42,636 nt of DNA from Sphingobacteriaceae bacterium (GTDB taxonomy: Bacteria; Bacteroidota; Bacteroidia; B-17B0; Aurantibacillaceae): assembly GCA_947453445.1 (NCBI GenBank), contig CANGGP010000025.1:1-42636 (forward strand). The letters run 5' to 3'. A program made the translations under genes and the position numbers. Under the pieces are notes generated by a model, which made no database searches, was not told the DNA's origin, and worked only from the letters and a program-made list of their open reading frames with translations. Below, in pieces: positions 1-42,636 of the stretch; the stretch's first letter is position 1; each line of letters starts with the position of its first letter.

Positions 1-1407
1 TTATCGTTCATGAAAGATTTTGAATACGAATCACATTTGTTAGGTATTCCGGTAAGAACAAGACACAATGAGGTAGCGCCTGCGCAATTTGAATGTGCAC
101 CTGTATTTGAAGAAATTAATATTGCAGTTGATCACAATCAGTTATTAATGGATGTGATGGAAAAAGTAGCCATTCGTCATAACTTCCGTGTGTTGTTGCA
201 TGAAAAACCTTATGCCGGTGTGAATGGTAGCGGTAAACACAATAACTGGAGTTTGGCAACCAATACCGGTAAAAATTTATTGTCGCCGGGAAAAACACCA
301 AAAACCAATTTGCAATTTTTGACATTTTTCATCAACACCGTTAAAGCGGTGCATGAACATGCCGATTTATTGAGAGCAAGTATTGCTTCGGCAAATAACG
401 ATCATCGCTTGGGTGCAAACGAAGCGCCTCCAGCCATTATGAGTGTATTTGTTGGCGAACAATTAAATAAAATCTTAGATGAAATAGAAAAGAGTGTAGG
501 GGATAAGAAATTAAGTCCTGAAGAAAAAACAGCACTTAAACTTAGCATCGGAAAAATTCCTGATATTTTATTAGACAATACCGATCGTAACAGAACATCA
601 CCATTTGCCTTTACAGGCAATAAATTTGAATTCAGAGCGGTTGGTTCATCGGCCAATTGCGCCGGTGCCATGACCGTGTTGAACGCCATCATGACAGATC
701 AATTGATTGAATTTAAAAAAGATGTTGATGGTTTGATGTCGAGCAAAAACATGGAAAAGGATGATGCCATTTTACATGTTTTAAAGAAATACATTACAGA
801 TTCGAAAAAAATTCGTTTTGAAGGCAATGGTTACGGTGATGAATGGAAGGCTGAAGCTAAAAAACGTGGCTTGAACAATATTCCTACAACGCCAGGTGCA
901 TTGGATTTTTTCATCAGTAAAAAATCATTGGCCTTGTTCGAAAAACTGCACATTTTAACGCACCGCGAACAAGAAGCACGTTATGAAATTTATTTGGAAA
1001 CATACACCAAAAAAATTCAGATTGAATCACGCATTATTGCTGACATGGTGAATAATCAAATTATTCCTGCAGCAATTACCTATCAAAAAGTGTTGATTGA
1101 CAATGTAAACGGATTAAAAAATATTTTAGCTGATAAGGATTATAAAGCGGCTGCCGATATGCAGTTGTCATTGATTAAAGAAATCAGTGAGCGTGTTAGT
1201 ATTGTTGGTAAAAGCGCTGAAGCCATGCGTGAAGCCAGAAAATCGGCAAATAACATTGTTGGTGGACGCAAACAAGCAGAAGCATATTGCGAAAAGGTTA
1301 AGCCGTTTTTTGAGCAAATCAGATACCACGTTGATAAATTGGAATACATAATTGACGACGCTACTTGGCCTTTGCCAAAGTACCGTGAAATGTTGTATTT
1401 AAGATAA
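1..1407 (+). CDS. glnN: Glutamine synthetase type III, C-terminal part (5' end outside window)
   Basis: This is the last ~468 residues of a type III glutamine synthetase, which makes glutamine from glutamate, ammonia and ATP in the cytoplasm. The frame is open from base 1, so the Met at position 10 is internal; full-length GSIII proteins are about 700-730 residues, so roughly 260 N-terminal residues are missing. Family-specific stretches are clear: TRHNEVAPAQFE near the start, NDHRLGANEAPPA around residue 130, and the arginine-containing DRNRTSPFAFTGNKFEFR segment followed by GSSANCAGAM. These belong to the nucleotide and glutamate binding region. The C-terminal ~200 residues form the helical extension typical of GSIII (R-rich, A-rich, ending PKYREMLYLR). 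The next gene follows after about 55 bases on the same strand. GSIII is the common form in Bacteroidota, which supports the taxonomic call. Confidence 0.96.
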   Translation, partial: LSFMKDFEYESHLLGIPVRTRHNEVAPAQFECAPVFEEINIAVDHNQLLMDVMEKVAIRHNFRVLLHEKPYAGVNGSGKHNNWSLATNTGKNLLSPGKTPKTNLQFLTFFINTVKAVHEHADLLRASIASANNDHRLGANEAPPAIMSVFVGEQLNKILDEIEKSVGDKKLSPEEKTALKLSIGKIPDILLDNTDRNRTSPFAFTGNKFEFRAVGSSANCAGAMTVLNAIMTDQLIEFKKDVDGLMSSKNMEKDDAILHVLKKYITDSKKIRFEGNGYGDEWKAEAKKRGLNNIPTTPGALDFFISKKSLALFEKLHILTHREQEARYEIYLETYTKKIQIESRIIADMVNNQIIPAAITYQKVLIDNVNGLKNILADKDYKAAADMQLSLIKEISERVSIVGKSAEAMREARKSANNIVGGRKQAEAYCEKVKPFFEQIRYHVDKLEYIIDDATWPLPKYREMLYLR

Positions 1408-1463
1408 TTCGGGTTTTTGTACTTCGTTTTTGCTGATTTTGTTGTTAATTTGATGCCATATTG

Positions 1464-2075
1464 ATGGCAGCGCCTTATCACATTATCAGCAAAAACCATG
1501 GTATTCTTTATAAGGATAAAGGATCCAAATTTTTTGCATTTTGTTTTTTTGTAGCGAGCGAACAAGACATTAAGCTGCATTTACTGGCCTTAAAAAAGGA
1601 ACACCCTTCGGCTACTCACCATTGTTATGCTTGGGTTTTGGGGAGCGATAAACAAATAACGCGCGCCAACGACGACGGTGAACCCGGCAACACTGCAGGT
1701 AAACCCATTTTGGCGCAAATTCAATCGAAAGGCTTGATTAATTGTTTGGTGGTGGTGGTGCGTTATTTTGGCGGTACCCTTTTGGGAGTTAATGGATTGA
1801 TTAACGCCTACAAATCGGCAGCCGCTGAAGTGCTAGCTGCAGCAGAGATACAAGAGTTTTACCCCTTAAAGGTTTTTAAAATTGAATGTGATGCAACGCA
1901 GTTAAGCAAAGTGATGCGCAGCTTAAAACAATTGGATGCAAAAATTTTGTCACAGGATTTTAATGCGGCTTATGAAATACAATTTCAATTGAAGGCAGCG
2001 AATGAAAACGCCTTAACTGAAGCATTAAAAGAAAATTACAGTGTTAAGTTAATTGAATTAAATTCCAAGGAATGA
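1464..2075 (+). CDS. IMPACT/YigZ family protein
   Basis: This is a 203-residue protein of the IMPACT/YigZ (UPF0029) family. The hallmark is DDGEPGNTAGKPIL followed by VVVVRYFGGTLLGVNGL and AYKSAA, which together form the N-terminal ribosomal-protein-S5-like domain. The last ~70 residues fit the DUF1949 ferredoxin-like domain found in the bacterial members. The bacterial function is poorly defined; eukaryotic IMPACT regulates translation through GCN1/GCN2, and that role should not be transferred. I chose ATG 1464; a TTG codon lies directly before it at 1461. The stop overlaps the start of the next gene in an ATGA arrangement, so the two are probably co-transcribed and translationally coupled. 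Confidence 0.9.
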   Translation: MAAPYHIISKNHGILYKDKGSKFFAFCFFVASEQDIKLHLLALKKEHPSATHHCYAWVLGSDKQITRANDDGEPGNTAGKPILAQIQSKGLINCLVVVVRYFGGTLLGVNGLINAYKSAAAEVLAAAEIQEFYPLKVFKIECDATQLSKVMRSLKQLDAKILSQDFNAAYEIQFQLKAANENALTEALKENYSVKLIELNSKE

Positions 2076-3025
2076 AAAAGATGAAAACAAAAAGTGATTA
2101 CGAATTATTAAAATCAATGTGTGCCATACACGCCCCAAGTGGTAATGAAGTGGCCATGAAAGATTTTGTTTTGGATTATATTAAAACACATGTGAAGTCG
2201 TGGAAACACCAGCCTAAAATTTATGCGGGTAAGGATTTTCAAGACAATATTATTTTGGTCTTTGGGAAGCCCCGAACAGCTGTGTTTGCGCATATGGACA
2301 GCATAGGCTTTACAGTTCGGTACGGCAATCAATTGGTGAAAATTGGCGGTCCGGTTTTAAAAGAAGGCACCAAATTAATTGGATTAAAAGATGAAAAATG
2401 GCACGATGCCAGTTTGCACATCGCCTTGAACAAGGATAAAAGTTTAAAGGGGTTGGAATATGTTTCAGATGTATTGTTTGATACCGGTACAGAATTAACG
2501 TATAAACCAAATTGGCGTGAGGACAAAGACTTTGTGCAGTGTTGTTATATGGATAATCGTTTGGGTGTATACAATGCTTTGCGATTGGCCGAAACCATGA
2601 AGGATGGGGCCTTGGTATTTAGTACTTGGGAGGAGCATGGCGGCGGCAGTGTTGCTTATTTGCAAAAATTCTTGGCCGAAAAGTATGGCATACGACAAGG
2701 TTTAATTTCAGATATATCATGGATTTCGGACGGGGTGCATTTTGGTAAAGGGCCTGTGATTAGTATGCGTGACAGTTTAATTCCTCGAAAAAGTTTTATA
2801 CGGCGCATTATTGATATTGCCAAAAAACATGCTTGTGCTTATCAGTTGGAAGTGGAAGGTAGTGGCGGCAGCGATGCCAAAGAACTGCAAATGGCGGCAT
2901 TTCCATGGGATTGGTGTTTTATTGGTGCGGCGGAAGAAAACGTTCACACACCGGATGAAAAAGTGCATAAAAAAGACATTGAAAACATGATTGCCTTGTA
3001 CAAGGTTTTATTAAAAGCACTTTGA
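2072..3025 (+). CDS. M42 family metallo-aminopeptidase
   Basis: This is a 317-residue peptidase of family M42 (glutamyl aminopeptidase/endoglucanase-like, clan MH), a cytoplasmic enzyme removing N-terminal residues from peptides. The two-metal site is complete: H74 and D76 in AHMDSIG, bridging D161 in MDNRLG, the catalytic pair E187-E188 in TWEEHGG, D214 in LISDISW, and H292 in VHTPDE. The GGSDA segment at 266-270 is also typical. It is slightly shorter than most M42 enzymes (about 340-360). M42 proteins often assemble into dodecameric tetrahedral particles; whether this one does cannot be seen. The start overlaps the upstream stop by ATGA; a second in-frame ATG at 2081 is possible. The intergenic repeat at 3105-3300 follows the stop. 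Confidence 0.93.
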   Translation: MKKMKTKSDYELLKSMCAIHAPSGNEVAMKDFVLDYIKTHVKSWKHQPKIYAGKDFQDNIILVFGKPRTAVFAHMDSIGFTVRYGNQLVKIGGPVLKEGTKLIGLKDEKWHDASLHIALNKDKSLKGLEYVSDVLFDTGTELTYKPNWREDKDFVQCCYMDNRLGVYNALRLAETMKDGALVFSTWEEHGGGSVAYLQKFLAEKYGIRQGLISDISWISDGVHFGKGPVISMRDSLIPRKSFIRRIIDIAKKHACAYQLEVEGSGGSDAKELQMAAFPWDWCFIGAAEENVHTPDEKVHKKDIENMIALYKVLLKAL

Positions 3026-3104
3026 TTGCGTTGTGCCTTTTACGTTTCGTGACGGTTACAAAGAAATTAAAATAAAGGGCATTTCGTAATGTTAAGGTTT
3101 GGGA

Positions 3105-3300
3105 TGCGCCAGGGATTGAAATAGAGGCAGGCGATGGCCTTGCGTAATGCCTGTTAGGCGAGGAGGCTCAGCAACAGCGTAATGAGACCCCGCAGCCTTA
3201 CAGGCAAAGCTAAGGACGAGCCTGCCGGCATGAAAAGCCCGGGCCCGAAGCGCAAAATATCGGCAGTGTTTTTGGTTTTGCGCGAAGGGCGGCGCCCAAA
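3105..3300 (+). repeat. Interspersed intergenic repeat, copy 1 (head-landmark-hairpin-tail type)
   Basis: A GC-rich block fills most of the 337-base gap between two convergent genes. It begins with TGCGCCAGGGATTGAA (3105-3120), has AGCCCGGGCCCG at 3236-3247, then a perfect 8-bp hairpin (GCGCAAAA at 3250-3257 with TTTTGCGC at 3276-3283), and ends with GCGCCCAAA at 3292-3300. A smaller inner stem, CCTTA/TAAGG, lies at 3196-3215. The same order of landmarks occurs on the minus strand at 36619-36980 and 37763-37891. No convincing gene is present; reading frames crossing it are neither conserved nor protein-like. Confidence 0.75.
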
Positions 3301-3362
3301 AAAAATTTTTGATAAAATTGTTCAAAGTACAATCATTAATGATTGTGTTGGATGCTGCAAAC

Positions 3363-4208
3363 TTAAAAGTGATAGTCTTTATTTTTGCGATTGAAATCCA
3401 TTTCCGTAAAATTTTTGTTGACTTCAATTTCGGTGAAATCGTAGGTTTCAAACATTTCTTTTTCATCAAAAATGCTGATGCTTATTGGCAGCATTGTTTT
3501 TTCGTCGATGTACACCACGGCCCTTTTGAGGAAGAGGTTGGGGACTTTTAAAATGCTTCCGCTTTTGAGATAAGAAAAGTCGTTGATTAAATTGTTTTTG
3601 TAACGGATGATGTGCTCATTGACAATTAATTTGCCTGCAATTAAACTAACGGTTTCTTTATTGCCGACTGTATAATTGATATAACGGAATTGGTTATTGT
3701 TGTATTCAAGCAAGTAACATGAGCGGTTATTTTTGATGCATTTGCCATGCAAGGTAAAGTTTGCGAGTCCTTCGGGATCTTTGCTAATAATAAGCGCCAG
3801 GGCTTTAATGATAAAATCGAAACCCAGTTCGTGGATGCTGTAGTGTTGGTTTTTGCGCATGATGTTACCGGTGGGATCTAACTTGATGGAAACAAAAGCG
3901 AGGGTAGGTGATTTTACGAGGGCTTTATCGGCATCGGTTTGACTGTTGTATAAAATTTCGAGTTTTTTTGCCGGGTTCACCAAATACACTTTGCGAGGTT
4001 TGCATTGTAATTTAACTTCAGAATGAACCGTGTGAAATTCGTTTAAGCCCCTTTCGACAGCGGTGACTTTGTATTGCACGCTGCGCATGTTTTTAACCGA
4101 ATCGAATAATTGGTGAATAATTTTTGTGAGTTTAGGATCGGCAGGTGTTGGGGCCGGAAAGAGGGACAATAAAATCGGGAAAAGAAAAAATATGGTATAT
4201 GTTTTCAC
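3363..4208 (-). CDS. DUF1571 domain exported protein
   Basis: This is a 281-residue protein with an N-terminal signal peptide (MKT, then a hydrophobic run to about residue 20, with a likely cut after the PAPTPA region). There is no lipobox cysteine, so it is probably a soluble periplasmic protein. The body matches the DUF1571 pattern: an early 'MRSVQYKVTAVERG' strand, 'CKPRKVYLV' and 'YNNNQFRYINYTVG', then alternating strand patterns resembling the LolA/LppX fold. Such proteins are thought to bind lipids or other hydrophobic ligands, but no function is established and none is assigned here. It is divergent from kdsB, with only 62 bases between the start codons. No partner gene is adjacent. 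Confidence 0.8.
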   Translation of the reverse strand: MKTYTIFFLFPILLSLFPAPTPADPKLTKIIHQLFDSVKNMRSVQYKVTAVERGLNEFHTVHSEVKLQCKPRKVYLVNPAKKLEILYNSQTDADKALVKSPTLAFVSIKLDPTGNIMRKNQHYSIHELGFDFIIKALALIISKDPEGLANFTLHGKCIKNNRSCYLLEYNNNQFRYINYTVGNKETVSLIAGKLIVNEHIIRYKNNLINDFSYLKSGSILKVPNLFLKRAVVYIDEKTMLPISISIFDEKEMFETYDFTEIEVNKNFTEMDFNRKNKDYHF

Positions 4209-4246
4209 TTGTTATAGTGACAGTAAAATTAGCGAATTGTTTTTGT

Positions 4247-4254
4247 TATTTTTG
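4247..4254 (+). promoter_or_regulatory. Bacteroidota -7 promoter box for kdsB
   Basis: TATTTTTG matches the Bacteroidota -7 consensus TAnnTTTG exactly and ends 16 bases before the kdsB start, which would give a very short leader. No clear TTTG -33 box is visible at the usual spacing. Confidence 0.45.
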
Positions 4255-4270
4255 ATAACAAATACTAAAG

Positions 4271-5011
4271 ATGAATATATTGGGAGTTATACCTGCGCGA
4301 TATGCCTCTACGCGCTTTCCGGGAAAGCCTTTGGCAATGATACAAGGCAAGAGCATGTTGCAACGCGTGTATGAGCAAGCAGCACTTTCAAAATTAAAAA
4401 CTTTGGTGGTGGCAACAGATGATGCGCGTATTTTTGACCATGTAACAGCCTTTGGCGGTAAGGCCATTTTAACGGAAGTAAATCATCCGAGCGGTACCGA
4501 CCGTTGTTTTGAGGCCATGAAGAAAACGGCCGGTGAGTTTGATTATGTGTTGAACATACAGGGTGATGAGCCATTTTTGAATCCTATTCAGATCAATGAG
4601 TTGGTGGATGTTTGTAACGGACAGGTTGAATTGGCCACACAAATGATTCGCTGTGAATCGGAGTCGGTGTTGTTCGACAGTGGTGAAGTGAAAATAGTAC
4701 TGAATGAAAAAAACGAGGCCATTTATTTTAGTCGTAGTGTGATTCCTTTTTTAAAAAACAAGGCACTCAGTACTTGGCATATGCATCACGACTATTACAG
4801 GCACGTGGGCATGTATGTTTATCGCAGTGATATTTTAGAAAAGATTAGTGCTTTAAAACCATCAAAATTAGAAATGGCTGAATCGCTTGAGCAATTGCGA
4901 TGGTTGGAGGCCGGTTATAAAATTAAATGTGTGATTACAGCTTACGATAGTCATTGTGTTGACACCCCTGAAGACATTGAAAAAGTTTTGAAACTGATGA
5001 AATTGGTATAA
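4271..5011 (+). CDS. kdsB: 3-deoxy-manno-octulosonate cytidylyltransferase
   Basis: KdsB activates Kdo with CTP to give CMP-Kdo, the sugar donor for the inner core of lipopolysaccharide, in the cytoplasm. The length of 246 residues equals the family norm (about 248). The N-terminal nucleotide-binding signature IPARYASTRFPGKPL (residues 6-20) is intact, as are NIQGDEPFL near residue 95, 'FSRSVIPF' near 150 and 'HVGMYVYR' near 178, all typical of the family. The end carries 'DTPEDIEKVL', also characteristic. It is followed 5 bases later by queA and is probably co-transcribed with it. The LPS role agrees with a Gram-negative envelope. Confidence 0.97.
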   Translation: MNILGVIPARYASTRFPGKPLAMIQGKSMLQRVYEQAALSKLKTLVVATDDARIFDHVTAFGGKAILTEVNHPSGTDRCFEAMKKTAGEFDYVLNIQGDEPFLNPIQINELVDVCNGQVELATQMIRCESESVLFDSGEVKIVLNEKNEAIYFSRSVIPFLKNKALSTWHMHHDYYRHVGMYVYRSDILEKISALKPSKLEMAESLEQLRWLEAGYKIKCVITAYDSHCVDTPEDIEKVLKLMKLV

Positions 5012-5016
5012 AGTAC

Positions 5017-6231
5017 ATGTCTTTGCATCCTTCTGATATTTCCATTTTGGATTACACTTATGAATTGCCGCCGGATCGTATAGCGAATTTTCCGGATCAA
5101 AAACGCGACGGTTCTAAATTGCTTTTGTATAAGGATTCGCAAATTATTGAAAGTAAGTTTCATTCAATTGTTGAACATTTACCCAATGATACAGTGTTGG
5201 TTTTTAATGATACCAAGGTGATAACGGCCAGGATAAAATTTAAAAACCAACAAGGGCAAGGTATTGAAGTATTTTGTTTGGGTCCGGCACAAAACATGAA
5301 GCCTCAGCAAGCCTTAAACAGCAAGGGGAAAGTGAATTGGCTATGTATGGTTGGGCATGTAAAAAAATGGAAGGAAGAAGCATTAAGTTTGCAAAAGGGC
5401 GACTTGCAATTAAATGTGAAATTGCTGGCAAAACATGAAGGTGATTATGAGGTGTTGTTTAACTGGTCGAATGAGCAAATACCTTTTTATGAGATACTTG
5501 AAATATTTGGGGAGTTGCCCATTCCGCCTTATTTAAAGAGGGAGAGCACTGAAACAGACGCTTTGCGTTATCAAACGGTTTATGCCGAACACAAAGGATC
5601 GGTGGCTGCGCCAACGGCGGGATTACATTTTACGGCAGAAAAGCTTGATGAACTAAAAAAGGCAGGTACTGATTGTTTGCGTTTAACATTGCATGTAGGT
5701 GCAGGCACCTTTAAGCCTGTGAAAGCCGCGAAAATGGAAGGACATTCGATGCATGCCGAATGGATGCATTTAAAAATTGAAGCTATTGAAGCGATTCAAA
5801 AGGTACTAATGAAGCGCATTGTTTGTGTGGGAACAACCAGTTTAAGAGCCTTGGAAAGTTTGTATTGGATGGGATTAAAAGCCCATTATCACAGAGGGAT
5901 AACTTTGGAGTCTTTGGAAATAAGTCAGTGGGATGTTTATGATTTGGCTCTTTCGCCAATTACGCCGGCGGAAAGTTTGCAGGCTTTATTGAATTGGATG
6001 CTTGCGAGGGGAATGGCTGATTTGCATTGCAAAACACAAATTATGATTGCACCCCCTTATCAATTAAAGATGGCGAAGGGATTGTTCACCAATTTTCATC
6101 AACCGCAAAGTACTTTGCTGTTACTTGTAGCGGCGGTGATTGGCGATGATTGGCGAAAAGTTTATGCCTATGCCTTGGCGCATGATTTTAGATTTTTGAG
6201 TTATGGAGATTCGTCTTTACTGTTAAAATAG
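5017..6231 (+). CDS. queA: S-adenosylmethionine:tRNA ribosyltransferase-isomerase
   Basis: QueA transfers and isomerises the ribosyl part of S-adenosylmethionine onto preQ1-modified tRNA to give epoxyqueuosine, in the queuosine pathway. The 404-residue protein has the expected start (LDYTYELPPDRIANFPDQKRD), the family signature GSVAAPTAGLHFT near residue 193, HVGAGTFKPV near 228, 'GTTSLRALES' near 270 and NFHQPQSTLLLLVAA near the C-terminus. It is longer than the ~350-residue proteobacterial enzymes because of insertions around residues 80-140, which is common in Bacteroidota. No other queuosine genes are nearby; pairing with kdsB appears to be incidental. Confidence 0.97.
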   Translation: MSLHPSDISILDYTYELPPDRIANFPDQKRDGSKLLLYKDSQIIESKFHSIVEHLPNDTVLVFNDTKVITARIKFKNQQGQGIEVFCLGPAQNMKPQQALNSKGKVNWLCMVGHVKKWKEEALSLQKGDLQLNVKLLAKHEGDYEVLFNWSNEQIPFYEILEIFGELPIPPYLKRESTETDALRYQTVYAEHKGSVAAPTAGLHFTAEKLDELKKAGTDCLRLTLHVGAGTFKPVKAAKMEGHSMHAEWMHLKIEAIEAIQKVLMKRIVCVGTTSLRALESLYWMGLKAHYHRGITLESLEISQWDVYDLALSPITPAESLQALLNWMLARGMADLHCKTQIMIAPPYQLKMAKGLFTNFHQPQSTLLLLVAAVIGDDWRKVYAYALAHDFRFLSYGDSSLLLK

Positions 6232-6274
6232 TCTAGAGAATTTAATCCAATGTTAAAGTGCCTTTTTTTTTGTT

Positions 6275-6282
6275 TATTTTTG
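6275..6282 (+). promoter_or_regulatory. Bacteroidota -7 promoter box for the T9SS protein gene
   Basis: TATTTTTG is an exact match to TAnnTTTG and lies 22 bases before the ATG at 6305. A T-rich tract precedes it, but no firm -33 TTTG box is seen at the usual spacing. Confidence 0.45.
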
Positions 6283-6304
6283 AAATAATAATAACCTAAA
6301 TCTT

Positions 6305-7330
6305 ATGAGAAAAATTTACTCTTTTATTGCAAGTTTTGCAGCTGTTTTTACTTTAAATGCGCAGTTAACGCAGGCCAACCATGCGCCTAATGTAGGTGAC
6401 AGTTACCAAATGTATCAATGTGATTCAACCAATATTAATCCCGGCAGCGGCGGTGCAGGTGCTACATGGAATTTTTCGACCATTAATACCCACAGTAGCG
6501 TGGTGCAAAATTACAGTGCTTCGGCTGTATCGAACATTTCTTTTCCCAATGCCTCGGTTTCGGTAAGTTCAAATACTGCAAATGTTGCTTATTATAATGC
6601 AGATGCAAGTGCGATGCGTTATTATGGCGGTACCATTACAGTGGGCACCAATGTGGTGGCATTGGTTTATACATTGGCGGCCATACAAGCAGTTTACCCA
6701 ATGACTTTAAATACCGGTACCACCAATGTTATTGGCGGTTCGCTCAGTTCTTCGGGGCTTCCGGCAACTTTTACAGGCACATCATCGGTGATGCTTGACG
6801 GTACAGGCACCTTGACCTTGCCCGGTGCAAATGCAACTTTTAACTCGGCCAGCCGTGTTGTAAACAGTCAAACCATTAGTTTTAATGCCGGTTTTTTAAG
6901 CGGCACTGTGATTCAGGTGAATTATGATTATTATGTAACGGGTATTAAAGCCCCTGCATTTAGCATTTCGAGTTCAACCTTAAACGCATCAATTGGCGGT
7001 GTTACTACACAGCAAACTGTTTTTAGAAATAAAAATGCTACTGTAACAAATACCACCACTGTAGGTTTAGATGATAACAAAGTGTTGGTGTCGCAAATTT
7101 CTGTTTATCCAAATCCTTGTAACAATGCCATCAATTTTAAATCGAATGTTTTAAACAACGCTTCATTGCAGGTATTGGATTTAACAGGTAAGGTGATTGA
7201 AAACATTGAAGTTAGAAGTGATAAATTAAATTTATCGACTTCCAATTATGCCAACGGATTGTATTTTTATAAAATTCAAAATGCTGCCGGTGAAAATATT
7301 CAAAGCGGAAAATTTACAGTAAGTCATTAA
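6305..7330 (+). CDS. Secreted protein with T9SS type A sorting domain
   Basis: This is a 341-residue exported protein. Residues 1-20 form a Sec signal peptide (MRKIYSF, hydrophobic core, then LNAQ). The central ~230 residues are rich in Ser, Thr, Asn, Gly and Ala with short strand-like repeats, as in beta-sheet surface proteins; I recognise no catalytic domain. The last ~75 residues are a type IX secretion C-terminal sorting domain: 'VSQISVYPNPCNNAINF', then 'LQVLDLTGKVIENI', then 'YANGLYFYKIQ' and a final KFTVSH. The protein should cross the outer membrane by the Por system and be released or anchored through A-LPS. It stands alone behind its own promoter box. Confidence 0.9.
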   Translation: MRKIYSFIASFAAVFTLNAQLTQANHAPNVGDSYQMYQCDSTNINPGSGGAGATWNFSTINTHSSVVQNYSASAVSNISFPNASVSVSSNTANVAYYNADASAMRYYGGTITVGTNVVALVYTLAAIQAVYPMTLNTGTTNVIGGSLSSSGLPATFTGTSSVMLDGTGTLTLPGANATFNSASRVVNSQTISFNAGFLSGTVIQVNYDYYVTGIKAPAFSISSSTLNASIGGVTTQQTVFRNKNATVTNTTTVGLDDNKVLVSQISVYPNPCNNAINFKSNVLNNASLQVLDLTGKVIENIEVRSDKLNLSTSNYANGLYFYKIQNAAGENIQSGKFTVSH

Positions 7331-7341
7331 GAAAAATGCAC

Positions 7342-7782
7342 ATGAACATTGAAGAGAGAATTAATGCCGATATAAAAGCGGCGATGTTAGCGAAGAATGC
7401 AGCCAAGCTCGAAGCCTTGCGTGCCATTAAATCGGTTGTTTTGTTGCTTAAAACTTCAGCCGAAGGTTTAACGGATGATTCGTCGAATAAGGCTTTGCAA
7501 AAGGAAGTGAAGAAACGTAAGGAAACTGCTGAAATTTATGTGGGTCAAAACCGACAGGATTTAGCAGATTCAGAATTGTTTCAGGCGGCGATTATTGAAG
7601 AGTATCTTCCAAAACAAATGGGTGAAGATGAAGTGAAGCAGGAGCTTGCTAAAATCATTGCGTCGGTTGGTGCTACCGGTGCTGCTGATTTGGGCAAGGT
7701 AATGGGAGCAGCCTCTAAATTTTTTGCCGGTAAGGCCGATAATAAAATGGTTTCGAGTTTAGTGAAACAAATGTTAGGATAA
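7342..7782 (+). CDS. YqeY/GatB-domain protein
   Basis: This is a 146-residue protein that matches the YqeY family, a free-standing relative of the tRNA-binding C-terminal domain of the GatB/GatE amidotransferase subunits. The start 'NIEERINADIKAAMLAKNAAKLEALRAIKS' is the family's N-terminal helical signature. 'IIEEYLPKQMGEDEV' lies in the middle and 'GKVMGAASKFFAGKADNKMVSSLVKQMLG' at the end. Its molecular function is unproven. ATG 7342 aligns best with the family; ATG 7336 would add two residues. In many Bacteroidota a YqeY gene sits directly after ftsZ; here it is about 8 kb away in a different context. A terminator follows the stop. Confidence 0.9.
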   Translation: MNIEERINADIKAAMLAKNAAKLEALRAIKSVVLLLKTSAEGLTDDSSNKALQKEVKKRKETAEIYVGQNRQDLADSELFQAAIIEEYLPKQMGEDEVKQELAKIIASVGATGAADLGKVMGAASKFFAGKADNKMVSSLVKQMLG

Positions 7783-7802
7783 TAAATGAATCATTTAAAA
7801 TG

Positions 7803-7831
7803 AGGCCATCAGTATTTTGATGGCCTTTTTT
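7803..7831 (+). terminator. Rho-independent terminator after the YqeY-like gene
   Basis: A 9-bp perfect stem AGGCCATCA (7803-7811) with TGATGGCCT (7818-7826), a 6-base loop and a T tract on the plus strand. It lies between convergent genes and overlaps the region just past the tonB stop, so it could serve both. Confidence 0.85.
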
Positions 7832-8663
7832 ATTTGAGCACAAATTTGATGGGTAATTGAAAATATACTTTTACGGCTTCGCCTTTTACTTTGGCCGGGG
7901 TTTTAAAATTGGGCAGCATACTTACAACGCGCAATGCTTCTTCATCTAAACCAAAACCTTTTTTATTCAATAAGTTCACTTGTTCGATTTTTCCGGATTC
8001 ATCAACCACAAAATTTACATATACTGTTCCGCCTCTGCCTTCTTCAGCTGCTTCTGAAGGATATCGCAAATTTTTAGAAATAAAACGGTAGAGGGCACTT
8101 AATCCACCTTCAAATTCGGGTGGTGTATCCACATCAATGTCTTTTTGAATTTTCTTTTGTTCAATTTTCACAAGACCCTTGCCGTCTTTACCTTTTGTTC
8201 CTTCGGTGCCATCACTGATTTCGTTTCCGGCACTGTTTGCAGTAACACTTTTTGATTCAGTGCTTATTTTTAGCACGCTTGCTTCGGTTGTATTGTTTGG
8301 TATGGTATCCTTTACCACCACATTATTGGTGATGCTTTTTTTAGGATCGGGATTGACTTTAGAAGGAATAACTTTCTTGTCGTTTTGTTTGAGTTCCTCT
8401 ATTGTTTTCTGCTCATAGGTGATGGTGTATATTTTTTCGATATTTTTTACCTGACCTCCATGCTCAGGCGTATTGGTATCAATGTGATTGCTATAATAAT
8501 AGGCAATTGACATAATGCCACCTATGCCCAATGCAGTGATAAACAAAGAGAAGAAGAGAGTGTAGCCGTAATCGGCACGTAACACATAAGCGCCATAATT
8601 TTTATTGCGGTTGGCAAAGATGAGTTCATTGACTTTTTGCTGATTATTGATGAAGTAACTCAT
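7830..8663 (-). CDS. TonB family energy transducer
   Basis: This is a 277-residue TonB-like protein that would couple the inner-membrane ExbB/ExbD proton-motive complex to outer-membrane TonB-dependent receptors. The N-terminus has the Bacteroidota-specific pattern 'NQQKVNELIFANRNKNYGAYVLR', followed by one membrane segment at about residues 32-57. A hydrophilic periplasmic linker (about 60-190) follows, rich in K, D, S and T rather than the Pro-rich linker of E. coli TonB. The C-terminal ~85 residues are the TonB_C domain: 'YPSEAAEEGRGGTVYVNFVVDE' region, 'GFGLDEEALRVV', 'PNFKTPAKVKG' and a final strand ending KFVLK. I placed the start at 8663 because the upstream 47 codons lack this pattern. 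No exbB or exbD is present in the window. Confidence 0.92.
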   Translation of the reverse strand: MSYFINNQQKVNELIFANRNKNYGAYVLRADYGYTLFFSLFITALGIGGIMSIAYYYSNHIDTNTPEHGGQVKNIEKIYTITYEQKTIEELKQNDKKVIPSKVNPDPKKSITNNVVVKDTIPNNTTEASVLKISTESKSVTANSAGNEISDGTEGTKGKDGKGLVKIEQKKIQKDIDVDTPPEFEGGLSALYRFISKNLRYPSEAAEEGRGGTVYVNFVVDESGKIEQVNLLNKKGFGLDEEALRVVSMLPNFKTPAKVKGEAVKVYFQLPIKFVLK

Positions 8664-8911
8664 AACAAAAGGTTTTAAGTGAATAAATAAAAAATAAAAC
8701 TGAGTTAATCGCGATTCTGAAATAAAGGTAATGGCAGATGGGCTGAATAAAAACAAACGGCTTAAATGTGGCAAGGGAATGTGTTTAAGTGGACTTAAAG
8801 GCAATAAAATTGGTGCTTGAGATTTTAAAATTAATTCGATAAATGGCTAATTAAAGTCAATTGTTGAATGATTTTCCTTTTTTATATTAATTGTATATTT
8901 ACATCAAGTAT

Positions 8912-9850
8912 ATGCAAAACATTATTGATAAAGTAAGTAGAGAAGCCTTACAAAGTGAGTTAAACCACGAGCGTTTTGTGCGTAAAACCAACAATGGAAA
9001 TAATGAGATTTATATCATTACCAATCACGACTCGCCAAATGTAATGCGTGAGATTGGGCGTTTGCGTGAAGTGACCTTCAGGCATGCGGGTGGCGGTACA
9101 GGTAAAGAAATTGATATTGATGAATTTGATACTTCTGCACATCCTTATCAGCAATTGTTGGTTTGGCAACCTGAGGACAAAGAGATTGTGGGCGCATACC
9201 GTTTTATTTTGTGCAAGGATGCAGAATTTGTTGGCGGTAAGGTACATTTGGCCACCACAGAATTGTTTGATTTTAGTCCGCAGTTTTATAGCGAATACCT
9301 GCCATATACCATTGAACTAGGGCGTTCGTTTATTCAACCTTTGTATCAGCCGGGTGAAAACATGCGCAAGGGTTTATTTAGTTTGGATAATTTATGGGAT
9401 GGTTTGGGCGCCATTTTGGTTGATAATCCTTCACAAAAGCATTTTTACGGCAAGGTAACCATGTACACCGATTTTAATCGTGAAGCACGTGATCTTATTT
9501 TGACCTTTATGAAACATTATTTTCCTGATCCTGATCATTTGGTAACTCCCATTCATGGGGTAAATATTGAAACCAATGTATCTGAATTTTTGAGTCAATT
9601 AAAAGGCTTGGCTTACAAAGATGGGCATGCCTTATTAAACAAACATGTTAGAGCTTTGGGTGAAAATATTCCACCATTGGTGAATGCATACATGAATTTA
9701 AGTCCTACCATGAAAAGTTTTGGTACTGCCACCAATCCTACTTTTGGTGATGTTGAAGAAACCGGCATTTTGGTGACCATGGCCGATATTTACGAAAGTA
9801 AAAAAGAGCGCCACGTAAAAACGTATACACCAAAGAGCAATAAAAAATAA
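8912..9850 (+). CDS. GNAT-type acyltransferase of the OlsB/GlsB (hemolysin-like) family
   Basis: This is a 312-residue member of the GNAT-like 'hemolysin' acyltransferase family that includes OlsB (N-acylation in ornithine lipid synthesis) and the Bacteroides glycine lipid enzyme GlsB. Supporting patterns are 'REIGRLREVTFRHAGGGTGKEIDIDEFD' near residue 45, 'KEIVGAYRFI' near 93 and 'TIELGRSFIQPLYQ' near 137, the family's acyl-carrier binding signature. The C-terminal extension (about residues 205-312) is typical of Bacteroidota homologues. The probable reaction is transfer of a 3-hydroxyacyl chain from ACP to an amino acid amine, producing an aminolipid; the acceptor cannot be read from the sequence. 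The usual partner O-acyltransferase is not adjacent; engB follows after 3 bases. An upstream TTG at 8891 is in frame, but ATG 8912 gives the expected N-terminus. Confidence 0.85.
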   Translation: MQNIIDKVSREALQSELNHERFVRKTNNGNNEIYIITNHDSPNVMREIGRLREVTFRHAGGGTGKEIDIDEFDTSAHPYQQLLVWQPEDKEIVGAYRFILCKDAEFVGGKVHLATTELFDFSPQFYSEYLPYTIELGRSFIQPLYQPGENMRKGLFSLDNLWDGLGAILVDNPSQKHFYGKVTMYTDFNREARDLILTFMKHYFPDPDHLVTPIHGVNIETNVSEFLSQLKGLAYKDGHALLNKHVRALGENIPPLVNAYMNLSPTMKSFGTATNPTFGDVEETGILVTMADIYESKKERHVKTYTPKSNKK

Positions 9851-9853
9851 TTC

Positions 9854-10465
9854 ATGCAAATAAAAAAAGCCAGCTTTAAACAAAGTGCCTCAAGCATATT
9901 TGGTTGTCCAAAAACCAACATGCAAGAGTATGCCTTTATTGGCAGAAGTAATGTGGGTAAATCCTCATTGATAAACATGTTGTGTAACAACAACAAGTTG
10001 GCTAAAACATCAGCTACACCCGGAAAAACCCAACTGATCAATCATTTTTTAATTAATGAACATTGGTTTTTGGTTGATTTACCCGGGTATGGTTTCGCTA
10101 AAACAGGCAAGGATCAAAAGGTGAAAATTGAAACCATCATTTTTGACTACTGTAAAAAGCGAGATCAATTGGTGTGTTTGTTTATTTTAATTGACAGTCG
10201 ATTAGAACTACAAAAAATTGATTTGGAATTTATGTTGTGGTGTGGAGAGAATGAAATTCCTTTCAGTATTATTTATACCAAGGCTGATAAAAATTCGAAA
10301 AGTCAATTGGAAAAAAACATCAAACAAATTGAAAGCGAAATTTTAAAACACTGGGAAGATTTACCCAATAGTTTTATTTCTTCATCAGAGAAAAAAACGG
10401 GCAAGGAAGAGATTTTAGATTTTATAGATTTTAATATCAAAGCCCAAAATTCATTAAAGGCTTAA
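9854..10465 (+). CDS. engB: Ribosome biogenesis GTPase EngB (YihA/YsxC)
   Basis: EngB is an essential GTPase acting in assembly of the large ribosomal subunit. The 203-residue protein has the complete set of G motifs: G1 GRSNVGKSS (residues 30-38), G3 DLPGYG around 76-81, G4 TKAD near 140-143 and a G5-like SSEKKTG near 177-183. Length is typical (about 200). It starts 3 bases after the acyltransferase stop and is followed after 9 bases by a small conserved gene, so the three form a likely operon. Confidence 0.97.
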   Translation: MQIKKASFKQSASSIFGCPKTNMQEYAFIGRSNVGKSSLINMLCNNNKLAKTSATPGKTQLINHFLINEHWFLVDLPGYGFAKTGKDQKVKIETIIFDYCKKRDQLVCLFILIDSRLELQKIDLEFMLWCGENEIPFSIIYTKADKNSKSQLEKNIKQIESEILKHWEDLPNSFISSSEKKTGKEEILDFIDFNIKAQNSLKA

Positions 10466-10474
10466 TTTCATTGT

Positions 10475-10804
10475 ATGGCAAGTGATTGGGATATATTGCA
10501 GGAAAAACTAAAACTTCGTTTTGATGGAGAGATGGATGTTGATGCCATATTGTTTACCATTGGTTTGCAAGAGTTGGCAAAACCATATCGTAAATACAAA
10601 AAGGATGAAAAGTTGGAAATCATGCACATTGCCATCTGTACCTTGTTAGAGCCTTATGGTTTTTATGAATTTGTAGGAAAAGATGAAGAAGACTGGCCGC
10701 ATTGGCAATTAAAGGAAAATCTACCTTTTTTAGATGCCAAACAACAAAACAAATTTATCATTGATTCAATCATCGATTATTTTAAGCGCGAAGAGTATAT
10801 CTAA
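10475..10804 (+). CDS. Conserved small protein of unknown function
   Basis: This 109-residue acidic protein has no signal peptide or membrane segment. It starts MASDWDILQEKLKLRF and contains an 'LFTIGLQELAKPYRKYKKDEKLEIMHIAICTLLEPYGFYEF' type helical core and a Trp/His-containing 'DWPHWQLKEN' turn. I do not recognise a named domain, but close linkage to engB (9 bases), a clean start and protein-like composition make it a real gene. It looks like one of the small cytoplasmic proteins that are conserved within Bacteroidota and have no assigned role. Confidence 0.8.
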   Translation: MASDWDILQEKLKLRFDGEMDVDAILFTIGLQELAKPYRKYKKDEKLEIMHIAICTLLEPYGFYEFVGKDEEDWPHWQLKENLPFLDAKQQNKFIIDSIIDYFKREEYI

Positions 10805-10951
10805 TCGCCATTATTTCTATTTTAAAACTGTAATTTTTTTTTATTTTTTAAAGACAAAACCCTGTCATAATGATTTAGGGGTGGTTTTACAAACCCTATT
10901 GTTTGGTTGAATTAATTGGCAAAAACGCCAAATCCAATCCCATAAAATCCT

Positions 10952-10959
10952 TATCTTCG
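10952..10959 (+). promoter_or_regulatory. Probable -7 box of leuS
   Basis: TATCTTCG differs from TAnnTTTG at one position and lies 22 bases before the leuS ATG. No -33 TTTG box is present at standard spacing, so this is a moderate call. The 177-base gap upstream shows no T-box or other recognised leader. Confidence 0.35.
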
Positions 10960-10981
10960 TTGGCTTCATTAGCATTTGAGT

Positions 10982-13747
10982 ATGGAATATAATTTTATCG
11001 AAATAGAAAAAAAGTGGCAAAAAATTTGGGCAGAAAGAAAAACATTTTCAGCGGGGATTCAGGCCGCAAACGTGTCGTCTGAAAAGCCAAAATATTATGT
11101 GCTAGATATGTTTCCATACCCTAGCGGTGCAGGTTTACACGTGGGTCATCCTTTGGGTTATATTGCCTCTGATATTATGGCAAGATACAAACGCCATAAG
11201 GGCTTTAATGTTTTACACCCCATGGGTTATGATAGCTTTGGTTTACCGGCAGAGCAGTATGCCATTCAAACAGGGCAGCATCCTAAAATTACAACTGAGC
11301 AAAATATTGCGCGTTACCGCGAACAGTTAGATAATATTGGCTTTAGTTTTGATTGGGATCGCGAAGTGAGAACCTCTGACCCTGATTATTACAAATGGAC
11401 ACAATGGATTTTTATACAAATATTTAATGCTTGGTATAACATCACAAGCGATAAAGCTGAGCCAATTGATGGTTTGATAGCCGAATTCGAAAAAAACGGA
11501 AATGCTTTGGTGCAAGCTGTTTGTGATGAAAACACAAAAAAATTTACCGCAGATGAATGGAAAGCATATTCAGAAAAAGAAAAGTCGGATGTGTTGATGC
11601 AATACCGTTTGGCCTATTTGGGCGAAGCTTATGTGAATTGGTGCCCGGCATTGGGAACTGTTTTGGCCAATGATGAAGTGAAAGATGGCGTGAGTGAACG
11701 TGGCGGATTTCCGGTGGAGCGAAAATTAATGAAACAATGGAGTATGCGTATCACTGCATATGCGCAGCGTTTGTTAGATGGATTAGATACCATTGATTGG
11801 AGTGAAAGTTTGAAAGAGTCGCAAAGGTATTGGATTGGCAGAAGTGTGGGTAGCAGCTTAGTTTTTCAAGTAAAAGATTCAGACGCTAAAGTTGAAGTTT
11901 TCACTACTCGTCCGGATACCATTTTTGGTGTTTCGTTTGTGACTTTGGCGCCGGAGCATGAATTGGTAGAGAAAATTACAAAGGTTGAACAGAAAAACGA
12001 AGTTGAGGCCTATGTATTAAAATCAAAAGCTCGGAGTGAAAGAGAAAGGCAAGCGGAGGTAAACAAAGTGTCAGGGGTATTCACCGGCTCGTATGTTGAA
12101 CATCCTTTTACGGGAAAATTGATTCCGATTTGGATTGGTGATTATGTTTTGGCAGGATATGGAACAGGGGCTGTAATGGCTGTGCCGGGTCATGATTCGA
12201 GGGATTATGCTTTTGCAAAATATTTTAATTTACCCATTTTAGAAGTGGTTGCAGGCGGTGATTTAAGTTTATCGTCGTATGATGCCAAAGAAGGGAAATT
12301 GGTGAATTCGGATTTTTTGAATGGTTTGGAAGTGAAGGAAGCGATGAAGAAAATTATTTCTGAAATCGAAAACAGGCAGTTGGGTAAAGGAAAAGTAAAT
12401 TACCGATTGAGGGATGCGGTGTTTGGCCGACAAAGATATTGGGGCGAGCCCATCCCTATTTATTATAAAAATGGGGTGTCATGCGCATTGGCAGAAAATG
12501 AATTGCCATTGGTATTGCCTGAAGTGGATAAGTTTTTGCCGACTGAAGACGGTGAGCCACCATTGGCGAGGGCAGCAGCATCATGGAAAAAAGACGGCTT
12601 ATACGATTATGAACACACCACCATGCCTGGCTGGGCAGGATCGTCGTGGTATTATTTGCGCTACATGGATGCAAATAACGGTAATGAGTTTGCCGCAAAA
12701 GAATTGATTAACTATTGGCAACAAGTTGATTTATACATTGGGGGAAGTGAGCATGCAACCGGGCATTTGTTATATGTACGCTTTTGGACCAAGTTTTTAA
12801 AAGATTTGGGTTATCTGCATTTTGAAGAGCCGGTTAAAAAATTAATCAATCAAGGCATGATTCAAGGAACTTCCGCCTTAATTTACCGTGTTATCGACAG
12901 CAATAAAATTGTATCTGCAGGTTTAAAACAAAAATATGAAACAAGCGAAATACACATTGATGTGAATTTGGTTGAAAATAATGCGGTGAATATTGAAGGT
13001 TTGAAAAAGTGGCGAGACGATTTCGTGAATTCAGAATTTGAATTAGAAAATGGTAAATTGATTTGTGGAACAGCAGTTGAGAAAATGTCGAAACGCTGGT
13101 ACAATGTCGTTACACCTGATTTAATTTGTGAAAAATTTGGTGCCGATACTTTGCGTTTGTATGAAATGTTTTTAGGTCCATTAGAACAAAGTAAACCATG
13201 GAACACGAATGGCATCACAGGTGTTAGCGGATTTTTAAAGAAACTTTGGCGTTTGTACACCAATGTTAGTGAGGAAGCGCCGACTAAAGCAGAGTTAAAG
13301 TCATTGCACAAAACAATTAAAAAAATTACCGAAGACATTGAACGTTTTTCATTTAATACATCGGTGAGTAATTTTATGATATGCGTGAATGAATTAAGCG
13401 ATTTGAAGTGCAATAAAAAAGCTTTGTTAGAGCCCTTATTGGTATTGCTTTCACCTTATGCACCGCACATTGCCGAAGAACTATGGCAACAACTTGGTCA
13501 TACGAGCAGCATTGCGTATGCTGAATTTCCTATTTGCAATGAAAGTTACTTGGTAGAAGATAATTTTATGTATCCGGTTTCATTCAACGGAAAAATGAAA
13601 TTTAATATTGAATTGGCTGCAAAATTAAGTGTGCAAGAGATTGAGGCCGCGGTGATGGGTCGTGAAGATGTTCAGAAGCATCTCAATGGTGCGGTGCCAA
13701 AGAAAATAATTATTGTTCCGAAAAAAATTGTAAACATTGTGGTTTAA
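10982..13747 (+). CDS. leuS: Leucyl-tRNA synthetase
   Basis: LeuRS charges tRNA-Leu with leucine in the cytoplasm. The 921-residue class I enzyme has the ATP-binding signature as HVGH at residues 53-56 (in [16 protein letters not shown]) and the second signature as KMSKR at 701-705. The CP1 editing domain lies between them, with '[12 protein letters not shown]' and '[17 protein letters not shown]' as the editing-site threonine-rich and aspartate segments. It is about 60 residues longer than the E. coli enzyme (860). Extra residues lie after 'NAWYN' (about 155-205) and just before KMSKR (about 640-695), insertions that Bacteroidota LeuRS commonly carry. ATG 10982 gives the normal N-terminus MEYNF; a TTG at 10976 is in frame but unlikely. 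Confidence 0.97.
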
Positions 13748-13811
13748 AAATGTATAGAGAAATATAGTGTATAATAAAATACTAAATATTGGTGTTGATG
13801 ATGCGCAAGAC

Positions 13812-14996
13812 ATGTATCAGAAAAAGGAGACAAATTTTCTGAATTTGTTTTCGCTGATTATTGTATTTAGTGTAGTACTATATTTGATAAAACTATTCTT
13901 AACGGGAGAAATACAAATTGTTAGATCAGAAATTGGATTGTTCTCTTTTTCATTATTGGTTTTGTATTTTAATGCCCGAAAGTCCCATCTGGCCGCATTG
14001 TATACATTTATTCTTGGTTTGAATTTTACCATGATTTTTGTGAATCTCTCATTCAACATTTCAACTGGTCATTATTTATATTATTTCCCAATATTAATTT
14101 GTACAGCCTTATTGCATAATCCAATTAAGCCTGTTATGCGCACTGTCACCATGTTTAGCGTTGTTGGTTTATGTATCGTAATAACGTTTATTTTAACCGG
14201 ACGTGTGCATTTTGAGGCTGAAACCACCATGGAGCAAAATCACCATTTGTTGATTTACAATGTTTACAATGCTTCTATTTTAACGATTATTTTAATGGCC
14301 TTTATTATTCGAATGATTAACCAACAGCATGTGGATTTTTCGAGTTTGGTAGACCAAATTAGTAAGGATAGGGTAACGATTCAAAATTCATTACAGGAAA
14401 AGGAAGTTTTATTGGCGGAGGTGCAACATAGGGTGAAGAACAATTTATCGGTCATTATTGGTTTATTTAATTTGCAACTGGATAAGGCTGAAAATGAGAC
14501 TTTCAAAAATTTATTGAATGAAGCTAAAAATAGGGTGATGAGTATCGCCATGGTTCATCAAAAAATTTACAAGAAGGAAGATCTTTCAAAAATTAATTTA
14601 AGTAATTATATAAGTGATTTGGTGCAAGAAATTGTAAAAAGCCATTCTTTGCAAGAATCAATTCATGTTTATGAAGATTTAAACAACATTGATGCAGGGG
14701 TAACGATGGCGGTGCCGATAGGATTAATAGTAAATGAAGTGATCACAAATTCATTGAAGCATGCTTTTAAAGATGGCTCAAAATCAGGTGTCTTAAAAGT
14801 TAGTTTATCCTTTCTATTTGATAAATTGGTTTTAAAAATTCAGGATAACGGCGGAGGTTTTCCTAAGAATTACGATGCCTATAATAAAAACATTGGTATC
14901 ACCATCATTAATTCATTAAGTGATCAATTGGATGGCGTAGTAACTTATAGAAATGAAGATGGGGCGGTTGTAGAATTAAGTATTCCCTTTGTTTAG
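13812..14996 (+). CDS. Membrane sensor histidine kinase (HisKA_2 type)
   Basis: This is a sensor kinase of about 394 residues. Five or six hydrophobic segments occupy residues 10-170, with no large extracytoplasmic domain, so the sensor is probably the membrane part itself. A short coiled coil (about 175-200) leads to the HisKA_2 phosphoacceptor box 'LLAEVQHRVKNNLSVIIGL', with His206 as the likely phosphorylated residue. The ATPase domain shows an N box (GLIVNEVITNSLKHAF) and a G1 box (IQDNGGGFP), and ends with 'GAVVELSIPF'. The HRVKNN form is shared with HWE-like/LytS-distant kinases often found without a linked regulator, and none is adjacent here. The upstream GTG at 13767 is in frame, but ATG 13812 is the better start. 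Confidence 0.9.
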   Translation: MYQKKETNFLNLFSLIIVFSVVLYLIKLFLTGEIQIVRSEIGLFSFSLLVLYFNARKSHLAALYTFILGLNFTMIFVNLSFNISTGHYLYYFPILICTALLHNPIKPVMRTVTMFSVVGLCIVITFILTGRVHFEAETTMEQNHHLLIYNVYNASILTIILMAFIIRMINQQHVDFSSLVDQISKDRVTIQNSLQEKEVLLAEVQHRVKNNLSVIIGLFNLQLDKAENETFKNLLNEAKNRVMSIAMVHQKIYKKEDLSKINLSNYISDLVQEIVKSHSLQESIHVYEDLNNIDAGVTMAVPIGLIVNEVITNSLKHAFKDGSKSGVLKVSLSFLFDKLVLKIQDNGGGFPKNYDAYNKNIGITIINSLSDQLDGVVTYRNEDGAVVELSIPFV

Positions 14997-15011
14997 CCTA
15001 TCATAAGCTTT

Positions 15012-15461
15012 TCATTCAATTTCTTCAGGCACATTAATGATTTCTTTTTCCGAGATGAAAGTTTGGTATTCCTTTTTTAGCCAGGCAATGGCTTTTTCGC
15101 GTTCAGAGAAAAGTTTTGTTTTAATAAACGGTTTGTGAATTTTGAGATAAAAGTTGGCAATAATTCTTTGTCCTAAGCTTCTGAAAAGAAGTGCCTTTGC
15201 AATATTGTTGCCCTTAAAAGATTCGCTTGCAACCAATTCTCTGGCTTTTACCGAAAAATTAATTAATTCTTCAGCCTGCACCAAAACAGTATAAGGTTCA
15301 GAACCAACTATGGATCGATTGGCTGCTTTTAATTCATGCATATCTATGTCTTCAATGATAAAGCCCCCTTTAAATGTGTTTTCAAGGATTCCTTTTTCGA
15401 TCAAACGACTAATGGTTTTGTGCGTATTTGCGGTTGTTTGCGTTGTTCTTAATTTTGACAT
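15012..15461 (-). CDS. STAS/SpoIIAA-like protein (DUF7793-like)
   Basis: This 149-residue soluble protein has a short basic N-terminal part (about 30 residues). A domain follows whose pattern resembles the STAS-like Bacteroidota family DUF7793: 'GGFIIEDIDMHELKAAN', a strand 'PYTVLVQAEELINFSVKARELVA', 'AKALLFRSLGQRIIANFYLKIHKP' and 'FSEREKAIAWLKKEY'. The family has the fold of anti-sigma antagonists and lipid-binding SEC14 domains but no known function. The start at 15461 was chosen because the eight codons upstream overlap the poly-A/terminator zone. It converges on the sensor kinase with only 15 bases between stops. Confidence 0.65.
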   Translation of the reverse strand: MSKLRTTQTTANTHKTISRLIEKGILENTFKGGFIIEDIDMHELKAANRSIVGSEPYTVLVQAEELINFSVKARELVASESFKGNNIAKALLFRSLGQRIIANFYLKIHKPFIKTKLFSEREKAIAWLKKEYQTFISEKEIINVPEEIE

Positions 15462-15489
15462 GAATGTAGCAAGAATTAAAGTCAAAAAA

Positions 15490-15516
15490 AAATGCAGCCC
15501 TGTTCAGGCTGCATTT
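15490..15516 (-). terminator. Terminator of the dcw operon, after ftsZ
   Basis: A stem AATGCAGCC (15491-15499) with GGCTGCATT (15507-15515), a 7-base loop, and a run of about nine T on the minus strand immediately after. It sits 20 bases past the ftsZ stop and ends the operon before the STAS-like gene. Confidence 0.9.
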
Positions 15517-15534
15517 TAAAGTCAATGTTAAACA

Positions 15535-17139
15535 TTAGTCAACATTATCGTGTAAAAAAGAGTTGTTTGGTCGGATTTCAATTTTTTTATTTTCACCCTC
15601 ACTCAATGTATATCTTGAAACACTCGACTCGGTACTAGGTGTTTTATTTTCAAGGACAATGTTTTTTCTTTCAAAGGCAGTTTGTTTTTCTAGCGCTGCT
15701 AAGCCTTCAGGGCTTTTCATTTTAAGTGTAATTTCTTTTAGCTTACGAATACGTTCTTGCGCAAGACGAATTTGTTCTTCGCGACTCATTGATTCTTGCA
15801 TGAAACTGTTTTGCTCTGCCGAAATTTCTTCAGCTTGTTGTGGCGCTTCGTCAACATTGCTAAAAGTAAATTCTGTTGAAGCACTTTCCATTTCAATTTG
15901 ATCGTTTACTTGCTCATCTTGCGGAACAGATTTTATTTCAAAATTAAATTCTTCAATAATGTTCTCTTCAATTTTTGATTCAATGATTGGCGTTTCAATG
16001 TTTTGAATTTCAACTTCAGGTGTTTCTATTTTTGTAAAAACGAAAGGTTCGTTTTTTTGAATTTCGTCAACAATATTTGTTTGTTGGGCAATTGGTGCAG
16101 GACTTGCCTCGATTGGTTTTTCGTCGAGGTTTACAATTTTACGCTCTTTAAATACCGGTGCTTCGAAGCCTGTGCTTTGTTTTGAGTGAAATCCGGTAGC
16201 AATAATGGTTACGCTTACATTGTCACCCAAAGAAGCATCGGTGCCGTAACCTGTAATTAATTCGGCTGTACCGCCTGCAGCTTCTTGTATGAAATCAGTA
16301 ATTTCTCCAAATTCATCCATGTCGATATCGTCGCTACCACTCATGATGTTGAGTAAAACGTGGCGTGCACCGCTAATATCGTTATCGTTTAACAATGGCG
16401 AATTTAGAGCTTGTTCAACAGCGGTCAAGGCACGTTTTTCGCCACTGGCGATTGCAGAACCCATAATAGCAACACCACTTTCTTTCATCACTGTTTTTAC
16501 ATCGTTGAAATCAACATTGATGTGCATGTGTAAACTAATAATTTCAGCGATACTTTTTGCAGCCCCGGTTAATACATCATCGGCGTGTTCAAAAGCTTCA
16601 CTCATTTTTAAGTTGCCATAGATTTCGCGCAATTTATCGTTGCCGATAACCAAAAGTGTATCGACATACTTTTTCATTTCTTCCAAACCTGCCTCGGCTT
16701 GCGCGCGGCGTTTTTTGCCTTCAAATGCAAATGGAATTGTAACAATACCAACCGTTAGTATACCCATTTCACGCGCAATGCTTGCAATTACCGGTGCAGC
16801 GCCTGTTCCGGTACCACCGCCTAAACCTGCAGTGATAAATACCATTTGGGTATCTTCAGTGAAATAACTTTTAATTTCATCAATTGTTTCTAATGCGGCA
16901 TCACGACCAACGCTAGGAATAGAGCCTGCGCCTAATCCTCTGGTAGATTTTGCACCCAATTGAATTTTATGTGGCACAGGTGATTTTTCCAATGCCTGTT
17001 TATCGGTATTGCAAATGATGAAATCGACTCCTTTGATTCCTTGACGGTACATGTGATTTACGGCATTGCTGCCACCGCCTCCAACACCAATTACTTTAAT
17101 AATTGAGTTTTCTTCTTTTGGTAATTCAAATTGCATCAT
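15535..17139 (-). CDS. ftsZ: Cell division GTPase FtsZ
   Basis: FtsZ is the tubulin homologue that forms the division ring. The 534-residue protein has the nucleotide-binding GVGGGGSNAVNHM (18-30), the tubulin signature GGGTGTGAAP (107-116) and a T7-loop segment 'VDFNDVKTVM'. The globular domain ends near residue 320. A linker of about 190 residues follows, Glu/Gln/Ile-rich, then a short C-terminal peptide 'IRPNNSFLHDNVD', the Bacteroidota version of the conserved tail that binds FtsA. Total length exceeds E. coli FtsZ (383) because of this linker, as is common in the phylum. It is the last gene of the dcw operon, 62 bases after ftsA, followed by a strong terminator. Confidence 0.98.
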   Translation of the reverse strand: MMQFELPKEENSIIKVIGVGGGGSNAVNHMYRQGIKGVDFIICNTDKQALEKSPVPHKIQLGAKSTRGLGAGSIPSVGRDAALETIDEIKSYFTEDTQMVFITAGLGGGTGTGAAPVIASIAREMGILTVGIVTIPFAFEGKKRRAQAEAGLEEMKKYVDTLLVIGNDKLREIYGNLKMSEAFEHADDVLTGAAKSIAEIISLHMHINVDFNDVKTVMKESGVAIMGSAIASGEKRALTAVEQALNSPLLNDNDISGARHVLLNIMSGSDDIDMDEFGEITDFIQEAAGGTAELITGYGTDASLGDNVSVTIIATGFHSKQSTGFEAPVFKERKIVNLDEKPIEASPAPIAQQTNIVDEIQKNEPFVFTKIETPEVEIQNIETPIIESKIEENIIEEFNFEIKSVPQDEQVNDQIEMESASTEFTFSNVDEAPQQAEEISAEQNSFMQESMSREEQIRLAQERIRKLKEITLKMKSPEGLAALEKQTAFERKNIVLENKTPSTESSVSRYTLSEGENKKIEIRPNNSFLHDNVD

Positions 17140-17201
17140 GGTATTTAATTTTTAATGTTTAATTCTTATTCTTTTAATTATGGGTGCTTTTTTGATTTTT
17201 A

Positions 17202-18557
17202 TTATTCAATGTCGTCGCTCATCCAATCTTTGGTGCGTTCGATAATGCTGGTAAAAAAGCTGCCAACTTTACGTTGTGAATGCCCAACTACTTTTTTGCT
17301 TTCTTTAATTTTTTCTTCAATTTTTTCTTGCTCAATTTCAACCTTAACGTTGTTTTTGCCGCGTTTTAATTCGCGCTCGTATTTCTCGATGCCTTTCATC
17401 ACAAGTCCAACGCCTGTGGCATATAAAGGATTTTTTAATTCGTCGTCGGTGCCTGCTAAATGCTCGTTCGGTGTGCCAATTCTACAATCGAGGCCTGTGG
17501 TTAACATCACCAATTGAGGCAAGTGTTTTAATAATGATCCGCCGCCTGTAACAACAATACCGGCTGATAATTTTCTTTCGTAACCGCTGCTTTTAATTTC
17601 GAATAAAACAAATTCGAGAATTTCTTCCATGCGGGCTTGTATAATTTGGGCTAAAAACTTCACCGAAATTTCTTTGTGTGGGCGCCCTCTTAAACCCGGA
17701 ATTGAAATAATTTCATTTTCTTGGTTTTCTTGCGATAAAGCGGAGCCAAACTTCACTTTTAATTGCTCTGCTTGGGTGCGAATAATGCCACAACCTTCTT
17801 TGATATCATCTGTAATGATGTTACCACCGAAAGGAATTACGGCTGTATGACGGATGATGCCATCATAAAAAATGGCTACATCGGTTGTACCCCCGCCTAT
17901 GTCTACCAAAACAACACCGGCTTCTTTTTCCTCATCGCTTAATACTGCATCTGAACTGGCCAATGGCTCTAAGTGTAAATCAACAGTTTGTAAACCTGCG
18001 CGGTCAACACATTTAAAAATATTTTTTACTGCGCTAACTTGGCCGGTTATAATGTGAAAATTTCCTTCTAAACGAATGCCTGCATGACCAATAGGATTTT
18101 TGATGCCGGATTCGCTGTCGATGATATACTCTTGGGGAATCACATGAATGATTTCTTCACCCGGGCTCATCACCAAACGGTGCATGTTATCAATTAAATT
18201 ATCAATGTCTTTTTGCGAAACTTCATCTTCTAGGCTTTGACGGGTAATCATGCCGCGGTGTTGCATGCTTTTGATGTGTTGCCCGGCGATACCCACAATT
18301 ACTTCACCAATATCAACATTGGCTTTATCGGCAGCAATGGCTACGGCTGTTTTAATGGAAGCAACAGTTTGTTCGATGTTCACCACTACACCTCTGTTTA
18401 CCCCCAAAGATTCAGTTTTGCCGATGCCTAAAATTTCAACTTTTCCAAATTCGTTTCTTCTACCTACCATCGCAGCAATTTTGGTGGTTCCAATATCTAA
18501 ACCAACAACAAGTTCTGATGCTAAATTTGGATTGCCTTGATTTGTTTTATTTTCCAT
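17202..18557 (-). CDS. ftsA: Cell division protein FtsA
   Basis: FtsA is the actin-like membrane anchor for FtsZ. The 451-residue protein has the first phosphate loop GLDIGTTKIAA (19-29), the SHS2/1C domain region 'GVNRGVVVNIEQTVASIKTAV' and 'IAGQHIKS' typical of FtsA, the second phosphate loop 'VVLVDIGGGTTDVAIF' around residue 215 and 'VTGGGSLLKHLPQL' near 350. A charged spacer (about 390-430) leads to a C-terminal amphipathic segment 'VGSFFTSIIERTKDWMS', the likely membrane-targeting sequence. It starts 5 bases after ftsQ. Confidence 0.97.
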   Translation of the reverse strand: MENKTNQGNPNLASELVVGLDIGTTKIAAMVGRRNEFGKVEILGIGKTESLGVNRGVVVNIEQTVASIKTAVAIAADKANVDIGEVIVGIAGQHIKSMQHRGMITRQSLEDEVSQKDIDNLIDNMHRLVMSPGEEIIHVIPQEYIIDSESGIKNPIGHAGIRLEGNFHIITGQVSAVKNIFKCVDRAGLQTVDLHLEPLASSDAVLSDEEKEAGVVLVDIGGGTTDVAIFYDGIIRHTAVIPFGGNIITDDIKEGCGIIRTQAEQLKVKFGSALSQENQENEIISIPGLRGRPHKEISVKFLAQIIQARMEEILEFVLFEIKSSGYERKLSAGIVVTGGGSLLKHLPQLVMLTTGLDCRIGTPNEHLAGTDDELKNPLYATGVGLVMKGIEKYERELKRGKNNVKVEIEQEKIEEKIKESKKVVGHSQRKVGSFFTSIIERTKDWMSDDIE

Positions 18558-18562
18558 ATGTC

Positions 18563-19378
18563 CTACTTAATTTTAGTGCACACCACTAAGTTTTTATATT
18601 TTAAGTTAATGATCGCGTATTTTGTCCAAGCGTCAGATTTATTTAATCCTTCGGTGTAAAATAATTTTAGTTTATTAAATTTTTCATTCAAGTTTTGGGC
18701 ATCCCCAAAAACGATTCGATGATTACCAATTGCAGGGAACAGTTCAATTTCTTTGTCTTTGTTGATATAAATTTGTTGAATTAAAGTCGTTAAACTAGAA
18801 TCTTTATTGATATAAGTCGCCACATCCAATATATCATCCAACAAACTTACTTCGCTAAAAAGTTTATTTTTTTTAATTTGATTCACCGTAAATTGAAAAC
18901 GACGGGCGTATGGTTCAAAAATTTCGCCATTGGCAACCAAAACGCGTGCGGTATAGTTATCATTCAAAGGCATTGGTTTGCTTTGTGAATCTATATAATA
19001 GCTTTCCCCGTCTTTGTTAATGATTCGCACCACCGGTGTACGCTGCGTTACATCCACTTTTATATTACCAAGTAAATCGTAAGAAACTTCGGCATTTTCA
19101 ATCACCGGATGAGCATTGAGTGCTTTTTCGAGCATGGGCACGTCAATGTTTTTGTATTCGTTTGATACAATTAAATCCCTTCTTTCATCGAAATAAGCGT
19201 GAATGTCTCTTTCAGTTAAAAAGTAGTTTTCATCGTTGTTGTGGATGCTTACATTTAATTTTTTAGCAACAATGTGTTTTTCACGTTTTGAGACAAAGCC
19301 CAAACACACTGTTAAACCTGCAATTACAATAATCCAAAGAACGCTAACGAAAAATTTTCTATAATTTATTTTTTTCAA
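18563..19378 (-). CDS. ftsQ: Cell division protein FtsQ
   Basis: FtsQ is a bitopic divisome scaffold. This 271-residue protein has a short cytoplasmic N-terminus, one membrane segment at about residues 10-29 and a periplasmic part. The POTRA-like portion runs from about 40 to 118 ('NYFLTERDIHAYFDERRD', 'PMLEKALNAHPVIENAEV', 'GNIKVDVTQRTPVVRI'), followed by the FtsQ beta domain. The level of motif conservation is low, as usual for the family; the position between murC and ftsA is what makes the call secure. The start is 4 bases after murC. Confidence 0.93.
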   Translation of the reverse strand: MKKINYRKFFVSVLWIIVIAGLTVCLGFVSKREKHIVAKKLNVSIHNNDENYFLTERDIHAYFDERRDLIVSNEYKNIDVPMLEKALNAHPVIENAEVSYDLLGNIKVDVTQRTPVVRIINKDGESYYIDSQSKPMPLNDNYTARVLVANGEIFEPYARRFQFTVNQIKKNKLFSEVSLLDDILDVATYINKDSSLTTLIQQIYINKDKEIELFPAIGNHRIVFGDAQNLNEKFNKLKLFYTEGLNKSDAWTKYAIINLKYKNLVVCTKIK

Positions 19379-19382
19379 AATT

Positions 19383-20771
19383 TTATTTGTACTTCAAAAC
19401 AACTTGTTCAATTGATTCAACGATTGAATCGATATCGCCTGCTCCCATGGTTAAAACGACTTCTCTTTTATTTTCAGCGATATCGTGTATTAAATCTTGT
19501 TTGCCCATTAGTTTTTTTATTCCCGAGTTTACTTTTTTCAACAGCCACGAGGAGGTGATGCCTTCAATGGCTTTTTCTCTGGCTGGATAAATTTCGAGTA
19601 AAATGCACTCATCCAACAAACTCAAGCTGTCGGCAAAATCATCGGCAAAATCACGGGTTCTACTGAACAAGTGGGGTTGAAAAATGCCGGTAATTTTTTT
19701 ATCCGGAAAAATCTTTTTTACAGAAGAAATAAAAGCTTTTAATTCTTCGGGGTGATGCGCATAGTCATCAATGTAAATGGCTTTTTCATTTTTAACCCGG
19801 TATTCAAACCGACGTTTAACACCACTAAAAGAACGTAAGGCCTCCTTTATGACATCACCTTTTATTCCTAATTGCTGTGCAATGGCAACGGCAGCAATCG
19901 AATTTTCAACATTGTGCATGCCCGGTAATCCAAGATTGACGCGGGAGATACACTCAACGGGACTTTTGATGTCGTAAATAAATTGTGTGTTTTCAATGGT
20001 AATTGATTGCGCACAATATTCAGTATCTAAATTTAAAGAGTAGATGAGCCTTTTGCGTGTCAGGCTCAATTCGTTATCAACATTTTTCTTAACAATTAAA
20101 GTGCCGTTTTCTTTCAATTTTTCGGTGAATAAAAAGTAACTTTCTTTCACTTCATTCGCATTTCCATAAATGTCGAGATGATCGGCATCAACACTTGTTA
20201 CCAATGCAATTTGAGGTTCAAGGGTTAAAAATGAACGGTCGTATTCGTCGGCTTCTACCACCACATAAGTATTTTCATCATCAATATTGCCTAAGAGAAG
20301 GTTGGTATTATAATTTTTTGAAATGCCACCCATAAATGAGAAACAATTGATGCCTGCGCTTTTAAGCAGGTGTGTTACCAATGTTGTGGTGGTGGTTTTT
20401 CCGTGGGTACCGGCAATGGCAATGGTTTTAAATTGTTTGGTAATGGCACCGAGAACTTGCGAACGTTTTAAGATGCTGTAGTTTTGTGTGTTCAAATAAA
20501 TCCATTCGAGGTGTTCTTTAGGGATGGCGGGGGTATAAACAATCAGTACTTCTTCAGGCGCACAGGCTTTTAAAATGGATTTTAAGCGATCAACATTTTC
20601 GTCGTAATAACATGTAATGCTTTCTGCTTCAAGTTGCTTACAAAGGGGAGAAGCTGTTTTGTCGTAACCAAGCACATTTTTACCATAGTGCTTAAAGTAT
20701 CTTGCAAGGGCGCTCATGCCGATGCCGCCAATGCCAAGGAAATAATATAGCTTGTAATTAAGGATTTTCAT
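19383..20771 (-). CDS. murC: UDP-N-acetylmuramate--L-alanine ligase
   Basis: MurC adds L-alanine to UDP-MurNAc, the first amino acid of the peptidoglycan stem peptide, using ATP. The 462-residue protein shows the N-terminal UDP-binding Rossmann motif GIGGIGMSALA (13-23), the Mur ligase P-loop GTHGKTTTTT (121-130), 'VEADEYDRSFL' near residue 175, 'DADHLDIYGN' near 195 and 'DDYAHHPEEL' near 315, all diagnostic for MurC. Its start overlaps the murG stop by 14 bases, so translation is probably coupled. Confidence 0.98.
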   Translation of the reverse strand: MKILNYKLYYFLGIGGIGMSALARYFKHYGKNVLGYDKTASPLCKQLEAESITCYYDENVDRLKSILKACAPEEVLIVYTPAIPKEHLEWIYLNTQNYSILKRSQVLGAITKQFKTIAIAGTHGKTTTTTLVTHLLKSAGINCFSFMGGISKNYNTNLLLGNIDDENTYVVVEADEYDRSFLTLEPQIALVTSVDADHLDIYGNANEVKESYFLFTEKLKENGTLIVKKNVDNELSLTRKRLIYSLNLDTEYCAQSITIENTQFIYDIKSPVECISRVNLGLPGMHNVENSIAAVAIAQQLGIKGDVIKEALRSFSGVKRRFEYRVKNEKAIYIDDYAHHPEELKAFISSVKKIFPDKKITGIFQPHLFSRTRDFADDFADSLSLLDECILLEIYPAREKAIEGITSSWLLKKVNSGIKKLMGKQDLIHDIAENKREVVLTMGAGDIDSIVESIEQVVLKYK

Positions 20772-21879
20772 TCAATGGGTAATTTGCCAATTTGAGTACT
20801 TCTTTTGCAATGGTGTTGGCCGAATTTTGAAAGGCCATTGTACTGATGTTTTTACTTAATTGTTGTTTTTTTTCATCATTGCCAATCAGCGCAATAAGTG
20901 AATCGACCAAGGTTTGATGGGCTTCAGTATCCTTCACCAAAATGGCCGCATCTTTATCCACCAAGGCCATCGCGTTTTTTGTTTGGTGATCTTCGGCTAC
21001 ATTTGGTGAGGGCACCAATATGCAGGGCAAAGCCAAATTGCATAATTCAGAAACACTGCTGGCGCCGGCCCTTGATATCACTATATCGGCGGCTGAATAG
21101 GCCAAATCCATTCGTGTAATAAATTCAAAAGCCAACAAGCCTGTGGCACCCGAATTTTTACATTGCTCAAAAGCTTTGGTGTAATATGTTTTACCGGTTT
21201 GCCAAATTAATTGAAAATCATTTTGATTAATTTTATTCAAGCCGCCACCAATGGCTTCATTGATTGTTCTGGCACCCAAACTTCCGCCAATCACCAAAAT
21301 GGTTTTTTTGTTTTTATCTAAATGAAAGAATTCAAAAGCTTCCTCTCGTTTGCCTTTTAAATTTCCCAAATCTTGACGAACAGGATTACCTGTAAGAATT
21401 ATTTTTTCGGCAGGAAAAAATCTTTCCATGCCATGGTAAGCCACACAAATTTTATTTGCTTTTTTAGCCAATATTTTGTTGGTGATGCCGGCATAAGAAT
21501 TTTGTTCTTGAATTATAGCCGGAATACCTTTCGAAGTTGCAGCGCGAAGCAATGGGCCGCTGGCGTAACCACCCGTTCCCACCACCACATCGGGTTGAAA
21601 GCTCTTAAGAATTTTACGTGTTTTTAAAAGACTTTGTATGATTAAAAAAGGAAGTTTAAAATTGCTAAGGGTGAATCGTCTTTGTAAGCCTGCAATAGGA
21701 ACGCCAATAATTTCATAACCCGCATTGGGCACTTTTTCCATTTCCATTTTGCCCAAGGCGCCAACAAAAAGTATTTGCGCGTGCGGCACCAATTTTTTTA
21801 TTTCGTTGGCAATCGCTACTGCGGGAAAAATGTGACCACCTGTGCCACCGCCGCTCATTATGACTTTAAGCTGTTTCAA
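20758..21879 (-). CDS. murG: Undecaprenyl-diphospho-muramoylpentapeptide N-acetylglucosaminyltransferase
   Basis: MurG is a GT-B glycosyltransferase at the inner face of the membrane that adds GlcNAc to lipid I to give lipid II. The 373-residue protein has the G-loop SGGGTGGHIFPA (9-20), 'VVGTGGYASGP' near residue 97, a second G-loop 'VIGGSLGARTINE' near 195, and the donor-binding stretch 'DIVISRAGASSVSEL' near 280. It overlaps ftsW upstream and murC downstream by 14 bases each. Confidence 0.98.
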   Translation of the reverse strand: MKQLKVIMSGGGTGGHIFPAVAIANEIKKLVPHAQILFVGALGKMEMEKVPNAGYEIIGVPIAGLQRRFTLSNFKLPFLIIQSLLKTRKILKSFQPDVVVGTGGYASGPLLRAATSKGIPAIIQEQNSYAGITNKILAKKANKICVAYHGMERFFPAEKIILTGNPVRQDLGNLKGKREEAFEFFHLDKNKKTILVIGGSLGARTINEAIGGGLNKINQNDFQLIWQTGKTYYTKAFEQCKNSGATGLLAFEFITRMDLAYSAADIVISRAGASSVSELCNLALPCILVPSPNVAEDHQTKNAMALVDKDAAILVKDTEAHQTLVDSLIALIGNDEKKQQLSKNISTMAFQNSANTIAKEVLKLANYPLNENP

Positions 21880-23020
21880 GTTTTTCTTCTCCTTTATCTT
21901 CTATGCTTCTGCTTACACTGAGTATCACACCCAATGCAATCATTGTAAATAAAATGGAGGTACCACCCATGCTAATTAAAGGCAAGGGTTGACCGGTAAC
22001 CGGAAATAAATTCACCGCAACAGCCATATTCACCAAGGCTTGAAATACCAAGCTGAGCGATAAGCCAATGGCCACCAAACCACCAAAAGGTTTATCGTTG
22101 TCGCGTAAAATTTTAATGCCGCGGTATAAAAGTATCATGTATAGAAAGAGAATTAAAAAACCAATTACCAAACCGTACTCTTCTATAATGATGGCATAAA
22201 TAAAATCAGATGAAGCTTGTGGTAAAAACGCCCGCTGTGTGCTGTTACCGGGACCTTTGCCGATTATACCACCCGTTGCAATCGCAATTTTGGCTTGTTC
22301 ACTTTGATAATTGCTTTTGCTGTCGGCCTTCGAAAAGTTGTCGATTCGCGATTTCCATGTTAATCCTCTGCCACCCGGAATTGTTTCGGGAGATAACCAA
22401 ACCCAAGAGAAAAACATAGTGCCAACCAAAATACAAATACCGAATATTTTTAAAATGATTTTAATTGGAATACCACCTACAAACATTAATAAAAGGCAAT
22501 TAAAAAATAAAATGGCAGCTGTAGAAAAATTGGCGGGAAGAATCAAAACACAAACCAATCCAATTGGCACCAGCAAATGTTTGAAGACAGATTTAAAGTC
22601 GACGAGTTCATTGCCTTTTAAAGCGATAATTCTGGCGCAATAAATCAACAACATCAATTTGGCGATATCGGATGATTGAAAAGTAAGCCCCAAGCCGGGT
22701 ATTTCAATCCATCTGGAAGCCTCGCCGGCACTTACTCCTTTTAATAAAGTATAGATTAATAAAGGAATAGAGAGGATAAATCCAATTTGTGCAATTTTGC
22801 TAAACAAGGTGTATTTGATGCGATGAAACAAATAAGCCAGCGAAAATCCAATCACAATCAGAAGCAAATGTTTAAACAAATACCACTCGGTATTGCCTTG
22901 TTTAAACTTATGCGCCAATGTAACAACGGCACTATACACCACCAAAAGTGATAACAGCGATAATAGGAACATGATGGCCCATATCACCCGATCTCCTTTT
23001 AAGTAGTTGAATAATTTCAT
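21866..23020 (-). CDS. ftsW: Lipid II polymerase FtsW (SEDS family)
   Basis: FtsW is the septal peptidoglycan glycosyltransferase that works with FtsI. The 384-residue polytopic protein has about ten hydrophobic segments. SEDS features are present: 'RWIEIPGLGLTFQSSDIAKLMLL' after the third segment, a long periplasmic loop containing 'NYQSEQAKIAIATGGIIGKGPGNSTQRAFLPQASSDFIY' (split here for reference; the catalytic-loop region at about residues 240-280), and the final 'TGQPLPLISMGGTSIL'. Its place between murD and murG favours FtsW over RodA. Confidence 0.96.
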   Translation of the reverse strand: MKLFNYLKGDRVIWAIMFLLSLLSLLVVYSAVVTLAHKFKQGNTEWYLFKHLLLIVIGFSLAYLFHRIKYTLFSKIAQIGFILSIPLLIYTLLKGVSAGEASRWIEIPGLGLTFQSSDIAKLMLLIYCARIIALKGNELVDFKSVFKHLLVPIGLVCVLILPANFSTAAILFFNCLLLMFVGGIPIKIILKIFGICILVGTMFFSWVWLSPETIPGGRGLTWKSRIDNFSKADSKSNYQSEQAKIAIATGGIIGKGPGNSTQRAFLPQASSDFIYAIIIEEYGLVIGFLILFLYMILLYRGIKILRDNDKPFGGLVAIGLSLSLVFQALVNMAVAVNLFPVTGQPLPLISMGGTSILFTMIALGVILSVSRSIEDKGEEKLETA

Positions 23021-23045
23021 CTGGATTTGTTTAGATTTAATTGAA

Positions 23046-24392
23046 TTATAATGATCTCACGGCAGCTTTAAATTGCATGCCACGGTCTTCATAACTTTTA
23101 AATAAATCGAAACTTGCACAGGCAGGCGATAACAACACCACGTCGCCTTTTTTACCAATTTTATAAGATGTAGCTACTGCGTCGGCAGCATTGTCGGTTT
23201 CTACAATAAGTTCAACAACATCTTTAAAAGCATTGATGATTTTTTTATTGTCTTTACCTAAACAGATAATGGCTTTTACATTTTGTTTTACCAAGTCGTG
23301 TAATTCGTTGTAGTCATTGCCTTTATCTTGACCACCGCAAACCCAAATAACAGGCTTCACCATGCTTTCAAGTGCATACCAGGTAGAGTTAACGTTGGTT
23401 GCTTTTGAATCGTTGATGAATTCGATGCCGTTAACTGTTGCTACAAATTCTAAACGGTGTTCGGCGTTTCTAAAGTCTTCTAAACTTTCGCGGATGATGT
23501 CTTTTCGCACATCAACGATTTTGGCTACGAGTGACGCGGCCATGCTGTTGTAAACGTTGTGTTTACCTTGCAATGCTAGTTTTTCAATTGTCATAATTAA
23601 GGGTGGTTGGTTTGGTTTATAATTAAGGGTTATTTGGTTATTGGTTAAAAATGCGCCCTCGCCATCAATCGGTTTTTTGATGCTAAAAGGCACAAGGGTA
23701 GAAACTACTTTGTGTTTTTGCATGAAGTTGGTTAGTACTTCATCGTCGGCGCAATACACAAAGTAGCTCTCTTTGCTTTGGTTTTGAATGATTCTGAATT
23801 TTGACGCTACATAATTTTCAAATTTATATTCATAACGATCCAAGTGATCGGGTGTAATGTTTAATAGTACGGCGATGTCGGCTTTAAAATCATACATATC
23901 GTCGAGTTGAAAGCTGCTCAGTTCAAGTACATAATAATCGAAGTTTTCCTTCGCTACTTGCATCGCAAAGCTCTTACCAACGTTGCCTCCTAATCCCACA
24001 TTGTATCCTGCTTTTTTAAGGATGTGATAAGTTAATAGGGTGGTAGTGGTTTTGCCATTTGATCCTGTTATGCAAATTTTCTTGGCATTGGTATATCTGC
24101 CTGCGAATTCAATTTCAGAAATAACCGGAATGGATTTTGCCAAAGCACTTTTTATAATGTCGGCTTTATCGGGTATACCGGGACTTTTAATAATTTCTTT
24201 TGCGTTGAGTATTTGATCTGATGTGTGTTTGCCTTCTTCAAAGGCAATGTTTTCTTCAATTAATTGTGTTTTGTACTTTTCTTTGATTGGCGATTGATCG
24301 CTTACGAATACGTCATAGCCTTTCTGCTTAGCCAGCACTGCACTGCCTATTCCGCTTTCTCCGGCTCCCAATATGACGATTCGATTATTCAA
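23046..24392 (-). CDS. murD: UDP-N-acetylmuramoylalanine--D-glutamate ligase
   Basis: MurD adds D-glutamate to UDP-MurNAc-L-Ala. The 448-residue protein shows an N-terminal dinucleotide-like motif LGAGESGIGSAVLA (8-21), the substrate loop 'IKSPGIP' (68-74), the P-loop GSNGKTTTT (110-118), 'LELSSFQLDDM' near residue 157 and 'NITPDHLDRY' near 180. 'NDSKATNVNST' near 318 is typical of MurD. It begins directly after the mraY stop with no gap, consistent with a tight operon. Confidence 0.98.
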   Translation of the reverse strand: MNNRIVILGAGESGIGSAVLAKQKGYDVFVSDQSPIKEKYKTQLIEENIAFEEGKHTSDQILNAKEIIKSPGIPDKADIIKSALAKSIPVISEIEFAGRYTNAKKICITGSNGKTTTTLLTYHILKKAGYNVGLGGNVGKSFAMQVAKENFDYYVLELSSFQLDDMYDFKADIAVLLNITPDHLDRYEYKFENYVASKFRIIQNQSKESYFVYCADDEVLTNFMQKHKVVSTLVPFSIKKPIDGEGAFLTNNQITLNYKPNQPPLIMTIEKLALQGKHNVYNSMAASLVAKIVDVRKDIIRESLEDFRNAEHRLEFVATVNGIEFINDSKATNVNSTWYALESMVKPVIWVCGGQDKGNDYNELHDLVKQNVKAIICLGKDNKKIINAFKDVVELIVETDNAADAVATSYKIGKKGDVVLLSPACASFDLFKSYEDRGMQFKAAVRSL

Positions 24393-25655
24393 CTATCTTA
24401 ATTTTAATGTAATGACGGTTAGTGCTGCTAATGCAATGCCCACAATAAAAAAGCGCATCACAATTTTTGATTCATGGAATCCGCTTTTTTGATAATGGTG
24501 GTGCAATGGCGCCATTTTTAATAAACGGTGTTCACGTGCATACTCAATGCCGTGTTTGTGTTTTTGATACTTGAAATAGTACACTTGTAAAATCACCGAT
24601 AAATTTTCGACCACAAATACGCCGCATAAAATGGGAATCAAAAGTTCTTTACGGATGGCGATGGCGTATACTGCAATAATACCGCCAATGGCCAAGCTAC
24701 CCGTATCACCCATAAATACTTGAGCCGGATACGCGTTGTACCATAAAAAGCCAATACAACCACCAATGAAGGCGGCAATAAATACCACCAACTCGCCCGA
24801 ATTAGGGATGTACATGATGTTTAAGTAATCGGCAAAAACAGTATTACCTGAAACGTATGCCAAGATGCCTAACACAGCACCAATAATGGCACTGGTGCCT
24901 GCAGCCAAGCCGTCAATACCATCGGTAATGTTAGCGCCGTTAGAAACAGCCGTTACAATTAAAATAACAATTGGGATAAAAATAATCCAACCATATTTCA
25001 AACAATCATCACATGCCCAAGAAATCCATTTACCATAATCCAATTCATTGTTTTTCATGAATGGGATAGTGGTTTTTAATGTTTTTGTTGGCGTTGCCGC
25101 ATATTTAGGTGCATGAATTTTCTTTTCTGCCATCGATGAAATATTTCCCAATTCACTCGATGTTGATTCAATGCGTTCTTTAATGACAACGTCCGGGTGA
25201 AAGTATAATACACTCCCAACAATTAAGCCTATACCAACTTGACCCAAAACTTTGAATTTTCCTTTTAATCCTTCTTTGTCTTTTTTAAATACTTTGATGT
25301 AATCATCCAAAAAACCAATCCCGCCCAACCACAGCGTTGAAATCAACATCAAGATGATGTACACGTTATGAATTTTAGCAAATAACAAGGTTGGAATGAT
25401 GATGGCTGCAATGATAATCAAGCCGCCCATAGTAGGAGTTCCGGATTTTTGTGTTTGCCCTTCTAATCCTAGTTCACGAATGGTTTCACCAATTTGTTTT
25501 TTGCGAATAAATTCAATGATGCGTTTGCCAAAAATCAACGAAATGATCAATGAAAAAATCAAAGCCATTGCTGCACGGAATGAAATGTAGTGAAATACAC
25601 CTGCTCCGGGGAAATTGAACATCCTATCTAAATAGTCGAAAAGATAATACAGCAT
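24393..25655 (-). CDS. mraY: Phospho-N-acetylmuramoyl-pentapeptide-transferase
   Basis: MraY transfers the phospho-MurNAc-pentapeptide onto undecaprenyl phosphate to form lipid I, in the inner membrane. The 420-residue protein has about ten membrane segments, the [14 protein letters not shown] loop (acidic catalytic pair) after the second third of the N-terminal half, '[15 protein letters not shown]' near residue 233, and '[16 protein letters not shown]' near the end with the HHH motif. It is some 60 residues longer than the E. coli enzyme owing to an insert (about 150-215) before the fifth segment, a normal trait in Bacteroidota. Start and murE stop share one base (TAATG). Confidence 0.97.
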
Positions 25656-27118
25656 TATATGTTTAAATTATTGATGGTTTGTTTTAAAATTTCTAAATCG
25701 TCGAAATCGTGTTTAATACCTTTTATCTCTTGATACTTTTCATGGCCTTTGCCTGCTATTAATATGATGTCGCCGGGATTACTTAGAGAACATGCGGTTT
25801 TGATGGCTTCTTTTCGATCTGTAACGCGTAGTGTTTTTTTTGTATCAACAGGCGTAATGCCCTTTTCCATTTGGTTCAAAATTTCTTCCGGATCTTCACT
25901 TCTTGGATTGTCGGAGGTGAAAATGACTTTATGGCTATACTCACAAGCAATGGCAGCCATAATTGGACGTTTGCCGGCATCACGATCACCACCACATCCA
26001 ACCAAGGTAATAATTTGTTCATTGCCGCTTCTTAATTCTTGAATGGTTTGCAAAACATTTTTTAAGGCATCAGGTGTGTGGGCGTAGTCAACAATTCCGA
26101 TTCTACCTCCGGGTGATTTTACTTGTTGGAAACGTCCGTCAACCGCATTCAAATTACTTAGTGAAGTAAGCACATTCGTTTTATCCTGTTTTAATAAAAT
26201 AGCGGTGCTATATACTGCCAGTACATTGTAAGCATTGAAATTACCGATAAGCTTTACCCACAATTCTTGGTTATCGATGTTAAGCAATAAGCCTGTGAGA
26301 TGGTTTTCAATGATGCGACATTTATAATCGGCCAAACTTTGCAAGGCATATGTATACCGTTTGGCCTTTGTGTTTTGCAACATGATTAATCCGTTGCGGT
26401 CATCTTTGTTAATGAGTGCAAATGCATCGGACGATAAACCGTCAAAAAATCTTTTTTTGGCTTTGATGTACTCGTCGAAGGTTTTATGATAATCTAAATG
26501 ATCGTGTGTAATGTTTGAGAAAACGGCGCCTGTAAAGTGAATGCCTGCAATTCGGTTTTGTACAACCGCATGCGAACTTACTTCCATAAAGGCAAATTCA
26601 CATTCTTGCTTCACCATGTTGTCAAGCAGTTCATTTAGTGCAATAGCATCGGGAGTTGTATGGGTGGCCGGTACAATGGTGTTGTTGATTTTATTTTGAA
26701 CCGTTGATAACAAACCAACTGAATATCCCATCGACTTAAATAAATTAAAAAGCAGAGTAACGGTTGTTGTTTTGCCGTTCGTTCCTGTAACGCCTACCAA
26801 TTTTAGTTTCTCAGAAGGATTGTCAAAAAAGTTACAAGCCATTATGCCCATAGAGTATGACGAATCTGCTACTTTTATGTAAGTGATTGCATCTACTTTG
26901 TTTTTTGGCATCTGCTCACATAAAATGGCAATGGCACCCATCTCAATGGCTTTGTCGATGTAAAGATGACCATCTTGCGTGGTGCCCTTTGTGGCAATAA
27001 ACAAAGAATCTTTTTTCACTTTACGTGAATCGAATGTCATCGAAGAAATGGCAATATGGGTTAAGCCAATTACTTCTTCCAATCGAACTTTATACAATAT
27101 GTCGCTTAATAGTTTCAA
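25655..27118 (-). CDS. murE: UDP-MurNAc-L-Ala-D-Glu--2,6-diaminopimelate ligase
   Basis: MurE adds the third stem-peptide residue. The 487-residue protein has '[12 protein letters not shown]' near residue 30, the P-loop GTNGKTTT (112-119), 'ATHTTPDA' near 151 and '[10 protein letters not shown]' near 202. The specificity motif DNPR is at 403-406, which marks the meso-diaminopimelate enzymes as opposed to lysine-adding ones. The cell wall is therefore predicted to be of the DAP type. It follows ftsI after 2 bases. Confidence 0.98.
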
Positions 27119-27120
27119 TT

Positions 27121-29238
27121 TTAGCTGAGTGTTAGTACAATTTTATTACCGCGATTAAATTTTTGTCCTGCTTCAATGCTTTGTTTCTTCACTGAACCAA
27201 TACCTAATAATTTTACATTTACACCATTGTTTTCTAATATGAACAAGGCGTCTTTGGCCGACATGCCAAATAAATCGGGCATGATGCCTTTTTTTAGTTG
27301 TTTTTCGATTTGAACCGGCACCATGTTAATTTTTAAAGAATCTCGACGTGATATACGAACGTAACTGTCGGTATTTTCGATGTTCATTGGAATTTGATAC
27401 AATGATGAAATCTGATTTAATTCATCTGCTCTACCGGTAATAACGCCGGGTGATTTACTCAAGAAAATATTTTTGTTATTTACCGGTTCTAAAAAGTCAA
27501 CACTGCTTGAATAAACTTTTTCGGCAATTTCTTTAAAAACCGGTGCTGCAATTAATCCGCCGTAATAATTTCCTTTGGTTGGAGAATTGATAATAACAAT
27601 ACATGAATACAAAGGCTTGTCGGCCGGGAAGTAACCCACAAACGAACCTTGGTAGGTGGTACCGCCTTTTTTATAATCACCGTTTTTAGCAATTTGTGCT
27701 GTTCCTGTTTTACCGCCAACTTTAAATGCTGTAATGTTTAAACCTTTGCCACTGCCATTTTCAACAACACCTTCCATCAATCGTTTGGCTTTAATAACGG
27801 TCGACTCTTTTACAATTCTTTCATCCAACACTTCGGTGTCAAATTTTCTGATGATAATACCATTGCGTCTTATTTCTCTCACAAATTTTGGCTTCACCAA
27901 ACGACCATTATTGGCAATGGCGTTGTAAAGCGATAGGGTTTGTAATGGTGTTACTAAACTTTCGTATCCAATGCTAATCCAAGGCAAGCTGGTACCATAC
28001 CAATCTTTATCCTTTACTTGTTTAATGCGTGGAATACCTTCACCAGGAATCGATAATCCCAATTGACGATTTAAATGAAAGCGGTTTAAATAATTGATAT
28101 AGGTTTGCGGATTTTTTGAAAAATATTTGGTCACCAATTTACTGGTGCCCACATTTGAAGATGTTTCAAATACCCTTTGTGCAGTGATGATTGGTGTTTC
28201 GGGTGCGTGAGAATCGGGCATGCGACGATTAAAATAAAAACACTCGCCATTGCCTACTAAAACTTTTTCATTTAAGTCCAAGTTGTATTCTTCTATTAAA
28301 GATAGGAAGGAAGCCAATTTAAAAGTTGAACCGGGTTCGGTTGGATAACCCAAAGCATAGTTTAATGATTCGTTGTATGTGCTGGTATCGTTATTGCTTT
28401 TTGTTAAGTTGGCAATGGCTTTTATTTCGCCTGTTTTTACTTCCATTAAAATGGCGCAACCAAAAGCTGCCCCGTTGCGAATAAGTGACCGAAGCAATGC
28501 TTGTTCAGCCACATCTTGAATGTTGATATCGATAGTGGTATATAAATCGCTGCCATCTTTTGGTTCAACTTCATTTTCGTCATTGATTGGGCGCCATACA
28601 TCACCGGCAATTTTTTGCATCAATCGTTTTCCGCTAATGCCCATCAACACAGTGTCGAAGGCACCTTCTAAACCAACAGGTTTAATGCCCGGCCGGGCAA
28701 GACCAATGGTACGACCTGCTAACATTTGAAAAGGACGTTCGCGGCGATTGGTTTGTAGGGTCACCAAACCTCCTTTTTTGCCTTTTCTAAAAATGGGAAA
28801 TTTCTTTAAGCTTTGAAGTTCTTTATAGGAAACATTTCTTCTCAGCACAACATAACGGTCGTTTTGTTTGCGTGCTTTGTTTAATAGTTTTAAATAATCT
28901 CTTTCACTTTTGTCGCCAAACAATTTGTGCAATGAATAAGCCAATGAGTCGCGGTTGTGTTTATAAACTTCTTCGGTTATTCCCGGCGCGTTAATATCAA
29001 CAGCAATTTCATAATATGGTAAGGAAGTGGCTAGTAAAGCGCCATTGGCATCAAAAATATTGCCACGCACAGCCTCCATGTCTTCCACTTTGGTAGTAAA
29101 GGCTTCTGCTTTTTCTTTCCACTTATCGCCTTCCACAAATTGAATCACACAAATTCTATACAAAATAGAAAGTGCAAACAAACACAAGCCTATGTAAATA
29201 AGGTAGGTGCGTGAGAGTATGCTTTTTTTATTTTCCAA
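27121..29238 (-). CDS. ftsI: Penicillin-binding protein FtsI (PBP3-like) with C-terminal PASTA domain
   Basis: FtsI is the septal D,D-transpeptidase partner of FtsW. In this 705-residue protein a membrane anchor (about 11-33) is followed by the PBP dimerisation domain (about 55-215, with RGNIFDANG at 59-67). The transpeptidase domain has the catalytic SxxK as STFK (304-307), SSN at 360-362 and KTG at 510-512. The end, 'KGIMPDLFGMSAKDALFILENNGVNVKLLG' region (about 650-705), is one PASTA domain, a feature of Bacteroidota FtsI that E. coli FtsI lacks. It starts 1 base after ftsL. Confidence 0.97.
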   Translation of the reverse strand: MENKKSILSRTYLIYIGLCLFALSILYRICVIQFVEGDKWKEKAEAFTTKVEDMEAVRGNIFDANGALLATSLPYYEIAVDINAPGITEEVYKHNRDSLAYSLHKLFGDKSERDYLKLLNKARKQNDRYVVLRRNVSYKELQSLKKFPIFRKGKKGGLVTLQTNRRERPFQMLAGRTIGLARPGIKPVGLEGAFDTVLMGISGKRLMQKIAGDVWRPINDENEVEPKDGSDLYTTIDINIQDVAEQALLRSLIRNGAAFGCAILMEVKTGEIKAIANLTKSNNDTSTYNESLNYALGYPTEPGSTFKLASFLSLIEEYNLDLNEKVLVGNGECFYFNRRMPDSHAPETPIITAQRVFETSSNVGTSKLVTKYFSKNPQTYINYLNRFHLNRQLGLSIPGEGIPRIKQVKDKDWYGTSLPWISIGYESLVTPLQTLSLYNAIANNGRLVKPKFVREIRRNGIIIRKFDTEVLDERIVKESTVIKAKRLMEGVVENGSGKGLNITAFKVGGKTGTAQIAKNGDYKKGGTTYQGSFVGYFPADKPLYSCIVIINSPTKGNYYGGLIAAPVFKEIAEKVYSSSVDFLEPVNNKNIFLSKSPGVITGRADELNQISSLYQIPMNIENTDSYVRISRRDSLKINMVPVQIEKQLKKGIMPDLFGMSAKDALFILENNGVNVKLLGIGSVKKQSIEAGQKFNRGNKIVLTLS

Positions 29239-29239
29239 T

Positions 29240-29695
29240 TTATTTTTGTGTATGGTATAATTGTGAACTGTCTACTGCTATTTTAATGGGTGGTACAACC
29301 GGTTCTCTTAAACCAAGTGTTAAGGCTGATTTAGCAATTTCACTTTGTTTACTCGCGAACATTAATTCACTTTTGGTTGAAATGTATTCTGATCTTAATT
29401 CTTTTAATTCGTTTGTGATTTTATTGAACTCACGTATTTTATCGTCAGCATAATAACCGTTAGCGATGTAAAAGATTGCGATAACGGCTAGGAAAATAAT
29501 GAAGGGAAGGTGTTTGATGTTTTTTTCATTGGTTAAAAACGTACCGCTAAAAACGGTTGATAAACCTTTGGCTAAAACGCCTTTCTTTCTTGGTTTCGAG
29601 GGCTTATTGTCCGGAGGCGACAATGTCTCCTGAACAATTTCTTCTTGTTCAATGAATGGTTCTTCTTTTGGTATTTCTCTGTACTTGTTTGCCAA
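29240..29695 (-). CDS. ftsL: FtsL-like divisome protein
   Basis: This 151-residue bitopic protein has a cytoplasmic tail of about 62 residues with Lys and Pro, one membrane segment (about 63-80, LPFIIFLAVIAIFYIANGYY region), and a heptad-like coiled coil (about 84-125). This is the FtsL layout. Sequence conservation in the family is weak; the assignment rests on topology and on the fixed place between rsmH and ftsI. The cytoplasmic part is longer than in E. coli FtsL (about 35 residues), which is usual in Bacteroidota. Confidence 0.85.
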   Translation of the reverse strand: MANKYREIPKEEPFIEQEEIVQETLSPPDNKPSKPRKKGVLAKGLSTVFSGTFLTNEKNIKHLPFIIFLAVIAIFYIANGYYADDKIREFNKITNELKELRSEYISTKSELMFASKQSEIAKSALTLGLREPVVPPIKIAVDSSQLYHTQK

Positions 29696-29703
29696 TTTTT
29701 GTT

Positions 29704-30612
29704 TTATAATTTTTCCGCAACACGCAATTTGGCGCTCCGGGCTCTTGTATTGTTTTTTATTTCATTTTCATCGGGAACAATCGGTTTCCCGGTTAAGTTT
29801 TTAAATATTTTTTTTGAAGTGCCGTATATAATGTCTTTTGTTTCTATGCCTTCGGTATTACCCGTTTTGATTAAATTCTTTACCAATCGGTCTTCCAAGC
29901 TGTGGTATGAAATAACCACCAACCTTGAGCCTGCATCCATCACCTCTACGCACTGACTAAGGCATTCTTTGAGTGCATCCATTTCTTGATTTACTTCTAT
30001 GCGAAGTGCTTGAAACACTTTTGCCAAATATTTGTGTTCTTCAAATTTTGGCGTGCAATGTCCAATGGCGAGCTTTAAATCATTGGTTGTGTTGATGGGT
30101 GCATTTGTTCGGTAATTGCAAATTTCGTTAGCGAGTTTAAAAGCATTATGCACCTCACCATATTCTTTGAACAATTTAAAAAGGGCATTGCTTTCGTATT
30201 CGTTCACAATCTTTTTGGCCGTTAAGGGGTTTTGTTGATTCATCCGCATATCGAGTTCTGAATCAAAACGAATCGAGAATCCGCGTGAGGCTTCGTCGAA
30301 TTGATGCGAGGATACACCCAAGTCGCCCAAAATACCATCGACTTTCTGAATGCCGTAAACACGTAAAAAATTTTTCAGGTAACGGAAGTTTTGTGGAATC
30401 AAGGTAAAGCGGGGATCCTTTAAACTGTTTTTTTGCGCATCGGCATCTTGGTCAAATGCAAACAATTTTCCTTTTTCATTTAGCTTTTCTAAAATCAAAG
30501 CTGAATGTCCACCACCACCAAAAGTTAAATCAACATATACGCCATCCGGTTTTTGGATTAAATAATCAATACAGGCTTGTAAAAGAACGGAGGTGTGATA
30601 AGCATTATTCAT
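29704..30612 (-). CDS. rsmH: 16S rRNA (cytosine(1402)-N(4))-methyltransferase RsmH
   Basis: RsmH (MraW) methylates N4 of C1402 in 16S rRNA using S-adenosylmethionine. The 302-residue protein shows 'HTSVLLQACIDYL' at the start, the SAM-binding motif VDLTFGGGGHS (27-37), 'GILGDLGVSSHQFDEASRGFS' near residue 95 and 'VVISYHSLEDRLVK' near 235, followed by the usual basic tail with ARSAKLRVAEKL. Its start overlaps the mraZ stop by 8 bases. Confidence 0.98.
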   Translation of the reverse strand: MNNAYHTSVLLQACIDYLIQKPDGVYVDLTFGGGGHSALILEKLNEKGKLFAFDQDADAQKNSLKDPRFTLIPQNFRYLKNFLRVYGIQKVDGILGDLGVSSHQFDEASRGFSIRFDSELDMRMNQQNPLTAKKIVNEYESNALFKLFKEYGEVHNAFKLANEICNYRTNAPINTTNDLKLAIGHCTPKFEEHKYLAKVFQALRIEVNQEMDALKECLSQCVEVMDAGSRLVVISYHSLEDRLVKNLIKTGNTEGIETKDIIYGTSKKIFKNLTGKPIVPDENEIKNNTRARSAKLRVAEKL

Positions 30613-31075
30613 CTACACCGTCATTAAAATTGATTCCACCCAATACATCTTGTGCCAATTGTTCTATATCTATATCTTGGTTGAGGAACTCTTCATATAG
30701 TTTCTTATCCCACAATTCGATGACGTTGTTGCTGCCTAAAACTTTTAAATCAGCACTGATGCCTGCGTAATCACTTAATGATTTTGGCAATAAAATACGT
30801 CCCGAATTATCTGCCTCAACATTTGTTGCGCCGCCCGTAAATTTTCTCACAAACACATCGTTCGCTTTTATGAGTCGGTTCAACTTGCTTAATTTTTTGT
30901 TCAAGCGATCCCATTCTTGTATTGGGTATAAAACCAAACATTTTTGGTGCAGATTTCGGTTAATCACAAAGCCTTTTTCAAAAAGCGATTCCAGCTGCTT
31001 CCGGAGGTCAACCGGAAACATGAAACGCCCTTTTGCGTCTACTTTACAATCGTATTCTCCTATAAGGCTTGTCAT
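30605..31075 (-). CDS. mraZ: Transcriptional regulator MraZ
   Basis: MraZ is a ring-forming DNA-binding protein with two SpoVT/AbrB-like domains that controls the dcw operon it heads. The 156-residue protein has both halves: 'GEYDCKVDAKGRFMFP' (about 5-20) and 'VEADNSGRILLPKSLSDYAGI' region (about 85-105), each with the DxxGR core. I placed the start at ATG 31075; the 19 codons upstream in frame cover the -7 box and the repeat array and are unlikely to be translated. The family mostly acts as a repressor through direct repeats upstream of its own gene, and such repeats are present here at 31113-31155. Confidence 0.95.
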   Translation of the reverse strand: MTSLIGEYDCKVDAKGRFMFPVDLRKQLESLFEKGFVINRNLHQKCLVLYPIQEWDRLNKKLSKLNRLIKANDVFVRKFTGGATNVEADNSGRILLPKSLSDYAGISADLKVLGSNNVIELWDKKLYEEFLNQDIDIEQLAQDVLGGINFNDGVDE

Positions 31076-31098
31076 TGCTTGATTTGGTAAGGCTCGAG

Positions 31099-31106
31099 CA
31101 AAAATA
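31099..31106 (-). promoter_or_regulatory. -7 promoter box of the dcw operon
   Basis: On the minus strand this reads TATTTTTG, an exact match to the Bacteroidota -7 consensus, 23 bases before the mraZ start codon. The place expected for a -33 TTTG box is occupied by the MraZ-box-like repeats, so promoter and operator appear to overlap. Confidence 0.55.
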
Positions 31107-31112
31107 AGTATA

Positions 31113-31155
31113 TTTTTACCACTTTTTACCACTTACTCCCCCTTTTTACCACTTT
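31113..31155 (-). promoter_or_regulatory. MraZ-box-like direct repeat array (operator of dcw operon)
   Basis: The minus strand carries three copies of AAGTGGTAAAAA. On the plus strand these are tttttaccactt at 31113-31124, 31123-31134 and 31143-31154. Spacing is 10, then 20 bases, so all lie on the same helical face. The empty 10-base register at 31133-31142 reads ttactccccc and could be a decayed unit. The core AAGTGG resembles MraZ boxes reported upstream of mraZ in other phyla (GTGG/TGGG-type cores repeated about every 10 bases). The array sits directly upstream of the -7 box. Confidence 0.7.
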
Positions 31156-31397
31156 TGTTGAAAAAATGGGCGCTATTAACAAGGTTAATAACTTGTTAAT
31201 TAGGCAAATAGAAAATGGGCTTAGCTCTGTAAGCTAGAATTAGCATGTGTTTTGCGAATTATTTTTCCAGACGAATCCTTTCTTTGGAAATCTGTTTATG
31301 AAAAGGATATTAACAATTTGACTTAAGGTCAAAAACGCATCTAGTTCCTAAGTGCTTTTCGTGCTTTGACTTGTTGATTTTTTATGCTTTTGAAATT

Positions 31398-34382
31398 TTA
31401 ATGGGCTTCTAACAATTTTTTTGCTTCAATGCTATCCATATCGTCTTTGTTAATTGTGGCCAAGCGGTATTGGTGACTCACTTCAATATAAATAAAATCA
31501 AATTCGTTCACCACCTTGCCAATGAGTCGGTAGCAACCCGGACCGGTAAATGGAAAGCTTCGGGCAGAAGGGGGGAAGTGCACGGTATCGATCCAATAAC
31601 CTTTGATGTCTAAAAAAGTACCGAAGTACATTTTTTCACCTGAGGAAGTGTTCGTGCGTTTGGTGTTCACCAGGTAGCCAATGATTTCAACGGTTTTGCC
31701 TTCCATTTTTTTAAGATCACTGCTCAACAAACTGTTGTTTATTTTGTCTTTTAATAATTTAAAAGGTGAGCAGAGCGAAAATCCCAAGAGTTCAATTTCA
31801 TCCAAAGCATCATCGAGCCAAGTGTTTTCGAGTTTTGGTAAAGTATAACGTTCAGGTTCTACGTCAAACAATTCTTCGTTTTCGTTTTTTTGTTTGATGG
31901 GATTAATCAACATGTGTGCTTCCCACATCAAGGCCCTTTTGTTAGGATGCAAACTGTTAAAGGCGCCAACACGAATTAATAAACGCAGTTGTTCAATCGA
32001 GATGTTTGTACGTTTGATGAAGTTGTATAAATCGCTGTACAAACCGTTTTGTTCACGTTCGCGAATGATATCAACCACCACTTGCTGTTCGAGATCCGAC
32101 ACCATGTTTAATCCCAAATAAATGCTCTTACCTTTTACTTCGCACAATTCGGTACTTGTATTAACACATGGCGCAATGATAAGCGCGCCGTGCATGCGTG
32201 CTTCATGAATGTATAATTCTTTTCGGTAAAAGCCACCCCCATTATTTAAGGTGGCCACCATATACTCAATGGGGTGGTATGCTTTAAGGTATAAGGCTTG
32301 ATAACTTTCAACCGCATAACTGGCTGAATGTCCTTTCGAAAAAGCAAAATTGGCAAAGCTTTCTATTTGTATCCAAATATTATTCACGGTATCGAAGGGA
32401 TAATTTTTAGCCAAACAATTATTGAAGAATCTTTCTTTTACTTTATTAAACTCGTTGCGTTTTTTAAACTTCCAACTCATGCCGCGCCTTAAGTAATCTG
32501 CATCCGCAAGCGAAAGCCCCGCAAACAAATGCGCTATTTTAATCACATCTTCTTGATACACCATTACACCATAGGTTTCGGCCAACATGTTGTACAAATC
32601 AGGAAGTTCTGCTTTGGCTTTTTCACGTCTTTCTTTGTTGCGGTATCTTAAAATATACTCACGCATCATGCCGCTTTTTGCTACGCCTGGCCTGATAATT
32701 GAACTGGCTGCCACCAAACGCAAATAATCATCTGCTTCTAATTTCGACAGCAACATGCGCATGGCAGGCGATTCAACATAAAAACAACCAATGCATTTGC
32801 CCACGCGCAACAGTTTTTTTATTTCTTCATCGTGCTTAAATTTTGGAATGTCATGTATATCAATGCTGATGTTTTTATTTTTTTGAACGAGCTCAACGGC
32901 ATCTTTAATTTTTCCTAAACCACGCTGACTTAAAATGTCGAATTTAAATAAACCAATGTCTTCAGCTTCCAACATACTAAACTGTGTGGTGGGATAACCC
33001 TTGGGCGGCATAAAGGTGGCACTAAAGGTGCTGATGGGTTCTTCCGAAATTAAAATGCCACTCGAATGGATGCTCAAATGACTAGGAAAACCTGCTATCA
33101 TGGCACTGTATTTTAAAACCAATTGTCCTATACTGTCGGCATCTTTGGGATTATTTACTTTTTGTAAACGGTCAATTTCGCCGGCCGGCAAACCAAACAC
33201 TTTGCCCAGTTCGCGAATCACGGCGTCGTGCTGAAAGGTTGAGTACGTTGCCAATAGCGCAGTGCGATGATAACCAAAACGCTTAAAAATATATTGCGTG
33301 ATGTCGTCGCGATCGGTCCACGAAAAATCAATATCAAAATCGGGGGCATTGCTTCGGTGCTCATTGATAAATCGTTCAAAATACAAATCAAGGTCAATGG
33401 GATCAACATCGGTGATGCGTAACAAATAAGCCACCATGCTGTTGGCGCCGCTGCCTCTGCCAACATAAAAATAATTTTTGGAGGAAGCGTATTGTGTAAT
33501 GTCCCAGTTAATGAGGTAATAAGAAGCAAACTGTTTTTCTTCAATAATTTTGAGTTCTTTTTCAATGCGCGCATATACTTCTGCGGCAGGTTCGGGAAAG
33601 CGGTAAGACAAACCTTCCATGCACAACTTCCGCAACAAAGCCATGTCGCTGCTTAAACTATCGGTATAGAATTTTAAATTTTTATTACTCAGTTTTCCAA
33701 ATTCAAAATTTACTTTGCAATGGTTTAATATGTGTTCGGTGTTTTTAATTATCTGCGGGTAGTCTGAAAAAGCACGGTACAAACCTTCTTTATCGGGCGC
33801 AATTTCATCTGCATCGCCTTGTTCTTCGGGCGGCAGTTTGCTTAGCACCACATTTTTGTCAATGGCCCGCAACAAACGGTGGGCATTGTGTTCGCTTTTA
33901 TTTTGAAAACTTACACCTTGCAACACCACCATTTTTGAAACCTTGTTTTTGTGAATAGAGAAGGGAAGTTTCGAAACATCTTTTTGACTTATTCCGATAA
34001 ATTCATGTGCCTGCAATTTTTGGTTTTTATACTCCGCAAAGGGATAAACCACAAAGGCGTTTTTAAATGCAGGTGCCGTGGTATCAAAATCTTTTTTCTG
34101 ATGCAGGTGATGTGTTAAGTGTTCGTTTAATTCCTGAAAGCCGACATTATTTTTGGCGATGCCAATATACATTTGGCGGATGCCGTTGCGGAAATCAATG
34201 CCGGGAATTACTTTCGGTTGTTTGTTTTCGGTTAGTCGCAGGGCATCAAGTACCGCAGATGTGTTGTTGATGTCGGACAATACAAAGACCTCGTAGTTTT
34301 TTTTTACCAAGTCGTTTAGCAAATCTCGGGTTGAAAGTGTGCCGTAACAAAAGCTGTAATAAGTATGGCAATTGAGTAACAT
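31398..34382 (-). CDS. dnaE: DnaE-type DNA polymerase III alpha subunit, short form (DnaE2/ImuC-like)
   Basis: This 994-residue C-family polymerase is shorter than replicative DnaE (about 1160) and near the size of DnaE2/ImuC translesion polymerases. Catalytic motifs are complete: GRGSGANS (308-315), PDFDIDF with two metal-binding aspartates (347-353), and KFDI (480-483) with the third. A helix-hairpin-helix/finger region and a C-terminal OB-like part (about 875-960, 'MEGKTVEIIGYLVNTKRT') follow. The N-terminal PHP domain (1-90) has lost most metal ligands: the usual HxH start is CHTYYS. dinB lies upstream in the same direction, an arrangement common in Bacteroidota for damage-inducible polymerases. 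Here a RAYT insertion separates them, so co-expression is uncertain. Damage-tolerance function is inferred from family and context. Confidence 0.9.
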   Translation of the reverse strand: MLLNCHTYYSFCYGTLSTRDLLNDLVKKNYEVFVLSDINNTSAVLDALRLTENKQPKVIPGIDFRNGIRQMYIGIAKNNVGFQELNEHLTHHLHQKKDFDTTAPAFKNAFVVYPFAEYKNQKLQAHEFIGISQKDVSKLPFSIHKNKVSKMVVLQGVSFQNKSEHNAHRLLRAIDKNVVLSKLPPEEQGDADEIAPDKEGLYRAFSDYPQIIKNTEHILNHCKVNFEFGKLSNKNLKFYTDSLSSDMALLRKLCMEGLSYRFPEPAAEVYARIEKELKIIEEKQFASYYLINWDITQYASSKNYFYVGRGSGANSMVAYLLRITDVDPIDLDLYFERFINEHRSNAPDFDIDFSWTDRDDITQYIFKRFGYHRTALLATYSTFQHDAVIRELGKVFGLPAGEIDRLQKVNNPKDADSIGQLVLKYSAMIAGFPSHLSIHSSGILISEEPISTFSATFMPPKGYPTTQFSMLEAEDIGLFKFDILSQRGLGKIKDAVELVQKNKNISIDIHDIPKFKHDEEIKKLLRVGKCIGCFYVESPAMRMLLSKLEADDYLRLVAASSIIRPGVAKSGMMREYILRYRNKERREKAKAELPDLYNMLAETYGVMVYQEDVIKIAHLFAGLSLADADYLRRGMSWKFKKRNEFNKVKERFFNNCLAKNYPFDTVNNIWIQIESFANFAFSKGHSASYAVESYQALYLKAYHPIEYMVATLNNGGGFYRKELYIHEARMHGALIIAPCVNTSTELCEVKGKSIYLGLNMVSDLEQQVVVDIIREREQNGLYSDLYNFIKRTNISIEQLRLLIRVGAFNSLHPNKRALMWEAHMLINPIKQKNENEELFDVEPERYTLPKLENTWLDDALDEIELLGFSLCSPFKLLKDKINNSLLSSDLKKMEGKTVEIIGYLVNTKRTNTSSGEKMYFGTFLDIKGYWIDTVHFPPSARSFPFTGPGCYRLIGKVVNEFDFIYIEVSHQYRLATINKDDMDSIEAKKLLEAH

Positions 34383-34414
34383 TGTTTTTTTGTTCGACCC
34401 CTTTTAAGTTTTTT

Positions 34415-34584
34415 TATCTGTTTTGCCTCTCTGAGGCAAGTACTTTATCCTTATTTCTTTTTAAAACTGTTTTGCCTCTCTGAGGCAAAGGTTAAATTAA
34501 TCTAGTGCTTGTTTGCATTTGTAAAATTTTAAATCTGCATTTTTATTTTTCGCCCGGCTCCGGAGGAGCCGAACAGATTTAAAA
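34415..34584. repeat. RAYT-flanking 170-bp repeat, left copy (REP-like hairpins)
   Basis: This 170-bp block is a close direct copy of 35098-35267. It holds three hairpins with 3-base loops: TTGCCTC-TCT-GAGGCAA (34423-34439), TTTGCCTC-TCT-GAGGCAAA (34471-34489) and CGGCTCC-GGA-GGAGCCG (34555-34571). The last is framed by AAATCTG (34531) and CAGATTT (34574). It lies between the transposase stop and the dnaE start, 32 bases from the latter, and so forms the dnaE upstream region. Confidence 0.88.
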
Positions 34585-34594
34585 TGCAATGGAC

Positions 34595-35065
34595 TTAAAA
34601 CGCTGTCTCCATAAAATCAAACAGATGCTCTTCTTTGTATTCAATTCCTTGCTCTTGCAAAAAATCGTAATACTCTTTTTTAAATGTATTTGTCTTATGA
34701 TGCTCTTCTTGGTTATCGATGTAGTTGATTACCTTTCCAATTTCCCTTTTCGAAACGCTAAATGCGCCAAATCCACTTTGCCAATAAAAACATCCTTTGA
34801 TTATTTTTTGCGAATTGATGTATTTAGATGAGTGTTCTTTTATTTCTTTAACCAAATCAGATAGTTTAATAGAGGGTTTACAATTGATCAAAAGATGCAC
34901 ATGGTCGGGCATGCCATTTATTGCAATTAATTTTTGTTTTTGATTCGTAACAACACCTGTTATATATTTATATAATTCATTTTTAATTTTTGGTATGATG
35001 AATGATTCTCTGTTACGCACAGCAAATACGATGTGATAATATATTTGTGAATAGGTGTCTGCCAT
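34595..35065 (-). CDS. REP-associated tyrosine transposase (RAYT, Y1/IS200-like)
   Basis: This 156-residue HUH endonuclease is of the Y1 transposase family. The metal-binding HUH motif is HVH at residues 55-57 (in MPDHVHLLI). The nucleophile is Tyr115 in NYIDNQ, with Gln119 as the usual third metal ligand. The segment 'FYWQSGFGAFSVSKREI' (93-109) is the mark of the REP-associated subfamily rather than of IS200 TnpA. Such enzymes nick single-stranded DNA at palindromic REP sequences. All key residues are intact, so it is probably active. It is flanked by two 170-bp direct repeats and lies between dinB and dnaE in the same orientation. Confidence 0.93.
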   Translation of the reverse strand: MADTYSQIYYHIVFAVRNRESFIIPKIKNELYKYITGVVTNQKQKLIAINGMPDHVHLLINCKPSIKLSDLVKEIKEHSSKYINSQKIIKGCFYWQSGFGAFSVSKREIGKVINYIDNQEEHHKTNTFKKEYYDFLQEQGIEYKEEHLFDFMETAF

Positions 35066-35097
35066 TTTTTATGTGTTAAGGGTTTTTAATAATTATT

Positions 35098-35267
35098 TAT
35101 CTGTTTTGCCTCTCTGAGGCAATTCTTATATCCTTATTTCTTTTTAAAACTGTTTTGCCTCTCTGAGGCAAAGCTTTAATTGAACTAGTGCTTGTTTGCA
35201 TTTGTAAAATTTTAAATCTGCGTTTTTGTTTTTTGCCCGGCTCCGGAGGAGCCGAACAGATTTAAAA
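35098..35267. repeat. RAYT-flanking 170-bp repeat, right copy (REP-like hairpins)
   Basis: The direct copy of 34415-34584 has the same length and only scattered differences. Hairpins: TTGCCTC-TCT-GAGGCAA (35106-35122), TTTGCCTC-TCT-GAGGCAAA (35154-35172) and CGGCTCC-GGA-GGAGCCG (35238-35254). It begins 32 bases upstream of the transposase start, the same distance the left copy has from the dnaE start. Confidence 0.88.
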
Positions 35268-35286
35268 CCGGCCTGCCAAAAAATCC

Positions 35287-35303
35287 TTGCCCCGGAGGGG
35301 CAA
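35287..35303. repeat. Single REP-like hairpin near the dinB stop
   Basis: TTGCCCC-GGA-GGGGCAA is a perfect 7-bp stem with the same GGA loop as the third hairpin of the 170-bp repeats. It is followed by ACAAACAGATTTAA, which matches their right edge, and lies 18 bases from the dinB stop codon. It may also serve as terminator for dinB. Confidence 0.75.
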
Positions 35304-35321
35304 AACACAAACAGATTTAAT

Positions 35322-36578
35322 TTATACATCAAACGCGATGTCATCATACGAACTTGTTTCATCCCTCTGTAACTTTTGTTTGACTTTTTCACCTTCTTTC
35401 TTAATGCCGTTAAATAAATTTGCATCACGCTTATTCAAATCCAAGCCCGCTGCACGCATCACCGCCTCCTCACCAAAACGTTTGCGCAGTTTATCCATGG
35501 CAGAATACAACTGCACCTTTTCACTGGTGTCGTCAAATAAATCAAATTGATAAGTGCCCTGAATTAAATGACTGAAGCGAATGCCAATCAAACGAATCAT
35601 CATGCGCTTTTGAAATAATTTATCAAACAAATCTTTTACCTTGTCCAATAACACACTGTCTAATGCCGTATAGGCAATCCGGGCCTGCATGGTATAAGTA
35701 TTAAAATCCGAATAGCGAATTTTTACGGTAACACACGACGTTAATTTTTCTTCACTCCGCAACTGAAATCCCAATTTTTCTGTCATGCTCACCAACACCC
35801 TTTTTAAATGGTAAATATCAATGGTGTCTTTTTCAAAGGTGCATTCGGTTGAAATAGATTTGCGCTCATTGTAAGGTTCAACTGGCGAATTGTCAATACC
35901 ATTGGCCTTGCGCCATATCACCGGCCCGTTTTCACCCAGCACCTGTTGCATCACTTTAATGGGCATCTCTTGAACAGTTTTTACTTTTTCAATGCCCATG
36001 CCCCGCAGCAATTGATAGGTTTTTTCGCCAACCATCGGAATTTTTTTAATCGACAAAGGCGCTAAATAATTTTTTTCGGTACCATAAGGAATTTCTTGCT
36101 GACCATTGGGCTTTATTTCTCCCGTTCCAATTTTTGCCACCGTTTTGTTACACGACAAAGCAAAAGAAATCGGCAAATGGGTTTCCTTCATTATTTTTTC
36201 GCGAATTTCAGTGGCCAACTTGTAACAGCCAAAATACTTGTCCATCCCCGTCATGTCTACATAAAACTCATCAATCGATGCCTTTTCATACAAAGGCACA
36301 CGCTCTTTAATGATTTCAGTTACATCGTTCGAAAATTTACTGTATTGCTCATGGTCACCACGCACAATAACGGCATGTGGACATAACAAGCGCGCCATTC
36401 GCATGGGCATGGCCGAATGTATCCCAAAACTGCGGGCTTCATAACTGCACGATGCCACAACACCCCTGTCGCTGCTGCCACCCACCAAAACCGGTAAACC
36501 AATTAATTTCGGATTGATCAGTCTTTCTACCGACACAAAAAAACTGTCTAAATCCATGTGCATTATTTGTCGGTTCAT
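35322..36578 (-). CDS. dinB: DNA polymerase IV (Y-family, DinB)
   Basis: DinB is a Y-family translesion polymerase. The 418-residue protein has the catalytic residues D9 (HMDLDSFF) and D103-E104 (ASIDEFYVDMTG), the steric 'SYEARSFGIHSAMPM' segment (45-58), the HhH region 'IPMVGEKTYQLLRGMGIEKVKTVQEM' (about 178-203) and the little-finger domain from about 240. The C-terminus after residue 350 is long and charged; a beta-clamp motif may lie in 'QGTYQFDLFDD' (QFDLF), near 340. It is probably the first gene of a damage-tolerance unit with the short dnaE downstream. No lexA or imuA homologue is seen nearby. Its promoter must lie within the short space to, or inside, the adjoining repeat copy at 36619. 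Confidence 0.96.
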   Translation of the reverse strand: MNRQIMHMDLDSFFVSVERLINPKLIGLPVLVGGSSDRGVVASCSYEARSFGIHSAMPMRMARLLCPHAVIVRGDHEQYSKFSNDVTEIIKERVPLYEKASIDEFYVDMTGMDKYFGCYKLATEIREKIMKETHLPISFALSCNKTVAKIGTGEIKPNGQQEIPYGTEKNYLAPLSIKKIPMVGEKTYQLLRGMGIEKVKTVQEMPIKVMQQVLGENGPVIWRKANGIDNSPVEPYNERKSISTECTFEKDTIDIYHLKRVLVSMTEKLGFQLRSEEKLTSCVTVKIRYSDFNTYTMQARIAYTALDSVLLDKVKDLFDKLFQKRMMIRLIGIRFSHLIQGTYQFDLFDDTSEKVQLYSAMDKLRKRFGEEAVMRAAGLDLNKRDANLFNGIKKEGEKVKQKLQRDETSSYDDIAFDV

Positions 36579-36618
36579 CTTTTTTGAAAGTATATCGTTT
36601 TCTTTTTGTTTTATTTTT

Positions 36619-37090
36619 TTTGGGCGCCTGTCGGTGCAGACTACTTTGTTTTTGTAAAAGTCTGCACCGCCACTGGGCTCTCACTAGTCGCTCTCCGCTT
36701 TTCAAAAATGTTAAGGCGAGCGGAGGAGCTCCAGCAGGCCGTTCGATCCCTGGCGCAGAAATCGGCACGGCAGTTCGGATTGTAAAAAATTAAACTCATA
36801 CGCGTATTTTAATGTTTCTGTTTTTTCGTATAAATATTTTTTTTGGGCGCCTGTCGGTGCAGACAGTTTTGTTTTTGTAAAAGTCTGCACCGCCACCGGG
36901 CTCTCACTAGTCGCTCTCCGCTTTTCAAAAATGTTAAGGCGAGCGGAGGAGCTCCAACAGGCCGTTCGATCCCTGGCGCAGAAATCGGCACGGCAATACG
37001 GATTGTAAAAAATTAAAATCATACGCGTATTTTTAATGTTTCTGTTTTTTTGTATAAATATTTTTTTGGGCGCCTGTCGGTGCAGACAGC
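36619..37090 (-). repeat. Tandem array of the interspersed repeat (223-bp period, 2 copies plus fragment)
   Basis: This array occupies nearly the whole 514-base gap between dinB and the ORF6N gene. The landmark gggcgcctgtcggtgcagac starts at 36622, 36845 and 37068, exactly 223 bases apart. Each full copy (read on the minus strand) has the head TGCGCCAGGGATCGAA (36742-36757; 36965-36980), an inner stem CTCCGCT/AGCGGAG, GAGCCC, a terminal hairpin GGTGCAGAC/GTCTGCACC (36633-36668; 36856-36891) and the tail GCGCCCAAAA. The third copy is only the last 23 bases and ends at the ORF6N stop. No genuine gene is present in the array. Confidence 0.88.
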
Positions 37091-37092
37091 TG

Positions 37093-37653
37093 TTATTTTG
37101 AATTAAAACCTATTGCTTTTCTTTCTTTTACAGGTGAAGTGATGAATTGCTTAAGGACTTTAAAAATAATTTCTATATCCGCTTCATGTTTTTTGCTTTT
37201 TTGACTTTGAACAGAAAGAGTTTTTTCTAATTCATTTATTTTTAAAAGCAAATCGTTTTGGCTCATCATAAACTCACGCATCCGGGTAAAAATCCTGATA
37301 ATTTGGATATTTACTTCTATGGCTGTTTCACTATTTAAAACGCTTGAAAGCATTGCAACACCTTGTTCGGTAAAGACGTTCGGCATTTTTCTAAGACCTA
37401 ATTTTTCCTTATTGGAAGTCGCATTTTGCGACTTCCAGTTTTCTAACTCTCTCGCTGTTAATTGAAACATAAAGTCGCTTGGAAAGCGTTTTTCATTACG
37501 TTTCACTTGTTCATTGAGTCGTTTAGTTGCAACACCATACATACTTGCTAAATCTCTCCCGATAGCCATCGGGACCAACATTACTTTTTTACCCCGAATC
37601 AGGTAAATTTTGCGCATCACGCCTTCGTCTGTAATATTTAAATTTTTGTTCAT
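37093..37653 (-). CDS. ORF6N domain protein
   Basis: This 186-residue protein carries an N-terminal ORF6N domain (about 12-105), a DNA-binding-like domain known from phage antirepressors and many Bacteroidota chromosomal genes. The family pattern is visible as 'IYLIRGKKVMLVPMAIGRDLASMYGV', 'RNEKRFPSDFMFQLT', 'RKMPNVFTEQGVAMLSSVL' and 'IRIFTRMREFM'. A coiled coil (about 120-155) follows, and a short basic end. ORF6N genes are often carried by phages or mobile islands; no other phage gene is present here. Both sides carry members of the interspersed repeat family. Confidence 0.9.
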   Translation of the reverse strand: MNKNLNITDEGVMRKIYLIRGKKVMLVPMAIGRDLASMYGVATKRLNEQVKRNEKRFPSDFMFQLTARELENWKSQNATSNKEKLGLRKMPNVFTEQGVAMLSSVLNSETAIEVNIQIIRIFTRMREFMMSQNDLLLKINELEKTLSVQSQKSKKHEADIEIIFKVLKQFITSPVKERKAIGFNSK

Positions 37654-37691
37654 GCCATTTTGCTTTACATATTATTAGCCAAAATCCTGAA

Positions 37692-37735
37692 CTAAGTTAC
37701 TACGTATTATGGAAGTGTATTGCTACAAATTGTAG
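37692..37735 (-). promoter_or_regulatory. Possible promoter and operator of the ORF6N gene
   Basis: The minus strand reads TAACTTAG at 37699-37692 (one mismatch to TAnnTTTG), about 39 bases before the start codon. The perfect 13-base palindrome CTACAAATTGTAG (37723-37735) lies upstream of it and contains a TTTG on the minus strand, but the spacing of 26 is longer than usual. Weak evidence. Confidence 0.3.
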
Positions 37736-37762
37736 TTAAATACAAAAGTATTTTTTGTTGTG

Positions 37763-37891
37763 TTTGGGCGCAAGCCATGAAGCAAAAAGCAGCAGGTTAA
37801 TGAGTTAATTTTGCTTCATGGGTCGGGCTCCTGCGGGCTGCGGCTTCACGCTGAAAAAGCGTGAGAGCTAACCCTTCGTATCCCTTGCGCA
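37763..37891 (-). repeat. Interspersed intergenic repeat, copy 3
   Basis: This copy lies in the 414-base divergent gap between ORF6N and the SDR gene. On the minus strand it reads: head TGCGCAAGGGATACGAA (37891-37875), an inner 7-bp hairpin TCACGCT/AGCGTGA (37846-37864), GAGCCCGACC (37830-37821), a 13-bp perfect terminal hairpin CCATGAAGCAAAA/TTTTGCTTCATGG (37775-37821) and the tail GCGCCCAAA (37771-37763). The rest of the gap (37892-38067) has only the SDR promoter region. Confidence 0.78.
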
Positions 37892-38040
37892 GCATTTTAA
37901 ACATGAAATCTTCTTATATTTCAAGGTGCCCTGAGATTTTGACAAAAAGGAACCAAACATTGTTAAAGGAGAAAAACAATTCTGATTGAATATTACGTAA
38001 GAATAAAATTTTATAAATTATTCCGTAATCATTAATCCCC

Positions 38041-38048
38041 TAACTTAG
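38041..38048 (+). promoter_or_regulatory. Possible -7 box of the SDR gene
   Basis: TAACTTAG is one mismatch from TAnnTTTG and lies 19 bases before the ATG. The same octamer is found before the ORF6N gene on the other strand. Confidence 0.3.
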
Positions 38049-38067
38049 TGATTCAAAAACAATCAGT

Positions 38068-38829
38068 ATGTCGCAACATAAAATAGCTTTAGTAACCGGC
38101 GCAAGTCGCGGATTAGGCAAAGAAATGGCCATTGCCTTGGCCAAAAAAAACATTGATGTAATCATCACCTATGTGAGTAAACCCGAAGAAGCAGCCAACA
38201 CCGTAAAATCGGTTGAAGCTTATGGCTGTAAGGCAGCGGCACTGCATTTAGATTTAAAAAACTTCAATGCCTTGGATGGATTTATAACTGCCTTATCTGA
38301 CTTGTTAAAGGAAAAATTCAAAACTGAAAAATTCGACTTCTTAATCAACAACGCCGGCATGGGCGCCACAGTGCCTTTTGATAAAGTAACAGAAGAATTA
38401 TTTACCGATTTTTTAAACGTGCATTACAAAGGGGTGTATTTTTTAACCCAAAAATCATTACCATTTTTAAATGACGGAAGCAGCATCATCAATATTTCGA
38501 GCGGTACCACACGCTTCGCAAATCCGGGTTACTCCGTATACGCTTCCATGAAAGGCGCCATCGAAATTTTTACAAAATATTTGGCAAAAGAATTAGGACC
38601 AAAGGGCATTCGCGCCAATGTGGTAGCGCCGGGACCGGTAGAAACGGATTTTAATAACGCCGCCATCAGAAGCAATCCCAACATGAAAACAGCCTTGGGT
38701 AATATGACACCTTTGGGAAGAGTTGGTCAGGCCGACGACATTGGTGGTGTGGTTGCATTTTTGTGCAGTGACGAAGCACGATGGGTAAATGGCCAACGTA
38801 TTGAAGTAAGTGGTGGCATTAATGTATAG
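38068..38829 (+). CDS. Short-chain dehydrogenase/reductase (FabG-like)
   Basis: This is a 253-residue classical SDR. The NAD(P)-binding TGASRGLG is at 10-17, NNAG at 94-97, the catalytic Ser in 'NISSGTT' (144-145), and Y158xxxK162 in 'YSVYASMKGA'. 'VVAPGPVETDF' (185-195) and the end 'GQRIEVSGGINV' are standard. The sequence is close to 3-oxoacyl-ACP reductase and related sugar or alcohol dehydrogenases; the residue order does not settle the substrate. Arg14 in the glycine motif and Ser/Lys-rich positions after the second strand suggest NADPH rather than NADH. It stands alone between a possible promoter and a bidirectional terminator. Confidence 0.93.
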   Translation: MSQHKIALVTGASRGLGKEMAIALAKKNIDVIITYVSKPEEAANTVKSVEAYGCKAAALHLDLKNFNALDGFITALSDLLKEKFKTEKFDFLINNAGMGATVPFDKVTEELFTDFLNVHYKGVYFLTQKSLPFLNDGSSIINISSGTTRFANPGYSVYASMKGAIEIFTKYLAKELGPKGIRANVVAPGPVETDFNNAAIRSNPNMKTALGNMTPLGRVGQADDIGGVVAFLCSDEARWVNGQRIEVSGGINV

Positions 38830-38839
38830 TAAAAAATAA

Positions 38840-38871
38840 AAAAGCCTGATTTTTTTTGAATCAGGCTTTTA
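38840..38871 (+). terminator. Bidirectional terminator between SDR and large T9SS gene
   Basis: An 11-bp stem AAAGCCTGATT (38841-38851) pairs with AATCAGGCTTT (38859-38869), with flanking A and T tracts on both sides. It lies between two converging genes and can end transcription from either. Confidence 0.88.
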
Positions 38872-38889
38872 AATAAATGAAATGAGGCA

Positions 38890-41800
38890 TTAATGCTTGA
38901 TTAATTTCTGTTGCGTGTGAATTTGATTTGTTTCAAAATCAAAAACATAAACTCCGGCATCAAGCGCAGAAATGTCGATGGTTTTTAAACCTGTCATTTC
39001 CCCTGAAAGAACACAACGACCGGTTAAATCAAATAAGCGGTAAGTTGTTTTAATTCTGCTTGTGCTATTCAAAATTAAATAGCCATTGGCAGGATTCGGA
39101 TAAAATTGCACTTGGTTTATAGATTTAGTTTTTGCGCTTAGTCCGGTAGCGTTGTTGTTCACGGTTAAATTCATGAAACCTGAAGTACTTAAAGTACCCA
39201 TGTTGCCGACTGCATCTGTTTTTTTCCCATTTGAAATTCCAAAATTAAAACTACTGTTGTCAGCTAAATCATTTCTTAATTTAAATCTTAATTCGCCAAT
39301 TTTTCCAAAGCCAATCACGTTGTTATTGTTCGTTCTAACATTGGCGGCATAGGTTTTACCGGCAGTAAAAAATGTCTTTCTGAATTCAATATTTTGTGCA
39401 CCCGCATTTAAAAACGAAGGTGTGTAATTCAAGCTTATCGAATCATTTTCGAGCATGTTTTGATCAAAATCCAAATCAAATGCGGCACCATACAATTGTG
39501 TTATATTGTTGCCTGCATCACCCAAAATAATATCAACCACATTCCACAAACCACCATAAGCTTCGCTGTTTTGTGGAACCAAGTATAAATCAATGCCGTT
39601 GGTGCTGTTGGTATTTTTAAAAGCATGTGTTAAGGAATAGTTGCTTCCAATTGCCACGGTGTCATTCGCGTTAATCGTGCCGTCGCCATTACAATCGGCA
39701 TGTGCTTTGTTCCAACCTGTACTCACGGTTCCTGACCATGCGCTGGCATATTGTCCTGTCCAAGAATTGCTTGCACCTGATCTGCCTGCACCGGTGCTAT
39801 TGGCTGCCAAACCAAGCTCGAATACATCAGTGTTATCTACTTGTCCGTCGCGGTTGGCATCACCTGGCCAAACAATGGCGCAGTTTGTATTCACGTTTAA
39901 GGCAACCACAGCTGAGTTGGTGCAATTATTTAAGGCGTGAGACGCTGTAACAGTGTAGTTGCTTGAAGCTGTAGGGAGAATATAAAGTGTATTAGAATTG
40001 CTTCCAGTGTTCCATGTATAGGTATTGCCGCCAGTGGCTGTATAAGTTGTGCTTGAGCCAATACAAACTGAAGTATTGCCTAAAACATTAACGGCAGGAA
40101 TCGAAAGCGGCGTGAAACATTTAATTGCTGTTGCTGAGCAACCAAAACCATTGTATCCTGTTACAGAATAACAACCGGGCGTTGAAGTGCTTATGCTAAT
40201 AGTATTACTACTACTTGAATTACTCCAATTATAACTGATAGCGCCGTTTGCGGAATAAATAATTGTTGAACCCGGACATGCACTGTTGATACCGATGATG
40301 CCAACAACCGGCAAAGGGAGAACACTTACGCAACGAACTGCCGAGCTTGTACAACCGTTAGCATTGGTTCCAAAAACCGTGAAACAATTTGATGAAGTTG
40401 GTGTGTATGTAAAGTTAATGCTGTTGCTGCCGTTATTCCAAGTGTAGGTAATGGCGCCACTTGGAATTAAGGTATCCGTGCTACCCGAACAAACAGTGCC
40501 ATTCGAAGCAGATGCAATGCTGATTGTTGGTGAATTTAGTATATTTGGACAAACAGTTGCTCCAAGAGCCGCGCAACCGCTTGTACTGCCGGTTTGCACT
40601 ACAAAAAAGCAATTTGTTTGGTTAGGAACTGATAAAACACTTCCGGTACCATATGACGCATAGGTAGTCGCGTTAATCCAGTTATATGTACCTAAACCGC
40701 CACTGGCTGTATAAGAATTAGTGCTGCCATAACAAATGGTGTTTGGACCATTTACAATAATAGCCGGTGGAGCAGAGACAACATTTACACAGGTCACGGC
40801 ACTCGCAGTTCCCGGACATACATTGTTGCTGCCTGTTACAGTATAACAGGTTGAAACTGTTGGACTCACATTTATGAAGTTACTGTTCGATCCTGTGCTC
40901 CATGTATAGCTGCTTGAGCCATTCGCAATTAAGTTAACGTTATTTCCTATACACATTGTGTAGGTAGAAGGCACAATTACACTCGCAGGACTTCCAACCG
41001 TAAAAGAAACTGAGCCGTTAACATTACAAGCACCTGCATTGCCGGTTATCTGTGCGTAGTAGTTGCCGGCAATTGTTGGTGTATACACTACATTGTTGCT
41101 TGTAAAATAAGAGGTTCCGAGACTACTACTACTGATGGCCCAAGTATAATTTGTTGCACCGCTTGCAGTAAGGCTTACACTTGAACCTACACACAAGGCA
41201 TTAGCAGAAGATGAGTAGGTTAAAGTTGGTGCAGGTACCCAAGTAACACATGTTACCGCGCTGCTTGTGCCGCTGCAATAAGGATTTGACCCTGTAACTG
41301 TATAACACGCAGCAACACTTGGAGAAATAACTAAAAAAGGAGTAGTCGCACCTGTATTCCAAGTATAAGAAGTTGCGCCACTCGGAATAACGGTAGCATT
41401 GCCGGTATTACACAAGCTTAAAGTAGGGGATAGATTGACTGAAGGCGGCGCATACAATGTAAAGCAACGGGTTGAAGTACTTGAACAAGTGCCATTTGAA
41501 GCAGTCACAGAAAAACAATTTGAACCGCTTGGATTAACGAAGATGGAAGTGCCATTGGATGTACCAAAATTACCAATGGTTGTAAAGGAACTTGCACCTG
41601 ATAGATTAATTGTAAAAGTTGTACCAAGGCAGCCTGCACCATTATTTGGTGAAATGCTAATTGATGCGGAGGCTGCACTATTAAATGCGCCGCTTGCCGA
41701 GGCTGTACCAACAATAGTGCTGCCGCTTCCAATGGCATTACAAAATACCGTGTATGGTCCTGTGCAAGAAAGGTAAATAGTTGAATTCAGCGTTGTGAAA

Positions 41801-42039
41801 TTTCCGGCACTTGTTAAAAATGTACCACTTGAACATGTTTGTATCACTGAATAACTATACGTTAAAGCACCGGATACTGTTGAAGTAATCGAACATGCCA
41901 CCGGATTGGTGCCGGTAAATGCACATGCAGTTGAATTGGAAACGCTCAGACCCAAACTTTGAGACTTAATTTGCAATTGCAAAATGAACATTAAAAACAA
42001 AGTAGTGATGATTTTGCTTAAGTGTAATTTTTTTTTCAT
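38890..42039 (-). CDS. Large secreted Ig-like repeat protein with EF-hand-like loops and T9SS sorting domain
   Basis: This 1049-residue exported protein has a Sec signal peptide at residues 1-27 (MKKKLHL, hydrophobic core, then IKSQS). About 700 residues of Ser/Thr/Asn/Cys-rich tandem domains follow, each near 80-95 residues. They carry recurring 'YTWNTGSNS' or 'YTWSTGSNS'-like strands, 'CYTVTGSN' and 'SAVTCV', as in Ig/PKD-like domains; most have a Cys pair. Then comes a segment with two calcium-loop-like sequences, DANRDGQVDNTD and DCNGDGTINAND, resembling dockerin type I repeats. A cohesin-like beta domain may follow ('LYGAAFDLDFDQNML'). The C-terminus is a type A sorting domain ('VQFYPNPANGYLILNS', 'YRLFDLTGRCVLSG', 'LDAGVYVFDFETN'). 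It is probably a surface adhesin or matrix protein; its ligand is unknown. Confidence 0.92.
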   Translation of the reverse strand: MKKKLHLSKIITTLFLMFILQLQIKSQSLGLSVSNSTACAFTGTNPVACSITSTVSGALTYSYSVIQTCSSGTFLTSAGNFTTLNSTIYLSCTGPYTVFCNAIGSGSTIVGTASASGAFNSAASASISISPNNGAGCLGTTFTINLSGASSFTTIGNFGTSNGTSIFVNPSGSNCFSVTASNGTCSSTSTRCFTLYAPPSVNLSPTLSLCNTGNATVIPSGATSYTWNTGATTPFLVISPSVAACYTVTGSNPYCSGTSSAVTCVTWVPAPTLTYSSSANALCVGSSVSLTASGATNYTWAISSSSLGTSYFTSNNVVYTPTIAGNYYAQITGNAGACNVNGSVSFTVGSPASVIVPSTYTMCIGNNVNLIANGSSSYTWSTGSNSNFINVSPTVSTCYTVTGSNNVCPGTASAVTCVNVVSAPPAIIVNGPNTICYGSTNSYTASGGLGTYNWINATTYASYGTGSVLSVPNQTNCFFVVQTGSTSGCAALGATVCPNILNSPTISIASASNGTVCSGSTDTLIPSGAITYTWNNGSNSINFTYTPTSSNCFTVFGTNANGCTSSAVRCVSVLPLPVVGIIGINSACPGSTIIYSANGAISYNWSNSSSSNTISISTSTPGCYSVTGYNGFGCSATAIKCFTPLSIPAVNVLGNTSVCIGSSTTYTATGGNTYTWNTGSNSNTLYILPTASSNYTVTASHALNNCTNSAVVALNVNTNCAIVWPGDANRDGQVDNTDVFELGLAANSTGAGRSGASNSWTGQYASAWSGTVSTGWNKAHADCNGDGTINANDTVAIGSNYSLTHAFKNTNSTNGIDLYLVPQNSEAYGGLWNVVDIILGDAGNNITQLYGAAFDLDFDQNMLENDSISLNYTPSFLNAGAQNIEFRKTFFTAGKTYAANVRTNNNNVIGFGKIGELRFKLRNDLADNSSFNFGISNGKKTDAVGNMGTLSTSGFMNLTVNNNATGLSAKTKSINQVQFYPNPANGYLILNSTSRIKTTYRLFDLTGRCVLSGEMTGLKTIDISALDAGVYVFDFETNQIHTQQKLIKH

Positions 42040-42088
42040 GGGTTGAGAATTTAGAAAGTTGAACATTGAATTGTTTTTTGTTACATGT

Positions 42089-42096
42089 TAAAAATA
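42089..42096 (-). promoter_or_regulatory. Possible -7 box of the large T9SS protein gene
   Basis: The minus strand reads TATTTTTA, one mismatch from TAnnTTTG, 49 bases upstream of the start codon at 42039. Confidence 0.3.
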
Positions 42097-42190
42097 GTAA
42101 GAATAATGTTTCTTAAAATTATGAAAGGATGAAACTGTGATTTGACTTTGTAAGTGGTTGTTTTAAGTGAGTCAATTGTTTTGCAAAAAT

Positions 42191-42220
42191 AAAAGCCGCT
42201 CAATTTTATAAGCGGCTTTT
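42191..42220 (-). terminator. Terminator after the window-edge T9SS gene
   Basis: A 10-bp stem AAAAGCCGCT (42191-42200) pairs with AGCGGCTTTT (42211-42220), with a 10-base AT loop and a T-rich tail on the minus strand. It lies 12 bases past the stop at 42233 and isolates that gene from the large T9SS gene. Confidence 0.85.
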
Positions 42221-42232
42221 AAAAGTTTTCGT

Positions 42233-42636
42233 CTAATTTGTAACAACCAGTTTTTTTGTTACTTGGATGTTATTGCTCGAGAACTTCACAAAATAATTGC
42301 CGGCTGCCAAGCGCGATACATCTATGTTTGTAATAGCTTTGAATTCACCTTTCATGATTTCTTTTCCAACAAGATCAAAGATGGAATACGCCACAATATT
42401 TAATGACTCACTGCTTAGTTGAACCATCTTGTTACTTGGGTTTGGATACATATTGATGCTGCTCGGTGTGAATAAACTTTCGTTTAATCCGGTTAAATTA
42501 CTGCTAATGTTCACTGTAGTTCCTGCATCGTTGCTCAATCCATTAAATGCTCCATTGGCGTTTACTTTTTGTGCATTACCGGCCGAAATTACAATAGAAG
42601 AATTTGCAGGCAAACCGGTTTTAACCTTATACCAAA
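42233..42636 (-). CDS. T9SS sorting domain protein, C-terminal fragment (5' end outside window)
   Basis: The frame is open to the right edge of the window, so only the last ~134 residues are seen; the visible start reads WYKVKTGLPANSSIV. The final ~75 residues are a type A Por secretion sorting domain ('SSINMYPNPSNKMVQLSS', 'AYSIFDLVGKEIMKGEF', 'LAAGNYFVKFSSNNIQ' and a final KKLVVTN). The part before is Asn/Ser/Gly-rich and has no recognised domain. It is in the same direction as the large T9SS gene but separated by a terminator, so the two are independent units. Confidence 0.9.
   Translation of the reverse strand, partial: WYKVKTGLPANSSIVISAGNAQKVNANGAFNGLSNDAGTTVNISSNLTGLNESLFTPSSINMYPNPSNKMVQLSSESLNIVAYSIFDLVGKEIMKGEFKAITNIDVSRLAAGNYFVKFSSNNIQVTKKLVVTN

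Follow-up and report, generated by a model that had tools for sequence, protein, structure and literature searches.

The window analysed here is a whole stretch of 42,636 nt (contig CANGGP010000025.1, positions 1 to 42,636) from the draft assembly GCA_947453445.1 of a Sphingobacteriaceae bacterium, which comprises 153 contigs and is denoted G000 among the genomes of its family. Its minus strand carries a gene unit that runs from an SOS-type operator through an ORF6N-domain gene, dinB, a repeat, tnpA and a second copy of the repeat to dnaE, with the ORF6N gene now separating the operator from dinB:

37720-37736, minus strand: SOS-type operator ACTACAATTTGTAGCAA at the head of the operon (position weight matrix score 26.1)
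37653-37093, minus strand: ORF6N-domain gene between operator and dinB (Pfam ORF6N, 106 bits)
36612-37099: tandem repeat of 223 nt in 2.2 copies, between the ORF6N gene and dinB
36578-35322, minus strand: dinB, DNA polymerase IV (IMS profile match)
35285-35305, minus strand: terminator-like hairpin directly after dinB, outside the duplicated repeat (terminator scan)
35093-35267, minus strand: three-hairpin repeat unit upstream of tnpA
35065-34595, minus strand: tnpA, encoding a HUH/Y1 nuclease of 156 aa (Pfam Y1_Tnp, 99.7 bits)
34410-34584, minus strand: three-hairpin repeat unit upstream of dnaE
34382-31398, minus strand: short dnaE (994 aa), the final gene of the unit (DNA_pol3_alpha profile match)

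A scan of 34300-38000 against Rfam at gathering thresholds returned no known structured RNA. The ORF6N coding sequence contains a GTCGCAAWWTGCGAC-type palindrome (37414-37437) that is also present inside the ORF6N gene of one relative, G058; similar palindromes lie just outside the ORF6N gene of G054 and, in degenerate form, outside that of G058 (L095, L094).

The tnpA gene is bracketed by two direct repeats of 175 nt each (34410-34584 and 35093-35267), which are 93% identical and both start 27 nt before an ATG, that of dnaE at 34382 and that of tnpA at 35065. Each repeat holds three short palindromes with the common foot CTGTT (or AACAG), a further hairpin, with a run of T, lies just after dinB, and both inter-gene RNAs are more stable than 200 of 200 shuffled sequences (z -5.0 and -3.75). 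Both the length and the folding bear out the first-pass annotation of this DNA, which had described two hairpin-rich repeats of about 170 bp around the gene; it had also placed them 32 bases from the two start codons, and while the equal distance and the identical upstream context of dnaE and tnpA were correctly seen, the value is 27 nt. A search of the genome with the repeat gave nine matches, of which the only two at full length are those of this locus. A pattern for two of the repeat's hairpin types matched 28 places at up to two mismatches, compared to none for the reversed control, and 21 of the 28 fall on contigs C12, C65, C95 and C122. On C12 and C65 the hairpins form tandem units of ~171 and ~185 nt, and inspection of these arrays revealed no tnpA there; on C95 and C122 they lie at contig ends, and C147 has a single hairpin near its end. 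The arrangement in the window is most readily understood as a two-unit stretch of such an array with tnpA in the middle, and it is because tnpA sits within a two-unit array that it has the same upstream context as dnaE. At another locus (L223, 1700-2700), at least four repeat units of ~171 nt directly follow what by eye is an apparent tRNA 3' end.

The repeat could in principle give dnaE a new promoter, end dinB messages, or do both, in which case the element would set the ratio of the two polymerases. The strong folding of both inter-gene RNAs is in keeping with this, and the sense strand has one terminator-like hairpin, at 35285-35305 after dinB; the earlier suggestion that the hairpins end dinB messages thus retains a candidate, albeit one outside the duplicated repeat. 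The suggestion of a new dnaE promoter found little support. A scan for sigma-70-like sites on the sense strand of 34383-34594 found none before dnaE, and a search for TTG-N17-25-TAnnTTWG, the promoter form of Bacteroidota, gave no match in either inter-gene stretch. Moreover, tnpA and dnaE have their upstream context in common because tnpA lies within two units of a repeat that is arrayed elsewhere, and the gap repeats differ among relatives. The repeat may hold a promoter of a different kind, or some transcripts may end after dinB, and read-through from the dinB operator is a simpler reading than a promoter in the repeat; control of the polymerases by the repeat appears improbable to us.

In translation, TnpA displays H55-V-H57, W95-Q96 and Y115-IDNQEEHH (residue numbers counted by hand), matching as PDHVH, WQ and YIDNQEEHH the signature DH[IV]H, WQ, Y---Q--HH of TnpA_Y1 subclass 1.2, to which the protein would, on these motifs, belong. 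It resembles this subclass, as described in the part of Quentin et al. (2018; PMC6006769) used here, in signature, in a length of ~150 aa, in its occurrence in Bacteroidetes and in low copy number, tnpA being single copy in the genome with one other Y1_Tnp match that lies at the cut-off. It differs in one reported, though not defining, property: the same part of that paper lists the low-copy subclass 1.2 without REPs, whereas hairpin repeats flank tnpA in the window and in many relatives. Across 45 family tnpA loci, perfect GC-rich hairpins average 2.02 per 600 nt (300 nt on each side) vs 0.03 in shuffled sequence, with at least one hairpin within 300 nt at 32 loci and none at 13. Outside the family, the 28 best-scoring tnpA loci, a non-random set in which some flanks are short, average 1.75 per 600 nt vs 0.06 when shuffled; 19 have at least one hairpin within 300 nt and nine have none. 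For comparison, random stretches of named loci contain 0.09 per 600 nt, and the 300 nt upstream of ORF6N and GIY-YIG genes contain 0.30 and 0.15, respectively, both of which exceed their own shuffles. On these counts, subclass 1.2-like genes are therefore frequently REP-associated in this class: although the enzymes have been described as lacking REPs, many of those seen here look like REPtrons.

The first-pass annotation had called the gene an intact RAYT. The reading frame of 156 aa is intact, but profile and motifs make it IS200-like: NCBIfam transpos_IS200 scores 82.7 bits, above its cut-off of 55, and REP_Tyr_transpos 43.6 bits, below its cut-off of 80. We rejected a canonical RAYT (class 2) on this score and on the Y motif, which reads YIDNQ without an NP ending. 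One property of RAYTs is nonetheless present, in that the flanking palindromes recur elsewhere in the genome (28 matches vs 0 in the control). As in the REPtron/RAYT systems with BIMEs, such as E. coli rayT, a single-copy Y1 gene is combined with flanking palindromes that recur in the genome; unlike them, TnpA is of class 1 with YIDNQ in place of the Y..NP motif, the hairpin foot is CTGTT/AACAG rather than GTAG, and the module sits in a putative SOS operon. An ordinary IS200/IS605 insertion that reached this gap by chance would account for the transpos_IS200 score and for the solved structures matching TnpA, which are annotated as transposases, one of them as ISHp608. Such elements are recognised by several near-identical copies with fixed ends, whereas one copy was found here, the other Y1_Tnp match of the genome being only at the cut-off; the flanking hairpins also occur as arrays that showed no tnpA, and three TnpA clades occur at one and the same gene pair (see below). 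A chance insertion is thus highly improbable.

To place the module among relatives, dnaE and dinB were searched in 87 genomes of the family. A hand count gives 52 adjacent co-directional dinB-dnaE pairs, with three further gaps cut by contig ends beyond a dinB-side module (G036, G041, G056) and five dnaE genes unlinked from dinB. The gap is normally tight, being shorter than 220 nt in 38 of the 52 pairs. In the wider phylum, dinB lies directly upstream of dnaE at 41 of 80 named loci and directly downstream at 22. The statement in the first-pass annotation that the two genes are close neighbours in many Bacteroidota holds at both levels, and the comparison of spacing it had called for confirms that the REP-type module lies within a usually compact unit. 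Genes occupy 15 of the 55 family gaps, all 15 co-directional with the polymerases (pairs, gaps and occupied gaps were counted by hand, excluding a repeat-derived open reading frame in G037). The occupants are diverse: TnpA like that of the window (G000, G003, G017, G028, G041), GIY-YIG proteins (G008, frameshifted; G013, G018, G036), ORF6N proteins (G032, G054, G056, G058), a second type of Y1 protein (G053) and a YhcG/DUF1016 nuclease (G064). Palindromes of differing kinds accompany the modules in the gaps whose sequence was read. The GIY-YIG gap genes (L085, L086, L088, L114) occur with CTTCGACT-type imperfect palindromes, repeats of this type being present also in L091, L097, L099 and L113, which suggests a second nuclease-plus-palindrome module built on another enzyme family. 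In the G064 gap (L096), a GGCAGACAGTGTCTGCC palindrome lies within the YhcG/DUF1016 nuclease gene and on its downstream side, and in other Bacteroidota a gene that by eye is SRAP/HMCES-like lies between dinB and dnaE (L162, L201, L205).

A tree of 33 TnpA sequences places the in-gap copies in three supported clades, each of which also has copies at other loci; the branching of G003, G017 and G041 within their own clade is unresolved. Among the flanking genes of 51 TnpA loci (matches to E 8.2e-39, without weaker and partial ones), dinB-dnaE is the sole both-sided neighbour pair common to three clades. Two clades agree in both neighbours at one other site, where one copy was assigned to its clade on the basis of 58% identity. 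On the downstream side alone, three clades have a homologous neighbour; its orientation varies, and it has the look of a gene family more than of a single site. Counted by hand as one event per kind and clade, an approach tested by a tree for TnpA alone, at least eight insertions into the gap have occurred, all in one direction. What appears to be an accident, in which a mobile gene has split a mutagenic operon, is in this way a recurrent arrangement (three TnpA clades, at least eight insertions, one direction). For tnpA copies not in the gap, neighbours (taken as the longest open frame) are co-directional at 21 of 24 loci on the upstream side and at 15 of 28 on the downstream side.

This recurrence could also arise if the operon is simply a cheap harbour: being silent without DNA damage, it would tolerate sense inserts at little cost, and SOS expression of TnpA would be a by-product from which no one need benefit. 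The mixed tenancy of the gap, with four GIY-YIG genes, the YhcG-type nuclease and the second Y1 type, speaks for this explanation, as does the occurrence of antisense inserts in the wider phylum (L150, L165, L204, L221; named by eye). Its main difficulty comes from the distribution of the operator itself.

The upstream regions of dinB in most of the relatives examined have in common the palindrome GCTAYAAWTTRTAGCAA (CTAY-N5-RTAG). A matrix of 17 positions was trained on dinB upstreams alone, using 28 of 31 sites and leaving out three, with its consensus written after the dyads in these regions had been examined; at score 10 its background is 0.585 hits per 10 kb, and for 23 of its 28 training sites the distance from the first base of the operator to the start codon is 49-75 nt. 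Two other patterns were rejected as the operator, namely the exact CTAA-N5-TTAG, present in four of 32 dinB upstreams, and GGA-N5-TCC, present in two of 32. According to the part of PMC8565304 used here, an S24 regulator from Bacteroidetes recognises CTAA-N5-TTAG, with degenerate forms of the site also working in some clades; the operator described here has the same 4-N5-4 dyad spacing and differs by one base from the published dyad. The exact pattern occurs at five places in the genome vs 0.15 expected from base composition, preceding the gene for an HTH-S24 (LexA-like) protein, ruvB, the operon of the window and, at two places, no known SOS gene. Places with one mismatch are at chance level (six vs 5.4 expected), among them a site of matrix score 23.4 before a Radical_SAM gene whose SPL match, at 26 bits, is below the cut-off of 27, and at two mismatches the pattern barely exceeds its reversed control (83 vs 72). 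Of the exact and one-mismatch places taken together (11), four lie before SOS-type genes and seven before unknown or unrelated genes or nothing convincing.

With the HTH-S24 gene and ruvB behind exact matches, the operator has targets expected of a Bacteroidetes SOS regulon, which according to the same part of PMC8565304 is controlled by a non-canonical LexA and includes the S24 regulator, ruvB, splB and dinB; the likeness extends to the dinB-dnaE operon, ruvB and the S24 regulator as targets. Unlike that regulon, the one seen here would include TnpA and ORF6N, and the main text of PMC8565304 contains no occurrence of transpos, ORF6N or KilA. A search of this draft, rated 100% complete, for RecA (PF00154) gave no match, whereas all 14 control genomes matched. 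Since RecA is needed for SOS, this unexpected result counts against an SOS reading unless it reflects an assembly gap, as is perhaps the case, and together with the chance level of the one-mismatch matches it lowered our confidence in that reading.

At other loci of the family, an operator lies within 300 nt upstream of tnpA in 17 of 45 cases and downstream in one of 45, with ~0.8 expected. Five of the first 27 loci (L135, L136, L138, L140, L142) had prompted the idea; the proportion is nine of 27 in this first set and eight of 18 in the set fetched after the motif had been defined. These 45 are drawn from 46 non-gap copies, G068:C3 having been left out with 35 nt of upstream sequence, and L337 and L338 were unused. 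The 28 copies without an operator include all readable members of the clade nearest the window's copy. Outside the family the operator precedes one of 26 tnpA genes, two of the 28 loci having been dropped for upstream stretches of less than 150 nt, and we accordingly rejected a phylum-wide SOS control of tnpA with this operator. Of 40 ORF6N genes at other loci of the family, 24 are preceded by the operator, the sample being 38 of the first 43 listed places plus two of this genome, out of 185 matches (summed by hand), with the in-gap genes of G056 and G058 and those of G061, G072 and G028 passed over. GIY-YIG genes elsewhere have it in one of 20 cases (20 places among the first 25 listed, with 43-60% identity; the in-gap genes of G013, G018 and G036 were passed over, as were one gene from G026 and one from G069). 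These samples were taken in list order and are non-random. The near absence of the operator at GIY-YIG genes and the 28 tnpA copies without one again favour the cheap harbour; it leaves unexplained why tnpA (17/45) and ORF6N genes (24/40) have operators of their own at unrelated loci, and we would grant it no more than a modest chance of being correct.

Genes that by eye resemble those of topoisomerase IV form the neighbourhood of clade A2 tnpA copies: in G070 and G057 the copy is flanked by a parE-like and a parC-like gene, and in G068 it directly precedes a parC-like gene, in each case co-directionally (L130, L131, L132). The topoisomerase IV operon is predicted to be SOS-controlled in other Bacteroidetes in the part of PMC8565304 used here; as an SOS host of TnpA clade A2 it was rejected, no operator having been found upstream of parE at the two loci with both genes.

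How dnaE would come under the same control is indicated by the dnaE genes unlinked from dinB. Three of the five dnaE genes unlinked from dinB have an operator of their own, with scores of 27.3 in G010 and, more weakly, 13.7 in G033 and 11.0 in G009, and none in G023 and G047. In 24 dinB-dnaE gap stretches from 22 genomes, mainly with longer gaps, no operator reaches a score of 10, the highest being 7.7. With no operator in these gaps and one at some unlinked dnaE genes, linked dnaE is most likely transcribed by read-through from dinB. The two unlinked dnaE genes that have no operator and the terminator-like hairpin after dinB count against the SOS reading of the unit.

We therefore favour, with moderate confidence, the reading that a REPtron-like module, consisting of a single-copy subclass 1.2 TnpA and its hairpin repeats, resides in a dinB-dnaE SOS operon and rides on SOS transcription. 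An XRE/S24 LexA-like repressor would be expected to bind the operator at 37720-37736 and hold the unit repressed; upon DNA damage its release would induce a transcript spanning ORF6N, dinB, tnpA and dnaE. TnpA would then appear together with the translesion polymerases at a time when single-stranded DNA is plentiful, on which it could nick and rejoin its hairpins. Relatives would have reached SOS control by two routes: in one, tnpA lies in the dinB-dnaE gap; in the other, it lies at a different locus and has an operator copy to itself. The first-pass annotation had proposed the reverse dependence, with mutagenic polymerase expression placed under a mobile element; this finds little support, and the relatives, in which modules appear to enter SOS control instead, suggest that such enzymes repeatedly came under the SOS switch.

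A bolder extension is that subclass 1.2 REP-processing HUH nucleases and ORF6N proteins are genuine SOS effectors, with selection keeping LexA-type control over them, by their own operator or by capture in the dinB-dnaE gap, such that hairpin nicking of single-stranded DNA and translesion synthesis are delivered together. We put this forward tentatively and consider it rather unlikely as it stands; if true, the spread of REPs and mutagenesis would belong to a single, coupled response to damage. For the REPtron-like module riding on SOS transcription, an SOS operator before a nuclease gene would provide a concrete induction condition for REP movement, namely DNA damage and abundant single-stranded DNA.

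Searches of open-licence PMC text yielded no account of a REP-type nuclease, or of ORF6N genes, being under SOS control, and the part of PMC6006769 used here makes no mention of SOS control. Transposase expression or transposition has been linked to DNA damage for ISCR (PMC13393415) and for an insertion sequence of Deinococcus (PMC2806898), as far as the parts of these papers used here describe them; both are insertion sequences, whereas a REP-type module embedded in a polymerase operon is found here. By the same limited use of the sources, CGTC repeats are named in Bacteroidetes (PMC3733652), and rayT is a row in a table (PMC7606416). In E. coli K-12 (L318), 2.8 kb holding just two pseudogenes separate dinB from the rayT gene upstream of it. 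The damage-linked Deinococcus element is presumably ISDra2.
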